A stretch of 64,000 nucleotides of DNA from Obelidium mucronatum (Eukaryota; Chytridiomycota; Chytridiomycetes; Chytridiales; Chytriomycetaceae), in contig JAIVFH010000023.1 of assembly GCA_025765595.1 (NCBI GenBank), positions 1-64,000 on the forward strand, given 5' to 3'. Position numbers and translations under genes: made by a program. The notes below the pieces were generated by a model, which worked only from the letters and a program-made list of their open reading frames with translations, was not told the DNA's origin and did no database searches. The number at the start of each line of letters is the position of its first letter. Position 1 is the stretch's first letter. This document shows positions 1 through 64,000 of the stretch, piece by piece.

Positions 1-425
1 GAATTGCTGGACACATCACTCGTGATAGCGAGAGTATCTCGAATAGGGCCAAGCACCTTATACACAAGGGAAAGAACAGGTCGACTGTTATTTGACCACA
101 GCAGCCAACACTGGAGAAAAGAGGAACTGACAGCACTGTAATTGGATCCATCAAATATGACTACACCAACAACTGAAGGGGCAGTATTGGCGATATTGAG
201 TATTTTGGCAACCAAATTTACCAGTTCACCATACATCTGATTACTAACTCCACTATTTCTTGCACACACTTGGAATTCTGTATCCTTCAATCGGTGTGAT
301 CGTTTCAACAATATGTTTTGTCGGAGCCATAGGGTACAATGAACCAGAGATTTCAACCGATTGTTAACCAGAAGAGAGTCATCTTGACTTAAGAGCAAAG
401 CTTGAGCCTGTTGATAGTCTTCCAT
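1..425 (-). CDS. Hypothetical protein, N-terminal part (cut by window edge)
   Basis: An open frame starts at an ATG at 425 (MEDYQQAQ) and stays open to the window start, giving about 141 residues. I recognise no domain. The visible part is mostly helical-looking, followed by a hydrophobic strand-like stretch containing VVIFDGSNYS near residue 95. An acidic residue at the end of a beta strand like this could belong to an RNase H-like fold, but that is a guess. It diverges from the gene at 551 with about 125 bp between them. Codon use looks ordinary for the window. Whether it belongs to the dUTPase/dioxygenase cluster to its right cannot be judged without the missing C-terminus. Confidence 0.5.
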   Translation of the reverse strand, partial: MEDYQQAQALLLSQDDSLLVNNRLKSLVHCTLWLRQNILLKRSHRLKDTEFQVCARNSGVSNQMYGELVNLVAKILNIANTAPSVVGVVIFDGSNYSAVSSSFLQCWLLWSNNSRPVLSLVYKVLGPIRDTLAITSDVSSN

Positions 426-550
426 AAAAAACAAATTAAATTTTTGGCCAAAACATCAGACCATCATTTTCAAAATGAAAAATGACATCATTTCTTTTGA
501 AAAAAATTCCATTTAAAGCAGTTATCTAGAACTGTTTTCCAGAGAAAAAA

Positions 551-1420
551 ATGTCTTCCACTCCCAGTACCCCAATCAAGAGAAAGGCAACCCAACTCCC
601 TGAAACTCCCTCACCAAAGAGAAGTCCAACCACCCGCCCCATTGAGAACTTGAAATGGGATTCCAAACTCTCTTACACTTACGCGGACAGCTTGGCCGAT
701 GGGCCACAGGCTAGGTTCAGATCTCTAAATGCTATCAAGGGAGACACCGCGACCGGATTGAATATTTTCAAGCTCAAGTCTTCCAGAATAGCTGAAATGT
801 TTGCAATCCGCCATAAGTTTGTTGGAACAGAGCTGACACCAAAGTGCAGTTACCGTATGCAGGCAAGAATCCATCACAACATGGGTTGGACATCACCATC
901 TTCTCTGCCTGCTACCTCCAGTTTGCAACTACTTGCCATTTCGCCAATTTCTACTTCTTCCGATCTCAGTGATCTTGCCAAACTGGTAGTTCTGCTTGGA
1001 CCACTTGCCAACAGCAACTTCATTCCCACCCGTTCCACCGACACGGCAATTCAATTATCTTCTTTCTCCAAAATTCCCGTTATCAATGCAACAAAACTGG
1101 CCATCAATGAGAAGAGAGGAAGTTATGAAAATTATGAGCTTCGTGAAGTAGCCCGCACATTGAAGGAAGGAGACTTAATCGACATTGTCTACTTCATTGG
1201 TCACTACATGAGAGACGCTCCTGACAAAAATGGTTTTGCAGGTGCAACAAAATCTTACCATAATTTTACTTTTCAACCATTATCCATCCACCTGTTTGCC
1301 ACGGAATCAGGGGAGACTGTACCAGATAAACTTATCTTTGTGGAAAAGAATAAGGAAATGGAGGCAAAAATTGCCGCATTCAAGAAGCAAGAAGATGAGT
1401 TGGATGATGATTTCAATTAG
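551..1420 (+). CDS. Hypothetical protein with basic N-terminus and acidic aromatic-ended tail
   Basis: An intact single-exon frame of 289 codons begins at an ATG that follows an A-rich leader. The first 30 residues are rich in Ser, Thr, Pro and Lys and look disordered, with a possible nuclear-localisation cluster (KRKATQLPETPSPKR). The middle part looks folded and globular. The last 12 residues are strongly acidic and end in Phe-Asn (EDELDDDFN). An acidic tail with a near-terminal Phe recalls single-stranded DNA-binding proteins, but I cannot align the core to any such family, so this remains a hint. It converges on the dUTPase-like gene, whose stop lies about 140 bp away. The pairing with dUTPase and a TET/JBP-like enzyme suggests a DNA-metabolism cassette (inference). 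Confidence 0.6.
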   Translation: MSSTPSTPIKRKATQLPETPSPKRSPTTRPIENLKWDSKLSYTYADSLADGPQARFRSLNAIKGDTATGLNIFKLKSSRIAEMFAIRHKFVGTELTPKCSYRMQARIHHNMGWTSPSSLPATSSLQLLAISPISTSSDLSDLAKLVVLLGPLANSNFIPTRSTDTAIQLSSFSKIPVINATKLAINEKRGSYENYELREVARTLKEGDLIDIVYFIGHYMRDAPDKNGFAGATKSYHNFTFQPLSIHLFATESGETVPDKLIFVEKNKEMEAKIAAFKKQEDELDDDFN

Positions 1421-1557
1421 TTTTGGTTTATTTTCCTTGTTTCAGTTTCTCTGTACTGCTTTTGTTGTATTTTTCTTTTCATCAACCTTTCCTGTTCCAT
1501 TTATTGAATCTTTTACACCAAAAAAAAAAAAGAAAGATGTAACACTATATGTTTGTT

Positions 1558-2057
1558 TCAGATATCCAAAACTTCCAAAACTTGGGGGGATTCCAACTTT
1601 CTGATGACTACTTGGGCAATAGGGTGTCCCATTCCAAGTCTGACAGGCTTATCTCCCAAATTAACCAGAACTACACTCACAGTTCCCCTGTCACAATGTT
1701 AACTACAGTAGAAAACAGAGATAGTGCTTACCTGAAGGAACCGTCTATAACACCTCCGACTGCAATCAAATCATGACGGATTGCATTGCCTGGTTTGGAG
1801 AGTATTCTACCATACATACCCTCAGGGAACTGCATTTGTAGACCGGTTGATACTCTGATCTGACTGCCTGGGGCAATGATCAACACACAGGTGCTATAAA
1901 CATCATAACCTGCTGCCATGATAGACATTTTTTCTGGCAATCTGGCTGACGGATGAACTCTCTTTACAAGGAAGTAGTCATTGGGCACTCCTGGGATTAG
2001 GTTTCTGGCCAGCTCGGCAGCACCATTTCTTCTTTGTGCTCTTGTAAGAGGGCTCAT
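1558..2057 (-). CDS. dUTPase-like protein, two exons
   Basis: dUTPases hydrolyse dUTP to dUMP and pyrophosphate and form homotrimers. Exon 1 (2057-1732) starts MSPLTRAQRR and carries motif I as AGYDVYS and motif III as GGVIDGSFRG across the splice. A 44-nt GT-AG intron (1731-1688) leads to exon 2, which reads GTVSVVLVNLGDKPVRLG and then GHPIAQVVIRKLE, the usual motif IV region. About 151 codons, a normal trimeric dUTPase length. The motif II region reads GRILSKPGNA where families usually have GRxAPRSGxA, so the Arg-Ser pair is changed, and the motif III Tyr is Phe. No Gly-rich C-terminal motif V is present. This could be a diverged active enzyme or a dUTP-binding regulator. It sits 112 bp downstream of the dioxygenase gene on the same strand. 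Confidence 0.85.
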
Positions 2058-2169
2058 TTTTTTTAGAAAAAGAATGTTACAATTAGAAATTTTTCAAACA
2101 AAAAATAGGAGAAAAAAAATTCCCCAAGTTTCAGATTTATTATTTTAACACTTCAATTATCCCAGAGTG

Positions 2170-3343
2170 TTACTGAGGCAATTTAAAAGTCTTTTTTAAC
2201 CCTTTGAAAGTCAGTGGAAAATTTCTGTTGGTAATTGCTACAGATTTTCCTTGCAACAGGCTATTCGTTGCGTTCTTATCAGCAAAGAGTATAACGGCAT
2301 ATCGGTCTCCTTCAATAGGAGACACTTGGTGGGTGTAGTTAACAGCATCCATCACAATAAAGTCCCCTGGGTTCAGTTTGACAGCAACATGATATTTTGT
2401 GAATACCATATCCCCCCCACTGTAAGATCCAAGAGGAATGCAGGAATCCAGAGCAAATGTATAGTTGTTTATATCAGTATGGGGTCTAGCGGCTCGAGCT
2501 GAGTTGTGACTAATTGCACAAGTCGAAAATATGTTCATGAACTTGTCATCCAATGCTGATAAATGCTCTGATGATAAGAGAGTGGCTGTGATATAATCGG
2601 CGGGATTACTTTCGACTGCCTCTTTGTGGTTATCCAACTCTTGACGTGTGCGCGAATAGAAGTGATGCAGCGCGGGTAAGAATTCACGAAAAAATTCAGA
2701 CATGTATTCAAGAATGTCTCCAAGCCAAGATATGGTCTCAACTTGGTTGTACTTTGATGCATTTGGCCCATTTGGGGTGAGATTATAGCTGTCCTTTGTG
2801 AGGAACAGGATGTCAGTAAAACGTTTCCAAATCCCCACATGCTTTGAGCTGCAGCCGTTTAACTTTGGAGCAGTGGCCAGATAAGCAGCCACCAATGCAG
2901 GATCCAACAATGATAGGGGAATAACACCACAATATCTAAATGTCAGTTAGTGAAATCCCCCCAAATTTTGAGCCTTACTTCAAAGCAACAATGTCTCCAG
3001 AAGATCTATCCACTAATTGAATAAAACCATCACCAGGGACTTGTTTGTAAGGCTGATCTTTTTCTTCCAGGGTCGCCTCATCCAAATAGACCGTTATCCA
3101 CTGAACGTCATCGGGAACAATGTTGTGATCAGCAAAGTGCTGTCTCATCCTTGACTTCATTGGTCTCATTGGTCTCCTTGCTGATTGAGGCTTCTTTTGC
3201 ATGGCCTCCTTCTGTGCCCTCAGATGAGCTCTCCAGGTGGCATGAGATCGCCTCTTCTTTGTCATTTTGCTCTTTTTTTTTTCTTTGGGGGGAGCTGGGC
3301 AGTGTTCGCCTTTCAAAGGTTTCATCGGTGCTCTAATGGGCAT
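2170..3343 (-). CDS. TET/JBP-like 2-oxoglutarate/Fe(II) dioxygenase, two exons
   Basis: TET/JBP enzymes oxidise 5-methylcytosine or thymine in DNA using Fe(II) and 2-oxoglutarate. Exon 1 runs 3343-2979 from an ATG (MPIRAPMKP). The frame extends upstream to a GTG at 3376, but no earlier ATG was seen. A 43-nt intron (2978-2936) restores the frame into exon 2 (2935-2170), for 376 residues. The N-terminus is very basic, then FIQLVDRSSGDIVAL and GVIPLSLLD match the start of the fungal TET/JBP fold. The metal site is visible as PHTD (HxD) near residue 285 and THQVSP (distal His), with the 2OG-binding Arg in GDRYAVILF. SGGDMVF and NPGDFIVMDA are the typical connecting strands. In other fungi this family is often carried by KDZ transposons (established knowledge); no KDZ transposase was recognised here. 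Confidence 0.75.
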
Positions 3344-3618
3344 GGTGTTACTGGCTGAGCCGCTGGCATGGTTCACAGTGATGATGCAAGAGCAAAGTTA
3401 ATATCAGCAGAGTTTGGGGTTCTCTGTAAGCCGATCTATCTTTTGATCAAATCGGCAACGTATCCCCTCTTTTGCACTTCATCACATAGAACACCCCTCC
3501 ATTCCACTCCATACCTTCCCATCCTGCCTTTTCTTTCCAACTCGAGTACTGAAAACGACTCGACTTGGTTTAAAAATCTACTTTGTCCAAACATTGCGGC
3601 TCTGATCAACCCGCCGAC

Positions 3619-4830
3619 GCTCTGGTTGGTGCGTGTTTTGCCAGCTCTGGCAAGGTTAATCGACGTGGAATCGATGCGGAATCGACTTGGAATCGATGCG
3701 GGACACGCAGTGCGACGGGCGGGTTGTCTCACCGTCACTGTTGGCACCAGCGCGTGCTATGCACAGCCGGTGCTTGTGTCTTGAATCGATTCTGGAAAAA
3801 GACTTGCTCTGGAATCGACTTGGAATCGATGCCGGACACGCAGTGCGACGGGCGGGTTGTCTCACCGTCACTGTTGGCACCAGCGCGTGCTATGCACAGC
3901 CGGTGCTTGTGTCTTGCATCGATTCTGGAAAAAGACTTGCTCTGGAATCGACTTGGAATCGATGCGGGACACGCAGTGCGACGGGCGGGTTGTCTCACCG
4001 TCACTGTTGGCACCAGCGCGTGCTATGCACAGCCGGTGCTTGTGTCTTGCATCGATTCTGGAAAAAGACTTGCTCTGGAATCGACTTGGAATCGATGCGG
4101 GACACGCAGTGCGACGGGCGGGTTGTCTCACCGTCACTGTTGGCACCAGCGCGTGCTATGCACAGCCGGTGCTTGTGTCTTGAATCGATTCTGGAAAAAG
4201 ACTTGCTCTGGAATCGACTTGGAATCGGTGCGGGACACGCAGTGCGACGGGCGGGTTGTCTCACCGTCACTGTTGGCACCAGCGCGTGCTATGCACAGCC
4301 GGTGCTTGTGTCTTGAATCGATTCTGGAAAAAGACTTGCTCTGGAATCGACTTGGAATCGGTGCGGGACACGCAGTGCGACGGGCGGGTTGTCTCACCGT
4401 CACTGTTGGCACCAGCGCGTGCTATGCACAGCCGGTGCTTGTGTCTTGCATCGATTCTGGAAAAAGACTTGCTCTGGAATCGACTTGGAATCGATGCGGG
4501 ACACACAGCACGATGGGCGGGTTGTCTCACCGTCGCTGCTGGCACCAGCGCGTGCTATGCACAGCTGGTTCTCGTGTCTTGAATCGATTCTGGAAATCGC
4601 TCGCTGGAGTTTCGTTTTGATGGCTCTGGATTTGTCTTGGAATCGATGCGAGACACACAGCACGATGGGCGGGTTGTCTCACCGTCGCTGCTGGCACCAG
4701 TGCCAGCGCGTGCTATGCACGGCTGGTTCTTCTGTCTTGAATCGATTCTGGATAAAAACCTCACTGGAGTTTCAATGGCTCTGAATTGGAGTTGGCACCA
4801 GAGCGTGCTGAGCGACAGCGTGGACATATT
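3619..4830 (+). repeat. 133-bp tandem satellite array, left arm
   Basis: About seven head-to-tail copies of a 133-bp unit run from about 3650 to 4500, followed by diverged copies to 4830. Each unit contains GGAATCGATGC, GACGGGCGGGTTGTCTCACC, GGCACCAGCGCGTGCTATGC and AATCGATTCTGG. Because 133 is not a multiple of 3, long overlapping frames appear in all phases on both strands; these are not genes. The array is preceded by about 35 bp (TTGGTGCGTGTTTTGC) that recur in inverted form outside the second array at 11070-11512. Just past the array, a 19-bp sequence CTGAGCGACAGCGTGGACA occurs twice (4808 and 4864). Confidence 0.9.
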
Positions 4831-4929
4831 TCTTTAATTTATATATATTTTCTTTAAAATACCACTGAGCGACAGCGTGGACAGGTGTCTTTAAATATTT
4901 TATAGATATTTATATGTTCTGTATATGGA

Positions 4930-4953
4930 TGTTACGACTCACAAGACGTAACA
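4930..4953. other. Perfect 7-bp inverted repeat with 10-bp spacer
   Basis: TGTTACG, a 10-nt spacer (ACTCACAAGA), then CGTAACA. It lies in the AT-rich gap between the left satellite array and the 3' end of the tyrosine recombinase gene. The size and symmetry resemble core sites of tyrosine recombinases, but no second copy was found in the window. A hairpin or a chance palindrome is equally possible. Otherwise 4831-5086 holds no gene. Confidence 0.35.
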
Positions 4954-5086
4954 CCGGGTGCTTCGTGAAGAGTCGAAAAAATTTAATTTCGACAATTCCA
5001 TCTCATTCCGAAACATTCCGAAACGTCCAACTGTGAAACTACGTGAACGATGGCAATGCGATTGTCAAGAATAAACATTTACTTTA

Positions 5087-8000
5087 TTAACCTTTCATTC
5101 TTTCTTTGAGGCTCATAGAAAATGAATCAATGCCTCTCTTCGAATTTTCCTTCACAAACGCATCCAACTCTTTCTGCAGCTCCGCAACACTCACCAAATC
5201 GCTACACCCAGTATCTTTCGACGCTTTCTTGATGTAGTTGTATATGGTGAGTCTTGTTGTATACACTTTTGTCTTCCTATTGATCCGTTTCCCACCTTCC
5301 ATCCACTGCCGCCATTTTACCCCATGCTCCTTTTCAACGCTGATGACTGATGGCTTCCCACAGATTCCGGTTTCGAATTCGTGGAAACATTGAGATATTT
5401 CGTTGCCCTTCGTCAGTTTGAAGAAGTGATAGATATTTGGATCGCCGTCAATCGCAGCAGCAGTGGGAGCGGCAGCAGCGGGAGCGGCAGCAGCGGGAGC
5501 GCCAGCAGCGGGAGCGCCAGCAGCGGGAGCGCCAGCAGTGGGAGCGCCAGCAGTGGGAGGAGCCATAGCCATGGGCGCTGCTGGACTGCGTTCGTTTGGC
5601 AACACGGAGCCCGTTGGTCGTAGAGCCGCCGTTGGCAGTGGGGCTGTTGGCAGTGGGGCCATTGTAGGAGCCAGCGGATAGACTGTCGAAGGTGGAGTTA
5701 CGCGCTCAAAGATTTCTGCTGTTTGCTCAGGGGTTCGATCCACCATTGAACCTACAAAAATAGCTGTTTGATTCAAAGCAACAGCGTGGTTCATCGATGC
5801 AGCCGCTTGAGCCATGAAGCTGCTGGCGTGGGAACTTGTAGTAAGAGCTTGCACCCGCTATAGAAGAAATGCATTAAAAGTCGCATTTCAAATAAAGGAA
5901 GAACAAATAAAGGAAGAACTTTACCAAGTATTCATCTCGAATTAATCGCTGCTCCTGCGAAACTTCCGCCATGTGACAGTCCAGTCTCATGATTGCCGCA
6001 TTGTTGCTTCGGACTTCTACGCTCAGACTGTCCAACTTTTCGTTGGCATCCAAAATACCCTCCATGATTGCAGTACGCTGCTGAACTCCTTCATGCTGGG
6101 ATTGCCGAATTGCTGTTGCCACAAGCGGGACCGCTCTTTCGATTTGTGCGTGATGACTGTCATTGATCCCAAATGATGCTCTAGCTTGTCTGGCACTCTC
6201 ACGGTAGGCCCTGAACGCATCATTATCAAACAAGAAGCAATTCAAGAACGTATCGTTTTCTCCAACAGCAGACATGTATTCAGCCTGATTTTGATCAATA
6301 CTATTCATATAACCAATAAACAAGTAACTCACATTGTCCATCTTTTCTGCCATGTCCTGAAACAGCATCGATTGCTGATGCCTCATAACCTTTATGTAGT
6401 CGAGCTCTGATATTGCTGTTTCGCTGCCAAAGCATTGTTCATAGTGTCCAGTTTCGATGTTTTCTTTCACTTTTTCTTCTTCTCGATCGAGAAAATCAAA
6501 GACCAATTTTAGCAGCTCCTCCGGAACTTTTGTGAGTTCCCGCAGACAGTTATATGTCCCTATTTTTTATGTTTGAGTGGTGCTTCATTCATGTTGCTTT
6601 TACCTGATTCCTTTTCCCAGTTGGCAAGCACCCGTGATGCAGGGCACGAAAAACTAAACTGGTAGCATGTTAGCTGCGAGTCCAGTTTGTTGCGCGCTGC
6701 AAGGCTCATAGCTCCTGGATCCACAGAACGATTCAGCATCAGCATATTTCCGCTGACTCGGCTGAGATGCGCTTTTTTCTAAAATAAAGAGCAATTAGTT
6801 TTAAAATTATAAACATGCGAAATTCGACATAAATATTTGTATTGAATTACTTTTGATATAATACCGCTGGTTTTCATAAGTTCATCCAGTGTCTTGTACA
6901 TTTTGCTGTAAGTCGGATTCCCCAACACTTTTTCTTTGTAGAATAATTCTCGTTTCGACACCTCCGGCTCTTGCCATGTATTTCCCGCTATTTCCGAATA
7001 CATTCCACGAGCCTTAATGGAGTGTAAGTTCAATTTTGGAGTTTAAAATAGTAAAACAAACCTGTAATTCAACAATCCAACCCCATGCACAGCTCATTAC
7101 ATCTCTATGACGAAAAAAGGCGAAATGCTCCGCTCTTTGGAAGTGGTTTGTTTTGGATTCGTTTGTGCGACCAACTAAAATCACTACATCTCCTCCAGTG
7201 ACGCTTTCCCGTTCCAGAGTGTACAAAAATGCGTCCTTCCAGTGCCAATCACGAGCCAGCTGATGTCTTGCAACGGCTTGTTTGTCAACGTGGAGCGTTG
7301 CAAGCTCAGTGAACTTCTTTTGGGCCAGGAGTCCCAACGTCAACTTCTCCCAATCTTTTTTGCCCACTCTCATCGTAATGTCTTCGAGTCCAGCATCATC
7401 CAATCTTGCGGCTTTGTTTCTGGAGTAATTCTGCTTGTGTTCTTTCAAAAAACTGCTTATTGTGGGGCCTCGGGGATACGGATGTGGATTTTTTGGCTGA
7501 TTCAATCAATTAATTAAACGTTGGAGTAAAAATAATAAAAATAATGTAATAAATAATAATAATTCAATAATACCATGTCTGTGGTTTGCCAAAAATAAAG
7601 ATGAACAAGAGCATTAACAACCACCTTGATTGAATGATGGCTCAATGTTCGATCCGATCTACCGTTGACAATTGCATCGTAATCAGGATGGCGGTATATC
7701 ACTTTTCCATTTTTATCTCGTCGTTCTATTGTTGTGATCTTGCCTGCTATACTTCTGGTTGTCCGTCTTTGAAAAGAATTCACAGACTTTCGGCCACGGG
7801 TTTTGAGGCCACGGTTTTGAATGGTCTTGAGAAATACAAGCAATCGATTTTCATTCACATATTCATCTTGATATTGTTGTTCATGGCACCAAGTCTGAAA
7901 TTGTGAAAATATTCATATGCCGTTAGAAACTTAGAACTTCCAATACACACAAACTGATTACCTTATATTCCTTTTGATGTTCCAAATAAATCTTGGTTCC

Positions 8001-8456
8001 CTTTTGTTGATTGTGGGCCCAGTCAGATTGCTCTCGAAGCGCTAGTTGCTCATTAAAGTGAAGTCTCGCTGCTACTTCATCGTCGCCATATTCGTCTTCA
8101 CTGTCTGATTCATTTTCTTCCTCCTCCTCGATAAGCGGCGGGACATATTCCCCAGGGTTGCTTTCGGCGTTGGCGGTTTCATTGTTGGAAGAACTTGTAT
8201 TTTGTCCATGTCCGAGACTGTGAGTGTTGACGTCACTGGTGGTTCTCTTCCGCTTCCTTGATGAACTTGTTGACACTGAAGTAAAACCCGGAGAATTCCC
8301 AAATCTTTGAGAATTTGACGGGCGGCCTCGTCTACGGGGTTGCACTTGCTCCGGGGATGTCTGAAGCACCGCTGCTGTAGGATTCATAGCAGTGCCGGAA
8401 GAGCGAGCAATTACTGCGACGTTGGTGCCGTGTGGATTCCTTGTGGCCGAGAGCAT
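5087..8456 (-). CDS. Crypton-type tyrosine recombinase with GCR1_C-like domain, seven exons
   Basis: Cryptons move through a circular intermediate made by a tyrosine recombinase. Seven exons join in frame (about 8456-7962, 7894-7574, 7496-7062, 7012-6851, 6778-6604, 6559-5925, 5857-5087) to give 997 residues. Exon 1 has an AT-hook (RRRGRPS) and an acidic stretch. Exon 2 begins TWCHEQQYQDEYV, typical of the Crypton N-terminal core-binding region. Exon 3 holds GRTNESKTNHFQ and FFRHRDVMSC, the KTN...RHRD signature. Exon 4-5 gives the catalytic HLSR box and a likely nucleophile Tyr in LTCYQFSFSCPASR. The C-terminal part ends with a GCR1_C-like DNA-binding domain (GVKWRQWMEGGKRINRKTK), after an Ala-Pro-Gly repeat linker around 5455-5560. 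The start is uncertain: an upstream TTG extends the frame to 8531. The frame looks intact. Confidence 0.82.
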
Positions 8457-8694
8457 TGGCAGTTTTTGGGATGGTTTTCGAAGACTTTTGCGCCTGAAAC
8501 GATGGGAGATGGCAGGGGGTGAAGAGGTCAATTATATCTTAAATAAATTTGGGCTGGCCTATTATTATTTTGAATATTTACGTACTCTTCACGGACACGT
8601 CTTCACAAAGAAAGGGAAAAAATTTTTTTTTGGTGAAGAGTCAAAATATACTTTTTCTTTAAATTACCACCCAAACAGTACGGGCAGGAAAACA

Positions 8695-10902
8695 ATGCAA
8701 CATACTCCAAAACAGCCGACGTCGCCAGTCTTGCCGGAAACGAGGCCGTTACTGACGTCTGTGTTTAAATTGGAACCGTCCAATGTTCATGACCACTTTC
8801 ATCCACGACCAATGCCGTTTTTTGTTCTGTCAGTCAAGGCACGGCTGCCACAGGATTGGAACCAAATCAGCTGCTGGGCTTTCCATGACAATCTGGATAT
8901 TGTCCTCAGGCACAAACATACGGTGCGACATGGCGGCCGCAGTCGAAAGTATGACTGGCGCATTTCAACCTTAGACTCCTTACTTGAGTTGGAGATTTGG
9001 CCACTGCTGGATGGCAAGATTCGAGCCGATGCCTTGGCTGTGACCACCGACATGATACACAAGGCACTGGAGTTTACGGCCAAATCCATACCCCCTTTTC
9101 CAAGTAAGTAGTGGGCACAAATCGATACTAATTAAAGTAATTTTCGTTGATCAGCACTCCTCGATTACTCTGATAAGGAGGCTCTCCTGGCGCGCTTCCG
9201 TTCACACGGCGTTTGCCATTTTATCTGTCCTCTCGACAGTTGTGAAACAGAAGTTGTGGTTCGAGTACTTGAACTCATGGCCTTGTCCGTTTTTTGGCCG
9301 CCTCATGAATCAGCCACTTATTGGCTTACAGAATACCACCGATCAGGGCGAAAGTTTCAGCCAGGGGAGTTGGCCAAGTTGCCCAAAGGTGTTTCACGTA
9401 TTTCAGGAAATGCTTTTCAGTTTTACTTGGAAGGTTGGGAGCATATATTGGACTGGGCCGTAACAAACAATGTGCGGAAGGACCATCTTTCTGTTTTGGA
9501 CAGAGCTTTGAAGAAAATGCAACATAACAGAAGGAGCGTCTTTGTTCATTACATGAAGGAATTTTTTGGGGTGACAGTGTCGGAGGAGGATATAAAAATC
9601 TCTGGTATCGCTTTGCTTTTAAGCGTGCCAGGGCTGACGTACCAGCAGATGGACCACTATGATGCACATGTGATGGGAGTTTACTCTACCTTGCTTTCAA
9701 TAGGGGATACGACAAAGACCACGATTTTCAGACAACGGAACGATTTTTTGGATTTGTACGAGCCGAGGTCAGTTAATTGTACAGGGGATGAATTAGTTGC
9801 ATTCAACAGTTTTTTATCAGAGCTGCGTCTGTTGGGGAGAGACATGCGATTATTCGACAAACTGGTCATGGCCTTCCACTGAAAGAAGCCGATGTCGTCT
9901 ACGCAACAAGAAACTATTCACCATTGAAGGACCGTGACCCTGACTATTGGAGTGCCTCGCGTTTTTTTCCTGGGTCCGAAGTTGGGTTTCTTGGCCTTGC
10001 ACAGCACGCCGGGGCAGGTAACGATTGCTACTCCCCACAGATTCCAGACTGTTCCTGCTATCCTGGCCAGACTCCAAAGCCCAGTTATATTGAAACATCT
10101 CTGAACGCCCAAATGCAAGGTGTTCTCTTTTGTGGTTGCCAGTTATGTTCCCCTCCTTGGCGTTTGACCAAGAATTTTGACCCCATAATGTGCGACTACA
10201 AATTATTCGACCAAATATACGCGGATCCTGACAACAACATCACTTCAGAGGGTCAGATTCGAAGTAATGTCGCTGTTGCTTTTCTTGACGGATACAGTCA
10301 CTCAAGGAGATTTGTTGAACTGGCCAGAAACGTTCTATATGACGGTAATGTAATTTAGTTCTTAACCCTTTTCTGAAACGAGCATTGTTGAACCAGGCGT
10401 TGGAATGTTAAATTACCTTGACGATGACGAAATTACACAGCAGTTGACGTGGTACATGCGAGCAGCTCAAGTGGTAGATTTATACGACGATTCCTGCTTG
10501 CCCATTGTCAGTGATATGTTGGAGAAAATCACACAAATGTCCCTGACTGAGTGGGCTGAATATAACTCTGGGATTGTTGGAGACGCAAATGGACTGGAAG
10601 AAGGAGCTGCGGAGGAAAACCAAGTGGTATTGCTCGAAGATGAGGATGACCAGGATGACAATGAGGAAATCATAAAGGGGAGGATTCATACCTCAAGTAG
10701 AGGCCAAAAACGAAAGGGGGTTGTTCGTTCTGATTCAGATTCTGACTATGTGGAAAACCAAGCGGAGAACGAACTGGTGGTATTGCTTGACGATGAGGAT
10801 GACCAGGATGACGATGAGGAAATCGTAAAGGGGAGGGGTCATACCTCAAGTAGAAGCCAAAAACGAAAGGAGGTTGTTCGTTCTGATTCCGATTCTAACT
10901 AA
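8695..10902 (+). CDS. Unknown protein with two SUMO-interaction-like repeats, divergent from the Crypton gene
   Basis: Exon 1 (8695-9103, start MQHTPKQPTSP) joins in frame to an exon at 9155. That frame stops at 9882, while coding resemblance continues in another frame from about 9870 (GLPLKEADVVYATRNYS) to 10344, then through a GT-AG intron to 10397-10902. The switch near 9875 is either a frameshift mutation or a very short intron I could not place. No domain was recognised. The C-terminal 95 residues are a two-fold repeat: VVLLEDEDDQDD and VVLLDDEDDQDD, each followed by a basic TSSRxQKRK and VVRSDSDS. VVLL plus acidic residues is the classic SUMO-interaction pattern. It shares a promoter region (8457-8694) with the recombinase, so it is probably element cargo or a partner (inference). 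Confidence 0.6.
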
Positions 10903-11069
10903 GTACTTTCCGAATAAAATGATTTCAATTATCAGTCCTCACACATTGATTCCAAATGAAGTACTTTAAAACGCAGTAACAACGGATGCGCCTACTAGCG
11001 TAGCAACAGCAAGAAAACGCACCCACCAGCTTCGAAAAAAAAATCCGGACTCCTGCAAATTAAAAAATC

Positions 11070-11512
11070 CAGAATCGATTCGAAGCTGTGACTAGCACGC
11101 GCTGGTCCCAGCAGCAGCGACGGTGAGACAACCCGCCCGTTACGCTGTGTGTCCAATCTCGATTCCAAGTCCAAGTCCAGTCCAGAGCCATCGAAACAAA
11201 ACTCCAGCGAGCGATTTCCAGAATCGATTCAAGACACAAGAACCAGTGGTGCATAGCACGCACTGGTCCCAACAGCAGCGACGGTGAGACAACCCGCCCG
11301 TTACGCTGTGTGTCCCGAGTCGATTCCAAGTCCAGTCCAGAGCCGTCAAAACGAAACTCCAGCGAGCGATTTCCAGAATCGATTCAAGACACAAGAACCA
11401 GTGGTGCATAGCACGCACTGGTCCCAACAGCTGCGACGGTGAGACAACCCGCCCATCGTGCTGTGTGTCCAATCTCGATTCCAGGGCCCGCAAAACACCC
11501 CCCAACCAACCC
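11070..11512 (-). repeat. Diverged 133-bp satellite array, right arm, inverted
   Basis: About three copies related to the 3619-4830 array, in the opposite orientation: the + strand reads GACGGTGAGACAACCCGCCC, CCAGAATCGATTC and CACGCACTGGTCCCAACAGC. The outer edge (11490-11512) carries GCAAAACACCCCCCAACCAACCC, the inverted counterpart of TTGGTGCGTGTTTTGC outside the left array. The two arrays therefore act as long inverted ends around 4831-11069. The stretch 10903-11069 has a terminal AATAAA-like signal for the upstream gene and nothing else. 11513-12033 holds no gene that I can support; it contains T-rich and CT-rich runs. Confidence 0.8.
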
Positions 11513-12033
11513 ACTGCGCTCTTGACCAGAGCTGCCGCATACCCCGAGGGGCATCGGCCGAAGCGGTGGTGGGGCTATCCGCGAGCTCCAAGTGGTTTGA
11601 AGAGTTTTTTTATTTGATTTTTTCTGATTCTTTTTATTTTATTTTTTTTTTGGATTCATTGTTTTCCCAACCCGATAAATAATACTTCATGGATTGCTGC
11701 GACTTCCCAGTGATCTTGTCTCTTCTTCTTCTTGATCTTCTTGGTTTTCTAACAACTTTCTTTTGTTAAGTGTTTGTGTTTGGTCCGTTGCACCCAATCG
11801 TGTGCCTCCTTTGGCTCCCGGGTGTGCCGTGCTGCCCCCCCTTTTTGGGTTCCGGCGAGCCGCGCACGGAGGGGTGTTTTCATCCAAACACTTGGAGACT
11901 GTGGGGTTGAACTGCTGAATTGGACAAGCATCACAAGCCCTCCCGCATGGGATTTAGATATGAAAATTGGAAGCAAGACCCAACTGAAAAAAACCTCATA
12001 AACACCAACCGAAGCAGTTTCCAAGGACAGACA

Positions 12034-13454
12034 ATGGCCAATTCTTTTCTTATCCTTGCTTTAATCGCGGTTGTAGTTTCTGCAGCACCGCCAACTTTCG
12101 AATACCATAACTCACCGGTTAGGCTAAGAACTTGGCTCGTTTGCGACTGTTCATTGATCTATTGGTTTTACCTGTTGCTCATTTGTTTCTAGTTGATCTC
12201 TGGTATGCGAGTTCATCCAGTTTATGTCGGTAGGTTGGATTGATGATCATGAACTTTGACGATTGACCTCACATTTCACTTGATCAACTTAGGATCCTTT
12301 GAGTTCAAAACTCAGATCGAGGATTTCCTGGATGGTTACTTGAAATCCTCTGCGTTTTATAGCCGTAAGTATCCCCACGGTGACCCGAATTATTTTTTTT
12401 AACCTCTGGCGTCCTAACCTTGATTTTTTCCTTTAATTTTTCTTTACCCCTAGTCAACCAGTATAGTGTTCCTCCAGACAACGTTATTGGATGGGGTGCC
12501 CGGGACACTTCATACGATGCTACTTACTGTCCTGAAAACTCCAAGAATCCATGCGGTATCATCAACGCCAACAGCTACCGTTCAGATACATGGAAACTTC
12601 TTGCCAACTTCATGACTAAAAGCATCACCAGTAACCCATACACTGGCAGAAGACAGTTCTTTCCAATTTTCTTTGGAAAGGAATACGATGCCAGCTTCAA
12701 GAACTGTGCTGAGCTGACTGCCATGCATGGACAAATGAAAGTCTGGAATGATCTAGTTTACTATGCGTTTTTTCCGTACTGCTCATACAAGACCTGCGTT
12801 GGTTGCACGCGTATCGGGAATCAAAACGGGTTCACTGCTCAAGTCGATGGATACACCGTTGCTCTTGCACATGAAATCATTGATGCTGTCACGAATCCAT
12901 CTACTCAAAGCGGGTGGGTGGCGTATGACTGGCCAGGAAATGCCGTTGCTGAAATTGCCGACCCTTGTGATCACCAAGCTGCTGTTTTCCGTGCCACAGT
13001 AAAAGGAAAATCCATGGATCTGTACACCCAAAAGTATTGGTCCGTACTAGACAATGCTTGTGTTTCCGCTTCGACAAAAGTTGCCACCCCCGCTTATGTC
13101 TCGCCACCACCAATTCCCAATCCAAACAACCGCCCAAAACCTTCAAAGTTGATGCCTTACCTTGGTGATGGAAAAACTGGTTGCAAGTTCAATGAAAAAG
13201 AATTCTCCAGAGTACCTTACAAGTTTGTAAAAGACGACGGTTATGGTTTGGCTCAATACTGCTTCAATAACTCGACGGGTATCGACGGAAAACCCGGTTT
13301 CACTACTTACTATGGATGCAATTCTGATAACTGCGATGCTTCTATGCCAATATGTGAGGATGTGAACCCAAATGCGCCTTACACTTGGGAGCCATGTTGT
13401 GTCGTCAACATCAGTTTTGGTGAATTCAGTTGCCCATTGTGGCCATGGCCATAA
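12034..13454 (+). CDS. Secreted EXORDIUM-like protein, four exons
   Basis: Exons 12034-12117, 12193-12229, 12293-12364 and 12454-13454 join in frame into 397 residues. The start MANSFLILALIAVVVSAAP is a clear signal peptide. VHPVYVG and SFEFKTQIEDFL match the beginning of the EXORDIUM/PHI-1 fold. Near residue 200, ALAHEIIDAVTNP followed by VAEIADPC matches the family pattern HExx-EA-xTNP...EIxDxC. HEIID keeps the HExx(D/H) look of a zincin, but the second metal His is not obvious. After a Pro-Asn linker (PPPIPNPNNRPKP) there is a Cys-rich C-terminal region of about 100 residues with eight or more Cys, which may be a separate extracellular module. In plants the family acts in the cell wall; the role in fungi is not established. 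Confidence 0.75.
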
Positions 13455-13549
13455 TTTTTTTTGACGGAACCAATTATACCGCTGTATCTTTTCACTTCAA
13501 TACATTGACCTCATTTATTACCAATGTTGTATAAAACAATTCCGTGAGT

Positions 13550-15805
13550 TTAATTGTCATCCACTGCCCCAGTCTTTGTCTGAAGCGCGGCAATTAATCT
13601 TGGCGTGTGGACTAATGAGAATATTCCCAACGGCAAAGCATTCTTTAACCTTCTCCGATACTCATTTCTCGCTTTATCCTTCAAATCAATTTGAGTCCTG
13701 TCTATCAACCTTCTCGAATGGTATTCATCATGCATTGATGAAATCAGGTGCCACTTTGTTCCGTGCAAAGTCATGCCTTGCACCAAAGCATCATATTCAT
13801 CATCAGTCCATTTCTTGCGCCCGCGGCTGCCAAGGTTAGCAGTAATCCGATTATCGGCAGCAAAGTGTATAGCTAACGCGTGCTCCTCTGCTTTCTGAGC
13901 ACGAATGCCAGCAGCTTCGGCAATACGTCTAGGTATGCCTTGAGTAACGGGAAGATTGGGATTTCGGCGTGGAGTAGGTGGAGGAACATATCTTCCCACT
14001 TCTCGTACTTCTTGTTCTTCCTGTTCTTCCTCGTCATCTTCTTCTTGCTGTGGTTCTTCCTCTTCCTCTTCAATTTCGTGACCACGTTTTTGCACTGACG
14101 CGACTGATTTGCCTGTTGTTGGAGACCGTCCAGCCAGGTCTTGTACAAATTTACCACGTATTTCCAAAACACTCCGGTTAAGTTCCTCCATTGATTCAGT
14201 AGCTTTTCTGCCAGCAACTGCAACTCGATTTTGCGATGGGGTGATTCCTCTCTCCTTCCGCTTCAAGACAGGTCGTCGGTCTTCGTCGCTTTCAATCACC
14301 TCGGTTGATTCAGGAATAGGATCAGATTCAAAGTCGTTTGTTTCGTTATGGCCGTGGGAGGACGCGCGAGGTGGTGCAATGAAATCGTTTCCTTCTCGGC
14401 CACGAGACGATTCTCCCCGCTTATTTGGGCTTTTTATTGCAGGTTTTGGGGCAGTTTCAGCTTTGGCAGGTAGTTTTCCTTTTTGGTTTGGCGATTTGTG
14501 AAAGCGTGCCGCCGTTTTGGCCAAATCCGCGAGGTTCACTTTGATTTGACTTGGCGAATCTGGCTCGTTGGCATCGTCTTCGTCCACTTCATAGACCGGT
14601 TTATTTCTTTTGCTTTCTTTAGCGTATTCACGGCGCTTTGGACTTGGTGCCGAAATAGCAGGAGTGGCATCAAGGTTCAACTTTTCGACAATGTACTTTG
14701 CAAAGTTCTCACTCAACGGTTCTTTTGATGGCGCGGGAATAATAGCCAAAGGATTGGTCTGGTTTTTTGCGTTCGTTTCTATCAGTCAAAGATACCAAAA
14801 AGGTGAAGCTAAGCGACTGTACATTACCTCTCCTTCGCCATTGTAAATAGCTTCATACACACGTTGTAAATAAATGCCAATGGCCGCCAAAGAGTCTTCC
14901 AATAAAGGAACGTTTTCCACGCCATCGTCACTCATTAAATTTTCAACGACCTGAGCAAGAAAAATGCCTTAATAGAGGCAACCCTGCGAAAACCACTACC
15001 TACCTCTGTAATTTTCTTTCTCATTATTGAAGCATGTCGTTTGGGGTTACTTGGAGCGATCATAACTTCCTGAGGTGTAAGTTTTGGATCTTTTTCTAGC
15101 ATCAAATAGAAGAGCTGAAGGAACAGTGTTGACTTAGTCATAACCAACAATCACAGCTATAAATACCTGTGTAGACAAATCAACGTGTAACGCGATATAG
15201 TCATCGGTTTTCGACCAGCGAGTATTCTCGAGAGATTTAATCATCTGGGTAAGGCCAAGAATGATCTTGTCATCGGAATTTTTGCGGCTCAATTTGTGAA
15301 TGGGGTTGCCAAACTTGAGATATGAGTCCAAAACCAGCAAGTACGCAATTTGAAAATGAAGGACCTGCGTCGTTGTCGCATTACCAAAGGTGGTAGCGTC
15401 GGGAGGAAGGGAGAGGTAGTGAGACAACCACTTGCTGGCTTTAAATGCAATATAATTTAGCAAAAATTTCAAATAAAAAGAAATAAAAAGGAACGATGGG
15501 TGGGTACCGTGCACAAACTTAAATTCTTTGGTAAGATCGGTGTAGCTGAGACGGCCCTCGTACACTTTCCACAAAATATTTTCAATAAGATCTTTGCAGT
15601 TATTCTCGAGACTGTCCAAGCGATCAGTGCTGTTTGGAGGGCCTTGGATAGCAAGGAGCAGAGGGACGATTTTCTGGTTTGACGTGTGTTGTCTTTTGTT
15701 GAGCTCTGGACTTTCGCTTCCTTCCAGTCTGCGCTTCGCTGGGCTTTTCCGTTGGGTTGTTTTTGTCGCCGCCGTGGCTGCTGCTGATGCCGAGCGGGTC
15801 ACCAT
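13550..15805 (-). CDS. TRF/Tbf1-like telomere repeat-binding factor, five exons
   Basis: Exons at about 15805-15508, 15438-15167, 15114-15004, 14950-14828 and 14758-13550 give 670 residues. The N-terminal 45 residues are basic and disordered; residues about 50-270 are all-helical and fit a TRFH dimerisation domain (IENILWKVYEGRLSY, HFQIAYLLVLDSYLKFG). The long middle is low complexity with acidic Glu runs (around 14000-14060). Near the C-terminus GRKKWTDDEYDALVQGMTLH and TQIDLKDKARNEYRRR form a Myb/telobox domain; VDLKDKWR is the TRF/Tbf1 signature, here IDLKDKAR, with the usual Trp replaced by Ala. It probably binds TTAGGG-type repeats at telomeres or promoters. TTAGGG/CTAGGG motifs lie 22 bp upstream of its start. 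Confidence 0.82.
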
Positions 15806-15826
15806 CTGCTGAAAGTTGCATTTTTG

Positions 15827-15855
15827 TTAGGGGAGGGCTAGGGTTAGGGCTAGGG
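15827..15855 (+). promoter_or_regulatory. TTAGGG/CTAGGG cluster upstream of the TRF-like gene
   Basis: TTAGGG at 15827, then CTAGGG, TTAGGG and CTAGGG in a row at 15838-15855. It starts 22 bp upstream of the ATG (15805) of the gene encoding a Myb/telobox protein, in the probable promoter or 5' UTR. Tbf1/TRF proteins bind exactly this type of hexamer, so autoregulation is a reasonable inference. The rest of 15856-16138 is spacer between this start and the 3' end of the ATPase gene. Confidence 0.7.
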
Positions 15856-16138
15856 TGTCTGGCCAAAAAGTCACCAGCAAGTGCAGTGCATGCGATCCGA
15901 GAACAAGTGAGGATCGGGTTTGTGAGTGAGAGGAGAGTGGAAAGAGGACGAGAAGTTGGGAGAAGAGAGGGGGGGCTCACTTTGTTTCAACCAATTATTT
16001 TTCTTCGAACAAAACCATGACAATTATTTACAACAAACAACAACAAAACAATAGTCTTTTAAAAACGAATGAAATGAATCACGTTTCTTTTTATTTCCTA
16101 AATCAAATAACACAGCAACGAGCGAAATCGATGCAAGT

Positions 16139-19100
16139 TTACTTCGCACCACCAGTTGACCATCGGGTCGGGAACATCTGGAGACCTGGAATGTCATCCG
16201 TGTATTTGATTGGCGCGAATCTCCGCTTGACGATGATACGAATAATTGCGTATCCGTAGAGGACGACTCCCCAACCCAAACCCATCAACCAAACGTAAGG
16301 AGTCAAATGCCAGCTGGTCAAGAATGCGACATTGACCGGTGGGATGTACACAATCAAGAGCGATAGAACACCACCAACCAAGATACCTAAAAAGGACCAC
16401 TTATTGGCGAACATGAAGGATCCCCAAGGATTTGACAGACGAGCTTTGCAAATAAAGTGATTGAAGCATTGCTGAAACATGATAGCCAGGTAGTAAGCGG
16501 ATTGACCAAGTGCAAGAGCTTCCACTTGGTCTTGACCAGTGACCCGACGACCCTGGAAGTCATAGTCCTTAGCTCCCCAGTCTCCTCCAAACTTCATTGC
16601 TTCGTATGGAGTAACTCCCTTGTGGTACCACATCGCAAAGAAGTAGCAACATAAACAACCAAGAGTTTGCAGAGTTCCGGCTTCAAGGTACGAGTAGGAG
16701 AGCACGTCCCCATCAATCAACACTTCGTCTTCAGTCTTTTCAAACGTTTCTGTCCAAAATCTCTTGGAAAAAAATCGCTTCAATCCACGAGCAAATTTGG
16801 TTCCCTTTGACAGCTCAGGCTCGCGACCTTCTTCATGGGCCACAGCATCTTCTGGGTACTCGGCGTGGTCAAGAGCGCGACGACGGTGCAATCTTTCAAT
16901 AGATAAGGGAGTGACTGGCTTACGGGGTGGCAACTTCATGAGACCCGCTGGGTTTTCTGACACGTCAAAGGCATAGGTCAAGGCAATGATCAACTCGAAA
17001 CCCAAGTCAACAACCAAAATGAGAATGGAAGAAAGCGGCAATGGAATCGACAAGATAATGTAGAGCAAATTGGCCCAGACTTCTGGCATGGTGTGGGTGA
17101 CAGTGTACTGCACAGATTTCTTGAGGTTCTGGAAAATTAGACGACCTTCTTCAATACCAGAAATAGTAGAAGCGAAGTTGTCGTCCAACAAAATCATAGC
17201 GGCAGCTTCTTTGGAAACATCGGATCCGGAAATATTCATGGCAATACCCAAATCAGCCTTCTTCAAAGCTGGAGAGTCGTTTACACCATCACCAGTAACA
17301 CCAACAATGTGGCCTCTTCCTTGCGCACGCTTAACAATGTCCAACTTGTGCTTGGGTGAAGTACGTGCAAAAATAATTTCCTCCTTGTCAAAGATGTTTG
17401 TCCATTGTTCTTCAGTCAATCCATCAATAGAGTCTCCATGGATGACAATGGCATTGACGTCAGACTCTGGAACTTGAGATTCGGAAACGCCACGTTTCTT
17501 AGCAATCATTGGTTTAGTGTCAGTAAGCATCATGTTGATCTTGCGTCCAATCGCTTCAGCCGTCAGAGGGTGGTCTCCGGTCACCATCATCACGCGAATA
17601 CCGGCAGCACGACATTTACCCACAGCCTCACGGACTCCGTGCTTTGGTGGGTCTTCAAGGGAAGTGAGACCCAAGAAAGTGAAGTTGGACGTTGGGTAGT
17701 TAATTGGGTCTTTGGAGAACTCAAAGTTCTCAGGGAATTGCGACTCAGGGAGAGCAAGACAGGCAAACGCCAAGACACGATGACCTTTAGAAGCAAACAG
17801 AGTATACATTTCTTCAAACTGGGCCTTGTGAGCATCAGTCATAGGAACAGCAGCCTTTCCGTCGTGGATAGAGGTGCAGAGCTTCAAGACACGTTCAGGA
17901 GCTCCCTTGATGTAGAGCATTAATGAACCAGTAGCATGCTTTTTCTTGTGGATGGTCATTGCCCATTTGTTTGTAGAGTTGAAGGGAATTTCAAGGACTT
18001 TGGGGTACAAATTCAAAGCAGTATCAAAATTTGGCAACTTGACAGCGGCAAAACGAATTAATCCCGCTTCAGTGGCATCTCCGAGAATCTCGCGTGTGGC
18101 AATAGGTCCCTCAGTGGAAGTGAACTTGGCGGTTGGATTGATGGCGGCAGCATGAAGAAGCTCGTTAGCAGCATCTGAAGCGTATTGATCGAAAGGGGCA
18201 GCGATTTGCGCCTCTTGAGAACCTTCTGGAAGGTTTTGGGCAAAGTACAATTTAAGACCAGTCCAAACAAAAGTGAGAGTCATTTGGTTACGAGTCAAAG
18301 TTCCGGTTTTATCAGTGGCGAGGAGAGTGATGGCTCCCAAAGTTTCTACTCCTTGGAGAGACTTGCAAAGAACTTGACGCTTGGCCATGCGAGCAGCGGC
18401 AAAAGATAAGAGCATGGTCACTGTGGCAGGAAGACCTTCAGGCACGAAACTAACGAATGTACCAATGGCAAAGTTCAAAGAGTTTGAGATTCCAGCATTC
18501 TTGACAGTCATGGAGATGATAAAGAAAAGAATTGCGGTAACTGCAGCGATTGAGGCAATAAGCTTCACGAACGACTCGATTTCAACAGAAAGCGGAGACT
18601 CTCTTCGCTCTTCATTGGCAGTCAAGGACGCGATTTGACCAATGACAGTGTTGTCACCAGTTCGAATAACAATACCGTAACCGTTTCCAACAACAGCGAG
18701 AGTACCGTTGAATGCCAAGTTAGTAGCCTCCAACGGATTTTCTTGGGTGTTCTTGATGCTTCGAGTTTGTGGGTCGGCTTCTCCGGTGAGTGACGAGTTG
18801 TCAACCTTGAGTTCGGTGCAACCAATGACAAAAACGTCAGCAGGAAGTTTGTCTCCAGAACGAACAACGACAAGATCTCCAAGAACAAGTTCCTTGGCAG
18901 AAATCTGCTTTGTTTGGCCATCACGGATAACATAGCAAAGAGATGGGATCAAGTTCTAGCGGCAATGAGAAGATGAGACGACGGGGCTTTTGTTTTAAGT
19001 GATCACCCACCATAAACGAATCCAGAATCGCAGCGGACTTTTGCTGTTGGTAAAACTCAATGAAGGCGTTACCAAACGCTACAATCAACAAAATGGCACC

Positions 19101-19706
19101 AAGGTAGCTCTGTTCAAAGAATGATTGTAAATTTTTGGGCCAACGACACGAAATGAAAATTCCGGTTGTTACATACGTTTTGATAGTTCGCTTCATAATT
19201 GATGGCCAAAAGAATGTAGCAAGCGATACCAGAGACGATCAACATCAGGTTGAATAAACCCAAGAGAATGTCCAAGAATCTGAGCAGCCAATGTCGCTTT
19301 TTCGGAGGTGTCAGTTGGTTTGGACCATTATCCGCCAATCGCTTGGCAGCTTCTGCAGCAGTGAGACCTTGAGAGTCTTGAGGATTTGCAGCGTCAATGG
19401 ACACATTGTATTTGGCAGCAACTTCAGGAATGGACATGAGATGTTCAGTCTGACGAGAGACGTTAAGAGTTAAACCACGGGTTTCAAGAAAAGAATGAGA
19501 TACGTACAACAGACACAGACTTTCCTTCCTTCTTCTTGTTGACTGGCGGCGCATTGACGGCAGTATTAACCGTTGAGCTTGACGCAGCTCCCGCACGATC
19601 TTAAATTTCAACAACAAGGAATGAAGTCAGGAACAAACATGACCTGGCTTAAATGAGAGAGTTACGTACTTGGTTCGGCAAAAGCAATAGTCTTGTTCTC
19701 AGACAT
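16139..19706 (-). CDS. Na+/K+-type P-ATPase alpha subunit (type IIC), five exons
   Basis: Exons 19706-19670, 19599-19508, 19449-19177, 19109-19011 and 18955-16139 give 1105 residues, normal for the alpha subunit. The N-terminal domain (VAAKYNVSID...GLTAAEAAKRL) precedes M1-M2. TGEADPQTRS is the actuator TGES-like loop (here TGEA). M4 has PEGLPATVTM, followed by the phosphorylation site DKTGTLT. GDGVNDSPALKKAD is the hinge. M5 reads YTVTHTMPE and M6 DLGFELI, where animal pumps have DLGTDM, so the first Asp is kept and the second is Glu. The C-terminal membrane domain is complete, but the animal KETYY tail is absent. It should export Na+ and take up K+ at the plasma membrane. Such pumps occur in early-diverging fungi but not in most ascomycetes (established knowledge). 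Confidence 0.93.
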
Positions 19707-19960
19707 TGCTATATTTCCTCAGTTTTGATGCTTCTTTTTCTGGACGGTTATTTTTACTTTTTTTGGCGTGCACGCCCATTCAAAAAGTTGGAGGCTGAAA
19801 ATCAAAAATGACAAATTTCGCACCGCCTCGTCGATGGCGGAAAGAGGAGGCAAACTTCAGCACTGCCTCCAAATTCGGTACATTACTCCGTTGGTTTCCA
19901 TGCATGTTCCAATCTTGTTGAACCCATTCTTTCTCTTAACTGAATGCTATATTTAAAAAA

Positions 19961-22900
19961 TCATATATACATTTTCCCCCGTGCCCTTGCAATCGCATCA
20001 GCCTCATCCTCCGTAACCCAATCTTCCAAATGTCGATGAAATTTAACAGGACGATGCGATCGCCTCAACCCTCCCTTCATGGCGCGACGTAAACTCAACG
20101 CCAATATCTTATCTTTTTTTGGATTCCTAGAGTCTGATACAATGTCCGTTGCATTGTCTTCCCGGTCTTGATACTCCTTGTAGTCCTTCTGGTTCTTTTC
20201 GTTCGTTTCCACGTTATCCCACTCGCACATTTCTGCAAAGTAAGGCCAATATTCATCGTAGATAGAATAGCGTTGAGTTTGCATAATTGATCCGTATGGA
20301 AGTATTCTCTGCAAAATTGGTGGTGCCGATTCGCGACTATACACATATTTAGCTTACGCCAGTAGAAAACTGGGCAGTTTCTTACTCGATTTCTCCATAG
20401 AATTTGCCTATCGAAGGTAGACTTGGAGAGGCCGTGGGAAGGTGGCGGTAAACCTGCCGTTGACACATCTTCACCAGCAATTGAATTTCAGAAAATACTG
20501 ATTCCTCCGCCAAAGCAAAAGCAGGAAGGGTCGAGGAATGAGAATACTTGTCAACTAAAACGGAAAACGGCCCTGGCGCATGATCCGCACAAAGGAATTC
20601 GCTGGAAACTGTATCCATCTGAAACAACTATGAAAAATTGTCAGTCAAGCTGCTACCAAAAAAAAATTCACAAAATAAATACCTCATTCGCCGACACCTT
20701 GGATAAAATATCGAGTTGCGACATTTGACTTGCCAGATATGCAATTTTGTCCAAGTCGTTTTCAAGAGGCAACCCATTCAGAATCAAGACTTCTCCCACG
20801 TGATTGGCAGAATCACCACGAAATCCTTCACAAATGCAAAAATCAAGACTTTCTACGTCGCTTGTCTGAGAATTGTCGTGAATGGTGAAAATGCAGTCGT
20901 CTTCAAATTTTCTCGTTCGGTCAAAAGAGTGTCTGCATTGCAGCTCAGTTTGGGTAATGATCTTTCGCAAATCCCCATTGTTTTCTTCGCAGAGCATCAA
21001 TAATTGATCACAGTTGAGCCAATATCTCTCATGCAGCAAAAGCAAATGCATGTAGCAAAATACATCCATAATTGGGGGCTTTGTGAAGTAGATACACATA
21101 ATCGACGATTCCAAGTTATTCAGCAAGTTTGGTGGAACATGCACGTTTTCAGCATGTATTGGATCATCTGAAATAAGACAGACATTAAAATCACACCGGA
21201 CATTGAAACAAGACAACTTGCCTGTACAAATGAAGACAATTGGCCGTTTGCTCACTTCCATCATTGACCACATAGATGCCCAGAATCCTTTGTCTTGCTC
21301 AAACAACACATCTGCATCTTCAACAACAATTAAAGATGGCTTCACTGGTGCTGCCGAAATAGTGTCAACCGACTTTAACGAAGGCTGTACATTAACAACA
21401 TCGACGTCTTCATTTTCGTCACTATCATCATCAACAACCATCTTCCGTTTCCTCTTGATGGGAGCATCCCCACCTTTTTTTGCGTCTTCTTTCGGTGGTG
21501 CTTTTTTGAGGGCAAAGAAATTTGCTGTTGGCCTTTTCGGGACTTCTGTTGTGGATTCAAGAGGTACTGCAGATCCACCGCCCCCGGTTACCACATGACT
21601 TTGAGTAGCTTCCGACAATAAACTCAGAATATCTTTGCCACCCCTCTTCAGCCCAGAGTGGATTTCAATAACGTCAAACCCACATTCAGCCGCCACAACT
21701 TTCACAGCATTTGTTCGTCCACTAGAAGGCGGTCCAACCAGTCGTAAATGGACATTCGGGTTGCTCGTCTCTGATGCCTTTTGCCCGCTTTTCTTCTTTT
21801 TCTTGTTGTTGACTTTTCTGCGTTTCTTTGACAAGATTGGTTGAAACACATCTTCATCATCGTCCGCTTCCTCAGCCATGTATGAAAATACAGATTCATC
21901 CTCAGAATCCTCAATGTCGTCATCAGGCTGGTATGACGCCTCATCATCCTTGGCGTGGGGATCAAAGTCACAACTAGGCTTCTTGAATCTCTTTTCTTTT
22001 GCTGTTGATGCTGTTTCTGGGATTGGCGCTGTTGAAGAGAATGCCGAGAGTGACCCCAGCTCGTCCAATTGACCACCACCACAACCACCACCACCACTAC
22101 TTCGTCCGACCTGCCTCCACTGCTCAAGCCATAACTTTACTTTCCCAACTTGTTTTTGATTCTCAATCCCAACTATATCATCTCGACAACTGGGACGAAA
22201 CTTATCCACCCAACTCTCTCTGCCGGCCCAACCAATCCCACCGCTAGAATCAGCATCTGTGGTTGGTACAACAACATCATTCTTGCTTTCAAACAGACGG
22301 TTCCACAAAGTCTTGCACCCGCCAGTCTCTAGCATCAAATCAGATCCATGCAAGCGCACCAAATAACTCTTTAGCAAATCAATAGAAATATCCACTTTTT
22401 GAAGCATCATATTCGCCGAAGCACCAGAAGAATGATTGTTATTGCATTCGGAAAAATCCAAATGTCCCAATACTCTTGAAATAGGGTCCAATAAACTTGA
22501 TATTTGGGCTTCAAGTCCGACTATTGGCTGCTGGTGTTGTGTCAAATGTGCTCGAGTCAAAAGTTTCGCGGCGTTGGTCTGCACCAATTTGTCTCCTGAC
22601 TCCATGATGAGCCGGCCCTTCATTTTGAACGGTGTGGAAATATCAGATATGTCTAAGCTTGTTGGATAAATTGCTTCATGCGCTGTATGTGAATATTTTG
22701 GCCATGGTGCAGCTGTTGGCGTTGTATTTGTCCAAGCGAACTTTCTTTCTGCTGCAGTCGCACTTCCAACAGAGGCAGATGAAGTAAATAATCTCGGTTG
22801 AAGGAATGGATTCGCGCTTTTCCCCTTTGAAAACTCTGCACTCGTCCGTTGTCTTTCCTGGATTTGGTGCAAGAGTTTGTTTTGATCTTGCAATAACTTT

Positions 22901-24746
22901 TGAAGTCGACGCTGCTCTGTACTCAAGAAGAATGGATTCGCCGCAAGGAGTTCTGCATCACTGAGAGGTTTATAAGTCAAGCGTTCTTCCAGGTTTTGCT
23001 GTTGCTGCTCCTGAGAAACCTGTTTCTCGGGAATAGTGGACAAATTCGGTTGTCGTTTCTTTGATTTGGTTGCATTCGGTTTAAAATCGTCTTTCAGGTT
23101 TTCTTCTAGGGAAAATAAAAAAAGATGAACACAAGAGGCTCGCATTATTTGATGATCTGAAATCTACCTTTTCCTTTTTCAACAATAGCCTCATCCAAAG
23201 CTGGCAGTGTTGGATAATATGTGACTGGAGCTTTCCGTGAAGTTCGTCTTGATTTCCGATTAGTCGCTGATTCAAGCTCTGGCTCAGCCTCAACTGATTC
23301 AGTTACACTAGTAGTGGGATGGTCTGAGCTTATTGGCGTCTTTTGGGTTCCCTGTTCGGCCAAAAGCTTTTCTTTTCTTGCAGCCAAGTTAAAGAAAGGA
23401 TGAACGGTCACCGATGAATTCGTAGTTTCTGGGACTGTTCCTGGGGTTGGAGTATCTGCGCATTCCGGCTTTGTGGTAGAACGAGAACAGTTCAACTCAG
23501 TCTCCAGAATCAAAGGTGGTACGATAACTTCATTTCGATCTGCCAGGGCATCTGCAGCAACTTCCTTTCCATCAACCGGAACAACAGTTACAGTAGTTTT
23601 GACTGTGGCAATTGTAATTGTCGGAGCATTCTTTGGAACTACCGGCGGGGGTGTTGGAGGAACCACTTCAGAGTCCTCAGGCGGTAATTCACTGCGGGAA
23701 CCGCTCACTGGCAACGACTCCTGAGTTTTGAAATTCACGTCCGTTGGGGTAGACTGAATAGAAGTAGAGGTTGCTTCCTCACCAACAGAATCAGGAACTT
23801 TTCAACAAATATCATTAAAAATAATAAATCAAATATAAAGCCAAGGATTTTTGTCTCGTTGTTTTTTATACCTTGTGGCGTCGGTTGAGGAACATCATCC
23901 AAGCAGCCCTGCTCCTTTCCTTTCTCATTATTTACACCCTTCCGTCGACCACCACGACCAGCTTTTTCGGATTTTTTCGGTCTCTTGGATTCAGTCGGTT
24001 TAATAATGTCTGTCTCTCCAACACCCGCTTGTCCTTGGCCACAGCCACCATCAGCCCCATTCTCGTCAACTGCGGCTTTAGATTTCCTTTTTCGTTTCGT
24101 CGTCGTCGGAATGACAGTTGCTGCTGCTGCCGATGTTGTTGTTGCCGCAACAGTCTCCACATCTGGAGAAAAAAACACGCGCAAAAGATTAAATGTGAAA
24201 AACGATCAAGTTCGTCAGGGGTAATCCCTTACCCTTCTTTTCGGAATCAGTGCCAATCAATGCGACGGTCTGTGGTTTCATGGCGTCTTCGCGACGAGCC
24301 TTCATGTTGAAGAACGGATGTACAATCGACGAGGAAGTAGTTGAAGCAGTGGTTGCTGGAGAAAAAGATGACGAAGAGGGCAAAGAGGGCTGTTCGTCAG
24401 CCAGTGTTGTTGTTGGGGTTGGTATTGTTGAACTTGGTGTAATGTCCGGAGGGCGAGAAGCAGCTTTTGTCTTCCGCAGTGGCTTCTTCTTCACGACCGC
24501 GTCTTTATTCGCCTCTTCGCTCGACTGGGTTGCCTTTAGGTTTGCTGCTGGATGAGTAGTTTGCGGTGCAGTGGCCGTAGTAGTTGTCGCAGAAGCAGGA
24601 ACAGACTCCGAAGGAACAGCAGCCGTGGCCACTGGCGCAGCTGCAGCGGGCAGCGGCCGCAACGGCTTGAAGAAGTCTATGATGCTGCTTGCCTTCTTCT
24701 GTGGACTCGCTGGCCGCTGCTGCGTTTGTTCTGCCTCGGTGGTCAT
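19961..24746 (-). CDS. ELG1: Elg1/ATAD5-like RFC-type PCNA unloader, seven exons
   Basis: Exons 24746-24233, 24162-23872, 23797-23168, 23105-21222, 21167-20683, 20618-20386 and 20336-19961 give 1470 residues. Elg1 replaces Rfc1 in an alternative clamp-loader complex that removes (SUMO-)PCNA from DNA. A PIP-like box (KKASSIIDFF) lies at residue about 20. The long disordered N-terminus repeats a short motif: IVHPFFNMKARRE, VTVHPFFNLAARKE and NPFFLSTEQRR. RFC box I reads ESWVDKFRP. The P-loop is GPPSSGRT, with Arg in place of the Walker A Lys. SGLKRGGKDILSLLSEATQSH is characteristic of Elg1, and LIVVEDADVLFEQDKGFW is the Walker B region. The fourth intron starts with GC (GC-AG, 21221-21168). Its start codon is 55 bp from the next gene's stop. 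Confidence 0.85.
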
Positions 24747-24801
24747 TGAATGTCCGATATCTGAATTTACTCAAAGATTATTTTTTATTTCTACACACAC
24801 G

Positions 24802-27013
24802 TTAGATCGACGATATCAAACGACGCCATTGCTCATCAGCATCAGGAATAACACGTTGTCCACTATACTCAGAGTTACCTTCGCCGCCACCGCCACCACC
24901 ACTGTCTCTGGCCAGCCGCGTCCGCCTGACAACACCAGCTCCACTCCACAGTCTCCCACCTCGCACGTTCATTCGATTCCAGACTCTCAAAACAGGCGCA
25001 TTATCACTCGCTTCTCTGATTCCTCTCTCCCTGCTACCAACAGCACCAAAAACTATCCTCTTTACAATCTTTTCGTACCTATTCCTCCAACCATCCATCC
25101 TACCCCCACCAGCACCGCCAGCACCGCCAACACTTTTCCCCATTAGAAAGTCGATTGCAGCCACCAACCTCAATTGGTCCCCATCAGCAACGCCGCCATC
25201 TGTCTCAAGCACCCCTCCCAAAACATTTACAACAACTCGCTTCACTTCCCCAAACCGTCCACCTTTCACACAAGCTGAAATATATTCACGAAACACTCGG
25301 CAACTCGGTTTTTTACGGATTTTAATGGCGGTGGTGGTGTTGGTAAAGGCGCTGCTACTGCTTGAGGAGCCATTATTCTTGCCACCACCGCCACCACCAC
25401 CACCACCATCAGTGTGGTTTAATTCCTGTAGTTGTTGTTCCTGCAGTCCTGCCAGGTATGCATCCAGAAACCCTCGCGCTGCATCCAAATTCCGGATCGT
25501 ACAAGCGGCATATCGGATCAAGAGAGTGTAAATAAATGGTTTCGTAAGTGTTGGCGAATGTTGGCTTGTCTTGGAAGCGAAAGTCCCTTCCTGCTCCTGC
25601 TGTTGCTGTTGCTGCTGGGCATCAATATACTTCAACACAACCGTGATTCCAGGAGTATTATCAATATGTATTTGAAGCAGCCACGGAAGCAGAGCAGCAC
25701 TCGTTTTCTGCACATTGCTTCCACCATTATCCGCTGCAGATGATGCACCACCACCACCACCCACAACATATTGCTCTTGATAATCAATCCAATACTCTAA
25801 AGACGATTTCTGAAGACTTGAGATTGTGTTGGATACCTCATTCATTCTGTTGGCTTTGTTGCTGTTGCTGTTGCTACTGCTGCTGCTATCGCCGTCATTT
25901 TGACTCGCGTTTTGAGTTTTCATGGAAGAGTTTTTACGAAGCGTATTGACTCGATGCGTCAACGTAACAAGCAAGTGCTTATACAGTTTCTCAGGGGGCC
26001 TGAACCCAGCCGACTTGTACAACCGGAAAAGAGTGCTCAACGGTTCATACAGGGAATGATTTGACCTTGAAAACATTGTTGTTGCTGTTATGGGTGATGA
26101 TAAATGAGTCGACGACGACGATGATGACGGCGGGCCAGATGCAATTGACAATGATGAGGTGTACTTTGTCAGGTATTTCAAAACAACGTTGAATGCACTC
26201 AAGTTGATTGGAATTGAGTTTTCGAGGCATGTTTGGATGTGGGCCAGAAGGCGGTTGGTTGTTGCGGTTGTTATCGGGGTTGATTGAGATATTGAGAACC
26301 GTGATAATGTAGATGTTGGTACGGAAGATGATGAGGATGATGATGATTGCAAAATAATTTGATGCAAAAGAATTGTATGCAGAATTGGAGGGTATATTGT
26401 TGTCATAGAGTCTGCTTGTGTTGGGGCAGTAGAAGATGATGAAGATGGTATCATTGTCGACGGCAACGGTGCGCCAAAGAGAGGCGAACCGTTGGAAAGC
26501 GATGTCGTCGTCGTCACGTATGGACCAGTCAATGAGAATGGCGAAGAAGGCCTTGTAGTTGTGATTGTGTTGTTTCCATCAAAGAGCTTCCACAAGCTAG
26601 TCGGCGAAGCCGCCGACAATGGGGTTTTTTGTCTTGCTGCTGTAGCACTTTCTTGTCGTAATTCATTCAATCGAGCCACTCTCCTCTTTTTTTCAATGAT
26701 TCCAAACACGATTCCCATCAAATCAGGACCTTGCTGCCTTCCGCCACCAACAAGGACTGCACCTGCTTCTTTGACGAATCCGCCACGTATCAAGGCTTCT
26801 AATAAATATCGATTGGCTTTTTGTATCATTGAGGATGAAGCATCGGGGGACCTTTCTATGTTGTTTTGTCTTAGATTGGGTTGCATGAAGACTGAAAAAA
26901 GGAAGAAACAAAGAAAATACAGATACTCCGTGAAGAGTGAGGCAGTGAAATGTTGGGCATTGAAGAAACAGCAAAAAGAAAAAAAAAGCGCTGAACAACA
27001 AACCAAAACAAAA

Positions 27014-27067
<54 letters not shown>

Positions 27068-28135
27068 ACCAGCAGAAAAACTCATCAATACAGTCTGATA
27101 AACCCTCAAAACACCTTCCAAATCACCACGTAAAGCAAAAGCTTCTAATAAACAAACTTGACAATTACGTTTTCTAGCAATGAAATCAGCAAGTTCAAGA
27201 TCATCATGAGAAGGAAGATCAAGCGTGGTTTTTGGAGTAGAAGTAGGATTTGAAGTGGCAGTAGCGGCAGTTACAGCAGTAGTACTAGTAGTAGTAGTAG
27301 TAGAAAAAGAAGGCGAAGAAGAAGACGCAGTCGCGGGACGTGAAGTAGTATTAGTTTGTCTTTGATGATGCTGAAGATGTTTGGATCGTTTCGAATCAAA
27401 CAACAGGACCGCATCAATAAAAACAGAGAGGGCAGCTTCAAGGTCACCAATTAAAGTATAACTTTTGACCAAGATCTCGACCGTCTCAATCGATAGAGAG
27501 ACACCACGAAATGCAAGCAGAAACTGTTGAATATATCTCCTCGTTTGGAGGGGTAGTTTCGCATGCGCCGATTGAGAAATCAGAATGTGGAACGATCTAA
27601 TGTTTGGATGAATCGAGTCGTTGTTGTTCATTGTAGAAAGAAGCGAGTGGGCCAGGGAAGCGTCTCTTTGGGTCATGGCGTGAGTGAGGTAAGTGTTGTA
27701 AGTGTCAGTCTTTGGCGGCGGATACACTTGCTGTTGCGGATCCTCCGCTGGATTCTGCAGACTGTTGTGCATGTTCTCGAAGATCCTGCGCGACGCGTTG
27801 ACTGAGTCAGGCGTGTTTTCGCTGAAGCCAATGTGCATCAGCGAGTTCCACACGGAGCGCGTGACGGGCGAGTCGCTGCTGCGCAGCGCAAGCAGCGTCT
27901 TGATCGCGGCGTGGTCGCGCCGCTTCGCAAACGCGTGCAGCACCACGGCGAGCGCCGCGCCCGGCGGCGGCGGCGGCGGCCGCAAACGCTGCAGCTGCGC
28001 CAGCGCCGCGTGCGGACTGCCCGCGCGCACGAGCGCAAGCAGCCGCAGCACCAGCGGCGTGCGCGCCCCGCCGCCAAACAGCGCCCGCAGGCTGCGCACG
28101 CGTCCGCGTCTGGCGAGCGAGAGCGCCGTGTTCAT
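24802..28135 (-). CDS. Pentatricopeptide-repeat-like protein, probably mitochondrial, two exons
   Basis: Exon 1 (28135-27070) and exon 2 (26891-24802) join in frame for 1051 residues. The N-terminus (MNTALSLARRGRVRSLRALF) is Arg-rich, lacks acidic residues and looks like a mitochondrial presequence. Helical pairs such as VWNSLMHIGFS, TDTYNTYLTHAMTQRDASLAHSL and NIRSFHILISQSAH suggest PPR repeats (about 35 residues each), which bind organellar RNA. Long Ser, Thr, Gln and Gly homopolymer stretches interrupt the second half. The 5' exon is very GC-rich, unlike its neighbours. The only intron carries a run of about 50 T just after its GTGAG donor. It is divergent from the mL59-like gene with 104 bp between start codons. 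Confidence 0.65.
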
Positions 28136-28239
28136 TTCTTCTCTTCTTTCTTATTTATATTTTTTATTACTCATGCATATTTACATCAAGCAAAAAAGAA
28201 AAAAGGAAAATAACAATAAAATAAAAAAAAAGAAATAAA

Positions 28240-28697
28240 ATGCGGCTGCCCAAAAGCGTCCCCAGCCGCATGCCGCCGCCGTCAGTGCTGCGCTTCGTTG
28301 CCTTCCCACCGCCCGCCGTCGCCCTGGCGCCCTCGCGCTCGCTGGACGGCGAAGTCAGGCCGCCCAGAGTGCCCTTCAGAATGCAGCAGCGCATCAAAAA
28401 GGCAATGCTGCTTGCCGGCCTCGATCCCGCCCTGCTGCTCGAACAACAACAAAAGCCTCCTGCGAAAATATCGCCCTACGTTTCTCTGCCCAAAGGATCA
28501 CCCCGTGATGTGCAAAAAGTCGAACGGTAATCTTGCTCTTTTTTTTCTTTTCTTCTTTCGAGTTTCTTACATCTGTTGGTTTTTGCAGTGAATTCAAAAT
28601 ATTGGATAACATGGAGAAAATGGATGAGCGTATTCGTACATGGAAAGAAGAAAAGGCGAAAGCCAAACTTGCCAAAAAGAGCGCTCTTCCCTTCTGA
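28240..28697 (+). CDS. Mitochondrial ribosomal protein mL59-like (fungal Mrpl25), two exons
   Basis: Exon 1 (28240-28526) and exon 2 (28589-28697) give 131 residues. The start MRLPKSVPSRMPPP is basic, consistent with mitochondrial import. The pattern VPFRMQQRIKKAMLLAGLDP, then KGSPRDVQKVER joined to EFKILDNMEKMDERIRTWKEE and a Lys-rich end, resembles mL59, a fungal-specific large-subunit protein near the polypeptide exit tunnel. I identify it from general pattern only. It shares a short bidirectional promoter with the PPR-like gene, which also looks mitochondrial. Confidence 0.6.
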
Positions 28698-28824
28698 TCC
28701 TTTTTTATTGCAAAAAAAAATAAACATCGGCACAGTCTCGTCTTGAGCGGCTTTTGGTTTTATTTCTTCTTTTTTTTGTTTTTGTTTGACAGTCAAACAT
28801 TTACTTTGGTGGAACAAAAAAAAT

Positions 28825-29345
28825 ATGCCAAGTTTGACATCTGCACTTATTCTTGCTGCCCTGCTTCCTCAAAGTTCTTATGCACTTCAGAATGGTGTCG
28901 GTCTCACTCCTGCAATGGGTTGGAACTCTTGGAACAAATTTCGATGCAATATTAATGAGGACCTCATTCGAAGGCAAGCCGATGCTTTGGTCTCGACAGG
29001 TCTTGCATGCTTATTTTTAATTTAAAGATGTCGCGTTCTTTTTTTTTTTTTTTAAATTGTATTACTCTGCCTTCAAGGCTGCCGAAGGCGGTGAACGCGT
29101 TCGTTATAGCCGAAGGCGATGCCTACCCTCATTTTTTTTTTTTTTTTGCTGAAGTTGCTGAAACCGATTTACTACTCATGTTCAAAGGTCTTGCCAAGCT
29201 AGGTTACATTTACGTAAATGTCGATGACTGCTGGCAAGCGAGTCGCAGCGAAAACGGATTCATTCAAGAAGACAAGAACACGTTCCCATCAGGAATGAAA
29301 GCCTTGTCTGATTATGGTTCGACAAAAAAAAAACACTCGTTTTTA

Positions 29346-29403
<58 letters not shown>

Positions 29404-30829
29404 GCACTACCCTTTTTTTAAGTTCAAACAAACAAACAAAAAAAACTACTAGTTCATTCCAAAGGCCTAAAATTCGGTCTATATTCTTCTGCTGGACTCG
29501 CCACATGTGAAGGAAGACCCGGCGGACTCCATTACGAATCCAAAGACGCGCAAAGTTATGCGGAATGGGGAGTTGACTACATCAAATACGACAACTGCCT
29601 TAACGATGGACGATCCAATAAATCGGCCACCATTGAGCGATATGGGGCCCTTCGCGACGCCTTGAATGCGACAGGCAGGCCAATGAATTACGCCTTGTGT
29701 TCGTGGGGAGAAGTCAATATTTGGGAGTTTGGGAATGAGTTGGGGAATTCTTGGAGAACCACGCTGGATATACAGTTTCGTTTCGTTTTTTTTAATTCAT
29801 TTTCTTCCTTCTTTCGTTTGTGGTTTTTTTTTTTTTATTTAATCTTCTCATCCAACAACAATAGAGATAACTGGAACAGTATCATGAGCATCATCAGACA
29901 GAATCAGCACCTGTCTCATTTTTCGCGTCCAGGTACCCTCCGAACTACGTACCAAAAAACAAACCTTCCATCAACCATTTCAAAAAAAAAAACAAAAAAC
30001 TCCCCTCCCACACTGAAAAACAGGCGGCTTCAACGACATGGACATGCTCGAAGTCGGAAACGGCCACATGAGTACAAGAGAATACCGCACACACTACAGC
30101 GTATGGGCAGCCCTCAAGAGCCCCCTCCTCCTTGGCCACGACCTCACAAAAACAACGTCCACAACGCTCTCTATCCTTGCGAACCCGGAAATGATTGCAA
30201 TCAATCAAGACCCGTTGGGCAAATCCGCGGTTCTCCGCGCGCGGTCGCGGAATGTGTGGGTTTGGGTGGGTGAGTTGGTGAACAAGGAGCGCGTTCTGGT
30301 GGTGTTGAATGCTGGGTGGAAGGATGTGGATGTGACGGTGGGGTTTAGTGTGCTTTCCGCTGTGGCGGCGGCGCGGGAGGATTCTAAATTATTCGGGGCT
30401 GAAGATGTCATGGAAATTGATCAAGACGCGGCTGGAGGGGAGGAGAAGGAGGAGAAGGAGGATGGCTTAGTTGTCAATGTGAGGGATTTGTGGGACCGAC
30501 TGGATTGGAAACAAGATTTCAAGAGAGTTATACCTGTAGGAAGGATTCCATATCACGGTGTCAAAGTATTAAAGGTTGTTTGCAAGGCAGGAAGGTTTGG
30601 ATCATTGGACGGGGCTGGGGAGCTTGAGTTGATTGATGGTAAGGTTGGCGGTACACCTGTTGTGCAAGTGGTGGAGCACTTTTCGTGGGGCGGGCTCTTT
30701 TCTTCTTGTTATCGGAAGGCAGGATTGGTTGTTCCGTGTTTAATTTCAACTTTCGGGTTTATCGTGGCTGTGGTGCAGTTCAAGCGATTCTTCACTTTTT
30801 CAAAGAGAAAGGGCAATCTTCCGATATGA
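28825..30829 (+). CDS. GH27 alpha-galactosidase with C-terminal membrane anchor, five exons
   Basis: Exons 28825-28999, 29188-29316, 29453-29774, 29865-29932 and 30024-30829 give 499 residues. A signal peptide ([20 protein letters not shown]) leads into [12 protein letters not shown], the GH27 start. [19 protein letters not shown] and the nucleophile motif YIKYDNC are present; the acid/base Asp is in [22 protein letters not shown] and [13 protein letters not shown] complete the barrel. The enzyme should cleave terminal alpha-galactosides outside the cell. After the catalytic domain, an unusual tail contains about 22 hydrophobic residues ([20 protein letters not shown]) followed by [12 protein letters not shown], so it looks like a type I membrane protein. 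Introns are T-rich; the second has about 55 T in a row. The next gene starts 63 bp after the stop. Confidence 0.93.
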
Positions 30830-30892
30830 AATAAATAGTGAAATATTGAGTATTAGTAATAGCCGCAAATGAATAAAATAATGTGATAAAAA

Positions 30893-31702
30893 ATGTTTAA
30901 GCAACCAAGTCGAGCCTTTGGGAAGACACCGACACCATCACCCCTTCCCTGGAAACATGCATCGACGCCTTATGCGCTTCTAGGAGTTAATAAAAGTGCG
31001 TCTGCGAAAGAGATCAAAAGGAGGTATTACGAGGTATGTGGTTCCCAATTCATTTAGTGTGCCCGACTTCCAATCATCTCTCTCTCTCTCCCGAAACTCG
31101 ATCGACAAAAGAGCCCTTCGATGAAACTTCTTATTCTATTGCATATCCACTATTTATCTTTTATAATTGTCATTATTTATTTTCTTCTTCTTTACCAGCT
31201 GTCCTTCTCATACCACCCAGACCGAACCCTCACAAAACCAGACCAGGAAAAGGAAAAAATGAACCACGAATTCTTGGCAATTCAAGATGCATACGAACTC
31301 CTCAAGGACGATCGAATCAGGAGAGAGTACGATCTCGGAGGACCGTTTGGGTATGCAGTTGACCGGACAAATAAGGGCGGTGGCAGCAGCGCGTATCAAC
31401 GTGAGCCATGGACTATGCAAGAGAAGGGAACTCGTGAGTGTTATTTGAATTTCACATTCCCCGTTAACGCGACCTGAAAAAAAAAAAATTCAACAACACC
31501 AAAAAAAAAAGAGCCACAAGGAGAAATGAAGATATTTCGTCCATGGGCGTATGGAGTTTTTATAGTCGCTGGAACATTGTTCTTCATGACCCGGTCTGTT
31601 GTTGGGCAGAGAGAAGAATCTCGGAGGCAGGCGTGGGAGGATTGGGAGGCAGCGAAGCGAGCAGAGGGGGTTTACAGTGGCAGCAGGAATGAGCGCCGAT
31701 GA
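30893..31702 (+). CDS. J-domain co-chaperone with C-terminal transmembrane segment, three exons
   Basis: Exons 30893-31033, 31199-31433 and 31512-31702 give 188 residues. The J-domain runs from YALLGVNKSASAKEIKRRYYE through the HPD motif (SFSYHPDRT) to FLAIQDAYELLKDDRIRREYD, so it should stimulate an Hsp70 ATPase. The C-terminal third has one membrane segment (AYGVFIVAGTLFFM) followed by a charged helix rich in Arg, Glu and Trp. The N-terminus is basic (MFKQPSRAFGKTP), compatible with a mitochondrial location, but ER or another membrane cannot be excluded. The third exon's acceptor follows a run of ten A rather than a pyrimidine tract. Confidence 0.82.
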
Positions 31703-31765
31703 TATTCTTTGACTTTGATGCAATAAACTATGTCAATTGTCAAAACTGTTCCATTGAGTGGGGGG

Positions 31766-31767
<2 letters not shown>

Positions 31768-31853
<86 letters not shown>
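31768..31853. repeat. (GA)n microsatellite
   Basis: About 43 uninterrupted GA dinucleotides directly downstream of the J-protein gene. Long Arg-Glu or Ser-Leu frames across it are artefacts. From 31854 to about 33150 no gene is supported: the stretch is A/T-rich with homopolymers (for example A26 at 32623) and only short, unconvincing frames. Confidence 0.95.
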
Positions 31854-31855
<2 letters not shown>

Positions 31856-33159
31856 AGAACATCTGTTACAAGTACAACCAAAACAACAAGGGAAGACTGG
31901 TTCCGATTCAAAATAGATTAGGAGTCTTTGTTGCTGCCGTTGCACATGATAGAGGATAGATGTGTGTGTATGTAGAAGAATAGTTGATTTGACTACGACA
32001 GTATTCCGACAGCGTGTGTGATGACAAGCAGTTGGTGTTGAATTATGAGCAATAAATAGACCCTTCAAAGCAGCGCGTCAATAAAAAATTCCACATGCGG
32101 CAAGGCAAGGCAAGGATCGGGAAAGAGGTGGTAATACCTTCAAGAACAACCAATCAGAAAACAAATCCAACCCAACAAAGCCACCAAAAACACCGAAACC
32201 TAAGAGAGAGTCAATGTAATGTCCAAATAATTGACAGAAGGAGGAGACAAAGGTGGGGGTTTTACAAAGGTATTTTGGGATAAGAAAAAGAGTCAAGCAC
32301 TAAAGATACAAAATCAAAAATGATCCCCAAAAAATCCAACAAAATAACCAAGCACTTTCAATCAAGGGGAAAATAAGAAATGGGGAAAAATCACGAAATT
32401 TAATAAATGTGAAGAAAGGTTACTAATAATAATAACAGCACCACTTCCGGCAAGGTTGTAACACATCAGCTTCAACCGCAACATCATCTTCAAACCCAAG
32501 AAAGCTGCCAATGTTTTGCCCTGCTCCTTGGACGAGGACAAGAATTCAAACAATTGCACTAACAATATATATTATCATGGCTCCATTAAAACACTTCACA
32601 CCAAGAGAGTGATATAACCAGAAAAAAAAAAAAAAAAAAAAAAAAAAACGCAACAACAGGGACTGGAGGGAAAGGGATTGCCCACATACCATGAGTGAGT
32701 CTTGTGTTTTGAATGTTAAGGGACTAGTGTGTTGCATTCTGTGGGAATTTTTTTTGTTAAAAAACAAAAAAAAGTCGGAGCACCAAATAAAATAGATAAA
32801 AATCAGGGAAAAATCAGATGAAACTGATGGAAATGTATTTAGAAAAAAAAGGTGATGGTGGGTGTGTTGTTTTGTGATAAACCAAAAAAATGTTGCAGCT
32901 AACCAAACAGGAAAGCAGAACATCCCTCAATCAGAGAGAATTAAAATTATATACCAGAAGTGAGGGATGCAACCAGAGACCTGGAAGGCAGATTGATGAA
33001 GTTGGAAGACAGCATAAGTTAGCACAGAACCCCAGACTTGGAGGTATTGCCTTTCCAATTTTGTCACTCTGCTGTCACTTGGTGGGATATGGGATTGTGT
33101 GTTGGTGTTGACTGCTGGTTGCCTAGTGGTGGGCTGTTGGTTGCACATTGATCTTTTTG

Positions 33160-36060
33160 TCTTTTGCAAACATGCAAAACTGGAAATGGCAGTCCCACCC
33201 CCCTGAGGCTGTGGTTGCAGAAGTTACAACAACACAAGCGGTTGTCCCGGACCTTATCCAGCTCAGAACACCCAATGGAACCATGGAGGCAGGAAGTCTA
33301 ATAGGGGAGGATACGTTAATCAGGGAAGACAATTTCCTGTTAATAGTAACTAACCCACTCACTGCTTACATGCCTTAGAGTTTACAACTCAACAACCTCC
33401 AAGTCCTTGCAAAACTTGCGGGGGCAACCACTTTCACATTCAATGCTTCAAGTCTCAGGACTACCCATTCAATGCGCTACTTCCATTCCCTCAGGGGAAG
33501 CCACTGTTGCCACCAAACCGGATCCGCAATGACATAGTCAAATACCCGCTGATCCAACAACTGCCATCGAAACCACAAAACACATTATTCAACACTCCTT
33601 TTGATAACCACCAATGGCAGCAACCTGTTTACTACCAACAGCAATCACTGATGGTTCCGCAATAACAACTTCCACCACCACCTACTGCTCAACAACCTAC
33701 AGTATCTTCCAGCAGCAACCTACAGTTATCAATAATCAGCAAACCAGAAATACTATAAATACCCAGGCAAATAACTTAACTTCTGGGTCTGGTACTATGG
33801 TCCCTGCGGGTTTTTACCGGGGCCAGCACTAAGTTGGCCAAAAGATGGACTTGAAGTTGACGCGCCACCTATAACTCAAGTCATCAATACATCAGCGTCA
33901 CATCAAATGGAAGAAGATGAAAATCAAATACCTTCAACAACAACTACTACCACCAAGAAGAAGTGACGGAAAGACAAAGCTGTTCCTGATTCTGTCATCC
34001 ATCAAAATATTCAACCGCAACTCTGCAAAGCTGAACGTACACGACAATGGAAACAATCAGCAAAATCAACAAATACAACAACATCAAAAACCAAATTCAC
34101 CTTACCTTTGGGGATTGATCCAGCTCCCGAAGATATCCTGGATTCAAATAACTATAATCAACTCTATGACAAAATTAAAAGAGCGTTCCACACTGGGGGG
34201 GCCTGTGATGAGAATACGGTCTTGTCACAGTCCCCCCTGCGAATGATAAGTCATTAGAAGAATTCATTACATTATACAACAACACTAAAACACTTACTGT
34301 TATCAAGGAAACACCAAAACTCTTGTACCAGTTTCAGCCAACAAACACCAAGTTTGTCTTTGTCATTGATGGAGGTCGCTTCAGATAACTGGAACTGTTG
34401 TAGAGGGACTGGAAGCGGTGCTGGTTCTGTAGACAGGTGAGCTGATTGTTGTGGGCACTAGAGAGATTTTGGAGAGAATTCTTAAACTTTATTCCCAAAC
34501 ATGGAGCTTGCAACATGAGTTTCATGTGCCTCCAACAGGAACAGGAGACGCAGTCATAATTCTAGAAAATGGATACGCGTTACTAATCAAAGACGCGTGC
34601 CTCACCCCAAAGATTGTAACTCACCTAATTGGGACCAACGATCTTGAAGACGCTGGACTCCATTTCCAATCTTCAAGAGGGTTCCCCGGTTACATCTTCA
34701 AGTCCCATCCATCTTCAGACTTGGGACCACCTCAACCACTATTCCAATGCGTCAAACGAAATGGACTCCACTTTCTTCCAGTACGCAACCATCCCATTCC
34801 ATCCAATCAGTCGCGTCAGTTCCATTCCCTACTTTCAGCCAAACTTCAGAATATGCGTCTAAGGGAATTAAGCAAAGGACAGTTAGAAAGAGCATCGCGT
34901 CAAATGTTAAATGACTTACTGGATTATGAGCTTTGACACCGAATCTTTGGATATGCTAGTGACGCGAGACTCAGACATGCAGCGTCATCATACTTCAAGC
35001 GACCTACATCCAATTCAATTTCCGCCAAAGCCAATGCCATGCAATCCCTGCAAAAGTTGTAAAACAAATAAGCAACCATTTAAGTCAGATCCAAAGAAAC
35101 ATTTACCTGGTGAATAACTCGGATTTGACATCGTTGAAATCAAACCACCGCATCCCGGAAAATACCCATACGCACTTGTGATGAACAATTATGGATCAAA
35201 AAGGTCTGATGTCGCGCTACTTGAACACAAGGATGAAGCTTTAGTATGGGCCATACGACTTCATCAAAAGACAATGACAAAATACCAACTTACCACAAAA
35301 CAAATGCAAATGAATCCAGAAGAACTAGGCCGCATTCATGAAATATCGGAACTCAACAATATCTCATTTGAGCCAGGAAATGGAGGACCCAAACGGACAA
35401 TTCAAACCTTGAGCAAGATGGCCATGACATTCCTATACCAATACAAAGTACCATTAGAATACTGGGGATACCTGTTTGAACATGCATCAGAGATCCACAA
35501 TGTCTTACCTGTTATCTCGTGTGATATTGAAAGTCCTGAATAATTTTGCCTAACATTGATAGTCCCAAATACACCAGCTCCAACTTCATCAAAAGACGAT
35601 AACAAAATATCGACTTACAACTAAACGGATACAAACGGATTCGGGAGAATTGGGAAGATCTCCTGCATTCATGAAATGCTGCAAACTCAACAACATCTCA
35701 TTCGAGCCAGGAATACCGGAACAGCACCAAATAGATGGAGGACCGGAAAGGGCAATTCAAACCTTGAGCAAGATGGCCAGGACTTTCCTATATCAATTCA
35801 AAGCACCATTATAAGACTGGGGATACGCGTTTGAACATGCATCCAAAATCAACAACGTCTTACCTGTTATCTCCCCCAATATTGATAGTCCCCAATACGC
35901 CAGTTCTGGAATTTGTCCACAAACCTCCCACTTCCAGTCCTTTGGGTGTGCTGTCAAATACCTTCCCAAATTGTGAGCAAAATGGAGCCAACACAGAAAG
36001 AGGGAATTTACCTTGGATCCAATCCCATGTTAGGTATCAGCCGTCTTGTAGATATATTTC
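33160..36060 (+). pseudogene. Decayed Ty1/copia retrotransposon (gag and integrase pieces)
   Basis: Short broken frames run in one direction. Near 33410 CKTCGGNHFHIQC looks like a gag zinc knuckle. At 35380-35540 the frame reads GGPKRTIQTLSKMAMTFLYQ followed by VPLEYWGYLFEHASEIHNVLP, the C-terminal half of a copia integrase (aERaiqtl...ArtmL...fWgyA). A second, more damaged copy of the same segment follows at about 35700-35880 (GGPERAIQTLSKMARTFL). No intact reverse transcriptase is present in this part. Many stops and frame changes mean it is dead. Confidence 0.65.
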
Positions 36061-36065
36061 AATAC

Positions 36066-36139
36066 TTCCGTAGCTTAGTGGTCATTACGCGCTATTGTCA
36101 TGATGGAAACCTGGGTTCGATCCCTGCAAATAACATTTT
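36066..36139 (+). other. tRNA-like sequence with A and B boxes and T5 terminator
   Basis: TAGCTTAGTGG fits an RNA polymerase III A box and GGTTCGATCCC fits a B box, 50 bp apart, with TTTTT following at the end. The acceptor ends do not pair and the T stem is imperfect, so it is not a functional tRNA. It ends 2 bp before an LTR. A related copy sits beside another LTR at 49555-49625. Confidence 0.55.
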
Positions 36140-36141
36140 TC

Positions 36142-36515
36142 TGTAAGTTTCTATTTTTGTATTTGTCATCTTTGATTGGTCATTTTACTAAGTTTTTCAG
36201 TTTCATTTTGTGATATCATTCTTGATTTCACATATTATTGTGCTATCACTCTTGCTATCACAATTTCTGTTTGATTTTCAGTTTGTTTTCAGTTTTGAAC
36301 TTTTGTTATTTGAAATTCCAGAACTTGCATAAATAGCAAGCTTTCTGCTCTGAGTTTAGTTCAGTTTCAATACATTCTGTGTTAGTCTTACAGTTTTGTA
36401 ACTCTTTGTTCCGTCTCTCGTGACCTCAAGCCATTATTGGTCAAGCCCTCGTGCCCCCTAAGCCCTCGTGCCTTCAAGAACCCTTAAGTCTTTTATTGAC
36501 TATCTGGTTCTAACA
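36142..36515 (+). mobile_element. Solo LTR of the Ty3/gypsy family, + orientation
   Basis: 374 bp, starting TGTAAGTTTC and ending TCTAACA. It is nearly identical, in inverse orientation, to the LTRs at 38997-39364 and 49176-49548. It contains a TATA-like CATAAATAG at about 36330 and an AGTTTCAATAC motif about 35 bp further on. No 5-bp target duplication is visible at its edges, which suggests recombination after insertion. Confidence 0.9.
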
Positions 36516-37635
36516 TCCCAAGTCATCGTCCTCGACTTGGAAACCACTCGCATCCACCTCGTTTGATTCAAAGATTGTATCTTCAAGCCCACAATCTACC
36601 CGTTGTGGCCCCAACCAACATTTGCTACATCCCCACAACTTGGTCTTGAATTTACCAGAGTCACCAATCAAGACAACGTCAATGTGGATAAAAATGTTAA
36701 AAACTACCTTGACATAATGGAAAAAGTCAAGAACAAACCTCTCGACGCCGAGACACTTCAAGCTTTGCGCACCAACCGCAAGCAATCAAAGTTACACCAC
36801 ACCGTCCTCAAGGCGAATGCCGCGAGACTTGAACTACAAAACACAAATCAACATTTAACAAAAACGTAAGATACAACAACAATAACCCCAATCCTTCCTT
36901 ACCATTCATCTTGTTTGGAACTTGCGGGGGACGCCTTGTAAGACTTAACGGGAACGGATTGAGGGGAAGCTACAATACACAAACAAAAATTAAATTAATA
37001 AGGGCCAAGCCCTGATCCCAGGATCCCCAGTACTTAGACAATTAACATACCTTGATCACCTACATCAATGGTAGCCACATACAATTGGAAGTACTCTTGA
37101 AGAGAGGAAACTCTCCACATACATTATCACCACAAAAATCAAAACAACTTTTAACACACATCATTACAAAAACACATATACTCTTACCTCAATTGCTCTA
37201 ATCACTAATCACAATACGAATAACACTTTGTAAAACCACCAAACCACTTAAAAGTGCAATGAAGCATACCTTTACAAGCCCAGGTCTTGGCACTTCGGTA
37301 CGACCGCCACCGCAACTACCACCAACAGTACCAAAACCAGCAACGGCACCGCGACGCATGTCTCAGAGACTCAGCAAATCACGGACACTGCTTGGGACGA
37401 CGCTGCTGTGCTCACCGACACTCGAAGAAGAAGAAACACATGTTTTTGGTGAAGAAAGCCGAACTTGACGCACTTGTGGACAACAAGACTTTCAGACTCA
37501 TAAAAGCTCCTGACGGTATCAACATTGTTGGCAGCAAATGGGTATATAAGGTCAAGTTGAACAGCGACGGATCTGTTGGAGGTTGAAGGTACGTTTAGTC
37601 GCTCGGGGATATACACAACGGTTGGACTAGGATTG
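36516..37635 (+). pseudogene. Copia remnants including reverse-transcriptase start
   Basis: At 36603-36869 a short frame contains LEFTRVTNQDNVNVDKNVK; a stretch ending near 36865 recurs at about 49690-49760. At 37440-37620 the frame ELDALVDNKTFRLIKAP then GSKWVYKVKLNSDG is the conserved start of a copia reverse transcriptase, broken by a stop after SVGG. The middle (36870-37240) has no recognisable coding sequence. Confidence 0.6.
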
Positions 37636-37870
37636 GGATCAATGGCTCAGGTGGTTAAGACCTGAGGCCAATGTGCTGCAGGCTCTTGGTTCTAAACCCG
37701 GGTGGAACTGAAAATGAAGTTGGTGGTAGTTCAGGAGCCCTCAAAGAAGACCAGCACTTCTGAACTACAGAGGAGAGTGGAAGGTGCCCAGGAGGAAGAC
37801 GGGAGGTCTACAAGGGGGGGTTGGAGTGGAAAGTTGCTTGCTGTCCAGAATGTGAGCGGGGCCTAACTAT
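37636..37870 (+). mobile_element. Candidate tRNA-derived SINE
   Basis: ATGGCTCAGGTGGTTAAGA fits an A box (TGGCNNAGTGG type). About 45 bp on, TTGGTTCTAAACCC fits a degenerate B box. About 160 bp of unrelated body follow (to about 37870). It interrupts the copia reverse-transcriptase remnant. Ends and target duplication could not be fixed, and no second copy is in the window. Confidence 0.4.
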
Positions 37871-37949
37871 ACTGAGTGAAATGGTTAATCCGAGAAATTT
37901 TTTGACAAACTGAGAACTCACAAAATGCCTATTCAAGTGAATTACTAAC

Positions 37950-38996
37950 AAAATAAAAGTGATAAAAACCACCCATTAATGGCACCAGCAAAGAAGCGGT
38001 CCCTACCCTGGGTCAGAATGGACGGCTACTGACTGGTGTGATGGGTTTCTGAAACGTCACAAGAACAGTGTTACATTGAGATCCACTAAAGCTATATCCA
38101 CTGCATGCACAGATCTAGTGACACTAGACCAGGGTCAAAGGCTTTTACAGCTAAATGAAGTATCATTGCTACAGCTGCCTTTTTTTGGTCAACATTGATG
38201 AAATGCACATCAAACTTCAAAATGACAACTCGCAATCCAAGGCTTAAGGTGAGAACGTGGCGGGGGTCACCCCGCGGGGCACCCCTGCCCCGATGTGCCG
38301 GGGTTCAGGGCAGGGGTCAGCTCAAACCCCGCCCCGCAAACCCCCAAGGGGAGAGAAAACATCTATTAAAAGCCAATTTAGCCGGCAATTTAGTGGAACT
38401 TTCGCCGCTTACATGGTTTCGGACAGCAGTTTGGCTCAGTTTGGTAGTTTTTTTAAATTTATTGTTAACTGGTTTTTCATTGTTTGGAAAAAAAATAAAG
38501 AGAAAATTTTTTTTCTGTTTTTATTACCAAAACGCACACAACTCCAGAGGTAAGCCACAGCCCCGCCCCGACCCCAACCCCGCCCCGTTCTCACCTTACC
38601 AAGGCTATCATCAGCAACCCTGTTGAGCGTCCAAATGCATACAAGGGTGGCCGAAGCAAGATTGTTGCCTTTGTCCCTGCCAGTGGGGACCGCATTCTGG
38701 ATGTCATTGTCCTGCCCAAGAAATTTGCAGATCTCAAATTAGAACTGAACGGACCAACACATTGCACTAAGGACAGCACCCCAGTGTGCTTTGTGTTTAG
38801 TGACACCAGTTTCTTGCAAGAAGAGCAATGGATTCCGATTTAAAAGGAGTTTAAACAGCAGTGGGACATTCTTCATCCTGGCTTGACACCAGTTGTACTC
38901 TTGGACAATCTAGGAGTGCACAAAACCTTTGACGTGCTCAACAAATGCTTCAAGCTGAAGATCCATGGCTTTTTTTTTACCTGCAATGTTAGAACC
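37950..38996 (+). pseudogene. Fragment of a DDE (Tc1/pogo-like) transposase, split by a MITE
   Basis: Before the MITE one frame reads TATDWCDGFLKRHKNSVTLR, typical of the second HTH in pogo/Tc5-like transposases, and then NIDEMHIKLQ, which would hold the first catalytic Asp. After the MITE the frame continues IISNPVERPNAYKGG...IVAFVPASGDRILDVIVLP and later TPVVLLDNLGVHKT, the second Asp block (LDN..H). There are several in-frame stops. The right end is cut by the gypsy LTR at 38997. Confidence 0.6.
38245..38598. mobile_element. 354-bp hAT-type MITE with 8-bp target duplication
   Basis: Both flanks carry CCAAGGCT (38237-38244 and 38599-38606). The element begins TAAGGTGAGAACGTGGCGGGG and its reverse complement end is TAAGGTGAGAACGGGGCGGGG: 20 of 21 positions agree. 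TAAGG fits the hAT terminal consensus YARNG, and 8 bp is the hAT duplication length. The ends are very GC-rich (CCCCGCCCC runs), the core is AT-rich, and there is no transposase gene. Confidence 0.85.
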
Positions 38997-39364
38997 AGAT
39001 AGTCAATAAAAGACTTAAGGGTTCTTGAAGGCACGAGGGCTTAGGGGGCACGAGGGCTTGTCCAATAACGGCTTGAGGTCACGAGAGACGGAACAAAGAG
39101 TCACAAAACTGTAAAACTAACACAGAATGTATTGAAACTGAACTAAAACTCAGAGCAGAAAGCTTGCTATTTATGCAAGTTCTGGAATTTCAAATAACAA
39201 AAGTTCAAAACTGAAAACAAACTGAAAATCAAACAGAAATTGTGATAGCAAGAGTGATAGCACAATAATATGTGAAATCAAGAATGATATCACAAAATGA
39301 AACTGAAAAACTTAGTAAAGTGACAAATCAAAGATGACAAATACAAAAATAGAAACAACTAACA
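38997..39364 (-). mobile_element. 3' LTR of the gypsy element, minus orientation
   Basis: 368 bp, TGTTAG...CTAACA in the element's direction, so the ends are perfect inverted hexamers. Its first base is directly next to the last base of the pol stop codon (39365). A purine run AAGAAAAGAAGGGGA just upstream, made of the last pol codons, serves as polypurine tract. Confidence 0.92.
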
Positions 39365-42300
39365 TCATCCCCTTCTTTTCTTGCGATTGCGAACACTTGC
39401 AGCAATCGCAACAGGACCAGGCTTATCGGGATATTTGGCATGGAATTCAGAAACCAACTCAGCAGAACCAGAAACATTGGCAGCAGGCTCCCAAGAGCGG
39501 TCAGAGTTAGAATAACCCATCCAGTGGACTAAATATTGAAGTTTGTTGTAGAAAACGCGAGAATCCAAGATTTCTTGAACTTCCCATTCTTCAGTGTTGT
39601 CCACGATAACTGGCGGAGGCGGAGGTTGGGTAAACGCGTCGACAATATTCTTAGTCTTGGGATGCAGCAAAGACGCGTGGAATACTGGATGAATACGCAT
39701 GGTTGAAGGTAAGGCAAGCTCAAAGGCGACTGGGTTGATGACGCGCTTGACTTTAAAAGGACCAAGTTTCTTATCATCAATCTTTTGAGAAGGACAATTA
39801 GTCTTGATATTGCGGCAATCCAAGAAAACCAAGTCCCCGGGTTTAATTTCAGGAACCGGTAACCGAGATTTGTTGGCTTGTGTGGTGTAACCTTCCTGGG
39901 CAAACTTTAAATTCGCACGAAGGTCTTCAAGAATAGTTTTCATAGACGCGAGGCGATCTTCAGCGTCAGGAACATAGGATTCACGAATAACAGAGGGGTC
40001 AAAAATTGGATTGTGACCAGAGTTTGCGAAGAACGGTGTATGACCAGTAGTGGTTACCAAAGAATTGTTGTAGGCAAATTCGCAAAGCGGTAACTTGGAT
40101 ACCCAATTGTCTTGTTGGTAGTTACAGGTATTGCTCAATGACTTGGTTGAGGACCTCAGTAGATCCATCAGTTTGAGGATGAAAAGCGGTAGAAATGTTG
40201 AGTTTAACGTTTAGAAGTTCCATAAAACGTTGCCAGAAACCACCAGTAAAACGCAGGTCGCGATCGGATACAATGGATCTGGAAGCACCGTGAAGTCTAA
40301 AAACTTCCCGAATGTTGGAGAAGGCCAAATGGAGCATGGCGAGACGGACGAGAACGCTGACACGCGTCGCAGTTTGCGATGAAACGCTGAACTACGCGCC
40401 GCATGCGCGGAAACCAGTAATCACGAGAGATTAACTCAACTGTTTTAGCAACGCCAAAGTGGCCAGCAGCGGGAGCACAGTGACGTTGACGGAAAACTTC
40501 AAGTTGAAGCTCCTCAGTTGGAAGGTAAATAAGTTCATCACGAAAGATGAGACCGTTGGATTCAGTGAAGATAATGTGTAACTTGCGCTTCTTGTGTAAG
40601 GCATACAGAGCGGACTTGGAAGTAGCGAGGGTGACGCGATCGATCCAGCTTTTGTCCGAATTGACAATACTAATGTCATCAATATCCACACGTTGAAATA
40701 GCTGAATAAAGTTTTGTTTATGCAGCTCATTGCCTTGCTGAGTGACATAGTCAGGGCGGCGGGACAGCGCGTCTGGTTTTCCGGAAAGTCGGCCAGGGCG
40801 ATGAAAAATTTTAAAACTAAATTCCGACAACTTAGTCATCCACCTATATTGGCGACGGGTAAGTTGCTGAACGGCAGTGAAGTTTTGAAGGCGATCATGA
40901 TCAGAGAAAACAATGATCGGGTCTGAAGGCTCAACGGCTATTAGGTAATGTCTCCAAGCCGCGAATGCGTCTACGATGGCAAGCAGTTCCTTGTCGTGGG
41001 TATCGTAGTTGATTTCCGCTGGAAGTAACTTGCGGGAATGGAAGGCAACAGGATGTAACCTTCCATCCGAACCGAACTGGGATAAAATTGCGCCCAGTGC
41101 AAAATCTGAGCAATCAGTTTCCACATACACGGTACGACTGGGATCGAAGTGAATCAGGACCGGAGCGGTGGAGAAGGCATGTTTAAGGTTTTCAAAAGCC
41201 GATGCCGCGGCTTCGGACCATGGAAATGGTCCAATTTTGGCTTCCTTACGCGTTAGGCTTGTGAGCGGTAACACAATATCGGAGTAGCCGGTGATAAATT
41301 GGCGGTAAAAATTTGCAAATCCCAGAAAAATTTGCACGTCCTTGACAGACTGAGGTACCGGCCAACTGGAAACGGTAGCAACCTTGGCAGGATCCATCTT
41401 GACACCATCGGCAGAGAAGATATGGCCCAGGAATTCCGTAGAACTGGTATGGAAAGCACATTTGGTAGGGTTAACTACTAAGTTGTGTTTCCGCAAGCGC
41501 TCCAAGACTTCCTTTACGTGACGTTCGTGTAATTCTTCATCTTCGGAAAAGATTAGAATGTCATCCAAATAAACAATGACAAACACGCCCAGTAAGTCCG
41601 AAAAAATGTCATTCATGAAGTACTGGAAGGCAGCTGGAGCGTTGGTTAGACCGAAACTAACCACGTTATACTGGAAATGGCCAAACTTGCAGCGAAATGC
41701 AGTTTTCCATTCGTCACCAGAGCGTATTCTTAGTAATGGTACGCGTCCGGGAGATCCAAGTGAGTGAAAATTTTAGCCTTGGATAATTTTCCCGCAAGAT
41801 CCGTGAACAGCGGTAGCGGAAATTTGTTCTTGACTACAATGTTGTTGATGGCACGATAGTCAATACAGAGGCGGAAACCACCATTTGGTTTCTTGACAAA
41901 GAAGCAAGGGGCAGCGACCGGAGAAGTAGAGGGAGATATCCAGCCTCTAGCCAAGGCATTAGTTAGATATTCCTGGAGAACTTTTTCTTCGGCTGGGCTC
42001 AGTGGATAAATTTTCCCAGCCGGCGGTAATTTTGCCGAAGTTCCATCTTCATTCTTAACGATCTCGATAGGCAAGTCGTAAGGGCGATGAGGTGGAAGCG
42101 GCCGAGGAGTCTCAGACTTGGGTGCAAACACGTCCGAGTACTGCTTGTAGCGTAAAGGCACTCCTCTATCGTCAGAATCGATAGCAGACTCCTGATAGTC
42201 CTTTGTATTAATCACAGCAGAAATTGACACGGTGGGAGTGTCATCATCTTTAGAAGAAGTGACATCCATTCGAGCGGCAAAGATAGTAAGCCCGTGTTTC

Positions 42301-43001
42301 TTGGCAATGCCAAAAAAAGCAGTGGTATTAAGCAACTCAACGTCCGGTGTAGAACACGCTGGCGGATTTTCCGTTGGGATTGAAACAGAAGCGGTAGAAA
42401 CCTCCAGATCCTTGACAGCTGGATCGTCTGGAGGAGAATAAGGCAAGGCGGTAAAAGCCTCAGGGGGCACGTGGTCAGCTGACAGGCAAGCCCCATCGGA
42501 GAATGTGACCAACATGTGACGCCAATTAACGCGAGGGTTATGAAGGCGAAGCCATGGGAGACCTAAAATAAGCGGGCATGAAATATCCGCGACAAGAAGA
42601 GACATCGTTTCGGTATGAGAACCAATTCGACAAATTAAAGGTACTGTTTGTTTAGTAATGGAGCGGGAACGCGAACCGTCTGCTAAATTAACATTGTACA
42701 AAGTGGAGGAAGGAATAACAGGTATTTTATTTCTTAGAGCGAAATCTAAGGAAATAAGGCCGAAAGCCGAACACCCACTATCCACGAAGGCACCCAAAGA
42801 AAAGGACTTGGTAAGGTTTGGAGATGAAGAAGAAGAAAATTTTTCCCCAACAACAAGTGTACATGGAAGCACAATCTTGGAATCCGATGATGAGGGAACG
42901 GAAAGGTTGACAGTTTGCATCGCCAAACTGGGCGGGGAGTTTACGCCTGAGCACCCCTTCCCTGGGCGCTCCGAGCATTTTTTGCAACCAAGAGGGGGCA
43001 A
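39365..43001 (-). pseudogene. Ty3/gypsy chromovirus pol, disabled
   Basis: Domains in order: protease with AFVDSGCSAFG and ILGLPWL; reverse transcriptase with FVIVYLDDILIFS; RNase H with TDCSDFALGAILSQ; integrase zinc finger (HFGV...CDACQ); integrase core with VSDRDLRF and STEVLNQ; and a C-terminal chromodomain (EWEVQEILDSR...YLVHWMGYSNSDRSWEP). At least three defects are seen: a frameshift near 41735 in the reverse transcriptase just after LDLPDAYH; a deletion near 40320 that removes roughly 60 residues including the first catalytic Asp of integrase; and a frameshift near 40130. This copy therefore cannot move by itself. Confidence 0.92.
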
Positions 43002-43793
43002 GCTTTGGTGTCAGAAGCACCGTTGCAACCGTCTTGACCACAGTAAGCGCAAAGACCTTTATCCTTGCGGCGCTGACGTTCCTCGTGGGTAGGCTTGCCA
43101 GACTTGACATCAGCAGCGGCAACATCAGCAGACCCAGAGGGCTTGGAAGTGGCACCTGGGTTATTGGAACGGGAGCTGGAACCAGAACCTTGGTTACCCT
43201 TGGAGGATCCAGAACGTTTGTTGTTAGCAAACACGCGCTCATCGAAGACAATGGCCTTGCGCATGAGCATGGAGAGGTTGGTTGGTTGAGGTTCCAGACC
43301 ATCAATATAGTTCATCACGTGAAGCTTGAGACCTTGCTTGAACATCAGCATCTTGGTGTAGTCATTGTGTTGAGTACCAGCAATCCAGCGGAGGAAATCG
43401 CAGGCGTAGGCTTGACAAGAAGTAGTTTGCGTCAAGGTCTTGGCCTTGTCATTAGCAATTGCTTCAGCACACGTGGATCTTCGCCGAAGAAGGCGGCAAA
43501 GACATCAGCAAATTCCTGAAAGCTCTTGAACTGGAGCTCAGGCTTGGCGACATGGTTGATGTACCACTTGGCAGCATTACCACCAAGGTAGGAAACCACA
43601 AAAGCAATCTTGGACTTGGTGGAAAGGATACCCTTGGGTCCAGAATTGTCAAAATTGAGATAGACTTTGAGCATAAAGTCATCAAAATCATCGGTAGTGA
43701 GGCCCTTGAAAACAGGTGGCTTGGCAACACGAAGAGAAATTTTATCAGACTTGGAGGATTCGAACCAGGAACCCGAGTCAGACTGATCATCAG
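42941..43793 (-). pseudogene. Gypsy gag, downstream part
   Basis: Frame with the gag core (SWFESSKSDKISLRVAKPP, FKGLTTDDFDDFMLKVYLNF, FADVFAAFFGEDP) and then GLCAYCGQDGC, a Cys-rich knuckle, overlapping the start of pol in another frame. The core frame breaks near 43435. Its true beginning lies at 49151; the two parts are separated by an inserted 4.9-kb element at 43794. Confidence 0.82.
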
Positions 43794-44133
43794 GGGGGGG
43801 GGACACGGGCTTGGGTAGGCCATGCTCCTTGGTGTCTACAAGGTGTCTGCAAAAAATTTTCTGGAGCAAGAGATTCTGGTTGTTACACGAAATTTGTGTA
43901 ACTCTCCATCTTTGCTTTTTTAGCCAAAATCGGACCATAACAGGTTTCGAACCGAGAACCTGCTGCGTCCTGTGTGCACGCCTTCGCCAACCAAGCTACC
44001 ACACGCTAATTACAAGGCAAATGTTTTACGTACGTGATTTTGGATGGCTAATTGGCATGAAACAAACTGTGTGGGCCTAAAACAGTCAAATTGGTAAAAA
44101 TATATTCCAAACACACCAAAAAAATACAAATAA

Positions 44134-44610
44134 CTAATTCTCTTTATCTGAATCACCATCAACCTCCATTTCATCTCCTGCAGATTCTACTGTCACATTC
44201 TTCTTTCCCTTTCCTTTGCCAATTCCCGCACCTGTGGTTTTATAAACCTTGCTCAAAATAACATCCTGCTTTTCCCTACCCCTTGCAATGGCTGCTGCTC
44301 TCACATTCACTCTGAGATTGCGGTTTTGTCGCTCAGACTCGGTGAGTTTCCGCTGATTCACATGTGGGGTAATCTTACGTTTTGCATTTGTTTGCTTCTG
44401 TAAATGTTCCAACATTCTTCTCTGGGCTTCTAATTTCCTAGATTTGGGTCCACAAGCAGCATTCACCCAATCATCCAAATTTTCCACAGCAGACTTTGCC
44501 AAGTATGTGCTAAAACAATTCAAAGCAATTGGTATTGAAGTATTTATGCAAAAGCAAAAAACTTACTTGCTTTCATTGTTCAAACCAAGAAAGAAGTTAG
44601 TGTTGTTCAT
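44134..44610 (-). CDS. Small basic/acidic protein of the nested element, two exons
   Basis: Exon 1 (44610-44567, MNNTNFFLGLNNES) and exon 2 (44509-44134) join in frame into 139 residues. The first half includes SAVENLDDWVNAACGPKS and a Lys/Arg-rich helical stretch (RRMLEHLQKQTNAKRK), then NLRVNVRAAAIARGREKQ. The second half is Gly-Lys rich (GAGIGKGKGKKN), ending in an acidic tail (DEMEVDGDSDKEN). It could be a DNA-binding accessory factor; I recognise no family. Its start lies 33 bp downstream of the large gene's stop, on the same strand. Confidence 0.65.
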
Positions 44611-44643
44611 GATAATAGCGCTTTGGAAGGTTTTTGCTCGGTA

Positions 44644-47600
44644 TTAGCTGAGTTTGATTGAATCAACATCGGCTTTACCCGCCCGTCCAGCTATACCAGT
44701 TGTATTGCAACGGCGAGTGTTATTAAAGTACTATCGTATGTGGGTATTACTACAGGACTAATAAAAAGAATTGGACACACCTGTTCAACAAAGTTGTTCC
44801 CAAACACTGCACGACCAATAAACAAAACAGCAGACATATCGACACCTTCAGAAGCAAGTTCATCACAAAGCGTCAGGAAGTTTCGACACAGTATCAATAG
44901 TCCCAGCACAGATGTATATGAAAGACCATCAAAATGACCATTCCGGCATGTTTTGGCTGAACTCAATTGTTTGCCAAACCTATCCAAAATCTGCTTCTCC
45001 ATTCCCTTTACAAACTGTATGCGTTCCAAGTTTGAGATACCGCGTTCATCAATAGCTCTATACAAGTTGCTAACATCCTCCAGAAACTCAGCGCCTGTAA
45101 CATTTCCCTCTGTAGCAAGATACTGACAGGTTGTCTCACTAAATGCCTTCTTTCCCAGTTCCACATTCTGTGTATCTCGGCAAAACCACGATGCATCAAG
45201 GATACCCTCAAGGGAAGAGCCAATTCCTTCATAGTTACAGGCACATATCCCCTTTACAAGGTTCTTTGGAATCAAGTGATCGTAATCTGGATTGATGAGG
45301 AGAGACTTGGAATCATCAAGAGGGTGGGGTAATGGGTGGTAGATGTCAACATTCAAGGAAGTTTGAGACTTGAGGTGTTGACGGTTGACAGCCAAATCAA
45401 TGGAATGTCGTACATGAAAGAGAACAGACGACAATACTTTTGACATAGGTGCCATGGTCAAATGGGACGACTTTGGTGTGATAGCAGACTGAAGAACTCT
45501 CCACAACCCGACCAATTCCTGATCTTCAATAGAGTAATGAGAGTCTCTTGGCTGTAGCTCTTCTTGTTTGCGGGTATAGAACTCAATCGTGACTTCGACC
45601 AATGATTGAAAATCCTCGGAATATTTCTCCCAGAGTTGCTGAATCGTCAGTAACAACTTAGGCTGATTACTTTCAGAAAAGAAGAGAGAAGGCTCAAAGT
45701 GCAATACAATAGATTCGGCCAAGATATAGAGATCTGGTGAATGATGATTCAAATTGCTCGAATGAGCCTTTGCAAGAAGCTGGCGAACAAATTCCACTGC
45801 AATGGATGGTGGCAACATGAACGTTTTCGGCTCATCAATAAGTGATCGAGATTGACGAAGCCAAACAATTGCTTCAGCATTTAAAACTGGAGGCGGTAGT
45901 TGATGGACAAGCTGGCGTGTTGACAGGTACTCCGCCATAGTGACTGTAATGGCATTAGCTTGACAGAGGGATCGGGCAATTCCCCTTTTCCCCTCCAGCA
46001 AATCAGAGATTTTTTGTTCGGTACCTTGATGTAAAGAGCGGTAGAGAGTATATTGGCTGTCTCCAAAAGGGTTACCAATCAAGCTGAAGAATTCGCCATC
46101 TGTTGTGAAAGAACGAACAAGCAATTTTGGCTCTTTCTCGTGAATTTGCTGCCCAAGACTCCAAGCATGTTGAAATATAGGATCTTTGGGACCTGAACCA
46201 GAAATGGCGCAAATTGATGCCGTGGAGTTCTTGCCAGACATTGAATCTACAACAACAAAGGCAGCAACTTGATCTGCAGCATGGATACTGATTGTCTTCC
46301 AATTGAGTTCAAGAAGGCTAACTTGATTCACAACAAATATGAGTAGCTCGCGCCAAACAGGCTCTTTAAAACCATACTTCCATCTGGCCACATCACTGAT
46401 AAAGTAGGGATTGTCACGACGAACATATCCGCGAAGTATAATTTCCTCAAGAGACTCTTCCAATAAAACCAAAAGAACAACAAGGAGACCAAGCAACTGC
46501 GTTGTTTTCTTGTACAAATCGAATAGAGTTGTGTGCCGGAATTCCAAAGATTTCAAAGACTGCAATTTTGATGCGTTCACAACCCCATTTGCAGCCAAAT
46601 CTGAATCAATAGTGTCCTTTTTTGAAAGCCACATCTTCGAGGCTTTGTAGGAAGCACGCGAGAGGTCGGGAACTATTGAGTGCGAGAAGTACCTCTTCTT
46701 TGCCTGAAGCCAACCAAAAACAAAATTCAGGCCTGCGTTTGAATTCTGCACATTAAGAGGATTCCACACGTCATTGATTCTTGAGGCGTGAAGCCTTTGA
46801 ATATGCTCTATTGCTACTTCTCGACTGCGACGAAATTCCTGTGAATGGAAAAAAGTCAGAAGTAGAATTCTTGGATGAATGCCCACCCACCTTTTCAACT
46901 TCTACAACTGTTTTATCACCAATCATATCAACACATCCAATCAGCCTGTTGTGTGCGCGGTTGTATTCAACAAATTCCATGGTTTGGCCTGGATGAATAG
47001 CATCAATTTGCATACAAAGAAATGAATGGGGTTTTTTGGTGAGCATTTCCTTGCCCAATGCTATTGATGGCTCCAAATCAACTCCCTTCTGGTGAACCAT
47101 CAGCTGCCTGCTCTCGCCGTTCATCTTCCGTTGAAGATAGCGCGGGTCTGGAATCGCAATATTACTGCGATTTTCAGAAGGACCAGTCCCAGTCTTGTGT
47201 CCTTCGCCACGTAGAAACCGAAGCACTCCTGCCGTTGAAATTGACAAGAAGATGGTCCAAAAGAGAGTTTCCACAGTGGAATAGCGCAATCGAGTGATGT
47301 ATTCAATGCTGTGAGATGAAACTGGTAAGCTGTAGTTTTATAAAGGATGACAACATACTATTTCGATTGAACAGTTGTGCACATCATGTTATACCAGAAA
47401 GAGTCTACATCTCCGTAGCCATTGCTAAAGCATTCAAGGATAAAGAGAACTAGATCGCGACCGCCTGATGCTTGAATCAATTCAGTGTACTTGGGAAGCA
47501 GACTTGTGTATTTTGAGAAATCGTGGGTATTCGGTAAACTTCCAGGAGGATTGCACGGAGGTGACAGAAAACCTGAAATCAATATTTATTCACATGGTTT

Positions 47601-48605
47601 AATACAATATATAGGGCCATTCAATAAACAGGAAAGGAAGGCAAGTTGGGTGAGCAAAAGAAAAATAAGACAAATGGTGAGACCCTTGCGAAAAGAAGCG
47701 AAATATTAAATTAAGTACTGGGGAAAAGCTGGTGTTCCACCAGAGGAAGGATGGGGGAGTTGGTGTTGGAGAGGCAACCACACCAACAAGAACAAATAAA
47801 AAAAAAATAGCATAAATGGTGAGACCCTCGCGAAAAAAAGCGAAATATTAAATTAAGTACTGGGGAAAAGCTGGTGTTCCACCAGAGGAAGGATGGGGGA
47901 GTTGGTGTTGGAGAGGCAACCACACCAACAAGAACAATTAAAAAAAAAATAGCATAAATGGTGAGACCCTCGCGAAAAGAAGCGAAATATTAAATTAAGT
48001 ACTGGGGAAAAGCTGGTGTTCCACCAGAGGAAGGATGGGGGAGTTGGTGTTGGAGAGGCAACCACACCAACAAGAACAATTAAAAAAAAAATAGCATAAA
48101 TGGTGAGACCCTCGCGAAATGAAGCGAAATCAGTCTAATAAAGCTTCTGTGCACTAACCAGGTCCTAGGTTCACATTGCCTAGCTCCAGCAACAAACACC
48201 TTGCAAACTGCACCTCCTCTTGACAAGTCCCACCACCCAAGAACAGTGATAACAGCTTCCCAGAGATCCGATTTATTCCGCTACATATGTTTTTTAAGCC
48301 TGCTCTGGTTGCAACAAGACAGTCTGTATGATGGACCTCAACACCCATCAGATCCTTGACTGCAGGCTCCCTGCCCAGTTTTTTGATTTCAAAGAAAGCT
48401 GCAAACTCTTTCAGACTGAATACTAGTTCATCTGTTGCATTCAGTCTGTAGCTGGTGAGTTTTCGGAACTTTCTATAAATAGAATAGAGCCAGATCACCT
48501 ATATCCTTGGAAAACAGGTTCTCCCTTAAGTGTGATGCTTCTTCCTTGATAGGATAAGAAAAGATCCGGAACAGCAGTGCACTTGGGGGTAGTTTTGTGG
48601 ACCAT
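44644..48605 (-). CDS. Large protein of the nested element, candidate transposase, six exons
   Basis: Exons 48605-48499, 48472-48159, 47572-47359, 47308-46891, 46838-44781 and 44730-44644 keep one frame throughout, giving 1065 residues. The first intron would be only 26 nt. The protein begins MVHKTTPKCTAVPDLF. I recognise no domain. Possible acidic catalytic candidates sit at strand ends: CMQIDAIHPGQTM, GCVDMIGD, FVVVDSMSG and SFTTDGEFFS; a DDE/RNase H-like fold is therefore conceivable but unproven. A hydrophobic run (LLGLLVVLLVLLEE) lies near residue 450. The end reads NNTRRCNTTGIAGRAGKADV. No stop or frameshift was found, in contrast to every other element in this stretch. Confidence 0.7.
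47674..48125. repeat. 142-bp minisatellite inside an intron of the nested element
   Basis: Three nearly identical 142-bp copies (starts 47674, 47816, 47958) plus a partial fourth from 48100. Each contains ATGGTGAGACCC, GAAGCGAAATATTAAATTAA, GGGGAAAAGCTGGTGTTCC and an A-run. The array fills most of the intron 48158-47573 of the large element gene. Confidence 0.92.
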
Positions 48606-48711
48606 GGTGGTCTGGCTTTTGTGGGCTGTTGGTGGGCTGTTGGCAAAGATTTTCTGTCTGGGAGAGAAGGTACTAATTTTGTCCCTTACACCCCCTTTGT
48701 CCCCCCCCCCT

Positions 48712-49151
48712 GACTGATCATCAGAGTCCGAAGCACTACCAACTGGGCTAACTGAACGTTGACATTGAACTTTACGCTCGGCTTTTGATGACGCAGCAAA
48801 GACTTCCATGACTTTATCAAGGCGACTGGATTGAAGGCGAACAAGACGAGAGAGAGCCAATAGGTCTGTACGGAAAGCATCCATGGATGTGGCCACATCA
48901 AATTCATTATCCGTGTTGGCTTCCATGTAGCGACTGGCTTCATCAATTCCATCCAGCACGTTGTTGGTTTGCTGTTCAGATTCATCATCATCAAAGTCGT
49001 TCTTGAGAGAGACCAGGTTGGGAGCGGCGGAGCGACGAGTAAGCAAGGATTGATCAGCGGCGGGGTTTGAAGGACCAGCGGCCGAAGAAGACGAAGCAGC
49101 GGCAAAACCGACAGATTTCCGAGGAGCGGTAGCAGGAGGAGTATCAGCCAT
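48712..49151 (-). pseudogene. Gypsy gag, N-terminal part
   Basis: Starts with an ATG (MADTPPATAPRKSVGF) only 24 bp after the LTR. It is rich in Ala, Ser and acidic residues, with a possible coiled region (FRTDLLALSRLVRLQ). It stops being gag at the TGATCA site where the 4.9-kb element entered; the rest of gag continues at 43793. Confidence 0.8.
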
Positions 49152-49157
49152 TATTGT

Positions 49158-49175
49158 GTTTTAGTTTCAATACTA
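49158..49175 (-). promoter_or_regulatory. Gypsy primer-binding site, self-priming type
   Basis: Directly next to the 5' LTR the element reads TAGTATTGAAACTAAAAC. The eleven bases 49163-49173 are complementary to AGTTTCAATAC, which lies inside the LTR about 34 bp downstream of a TATA-like CATAAATAG (49318-49328 in this LTR), where the transcript would start. This matches the Tf1/sushi self-priming arrangement. Confidence 0.65.
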
Positions 49176-49548
49176 TGTTAGAACCAGATAGTCAATAAAA
49201 GACTTAAGGGTTCTTGAAGGCACGAGGGCTTAGGGGGCACGAGGGCTTGTCCAATAACGGCTTGAGGTCACGAGAGACGGAACAAAGAGTCACAAAACTG
49301 TAAAACTAACACAGAATGTATTGAAACTGAACTAAAACTCAGAGCAGAGCTTGCTATTTATGCAAGTTCTGGAATTTCAAATAACAAAAGTTCAAAACTG
49401 AAAACAAACTGAAAATCAAACAGAAATTGTGATAGCAAGAGTGATAGCACAATAATATGTGAAATCAAGAATGATATCACAAAATGAAACTGAAAAACTT
49501 AGTAAAGTGACAAATCAAAGATGACAAATACAAAAATAGAAACTTACA
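49176..49548 (-). mobile_element. 5' LTR of the gypsy element, minus orientation
   Basis: 373 bp, nearly identical to the 3' LTR except for a small indel near AGCAGAGCTTGC and different outermost bases (TGTAAGTTTC against TGTTAGTTGTTTC). The flanks of the two LTRs do not share a 5-bp duplication, so the ends may have recombined with other copies. Confidence 0.9.
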
Positions 49549-49554
49549 GAAAAA

Positions 49555-49625
49555 TGTTACTAGCGGGAATCGAACCCAGGTTTCCACCATGAGAGTCGCT
49601 TGTAATGACCACTAAGCTACGGAAC
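49555..49625 (-). other. tRNA-like sequence with A and B boxes beside an LTR
   Basis: On the minus strand: TAGCTTAGTGG (A box), GGTTCGATTCC (perfect B box), then AACATTTTTC ending where the LTR begins. About three quarters identical to 36066-36139, differing mainly in the anticodon-arm region. Acceptor arms do not pair. Confidence 0.55.
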
Positions 49626-50190
49626 TATAGAATAAAACATCCCTATAAGACATGTGACTCCTAACATGCAAACACTACCTACTTCCCAAAACTACACCAC
49701 ACCAGGTGAACGCCGCAAGACTTGAACTACAAAATACAAACCAACATTTAACAAGAATGATGTGCTTGGTGAAGAATGGTCATCAAAGACAAATTACATG
49801 ATGTACCACTCACCTCGACACCTGTCGCTAAGACTCCTGATTTGCCAAAGACTCTTGTGCCAAAGTAAACTCGTGAGCAACCCTGAAAGTCAAGCTGCCT
49901 CTTAGCCATACAAGGCCTAGTGGCTGTGACTGTCTGGTGCTGCCTCACCTGGAGATTCTGATAGGTGGTTGTGGTGTGGTAACCCAATGAACACTCTACA
50001 TTTGGATAAATAAGATAAGTTTATTGAATAGATGAAGATAAGTTTATTGAATAGATGAAGATAAGTTTATTGAATAGATGAAGTGAAGGGAATGAAAGTG
50101 AGAACTTAAAATTTTGTTAAAGATGAAGTGAGGAGACTGTGAAAGTCAGAATTTGAAGTTTAGCTAGAGAAACTGGAAGAACGTAGGATA
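49626..50190. repeat. Intergenic stretch with copia scrap and 23-bp tandem repeat
   Basis: 49690-49760 repeats part of the copia remnant seen near 36790-36865 (GACTTGAACTACAAAA). 50018-50088 has three copies of GATAAGTTTATTGAATAGATGAA. Nothing else can be supported here. Confidence 0.6.
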
Positions 50191-50194
50191 ATTT

Positions 50195-53100
50195 TCAAGC
50201 CATGAGGCATGCAGCTGCTAACACTATTGGAATCAAACAACTGCCAACAGCTTTTGAAGCTTTAATATCAGTCATGCTTGTTGTTCTGAGTAATATGCTT
50301 GAGACCTGAATAAATTCAAAGGGTCCATTGCCGGATGCAGGGCTCAACAAGAAAGTCATGGAGCCAACATTTGACAGACCAGAATAGAGCAAAACTGTAA
50401 TTTGAGATGAATCTGTCGATAAATTCAAAGAGTACCAAACATTTCCAGAAGCTGTATGAGTAAAAGAAAATGCAACACCTCCATCATTTGATGTTTTTGG
50501 TGAAAGGAATTGGTTGCTGAGGCTTCCAAATGTTTTTATGTCACTAGAACTACCAAACTGCCAGAAACTTAGATTTTATATCAGTAAGTTAAAATACATA
50601 CTGTATATGCAGGTGACTTTAAAATGACCCCCACAAAGGACTCTGTAGAAGCTCTTCGTCTGGCTCCAGCCAGAACACCACCCGAAACACTTCTGGTTTC
50701 TCCGTTGCCAACAGGTACAGGAGCACTATTTATGACAGCTGTAGTCACATCAATACCAGGGAATAGCAGTGAAATGATAGATGAATCTCCTTGAAATGGT
50801 TTCGGCTGGATAGCAGTTGTCATCAAAGCTGCAATATCAGTAACAGTTGTTGTTGAAGGCATTGTGGCAGTGCTGGACAATACGTCTGTTAGTGTACTGC
50901 TAAATGATGCTTCACTTCCTGTTCTAGTTGGACTAGTTGATGCACTTGGCTTGATGTCAGAGGTAACTGATGTAGGAGGTGTTGAAGTGCTGGTTGTTGT
51001 TGCGCCTGGCCCTACATCTTCGCTGCCCAAATCATTTTTTTTAGGAGATACAAGAACTTGGATATTCTGGGTAAATGAAACAGCAGAAATGACAGGTCTT
51101 GGGCCAGCTCGGCGACCCAAACCAATCTTGTTACTTCCCAAGAGTGTTCCATTGAAAACAAACATTGCAAATGGACTATTGCTTCCACTACCATATTTGA
51201 TATTGAAGGAAAGTTGCTCTAACGAGTCATTCCAACCAAGGGAATACAACCACTCTTGGTTTTTCTCGTGAAAAAAGGATATCACAATAGATTGGTTAAA
51301 TTGAGTGGAGATAATATTAGTAGTATTTTGTAGCTCTTGGGCAGCTAGTGAAAATATTTGCACTTGAGGAATTTCAATTCTCACAGTAGTGGCAAGTCTG
51401 GAAAAGTTACTTGGAAGCATATCTCTGAAAGAGATAATTTGATCTGTCAATTGAAATGTTGCTTGCCCATAAGCATTCACAGCAGAATCTGATAAATCAC
51501 TTGAAAAACTCTGAAGAATTCTTTGAAAACTGATATCTAGGAGAGAAGTAAAATTCCCTTGTCGGCGCATAATGTTTAAACTTAAGACTTTAAGATTATT
51601 TGCATCAACTGGGTCTATGGTAATTTGGTCTGAATATTTGACTACAGTCAAGGATGTTGAAAAATCTGGGGTATCTACAGAAGTTGGCTGTTTATACAAA
51701 GTTGATCCACCAATCTCCCTAATTAGAACATGTGTATATTAGCCTTATTTCACACATATTTCTGTTTCATACATATAGTTCAGATTCACAAGATTTTTGA
51801 ACTCTGCAGGAAGTCCCTTTGACACAATTAAGTTATCCTTGTAAGCAGAAGCCATGGTGTGATTTTGATTAGGATTGTTATTTAATATTCTATGATAATG
51901 TTTTCAGTATGAATCACGTGGGTAAATATCATTACAGTGTTTTCAACTTTGTCAGTTTTCCAAGGGCTGATGGAATTTTACCACAGACTCCGTAGAGCTC
52001 TCTAAACAAATCAAATTTAGTAGACAGATGACATTAATGATCCTTATGTAATAAAAGTTTACAAATGCTCTAACTCAGACAGCTCACTTAACACAGCTGG
52101 TATGTAAATGCAGAAGCCAAGATTCAAAGAAAATTTCCTAATTTGGGTTAAGTTTAGTAATCCAGTGTCTAAAAATTCATTCTTTTTAAATTACCAAGAT
52201 ATAACTCGACCATTTTTGCAGATAATCACACTGAAATGAACATATATATCTTGACCAGGCTGAATATTTGGAGTTGAACAAGTAATTTCCATTTTAAAAT
52301 TAAAATTAACTGCATTTTGATTCAGGATTTCAATATCTGTTTGCCTTGTGCACATAGACTTTGAAAAAAAAGTAGTATTTTTTGGGCATGTAAAGCCAGG
52401 CTGTACTAGTGTTCCATCAGATAGAGATAATGCCATAGTTGATGCTAAAGAATATTGAGAAATGCAATTTTTCTCTCCCCAGTTTGCACATGGGGGATTA
52501 AATATTCTTAAAATTGTGAAGTTATTTCCCAGAAGAAGGTTATTAGAATGGCTAATGTTTTGGCATTCTTTATCCTTGAAGAAAGTAACATCTATAGAAT
52601 AGCTTGTTGAGTTGTAAGTAAAAACTTGAGATGAATCCAATATTTGTTGACAGTAAGCTATTCTTTGAATTTCAAGCAGGCTTACAATTGAATTGTTGAT
52701 AATAGCATATGGAACTTCAGAGCCGTAGATTGTATGTGCATACTCTTGGTATTCAAATTCCATCTTATTTGACGGAACACATGATTGGCTGGAAGAAATG
52801 CCAATGTCAACATTTGTTTTACAATTTTGCCCTTGACTTGCAACATTCAAACATTTTTGATAATCCTCAATACCGTGCCAAACAACTTTTAATGGCAAGC
52901 CTGAACAATCTTCAGTGGAAAAGTAGCTTGTCACAAATGCTACAGTAGTTCCAAAGGCACATGGATTCAGTTTGCTAGCTTTCTCAGAGCAAAATAATCC
53001 AGCTTTGGTAGGTGCTCCGTCATTTAAATAGCATGGGTAGGATTGTGTAGCATTGAGGACACAAAGGGGTTTGCATGGATTGTATGTATTCCAATTCTCT

Positions 53101-55588
53101 GGACAATAATATCCAGGATTGTTTGAAATATTCCTAAACTTTTTGTTTAAAACACATTGCAATCAGAATCAACTTACAAAAAAACAAGGCTAGAATAATG
53201 AAAAGATGAAAGATCAATGGATAAGGGCCCACGTAAGTTGTTGGAGGAAAAATCACTAATTTGAATAATGAAGAGTCAGTTTGGTAAGTGCTGTATGAAA
53301 TTCTACCGACATTGATTGTATAATCTCATAGAAAGATGGAATACTTCCACTTAGTAAATTTCCTGCCAAGTTTCTAAACTTTGTAGATAAGTATAGGAAA
53401 AGAAATGAAGGGAAAGACAACTTGCATTGATCTCAACTGGGTCATATTGCCAAGTTCTGTTGGAATTGACCCTTCTAATTTGTTCCAGCTCAAATTTCTA
53501 ATGGAAAATTTAATTCATGAGTCCTAATCATCAAGCAAAGCCTACAAATATTCCAAGTTGCTTATATTTCCAAGTTGAATAGGAATTTGTCCAGTAAATT
53601 GATTAGAACCCAAAAATCTATGTCAATGATGTAAATATTTTTTTGAGCTCATATGTCAAGTTACAATGTTCTGAGTTTTGTGAGAAGCCCAATTTCAGAG
53701 GGAACAGAACCAGAAATCTTGTTTGAACTCAGATTTCTAGAAAGCTTTTAATAGCAAAAATATTTTATAATTGTCCTTACAATATTTCTAAGTTGGTCAA
53801 AGATGCAATTTCTGTGGGAATGGGCCCAGGCAACATATTGGAATCAAGATTTCTGGAAAGAAACTTAAGCAAAAGTAGAATAAAAAGATTCTTACACACA
53901 GGATTTGCAGAGTAGTCAAGTGTATTATTTCAGAGAGAACAGACTCTGATAGATTGTTGAAACTTAGATCTCTAATACATAGTATAAAGAGTGAGATGCA
54001 ACCAATAAAGATCTTGTATGACTAACAAATATACAAGTGCCTTCAATTCTTGGATATTGAGGTTGGAAATTGATCTGAATTTGTTGCTTTGTAACTCCCT
54101 ATAAAAAGTGTCAATTCTAAAAGAAAACTGCTATTGAGCTCACAGGTGTACAAGGTTTTTCAAGTCAAATATACTTGACGGAATAGAGCCTTCTAACTGA
54201 TTGAAGCCCAATTCTCTGTTGGTAATTAAGCAAGAGATTATCAATCCCCCAATCACTTACAAAAATTCTAGCTGATTCAATTTGCCAATTTCAGTTGGAA
54301 TGACTCCAGTCAGCCCATTTGAGTCCAAATTTCTGGAGAAAGCAAAATTACAATTATTGTATTACTTTTCGTCCTTGAAATCTTACAGATACTCAAGGAG
54401 AGCTAAATTTCCAATCTCAGTTGGGATTGTAGAAGATAGATTCTTGTTGTCTGATATATGTCTAAATAAGCTGTTGGTCAATCCAACAAAGCATATGTAT
54501 TTTTTCAGTTATGTACATTGATGTAAGACGTTTCAGGTTCCCTATTTCTGTTGGAATACTGCCAGCTATGTCTGTTGGCCCAAGTATCTGCCTAAAATAA
54601 CTTTTGATGACACAAATGTGGAGCATTTGACGTACATCATAATTAAATTGGTTAAATAACCTATTTCAGTGGGGATGCTCTTGGAAAGGGGGTTATTTGA
54701 AAGAGTTAAATATTCCATGGCTGATAGCTGCCCAATCTCTGTTGGGATCACACCATTCATTTTGATGTTTTCACTTAGAGAACTAAGATAAATCTTTGAG
54801 TTTCATATGCTGGAACAAATAAGCATGACTTACAGAACCCTCAACTCAGCTAGTCTTCCTACTTCTGTGGGTATTGGACCTAGGATATTCAAGTTTTTTG
54901 TAACAATCCTATTCATGAATGTCAAATAGGATTTTTAAGGTCTTTTGTCTTACAGTCTTTCAAGTTGATCCAAATGTCCGATTTGTGTTGGAATAGTTCC
55001 TGTGATCTTGGTGTTATGCAGCCGACTACATTTTCACATTAATATTTGTTATCAAATGAGTGTCAGATATGAAACAGCTCACTCTTGAAACTCACAAGTA
55101 TTTAAGATTCTCTAGAAGTCCAACTTCAGTAGGAATTTCACCTGAAACTTGTATCAACTCTCTAAAATATCATTGAAAAATTGAGATTGAGTTGAAGGAA
55201 GGTTTGGCTAAATATTCCTCACAGTTTTTGAAGCTTTTTAAGCTTTCCAATTTCTGTTGGTATTGTAGCATAATGGCGGCTGTAAATATATCTATTACAG
55301 AATTGCGATCAATAACTGCAGAAGTGGGGTTCTCTGATAACCCACAAATCTTTAAGATCCTCCAGAAGTCCGATTTCAGTGGGAATAACTCCATCCTGCG
55401 GATCTTTGACGTCCAATCTGTGTCTTTTTTGTTTGGTTTCTGTTGAAGACTGATATTATTGCTTACCTGATGGAAGTTGTGTTGAGATCATATGTTCTAC
55501 CCCAAAAGGTAACTGTCCGAGCGTCGATATGCACACGGGTGGTGCACAGTAGAGTGAGTATTGCAATTGCAGCGTCGAGAGCCCTCAT
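50195..55588 (-). CDS. Secreted/anchored leucine-rich-repeat surface protein, about 20 exons
   Basis: The gene starts at 55588 with a signal peptide (MRALDAAIAILTLLCTTRVHIDA). From 55440 to 53200, small exons of about 65-75 nt separated by introns of about 40-60 nt each encode one plant-type LRR, such as GVIPTEIGLLEDLKDL, GEIPTEVGLLENLKYL, GTIPTQIGHLDQLERL and GSIPTEIGNLKRL. A long exon (53162-52191) follows with many Cys (YYCPENWNTYNPCKPLC and similar). More short LRR-like exons (KIPSALGKLTKLKTL) lead to a Ser/Thr-rich exon (51699-50600). The last exon ends with SCLIPIVLAAACLMA, a hydrophobic end fitting a GPI signal. Total exon count and length are approximate. It probably sits at the cell surface. 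It could be two genes, but signal peptide and anchor occur only once each. Confidence 0.75.
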
Positions 55589-55934
55589 CGAGTATTTCGA
55601 GAGAAGAAGACGCGATTGAAAATCTGTTTGTTGACAATTTAAAAATCTGTGAATCGATTGCCGATGAAAGAACGCGCAGAATTTATTCTCAGAATTGGCC
55701 GTGTGCAAAAATCGAATCATCATCAGAGTGTGATCTTGATAACATGCGCATTTATTTCTTGGCCAGTTGGGGCAGCGAGGGGCAAGGGAAATTCGGACGT
55801 GTGTCTTTGATGAGTGGCTGGATGGCAAAAGAGCGGTCCATGACCTGCGAGTATTAAAGGCCAAGTGCCAGCTAGTCATTCACCAGTCGTCACATTGCGG
55901 CGTCCTACTATAATTTGTTTCATCGAATAAGAAA

Positions 55935-56059
55935 ATGTTTTCAGACGATGACAACGACGGCGTGGTGGATGTAGACGGGCCGATTGACGCGGCGGCGGGG
56001 CAGCAGGATGGCGCGGCGGCGCGGCGGCGGCTGTTTGCGCTCGCGCGGCAGCGGCGGAA

Positions 56060-56091
<32 letters not shown>

Positions 56092-56741
56092 GCGGAGCAA
56101 CAAACACAGCAGCGACAGCGACAGCGACGTCGACAGCGGCAGCAACAACGGCGGAGATCGACCTGACGGGCGGCGACAGCGCCAGCAGCGAGAGCGACGG
56201 CGGCGGCGACGACGCCTCGGACGACAGCGTCGTGTTTGTCGGCTCCACGCGGCCGATTGTGCCGCTCCAGCTGCAGCCGCAGCAGCAGCAGCAGCGGCCC
56301 TTTGCCCACCTGAACGATGCCGCGCTGCTGTCATCCATCCTGAGTCTGGTTCCACACTCGCGCCTCTTCCACCAACAACCTCAACCTCAACAACAACAAC
56401 AACAACGCTTCCAGCCATACCCGTTCAAAAAACCAGCTAATCCGATAGAGCCAGAGCCTGGTACAACTCTACTTTTCCCCCATTCTTTCTTCCACTCACC
56501 GACAGGACTATTACTAATCGTATTCTGAAACACAGTCCCCGAACCTACCAATCCTGCTACAGTAAAATGCACAATCTGTCAATGCACTGGCGACAAGGAC
56601 ACTGCAATGGTTTCTACCTTCTGCGGTCATGTGTTTTGCGAGTCGTGTATGAAGGAAAGTTTAAAGTCGTTTGGGAAAAAGTGCCCCAACTGCAAAACTG
56701 TAATGAAGGGGAAAAAACCGTATCACCCGATATATCTGTAG
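55935..56741 (+). CDS. RING-finger protein resembling SUMO-targeted ubiquitin ligases (Slx8/RNF4), two exons
   Basis: Exon 1 (55935-56460) and exon 2 (56536-56741) give 243 residues. The C-terminal RING is C3HC4: CTICQCTG, then FCGHVFCESCMKES and CPNCK. The N-terminal part is low complexity (Ala, Arg and Gln runs, very GC-rich), but carries two SUMO-interaction-like motifs: EIDLTGGDSASSESD and DDSVVFVGS. RING at the C-terminus with SIMs upstream is the STUbL layout, so it may ubiquitinate SUMO-modified nuclear proteins. The start ATG follows a short A-rich leader. It is divergent from the LRR gene with about 345 bp between starts. Confidence 0.78.
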
Positions 56742-56838
56742 CATGATGGGGTTCATAACTGATGTGCCTAGCGGCTTTACTATAATATATATCTATTTGG
56801 AAACCCCCCAAAAAAAAATTATAATAATATTAATAATA

Positions 56839-58054
56839 ATGGGAAAACACCACTCAAACTCGGACTCATCATCCGCGGAAATCTCCAAGGAACAACACAA
56901 ACGCAAAAAATCAAAAAAATCAACCAAAGCGGATTCAGACTCTGAGCCCGAGAAGACCCCCAAAGTGGACAACCCAATCACAGCAGACGACTTTTACACT
57001 AAATCAAGCGAGTTCATTGTATGGCTTCGAGAAAAGAAGAAGCTGTCGCTCTCGAATTTATCTTCGAAGGAGGCGCGCAAGTATTTCGATAAGTTTGTCA
57101 AGAAGTGGAACAGGTAATTGTTTTTTTTTTGTCTTGATGAGTGTCCTCAAACTCGCACATACAAAAAAAAAAAAAAAAAAAAAAAAGCGCATCTCTCTCG
57201 GAAAAGTATTACCGTGGAATTTCAACTACCGATATTGCGTCCAACCAACGTAGTACTCACAAATGGAACTTTAAAGTAAGCGATGCCGATGAAGCCAGGC
57301 TCACGGAAGCAAAAGATTCAGTACATGTCATGACAGCCATGAAGCTGGAAGCAGAAAGACGCGGAGGAAAGGGGAAATCCGATAACCGTGAAGGCGAGTC
57401 GAGGGGTGGTTTTGGCAAAACCGGTGGTGGTGGTAGTAGCACAAACAGCTCAGGGGCAAATTCCCTTCCCGTTGGAAATCGAGATGATGACAGTATGGAT
57501 CCAGAAGATCGAGCCCGTTATGAACGCGCCTTGAGGAAAAAAGATTTCAAGTCTTTTGATTCCACAAGGCAGGTTGCCATTGATGAAATTGCTCCAAAGG
57601 CGACTGGCAGGTGTGTATGTTTGTGTGTGTGTGTTTCTATGCTTTTATGCTTTGTTTAAAAATTAATGAATTGCACTGTTGCTGTTGGTTCCTAGGGAGG
57701 CCCAAATCGAGAAAAAGCGTGCAATCAACGCATACCATAAGCAAGAGAGGGATACAGATGTCTCCTTGAATGACTCTGACTTGATGGGAGGAGGGGATTC
57801 GTTTGCAGCTCAGTTAGTAGTCATTGATTATTGCCTTTCTTATTTTGCTATCCGTCCTAAACCTGGCATCAACAAAAATTAGCATGGCACGTGAGCGTGA
57901 GAGGAAACGCCGCCTGGAGGAGCGCAAACTGCCCGACCGTCAGCATCAGCGTCAGGATATTGACTCGCGTGTGCAATCTTACCAAGCAAAAGAGGATGCC
58001 ACAATGATGATGATGCGTGATTTAGCCAAGAAATTCACGGAGAAAAATGGATAA
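56839..58054 (+). CDS. SCI1-like conserved nuclear protein, four exons
   Basis: Exons 56839-57113, 57188-57610, 57696-57812 and 57883-58054 give 328 residues. The N-terminus is Ser/Lys-rich with a nuclear-localisation-like KRKKSKKSTK. ITADDFYTKSSEFIVWLREK and LSSKEARKYFDKFVKKWN joined to EKYYRGI form the conserved core seen in plant style cell-cycle inhibitor 1 and its eukaryotic relatives. The rest is charged and probably helical (ARERERKRRLEERKL), ending DLAKKFTEKNG. Its molecular function is not established. The first intron ends in about 23 A directly before the acceptor G. It converges on the coiled-coil gene, with 78 bp between stops. Confidence 0.72.
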
Positions 58055-58132
58055 ATAAATAGGTTTATAGGTACTATACGTAATAAGCAAGACTTTTTTT
58101 AAAATTCTTCCTCTGCGACCAAGGATTTTTTT

Positions 58133-61100
58133 TTAAAATTCCTCCTTCTCTGCTGCAGAACTAGGTCTGTTGTCCTTCCTTTCGACCAAATCAACAATGC
58201 GTTCCAAATTAGGGTCAGCCGCAGGACTCCTCTGTCCTTCTCGTTGAGGAGAAAACAGCATGGGTTTATGGTAGTTGACAGATGACATATTTCCCGAATA
58301 CTCTCCATAACCTCCATAGAGTTTTCCACTTATTTCTCCTTGTAATTTCGCCGTCAATGATCTCAACTCATCAATATCATGATTCAAGCGATCAAGCCTT
58401 GAATTAAAAGGCCCAACAGTTATGGAGACCGCAGCATCTAGACTTTTACTTGATACTTTAGTTGCAACTTCCCCTTTGGTAGCGTTCAAATCCTTTTCCA
58501 TATGAGCCAACTCATTGCGAATCCGTTCATCAATGTCAAATCTAACTTTCCGTAGTTCCGCCCAAGTTTGGTCCAGCATTTTTGGAATCATTATTGTCCG
58601 TCCGTCAAGCTCCTCAAATCTTTTGGAATACGTGTCACGCCATGATCTGATTGCGTTTGCTTGTTCGTCGGCCGACTTTTCCAATGACGCGCGGAATTCT
58701 CTCATTGAATCCCGAGAAAACGCTTCAGCATCAGAAACTTTAAGTTTCATGCTTTCAATCGACATTAATTCAATCTCTTGTTGCGCATTTAACCTTTGCA
58801 GCTGCTTGGTAACGTCCCCTTGCAGTTGCTCCAATGTAGCTTCGGATACTTTTGACGCCAACGCTTCTTTCAAATCCGAAACTGCCGCATTTACGCGCTC
58901 TGCTTCAACTCGAGATACTTCCATGACTTTCTTTTTGAAATCATCCACCAGAACTTCAGTGGCATGAATCTGTTTTGGTAGGGCATCTAGTTTTTCTGTG
59001 GCATCCTTGATCTGCTGTTGCAATTGGTCCCTTGTTTTGCCAATCGAGATTGAATTCTCGGAAATCATTGTTTCTACTGTGGTTGTGAATAATTGGATTC
59101 GCGATCGGTTGGAGTTTTCGGATTCTGATATTCTCAGCTTCATTCCTTCTACGCTGTTGTCGATTTTATCTGCTCGAGCTTGTACTGAATCCAGGGCACC
59201 ATTGATTGAGGCAACCATTTCCTCAACATCCTGTTGGTGGGAAAGATATAAATTACGTTATTTAATGTCAGTAAGAGTACAAAGTACCCACATCGTGCAT
59301 GGTTTGACTGATTTCAGTTTTCGCCTCCGCAACAGAGGCACTAATTTCACCCAGCCGATCCTGGACTCCAAATACCAGATCACTCAATTTTTTTTCCATA
59401 TCTTCAACCTCTTGTTTTGTTACTCTTTGTTGTAGCGAATCTTTCACAGACCTGAAGCCTTCTTCAAGCTCCATGCCCTTGGTGTCAAGTTCCATCGTAT
59501 AGTTCTTGAATCTATCATCTAGATCCTGAAGGGATTTTTTGTTTGGTTTTTCTATCATTTCGAGTTTAAGGGATTCCAAAAGGTCGTTTGCTGTGAGTGC
59601 CTTGAGCTCAAGATTCAATATTGCGGTTTTAAGATTCGTTTCGTGGTCTTCAAGATCTTTTTTGTAAAGCTTATTGGATAGGTCATCTTTGATTTGTAGC
59701 AAAGAATCATCAATCTCCCCAATTCTAGAACTGAGTATGCTAAAGTGAGCTTTCAGGCGAGTTTCGGTATCTTCCAGGTCTTTTCTCGAAGGTTTTACTT
59801 CTATTTCATCGCGAGATTTCTGTATCGAGGCGCTCATTGCGGAGAGATTTGTTTTCATCGCAGACAGCGAGGACTCGATTTTTGTTTCCAAATCAGCGAC
59901 ATCAGTTTTGGAGACTCTCAATTCCAGCTCTTCCTTGAATGCGGACATTGTGCTCTCAATTTGCAAAGATCTGAAATTGATCTTGTCTTCAAGCTCGCTT
60001 TTCAGATATTCCGATTGATCTTGGATGAGCTTTATTTTCCCGTGGATTTCATCCAAATTCTGTCGCTCCAAAGAAAATTTCGATTCGACTCGGGTTTCAA
60101 AGACTTCAAGGGAGCTTTGAGCAGTGCGCGCAACTTGTTCTGCAGCGAGGTGGGCCATTCTGATTTTAGATGTCGTTTCAGCGTCAGATTCAATGAGCCG
60201 TTTCCTCAATAGCTCCATTTGGTTTTCCAAGTCATCGATGGAGCGCGTTTTTGCTGCAATCAGGGTTTCCGCTGTAAGTTTCAAGTCTTGTTCAAGTTTC
60301 AAAGAGCTTTCGCGAGATTCTTCGATGGCTTGTGAAATTGCGGTCATTGCACGTCGCTCAATTGCCTGGTTAGAGGTTTCCATTTCCTGCTTGACGTCTG
60401 TGAGAACGCGGTCCGTCTCCATTCTGGACCGCTAGTGAGAAAAAAAATTTGTTTCACCAAAAAAATTTTTCTCCACGTGACTGACTGACTTACGATTTCA
60501 GCACGAAGCACTTCTTCCACAGCGCCCACTTTTTGATCCGTGGTACGCTCCACAAGGACAACAGATTCCTTCAACGCCTTGACAGCATTACCTACACTGT
60601 GTCGAACTTCTGCTTGTAAAAGTTGAAGTTCTTCAAACTTTTTCAAGACGGCATGCTGAATCAGCTTGAACCCTTCCTCCATATCTGATTTGACAACATT
60701 CTCGAACTTTGCTCTCGCCATCCTCTCTTGCATTACGTGGTCTTCCATCATCCCCACTTGAGACCCCATTTTATCCATGGATGCAGAGACCATCTCCTTC
60801 ACGCCCTTATCAGTCGCGTGGACTTGATCCAGCACCAACGCAAGCCCGCGTTCCCGTTCCATTCTCTCCCTATCAAAAGCAACAGCCGCCGCTTGCCTGG
60901 CGCCTTCGATCCGATCATTTATTTCCCGATCCTGATTCCCAACAACTTTCTTGACATCATTAAAAAGCTCCCGCATCCCGTTTTCAAACTGAAACCGCGC
61001 ACGCGACTCCCCATCAACGCGCTGTCGAATATCCAAAAGACTCATTTCCAGTTTTTTAGAAATCGAGTCCGTGTTGGCATCGATATTGTGATGCAGTGTG

Positions 61101-62318
61101 TTGAGGATATGGTCGTGGTCTTTGATGACGCGGAGTGTGTCTGCACCGCGTTGGTCAATGTGTTCGAGGTCTCGCGCTTTGGCTCGGACTTCGTTGTTTA
61201 CTTCGGTTGTGAGGAGAGAGAAGCTTTCGAGTTTGTAGCGGAGGGAATTGATTTCATCTGTGAGGGCGCGTTGGCGTTCGGATTCTTGCGTGTCGTTGTA
61301 TTCAGAGTTTTTCTGCCGTGCAATGAGGTCGCTGATCGTTGTTTGAAGCTTGAGTTGGGTCTTTTCGAATCTTGTGGAGAGATCTTGGGTGAGGACCGTT
61401 GCTGTTGGGTTTGTGGTGGTGGGGTTTTGGGGTGGGACGAAAGGTTGAAAAAGTAATAGTTAGGTGGTTTCTACTGTTGACCAATGTACTTTGGTTGGAA
61501 TAAATTAACCACCATCAGTGGTAGAGAGTTCTAATACTTTGCCTTCGGCAAGAAACGTTACCTTTTCTATCTGCTTCAGCAGCTTGACGCGACAACTCTT
61601 TGATTTGCTGAGAATCGGCAGAAAGCTGGTCAGTAAGTTTCTCCACTTTTGCTGTTAACGTAGCCAATGCAGACTTTGAAACCTGAAGCTCCGTTTCCAG
61701 CCACGTCCGAGAGCGACGCTCCCCTTGTAGTTGCTCTTCGGTGAAACGCAGTTTAGTGATGACGTCCTCACTTATAATTGAACGCGCTTCCAGGTTATTG
61801 TTGTAGCTTGAAAGCTCGGTGATGGAGTTGGTTGTTGGGAGGTTGTATTCTTTGGGATTTACAGAGCCAAACAGTTGGGGTGGTGGCGATGGATTATACC
61901 GAGCGCCAGCAGCCGGAGCAATAGCCAGAGGCTGCTGTTGCTTTCCGTATGGTTGAATTGCTGATGTTGGTTGGGGAGGTGGAGGGTAAAACGATCGTGG
62001 GTCTGCAAAAGATACGGCGTTGGTGCTCCTGTTCTTAACTCCCATTCGATAGAGTTAGTAAAGAATTAAACACAACTCATGACAGTACCATCAGGTTGGT
62101 TCCGATGTATCCCGCCGTGTTTCGCTGGTATTCTGCCATGTCATTATGTTTCTCTGCAAGCTTTCTGTGTTTATTTCAGTGGTTTCGTTCTTTGACTGTT
62201 CCAATTAATACCTGTTCTTTGTGTCTGCTTGTTGCTGCAGAAGATAGTCTTTGAGAGCGCGGTCACTCTCCTGCTTGAGACGGGTGCGTTGTTCTATGGC
62301 ATCCCAACTGAAGGACAT
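58133..62318 (-). CDS. Large coiled-coil protein, six exons
   Basis: Exons 62318-62212, 62164-62089, 62033-61562, 61401-60494, 60431-59292 and 59230-58133 join in frame into 1266 residues. After a short N-terminal helix and a Pro/Gln-rich linker (FYPPPPQPTSAIQPYG), almost everything from residue about 110 to 1180 has heptad-like Leu/Ile spacing with high Glu, Lys, Gln and Ser, as in a rod-shaped coiled coil. Repeats such as KKDLEDHETNLK, RKDLEDTETRLK and KKSLQDLDDRFK suggest an internal unit. The C-terminus is short and disordered. Structural roles in cytoskeleton, basal body/rootlet or cell-cycle scaffolds are possible; no specific family was recognised. Confidence 0.8.
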
Positions 62319-62542
62319 TCTTTTTTGCACACTTTTCTATTGAACACACGACTAAAGCATTCGCCTCTTTCGATGACAAATGATAACAGATCAGGGCTCG
62401 AATTGCTCGATCCAGCTGTGTTTGCGCCAGTGCTTCTGGCCCCCACCGCGTCGAAAATAAGCATAAAAAACGCAAATAGAGTTCTCAGCGCTTCATAAGT
62501 AATTTGAAAACTCCGCGAATTCATAAATCGGAATCCGACGGC

Positions 62543-64000
62543 ATGGCGTTCTTGTTAGTGGGAAAAAAATCAATAATTTTTAAAGATCAGATGGTCATTG
62601 CTTCTGCCGATTGCCAGGTTCTTCACCAACAGTTTCCATCACTTCAGAGTAGTATCGGAACCGTCTCTTCCAACTGCACAGCAGGAGACGGTATCTTTTT
62701 CAAGGGCAATGTGGATGGGAACGTTACTGCCATGTACAGAAAAACTCAGCTGAAACACAGTTCGCGAGTGCTGATCGCCTGATAATTTCCAGATCTTTTC
62801 CATCACAGGACTTGACTGGGGCTCTTCCTGATCTATCCCAGCTGGGAAATCTGACTTACATGTACTATAATACTGCAAATAGGAAATTGTCAGCTTTCTC
62901 TCACCCGTCACACACAAACAAAAACGCACTTCCACAGCGATCTCAGCAATAACCAGTATATTGGCCATATACCTGCATCTTGGAACCGTTTTGGATCTTT
63001 AAACTACTTGAATTTGCAGGGAAATTATCTCAATGGGTCAGGTAACAAACAAACGAGAGAATATCAGTAGCACACTCACTCTCTTACGAAAATAAAACAC
63101 CTGTAGTTCCAAACTCCTGGACAGGCCAAAGCGACAACTACGCCTGGGACTCGTTTCCCGGAAACAACTATTATTACAACGTAGCCCAAAACCCAGATGG
63201 ACGCGTTCAACTATTTTTCCCACGTTCCACACAAGGCCTTGACGTGATTTCTCAAGTGACACCAAATAGTTTTGCTTGGACCCAGCGCGATGCCCATGTT
63301 TTTGGAAACCAAACACGTATCGTTGAGATTGCCACAGCCAAACGAGCCAACAACCAAACCGAAATCCTCACAGTGATTGGGGAAAGACGATACATGAATT
63401 TTTTTAATGGTGGTGCTTCATTCGTCTACCCGCAAATGGGAGTCAACAGTTTGGATTACCAAAATGATAGTACTACTCCCGGTACGAGTGGATTAGGTGA
63501 ATGGATTACAGGAGTGACGAGTGCAACTGATTCGCTTGGGAGGATTCATTGGTTTGGTGTGGATGCAGAGAGAGAAAACGGCAAAGTGCATGAGTCGGTT
63601 CAAAGTGCTCCGAATTCTGACACTTGGTCTCTATGGACGGTTGTTCCCGGAAGTGAGCAGCACGTTGAAGCTATATCTGCTGTCATAAATGATAATGGAA
63701 TGATTGAATTGTTTGCGTGCAATACACTTTCTGGTGCGGGAGTCAAGAAGCTCGTTCAGACTTCTGCTTCCACGTGGAGCTCTACTTGGACGACTGTTGC
63801 GACATATTCAGCACTTAAAACTTTTCAGGCCATTAAAGACACTAATGGTACAATGATATGGTTTGGAGGTGATGGGTATGTCATGGTGGACTCATTTGCC
63901 ACAGTTTGGGCTACACCAGTCTCTTCTTTCCAAGCAATATTTGACAACCAGAACAGACTTTATGTTTTTGTTACGCAAAATAGAGTACTGAAATACAAGA
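62543..64000 (+). CDS. Secreted LRR plus beta-propeller-like protein, cut by window end
   Basis: The likely start (62543, MAFLL) joins through a short intron to MVIASA, making a signal peptide before DCQVLHQQFPSL, an LRR N-cap with Cys. This intron is uncertain. LRR pieces follow in small exons (NVDGNVTAM, TGALPDLSQLGNLTYMY and a segment near 62990). From about 63105 a long open exon runs to the window end. It repeats motifs such as GRVQLFFPRS, GRIHWFGVD, GMIELFACN and NRLYVFVT about every 60-70 residues, with TW-rich turns: the look of a PLL-like lectin beta-propeller. It is divergent from the coiled-coil gene with about 225 bp between starts. The C-terminus lies outside the window. Confidence 0.65.

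Follow-up and report, generated by a model that had tools for sequence, protein, structure and literature searches.

The window, i.e. the whole stretch of 64,000 nucleotides that was analysed, comprises positions 1-64,000 (forward strand) of contig JAIVFH010000023.1 of Obelidium mucronatum (GCA_025765595.1). In it a DNA transposon is inserted into the gag of a gypsy copy. It carries a large, intron-containing gene on the minus strand. The features are as follows:

43791-48712, minus (gene strand): whole DNA transposon, 4,922 bp, CAGGGG...CCCCTG, delimited by its termini and by empty sites
43791-43805, plus: left terminal inverted repeat, CAGGGGGGGGGGACA, 15 bp
48698-48712, minus: right terminal inverted repeat, 15 bp, perfect
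43782-43790, no strand: left 9-bp target site duplication, ACTGATCAT, identical to 48713-48721
48713-48721, no strand: right 9-bp target site duplication, second copy of ACTGATCAT
48499-48605, minus: exon 1 of the putative transposase; least certain junction (intron 1 would have only 26 nt; the NCBI model splices differently)
48159-48472, minus: exon 2, with homology in the C31 copy
47359-47572, minus: exon 3
46891-47308, minus: exon 4, with the proposed catalytic D314 (codon 47002-47004)
44781-46838, minus: exon 5, with D598 (46098-46100), D869 (45285-45287), H872 (45276-45278) and E1036 (44784-44786)
44644-44730, minus: exon 6, with an in-frame stop (44644-44646) that is absent in the C31, C88, C176 and C36 copies
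47656-48130, no strand: 142-bp unit in three tandem copies within intron 2
44134-44610, minus: 139-codon open reading frame, most likely encoding the transposase C-terminus past the stop, with an intron at about 44510-44566

The insertion into gag, proposed earlier from the sequence alone, was borne out by sister gypsy copies with an empty site. At 23 paralogous loci of the genome the matches of the left and the right flank abut. They overlapped by 13 bases at 19 of these loci and by 11, 12, 16 and 16 bases at the other four. Nine empty-site loci were fetched: three contained the exact single 13-mer and four more had one difference, while the text pattern did not display two (L023, L025). The sequence-only reading had also described inverted ends of a G-run plus ACA and a 13-bp target duplication. 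The ends are indeed a perfect 16-nt inverted pair, and the direct repeat outside them, GACTGATCATCAG, is present at 43781-43793 and 48712-48724. The true duplication, however, is 9 bp (ACTGATCAT), as judged from 11 other two-ended copies. The 13-mer extends these 9 bp by a single G and by CAG, four extra bases which the target shares with the termini by chance. Because the 11 other copies gave 9-bp duplications, the element was redrawn from CAG to CTG (43791-48712).

Exactly 9 bp were duplicated beside CAGGGG ends in 12/12 two-ended copies from three protein families; this count includes F1-type copies outside the window that were accepted by a scan requiring a 7-11-bp duplication beside inverted ends, and the C36 and C37 elements, for which the scans also demanded a duplication (8-13 bp and 7-11 bp, respectively). 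Since the scan demanded a duplication, it left no room for F1-type copies whose duplications had mutated, and 9 of 14 pattern matches for the ends yielded no usable pair. At C78, C89, C179 and C225 the duplication was read at fixed CAGGGG ends and was not demanded; it was 9 bp in 4/4. The ends of a further F2 pair (C31) were unreadable, and a rearranged copy (C10) was left out of the two-ended count. A target with a TGATCA palindrome, as suggested initially, was not confirmed: TGATCA occurred in the duplication of the window and in 0/11 others.

Other copies have ends that match the G-run ends. In three divergent families the large protein is enclosed by ends of this kind, and the C36 and C37 elements hold homologous proteins. 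The three grounds for rejection named beforehand (no further copies, ends away from the G-runs, a host gene family lacking any link to transposons) therefore did not apply, and the claim of a mobile DNA transposon was upheld. Short derivatives of 114-137 bp and of about 770-800 bp keep both ends. Three of these non-autonomous copies (114-137 bp) were 99-100% identical over 110-116 matched bases, and this supports only indirectly the earlier proposal that the family was recently active. A second near-identical full-length copy was not seen; the best other copy was 89% identical and devoid of ends. At first sight the C88 and C176 copies resembled long-inverted-repeat elements. Long near-perfect inverted repeats surround both, no CAGGGG ends were present in the stretches read and, judged by eye, a gypsy-like integrase piece adjoins each copy. 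On these grounds we regard them as copies caught in rearrangements. The literature searched contained no published description of this transposon, in line with the suggestion of a possibly undescribed family.

The predicted six-exon frame of 1065 codons on the minus strand was present. For exon 5, dN/dS was 0.25, 0.16 and 0.16 against the C31, C88 and C176 copies (638-671 codons), which indicates coding constraint. The sequence-only reading saw two intact, separate genes without damage. This was not supported. The 139-codon open reading frame is in the same frame as the 1065-codon one with one stop (44644-44646) between them. The C31, C88 and C176 copies have no stop at this site, and the C36 family reads through it. 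Because the window copy has a stop where its four relatives stay open, the absence of damage is unsupported. The small frame is most likely the C-terminus of the transposase, cut off by the stop. Could both parts be functional genes, the small one as a separate accessory gene, or could the stop be spliced out? The small frame begins with an ATG, and in the NCBI model P0001 the two parts are linked across a predicted intron which takes out the stop. Against this stand the common frame, the open site in C31, C88 and C176 and the continuity in C36; furthermore, the segment removed by the intron of P0001 looks coding (G.GR) in C36 and C10. We consider two functional genes, or a stop that is spliced out, unlikely.

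The 1065-aa protein has paralogs in Obelidium and a 1010-aa homologue in Rhizoclosmatium (39%). Searches with single protein sequences returned Obelidium proteins only, two matches each; an alignment-based search returned three, among them a Rhizoclosmatium protein and a further Obelidium protein that the single sequences had not retrieved. The family proteins, including the 1065-aa protein, matched no Pfam or NCBIfam model at cut-off, and 187 pattern matches in viral contigs contained 0 relatives. The sole PDB sequence match was BurrH (E 9e-7 with the exon-5 frame, 1.6e-4 with the alignment). It covered about 45 residues and was discarded as a local, probably chance resemblance. Across five family proteins the D, D, DxxH-D and E positions do not vary. 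From these we propose D314-D598-E1036 as a DDE triad. The putative D1-D2 spacing is 278-326 aa across the family (284 aa in the window protein) vs 73 in P, and the D2-DxxH spacing is 271 aa in the window protein vs 36 in P. H872 is absent from the annotated protein P0002. An AlphaFold prediction of the Rhizoclosmatium protein from a four-sequence alignment had a mean pLDDT of 34.6 and gave 0 Foldseek matches at E 0.001. Because this model failed, we infer both the fold and the exact superfamily.

A comparison of the family profile with the Drosophila P transposase gave an hhalign score of 35.2 (P value 0.0017, probability 15%) over 93 columns around DxxH, not including D1, D2 and E. None of 200 shuffles reached this score (maximum 26.1, median 16.5). 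Five control ORFs scored 16.9 and 17.4 (MULE), 20.8 and 21.2 (hAT) and 21.4 (KDZ, Kyakuja-Dileera-Zisupton) against the family profile; Kolobok and Dada, which also carry DxxH, lie outside this control set. Leave-one-out profiles scored 27.0-35.6 in the same P region. As single members F1, Rhizoclosmatium and F2 matched pieces of this region weakly (P values 0.21-0.31), and F3 matched elsewhere. The alignment pairs D869/H872 with D339/H342 of P, the DxxH of the superfamily signature D-D-[C/D]xxH-E in PMC8230255, and extends to about P residue 447. For P D444, an important residue according to the same paper, the window protein has no acidic counterpart in the profile alignment. D314, D598 and E1036 were equated with P residues by reading, outside the 93 aligned columns.

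The family resembles the P superfamily (P element, THAP9, Galileo) by a weak, local profile match around DxxH and the following helix region. Further likenesses are a cut-and-paste element with terminal inverted repeats, a gene with introns, short derivatives that retain both ends and, as proposed, the motif order D-D-DxxH-E. It differs in its 9-bp duplications (12/12 two-ended copies; P 8 bp, Galileo 7-8 bp), the CAGGGG G-run ends and the wide D1-D2 and D2-DxxH gaps. Pfam detected no N-terminal THAP domain, a mark of the P superfamily, in P0001-P0003, and none in chytrid P-like ORFs either. P transposases also possess a GTP-binding insertion domain and depend on GTP for transposition; Pfam TNP-like models including TNP-like_GBD were not matched by the family proteins. 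The same genome harbors P-like elements (C20:338087, C9:9500, loci L057/L058). By eye they show a similar motif order (DEM, DAGG, VH, NV.LA..FS), but they match Pfam TNP-like_RNaseH_N whereas the window family does not. The family profile did not match their proteins significantly (score 16.9, P value 0.36), and the score fell to 24.0 when they were added to the P profile.

Is the family closer to P than to other DDE transposons? It may be a separate superfamily that is no closer to P than to Kolobok or Dada and is tied to these three, hAT and MULE at the level of the whole group only. The weak and local P similarity, the chytrid P-like proteins without clear match, duplications of 9 and not 7-8 bp and the wide motif spacing all fit, and DxxH is common to hAT, Kolobok, P, MuDR and Dada according to PMC3706591. 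Yet the P match runs past DxxH to about residue 447 and outscores the hAT, MULE and KDZ controls. A separate superfamily of this kind is conceivable, if the less probable reading. In the same paper Dada also has a large intron-rich DDE transposase with DxxH, and in some of its members (Laccaria, Ectocarpus) an insert separates D2 from DxxH; it differs by duplications of 6-7 bp and RNA-gene (snRNA/tRNA) targets. Here, ARAGORN found no tRNA gene in 15 loci and two Rfam scans no tRNA family; tRNA-like flanks were dismissed.

For MULEs 9-bp duplications and G-rich ends are ordinary, and the genome contains MULEs (6 matches). The family proteins, however, lack a PF10551 match, and the MULE controls scored near the shuffle median. 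A Mutator-like element is very improbable. Termini of hAT elements are often CAGGG, which resembles CAGGGG, and many hAT copies exist in the genome (41 matches). Nevertheless, the family proteins do not match PF05699, the hAT ORFs stayed at the scores given above, and all 12 duplications are 9 bp vs the 8 bp usual for hAT; membership in hAT is even less probable. KDZ elements share large fungal transposases and occur in this genome (16 matches). They differ as Zisupton and Zisupton-1_PGr (Dileera) duplicate 8 bp, and PF18758 was unmatched in the family proteins.

We consider it probable that the element is a cut-and-paste DNA transposon with a DDE transposase that is very distantly related to the P-element group. 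A transposase of about 1065 aa here, or about 1200 aa with the C-terminal part joined, would pair two CAGGGG termini, and the putative active site (D314, D598, E1036) would cut them out. Joining to the target with a 9-bp stagger and host repair would create the 9-bp duplication. The short derivatives of both size classes, which keep the ends, are presumably mobilized in trans. The chances appear even that this is a new superfamily or a deep P-related clade in chytrids, characterized by CAGGGG termini, 9-bp duplications and an RNase H core with long D1-D2 and D2-DxxH insertions, in contrast to the compact core of P. Should this split core be real, the P-type DDE fold tolerates large insertions where P has none. 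With this family an under-sampled fungal phylum gains a large transposon lineage that has apparently escaped annotation, and hypothetical proteins missed by the domain libraries searched are accounted for. CAGGGG ends and 9-bp duplications are diagnostic marks for its annotation.

Abutting gypsy flanks were found at 23 places in the assembly that contains the window contig, C23 (48.3 Mb, 694 contigs) when the genome was searched with positions 43700-48800, beside other copies of the insert. The flank matches overlapped by 13 bases in 19 of these places and by 11, 12, 16 and 16 in the remaining four. Of nine empty-site loci fetched, seven displayed the site: it was exact in three and had one difference in the other four. 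Because the flanks abut elsewhere and empty sites are displayed, the insert is an insertion into gypsy gag sequence, as a sequence-only reading had proposed. The directly repeated 13-mer of that reading is present in the interval, as is a perfect 16-nt inverted pair, TCAGGGGGGGGGGACA. The NCBI model BDR26DRAFT_933197 (P0001, 1594 aa; window 43000-49160) is a chimera of gypsy gag, transposase and gag again; P0001, annotated under the chytrid Obelidium mucronatum, matched the searched region with 99% identity over 98%.

The left end was matched at 14 genome places, nine without a usable end pair. The five with both ends all had CAGGGG...CCCCTG and an exact 9-bp duplication. The two-ended elements are as follows.

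Two-ended copies and family ends
Window element, 43791 to 48712, gene on the minus strand: duplication ACTGATCAT, read like the other two-ended copies
Short copies on contigs C29, C37 and C86: 114-137 bp
Longer copies: 768 bp on C206, 803 bp on C32
Distant family, end at C36: CAGGGGG[A/G]TGGGACTCA
Third family, C37:22390-27742: ends CAGGGGGGTGAAG, duplication TGCTTAATT

In the window the target is preceded by G and followed by CAG, letters that the termini share, which creates the apparent 13-mer; with the ends read as in other copies, the duplication shrinks from the 13 bp first reported to 9 bp. The distant family has 9-bp duplications at C36, C78, C89, C179 and C225; in a further pair at C31 the ends were not readable. 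Across the three families the duplication was exactly 9 bp in 12/12 two-ended copies, some of which came from scans requiring a duplication; four pairs of the C36 family did not. TGATCA, taken earlier for a target core, occurs only in the window's duplication among the 12.

In anatomy it corresponds to a cut-and-paste element, whose transposase would bind the two termini, cut the element out and reinsert it by way of a 9-bp stagger. Short end-only derivatives carry 9-bp duplications of their own, which suggests that the ends suffice in cis. The three short copies are 99-100% identical and therefore suggest recent movement. They support the recent activity claimed earlier only indirectly; a second near-identical full-length copy was not seen in the genome. 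A related non-autonomous family (L030, L032, L033, L034, L036, L039, L040; 768 and 803 bp in two two-ended copies) has its left end in common with the window element, and apart from the ends no match between them was seen. Between copies the length of the terminal G-run differs greatly, ranging from 7 G in L033 (C206) to about 30 in L030 (C32:232285).

GT/AG splicing reproduced the reported minus-strand gene of six exons and 1065 codons; its 26-nt first intron is doubtful. An incomplete copy on C31 has 89% DNA identity over the main piece, and copies on C88 and C176 hold protein pieces (74%). Exon 5 dN/dS against C31, C88 and C176 was 0.25, 0.16 and 0.16; this frame was therefore under selection during most of the divergence from these copies. 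Homology to the C36 family is 27-44% by pieces, and the best piece shared with the C10/C37 family has 28%. A single-sequence query of the protein database returned Obelidium sequences only; an alignment query added a Rhizoclosmatium hyalinum protein (1010 aa, 39% identity over 95%). For the family proteins scanned, no Pfam or NCBIfam model reached the cut-off and PHROG gave no match.

A stop at 44644-44646 closes the 1065-codon ORF; 33 bases past it, in the same frame, starts the 139-codon ORF, described before as a separate undamaged gene. The site of the stop is open in C31, C88 and C176, which differ in length near it through separate changes and likewise are not intact copies. In C36 a single exon extends from immediately past the conserved VEQ across the stretch homologous to the beginning of the small ORF. 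Given the frame, the open sites and the continuous exon, the small ORF most likely encodes the transposase C-terminus, cut off by the stop in the window copy. Alternatively, the stop may be spliced out and the small ORF joined to the transposase mRNA; in line with this, P0001 has a predicted intron that removes the stop.

The family profile was compared with residues 104-565 of 6p5a, the Drosophila P transposase, whose sequence was confirmed. It aligned over 93 columns with a score of 35.2 (P-value 0.0017; hhalign probability low). None of 200 shuffled P sequences reached this score (maximum 26.1, median 16.5), and reversed P scored 14.0. Five Obelidium Mutator-like, hAT and Kyakuja-Dileera-Zisupton (KDZ) ORFs, a control set outside which Kolobok and Dada lie, scored 16.9-21.4. 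Leaving out any family member gave the same P region (27.0-35.6). As single sequences, three of four members touched it weakly and the third family did not. Against a P relation, the P-like proteins encoded by this chytrid genome showed no significant match and, once included in the P profile, reduced the score. Two closely similar P-like transposase loci, L057 (C20:338087) and L058 (C9:9500), match Pfam TNP-like_RNaseH_N.

Invariant acidic residues in five aligned family proteins include D314, D598, D869, D948, E1011 and E1036 (window numbering). With a mean pLDDT of 34.6, the AlphaFold model gave no usable fold; its succession of strands and helices is no more than consistent with a split RNase H fold. 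The P alignment placed NPDYDHLIP on FSDTPHLIK, the DxxH motif D339/H342, which belongs to the P signature according to PMC8230255; it also placed VELGKKAFSETT on VKLATQLFSNTT. Comparison by eye sets IDAI and TTDGE opposite P D230 and P D303, and NNFVEQYF opposite NQDIVEHFF with E531. Also against a P relation, the window protein lacks an acidic residue opposite P D444. In the proposed triad of D314, D598 and E1036, D1-D2 spans 284 aa in the window, 280 in Rhizoclosmatium, 326 in C36 and 278 in C10 (P, 73), D2 to DxxH 271 aa (P, 36) and DxxH to E 167 aa (P, 192). If the triad is right, these spacings suggest that the usual P insertion place was kept and two more long stretches were added.

Published duplications are 8 bp for P elements (PMC7776569), 7-8 bp for Galileo (PMC4168063), 6-7 bp in RNA genes for Dada (PMC3706591) and 8 bp for Zisupton (PMC12730594), each unlike the 9 bp of the window family. 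Pfam gave no THAP match in proteins P0001-P0003. With a 9-bp duplication and no THAP domain, the family departs from P membership features; it is therefore called P-like and is not filed as a P element. No description was found in listings of open-licence literature; subscription papers and Repbase, outside this scope, possibly list it.

Intron 2 of the window gene holds three tandem 142-bp units (47656-48130; 96% alike over a 191-nt match), parts of which match the C31, C176, C88 and C99 copies. The copies on C88 (L082+L011+L012+L081, C88:120500-141500) and C176 (L010, C176:38000-47000) lie between long near-perfect inverted repeats; on C88 the arms measure about 3.8 kb in the fetched stretch, are 99.6-100% identical and reach its edge. 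A KDZ transposase match (C88:130740-131450) sits in a segment of ~4.9 kb that breaks up the C88 copy when compared with C176. The third family at C10:313942-321599 has two opposite-orientation matches separated by ~7 kb; in the stretch read the element ends are not in the usual order, and the arrangement looks like an inverted duplication.
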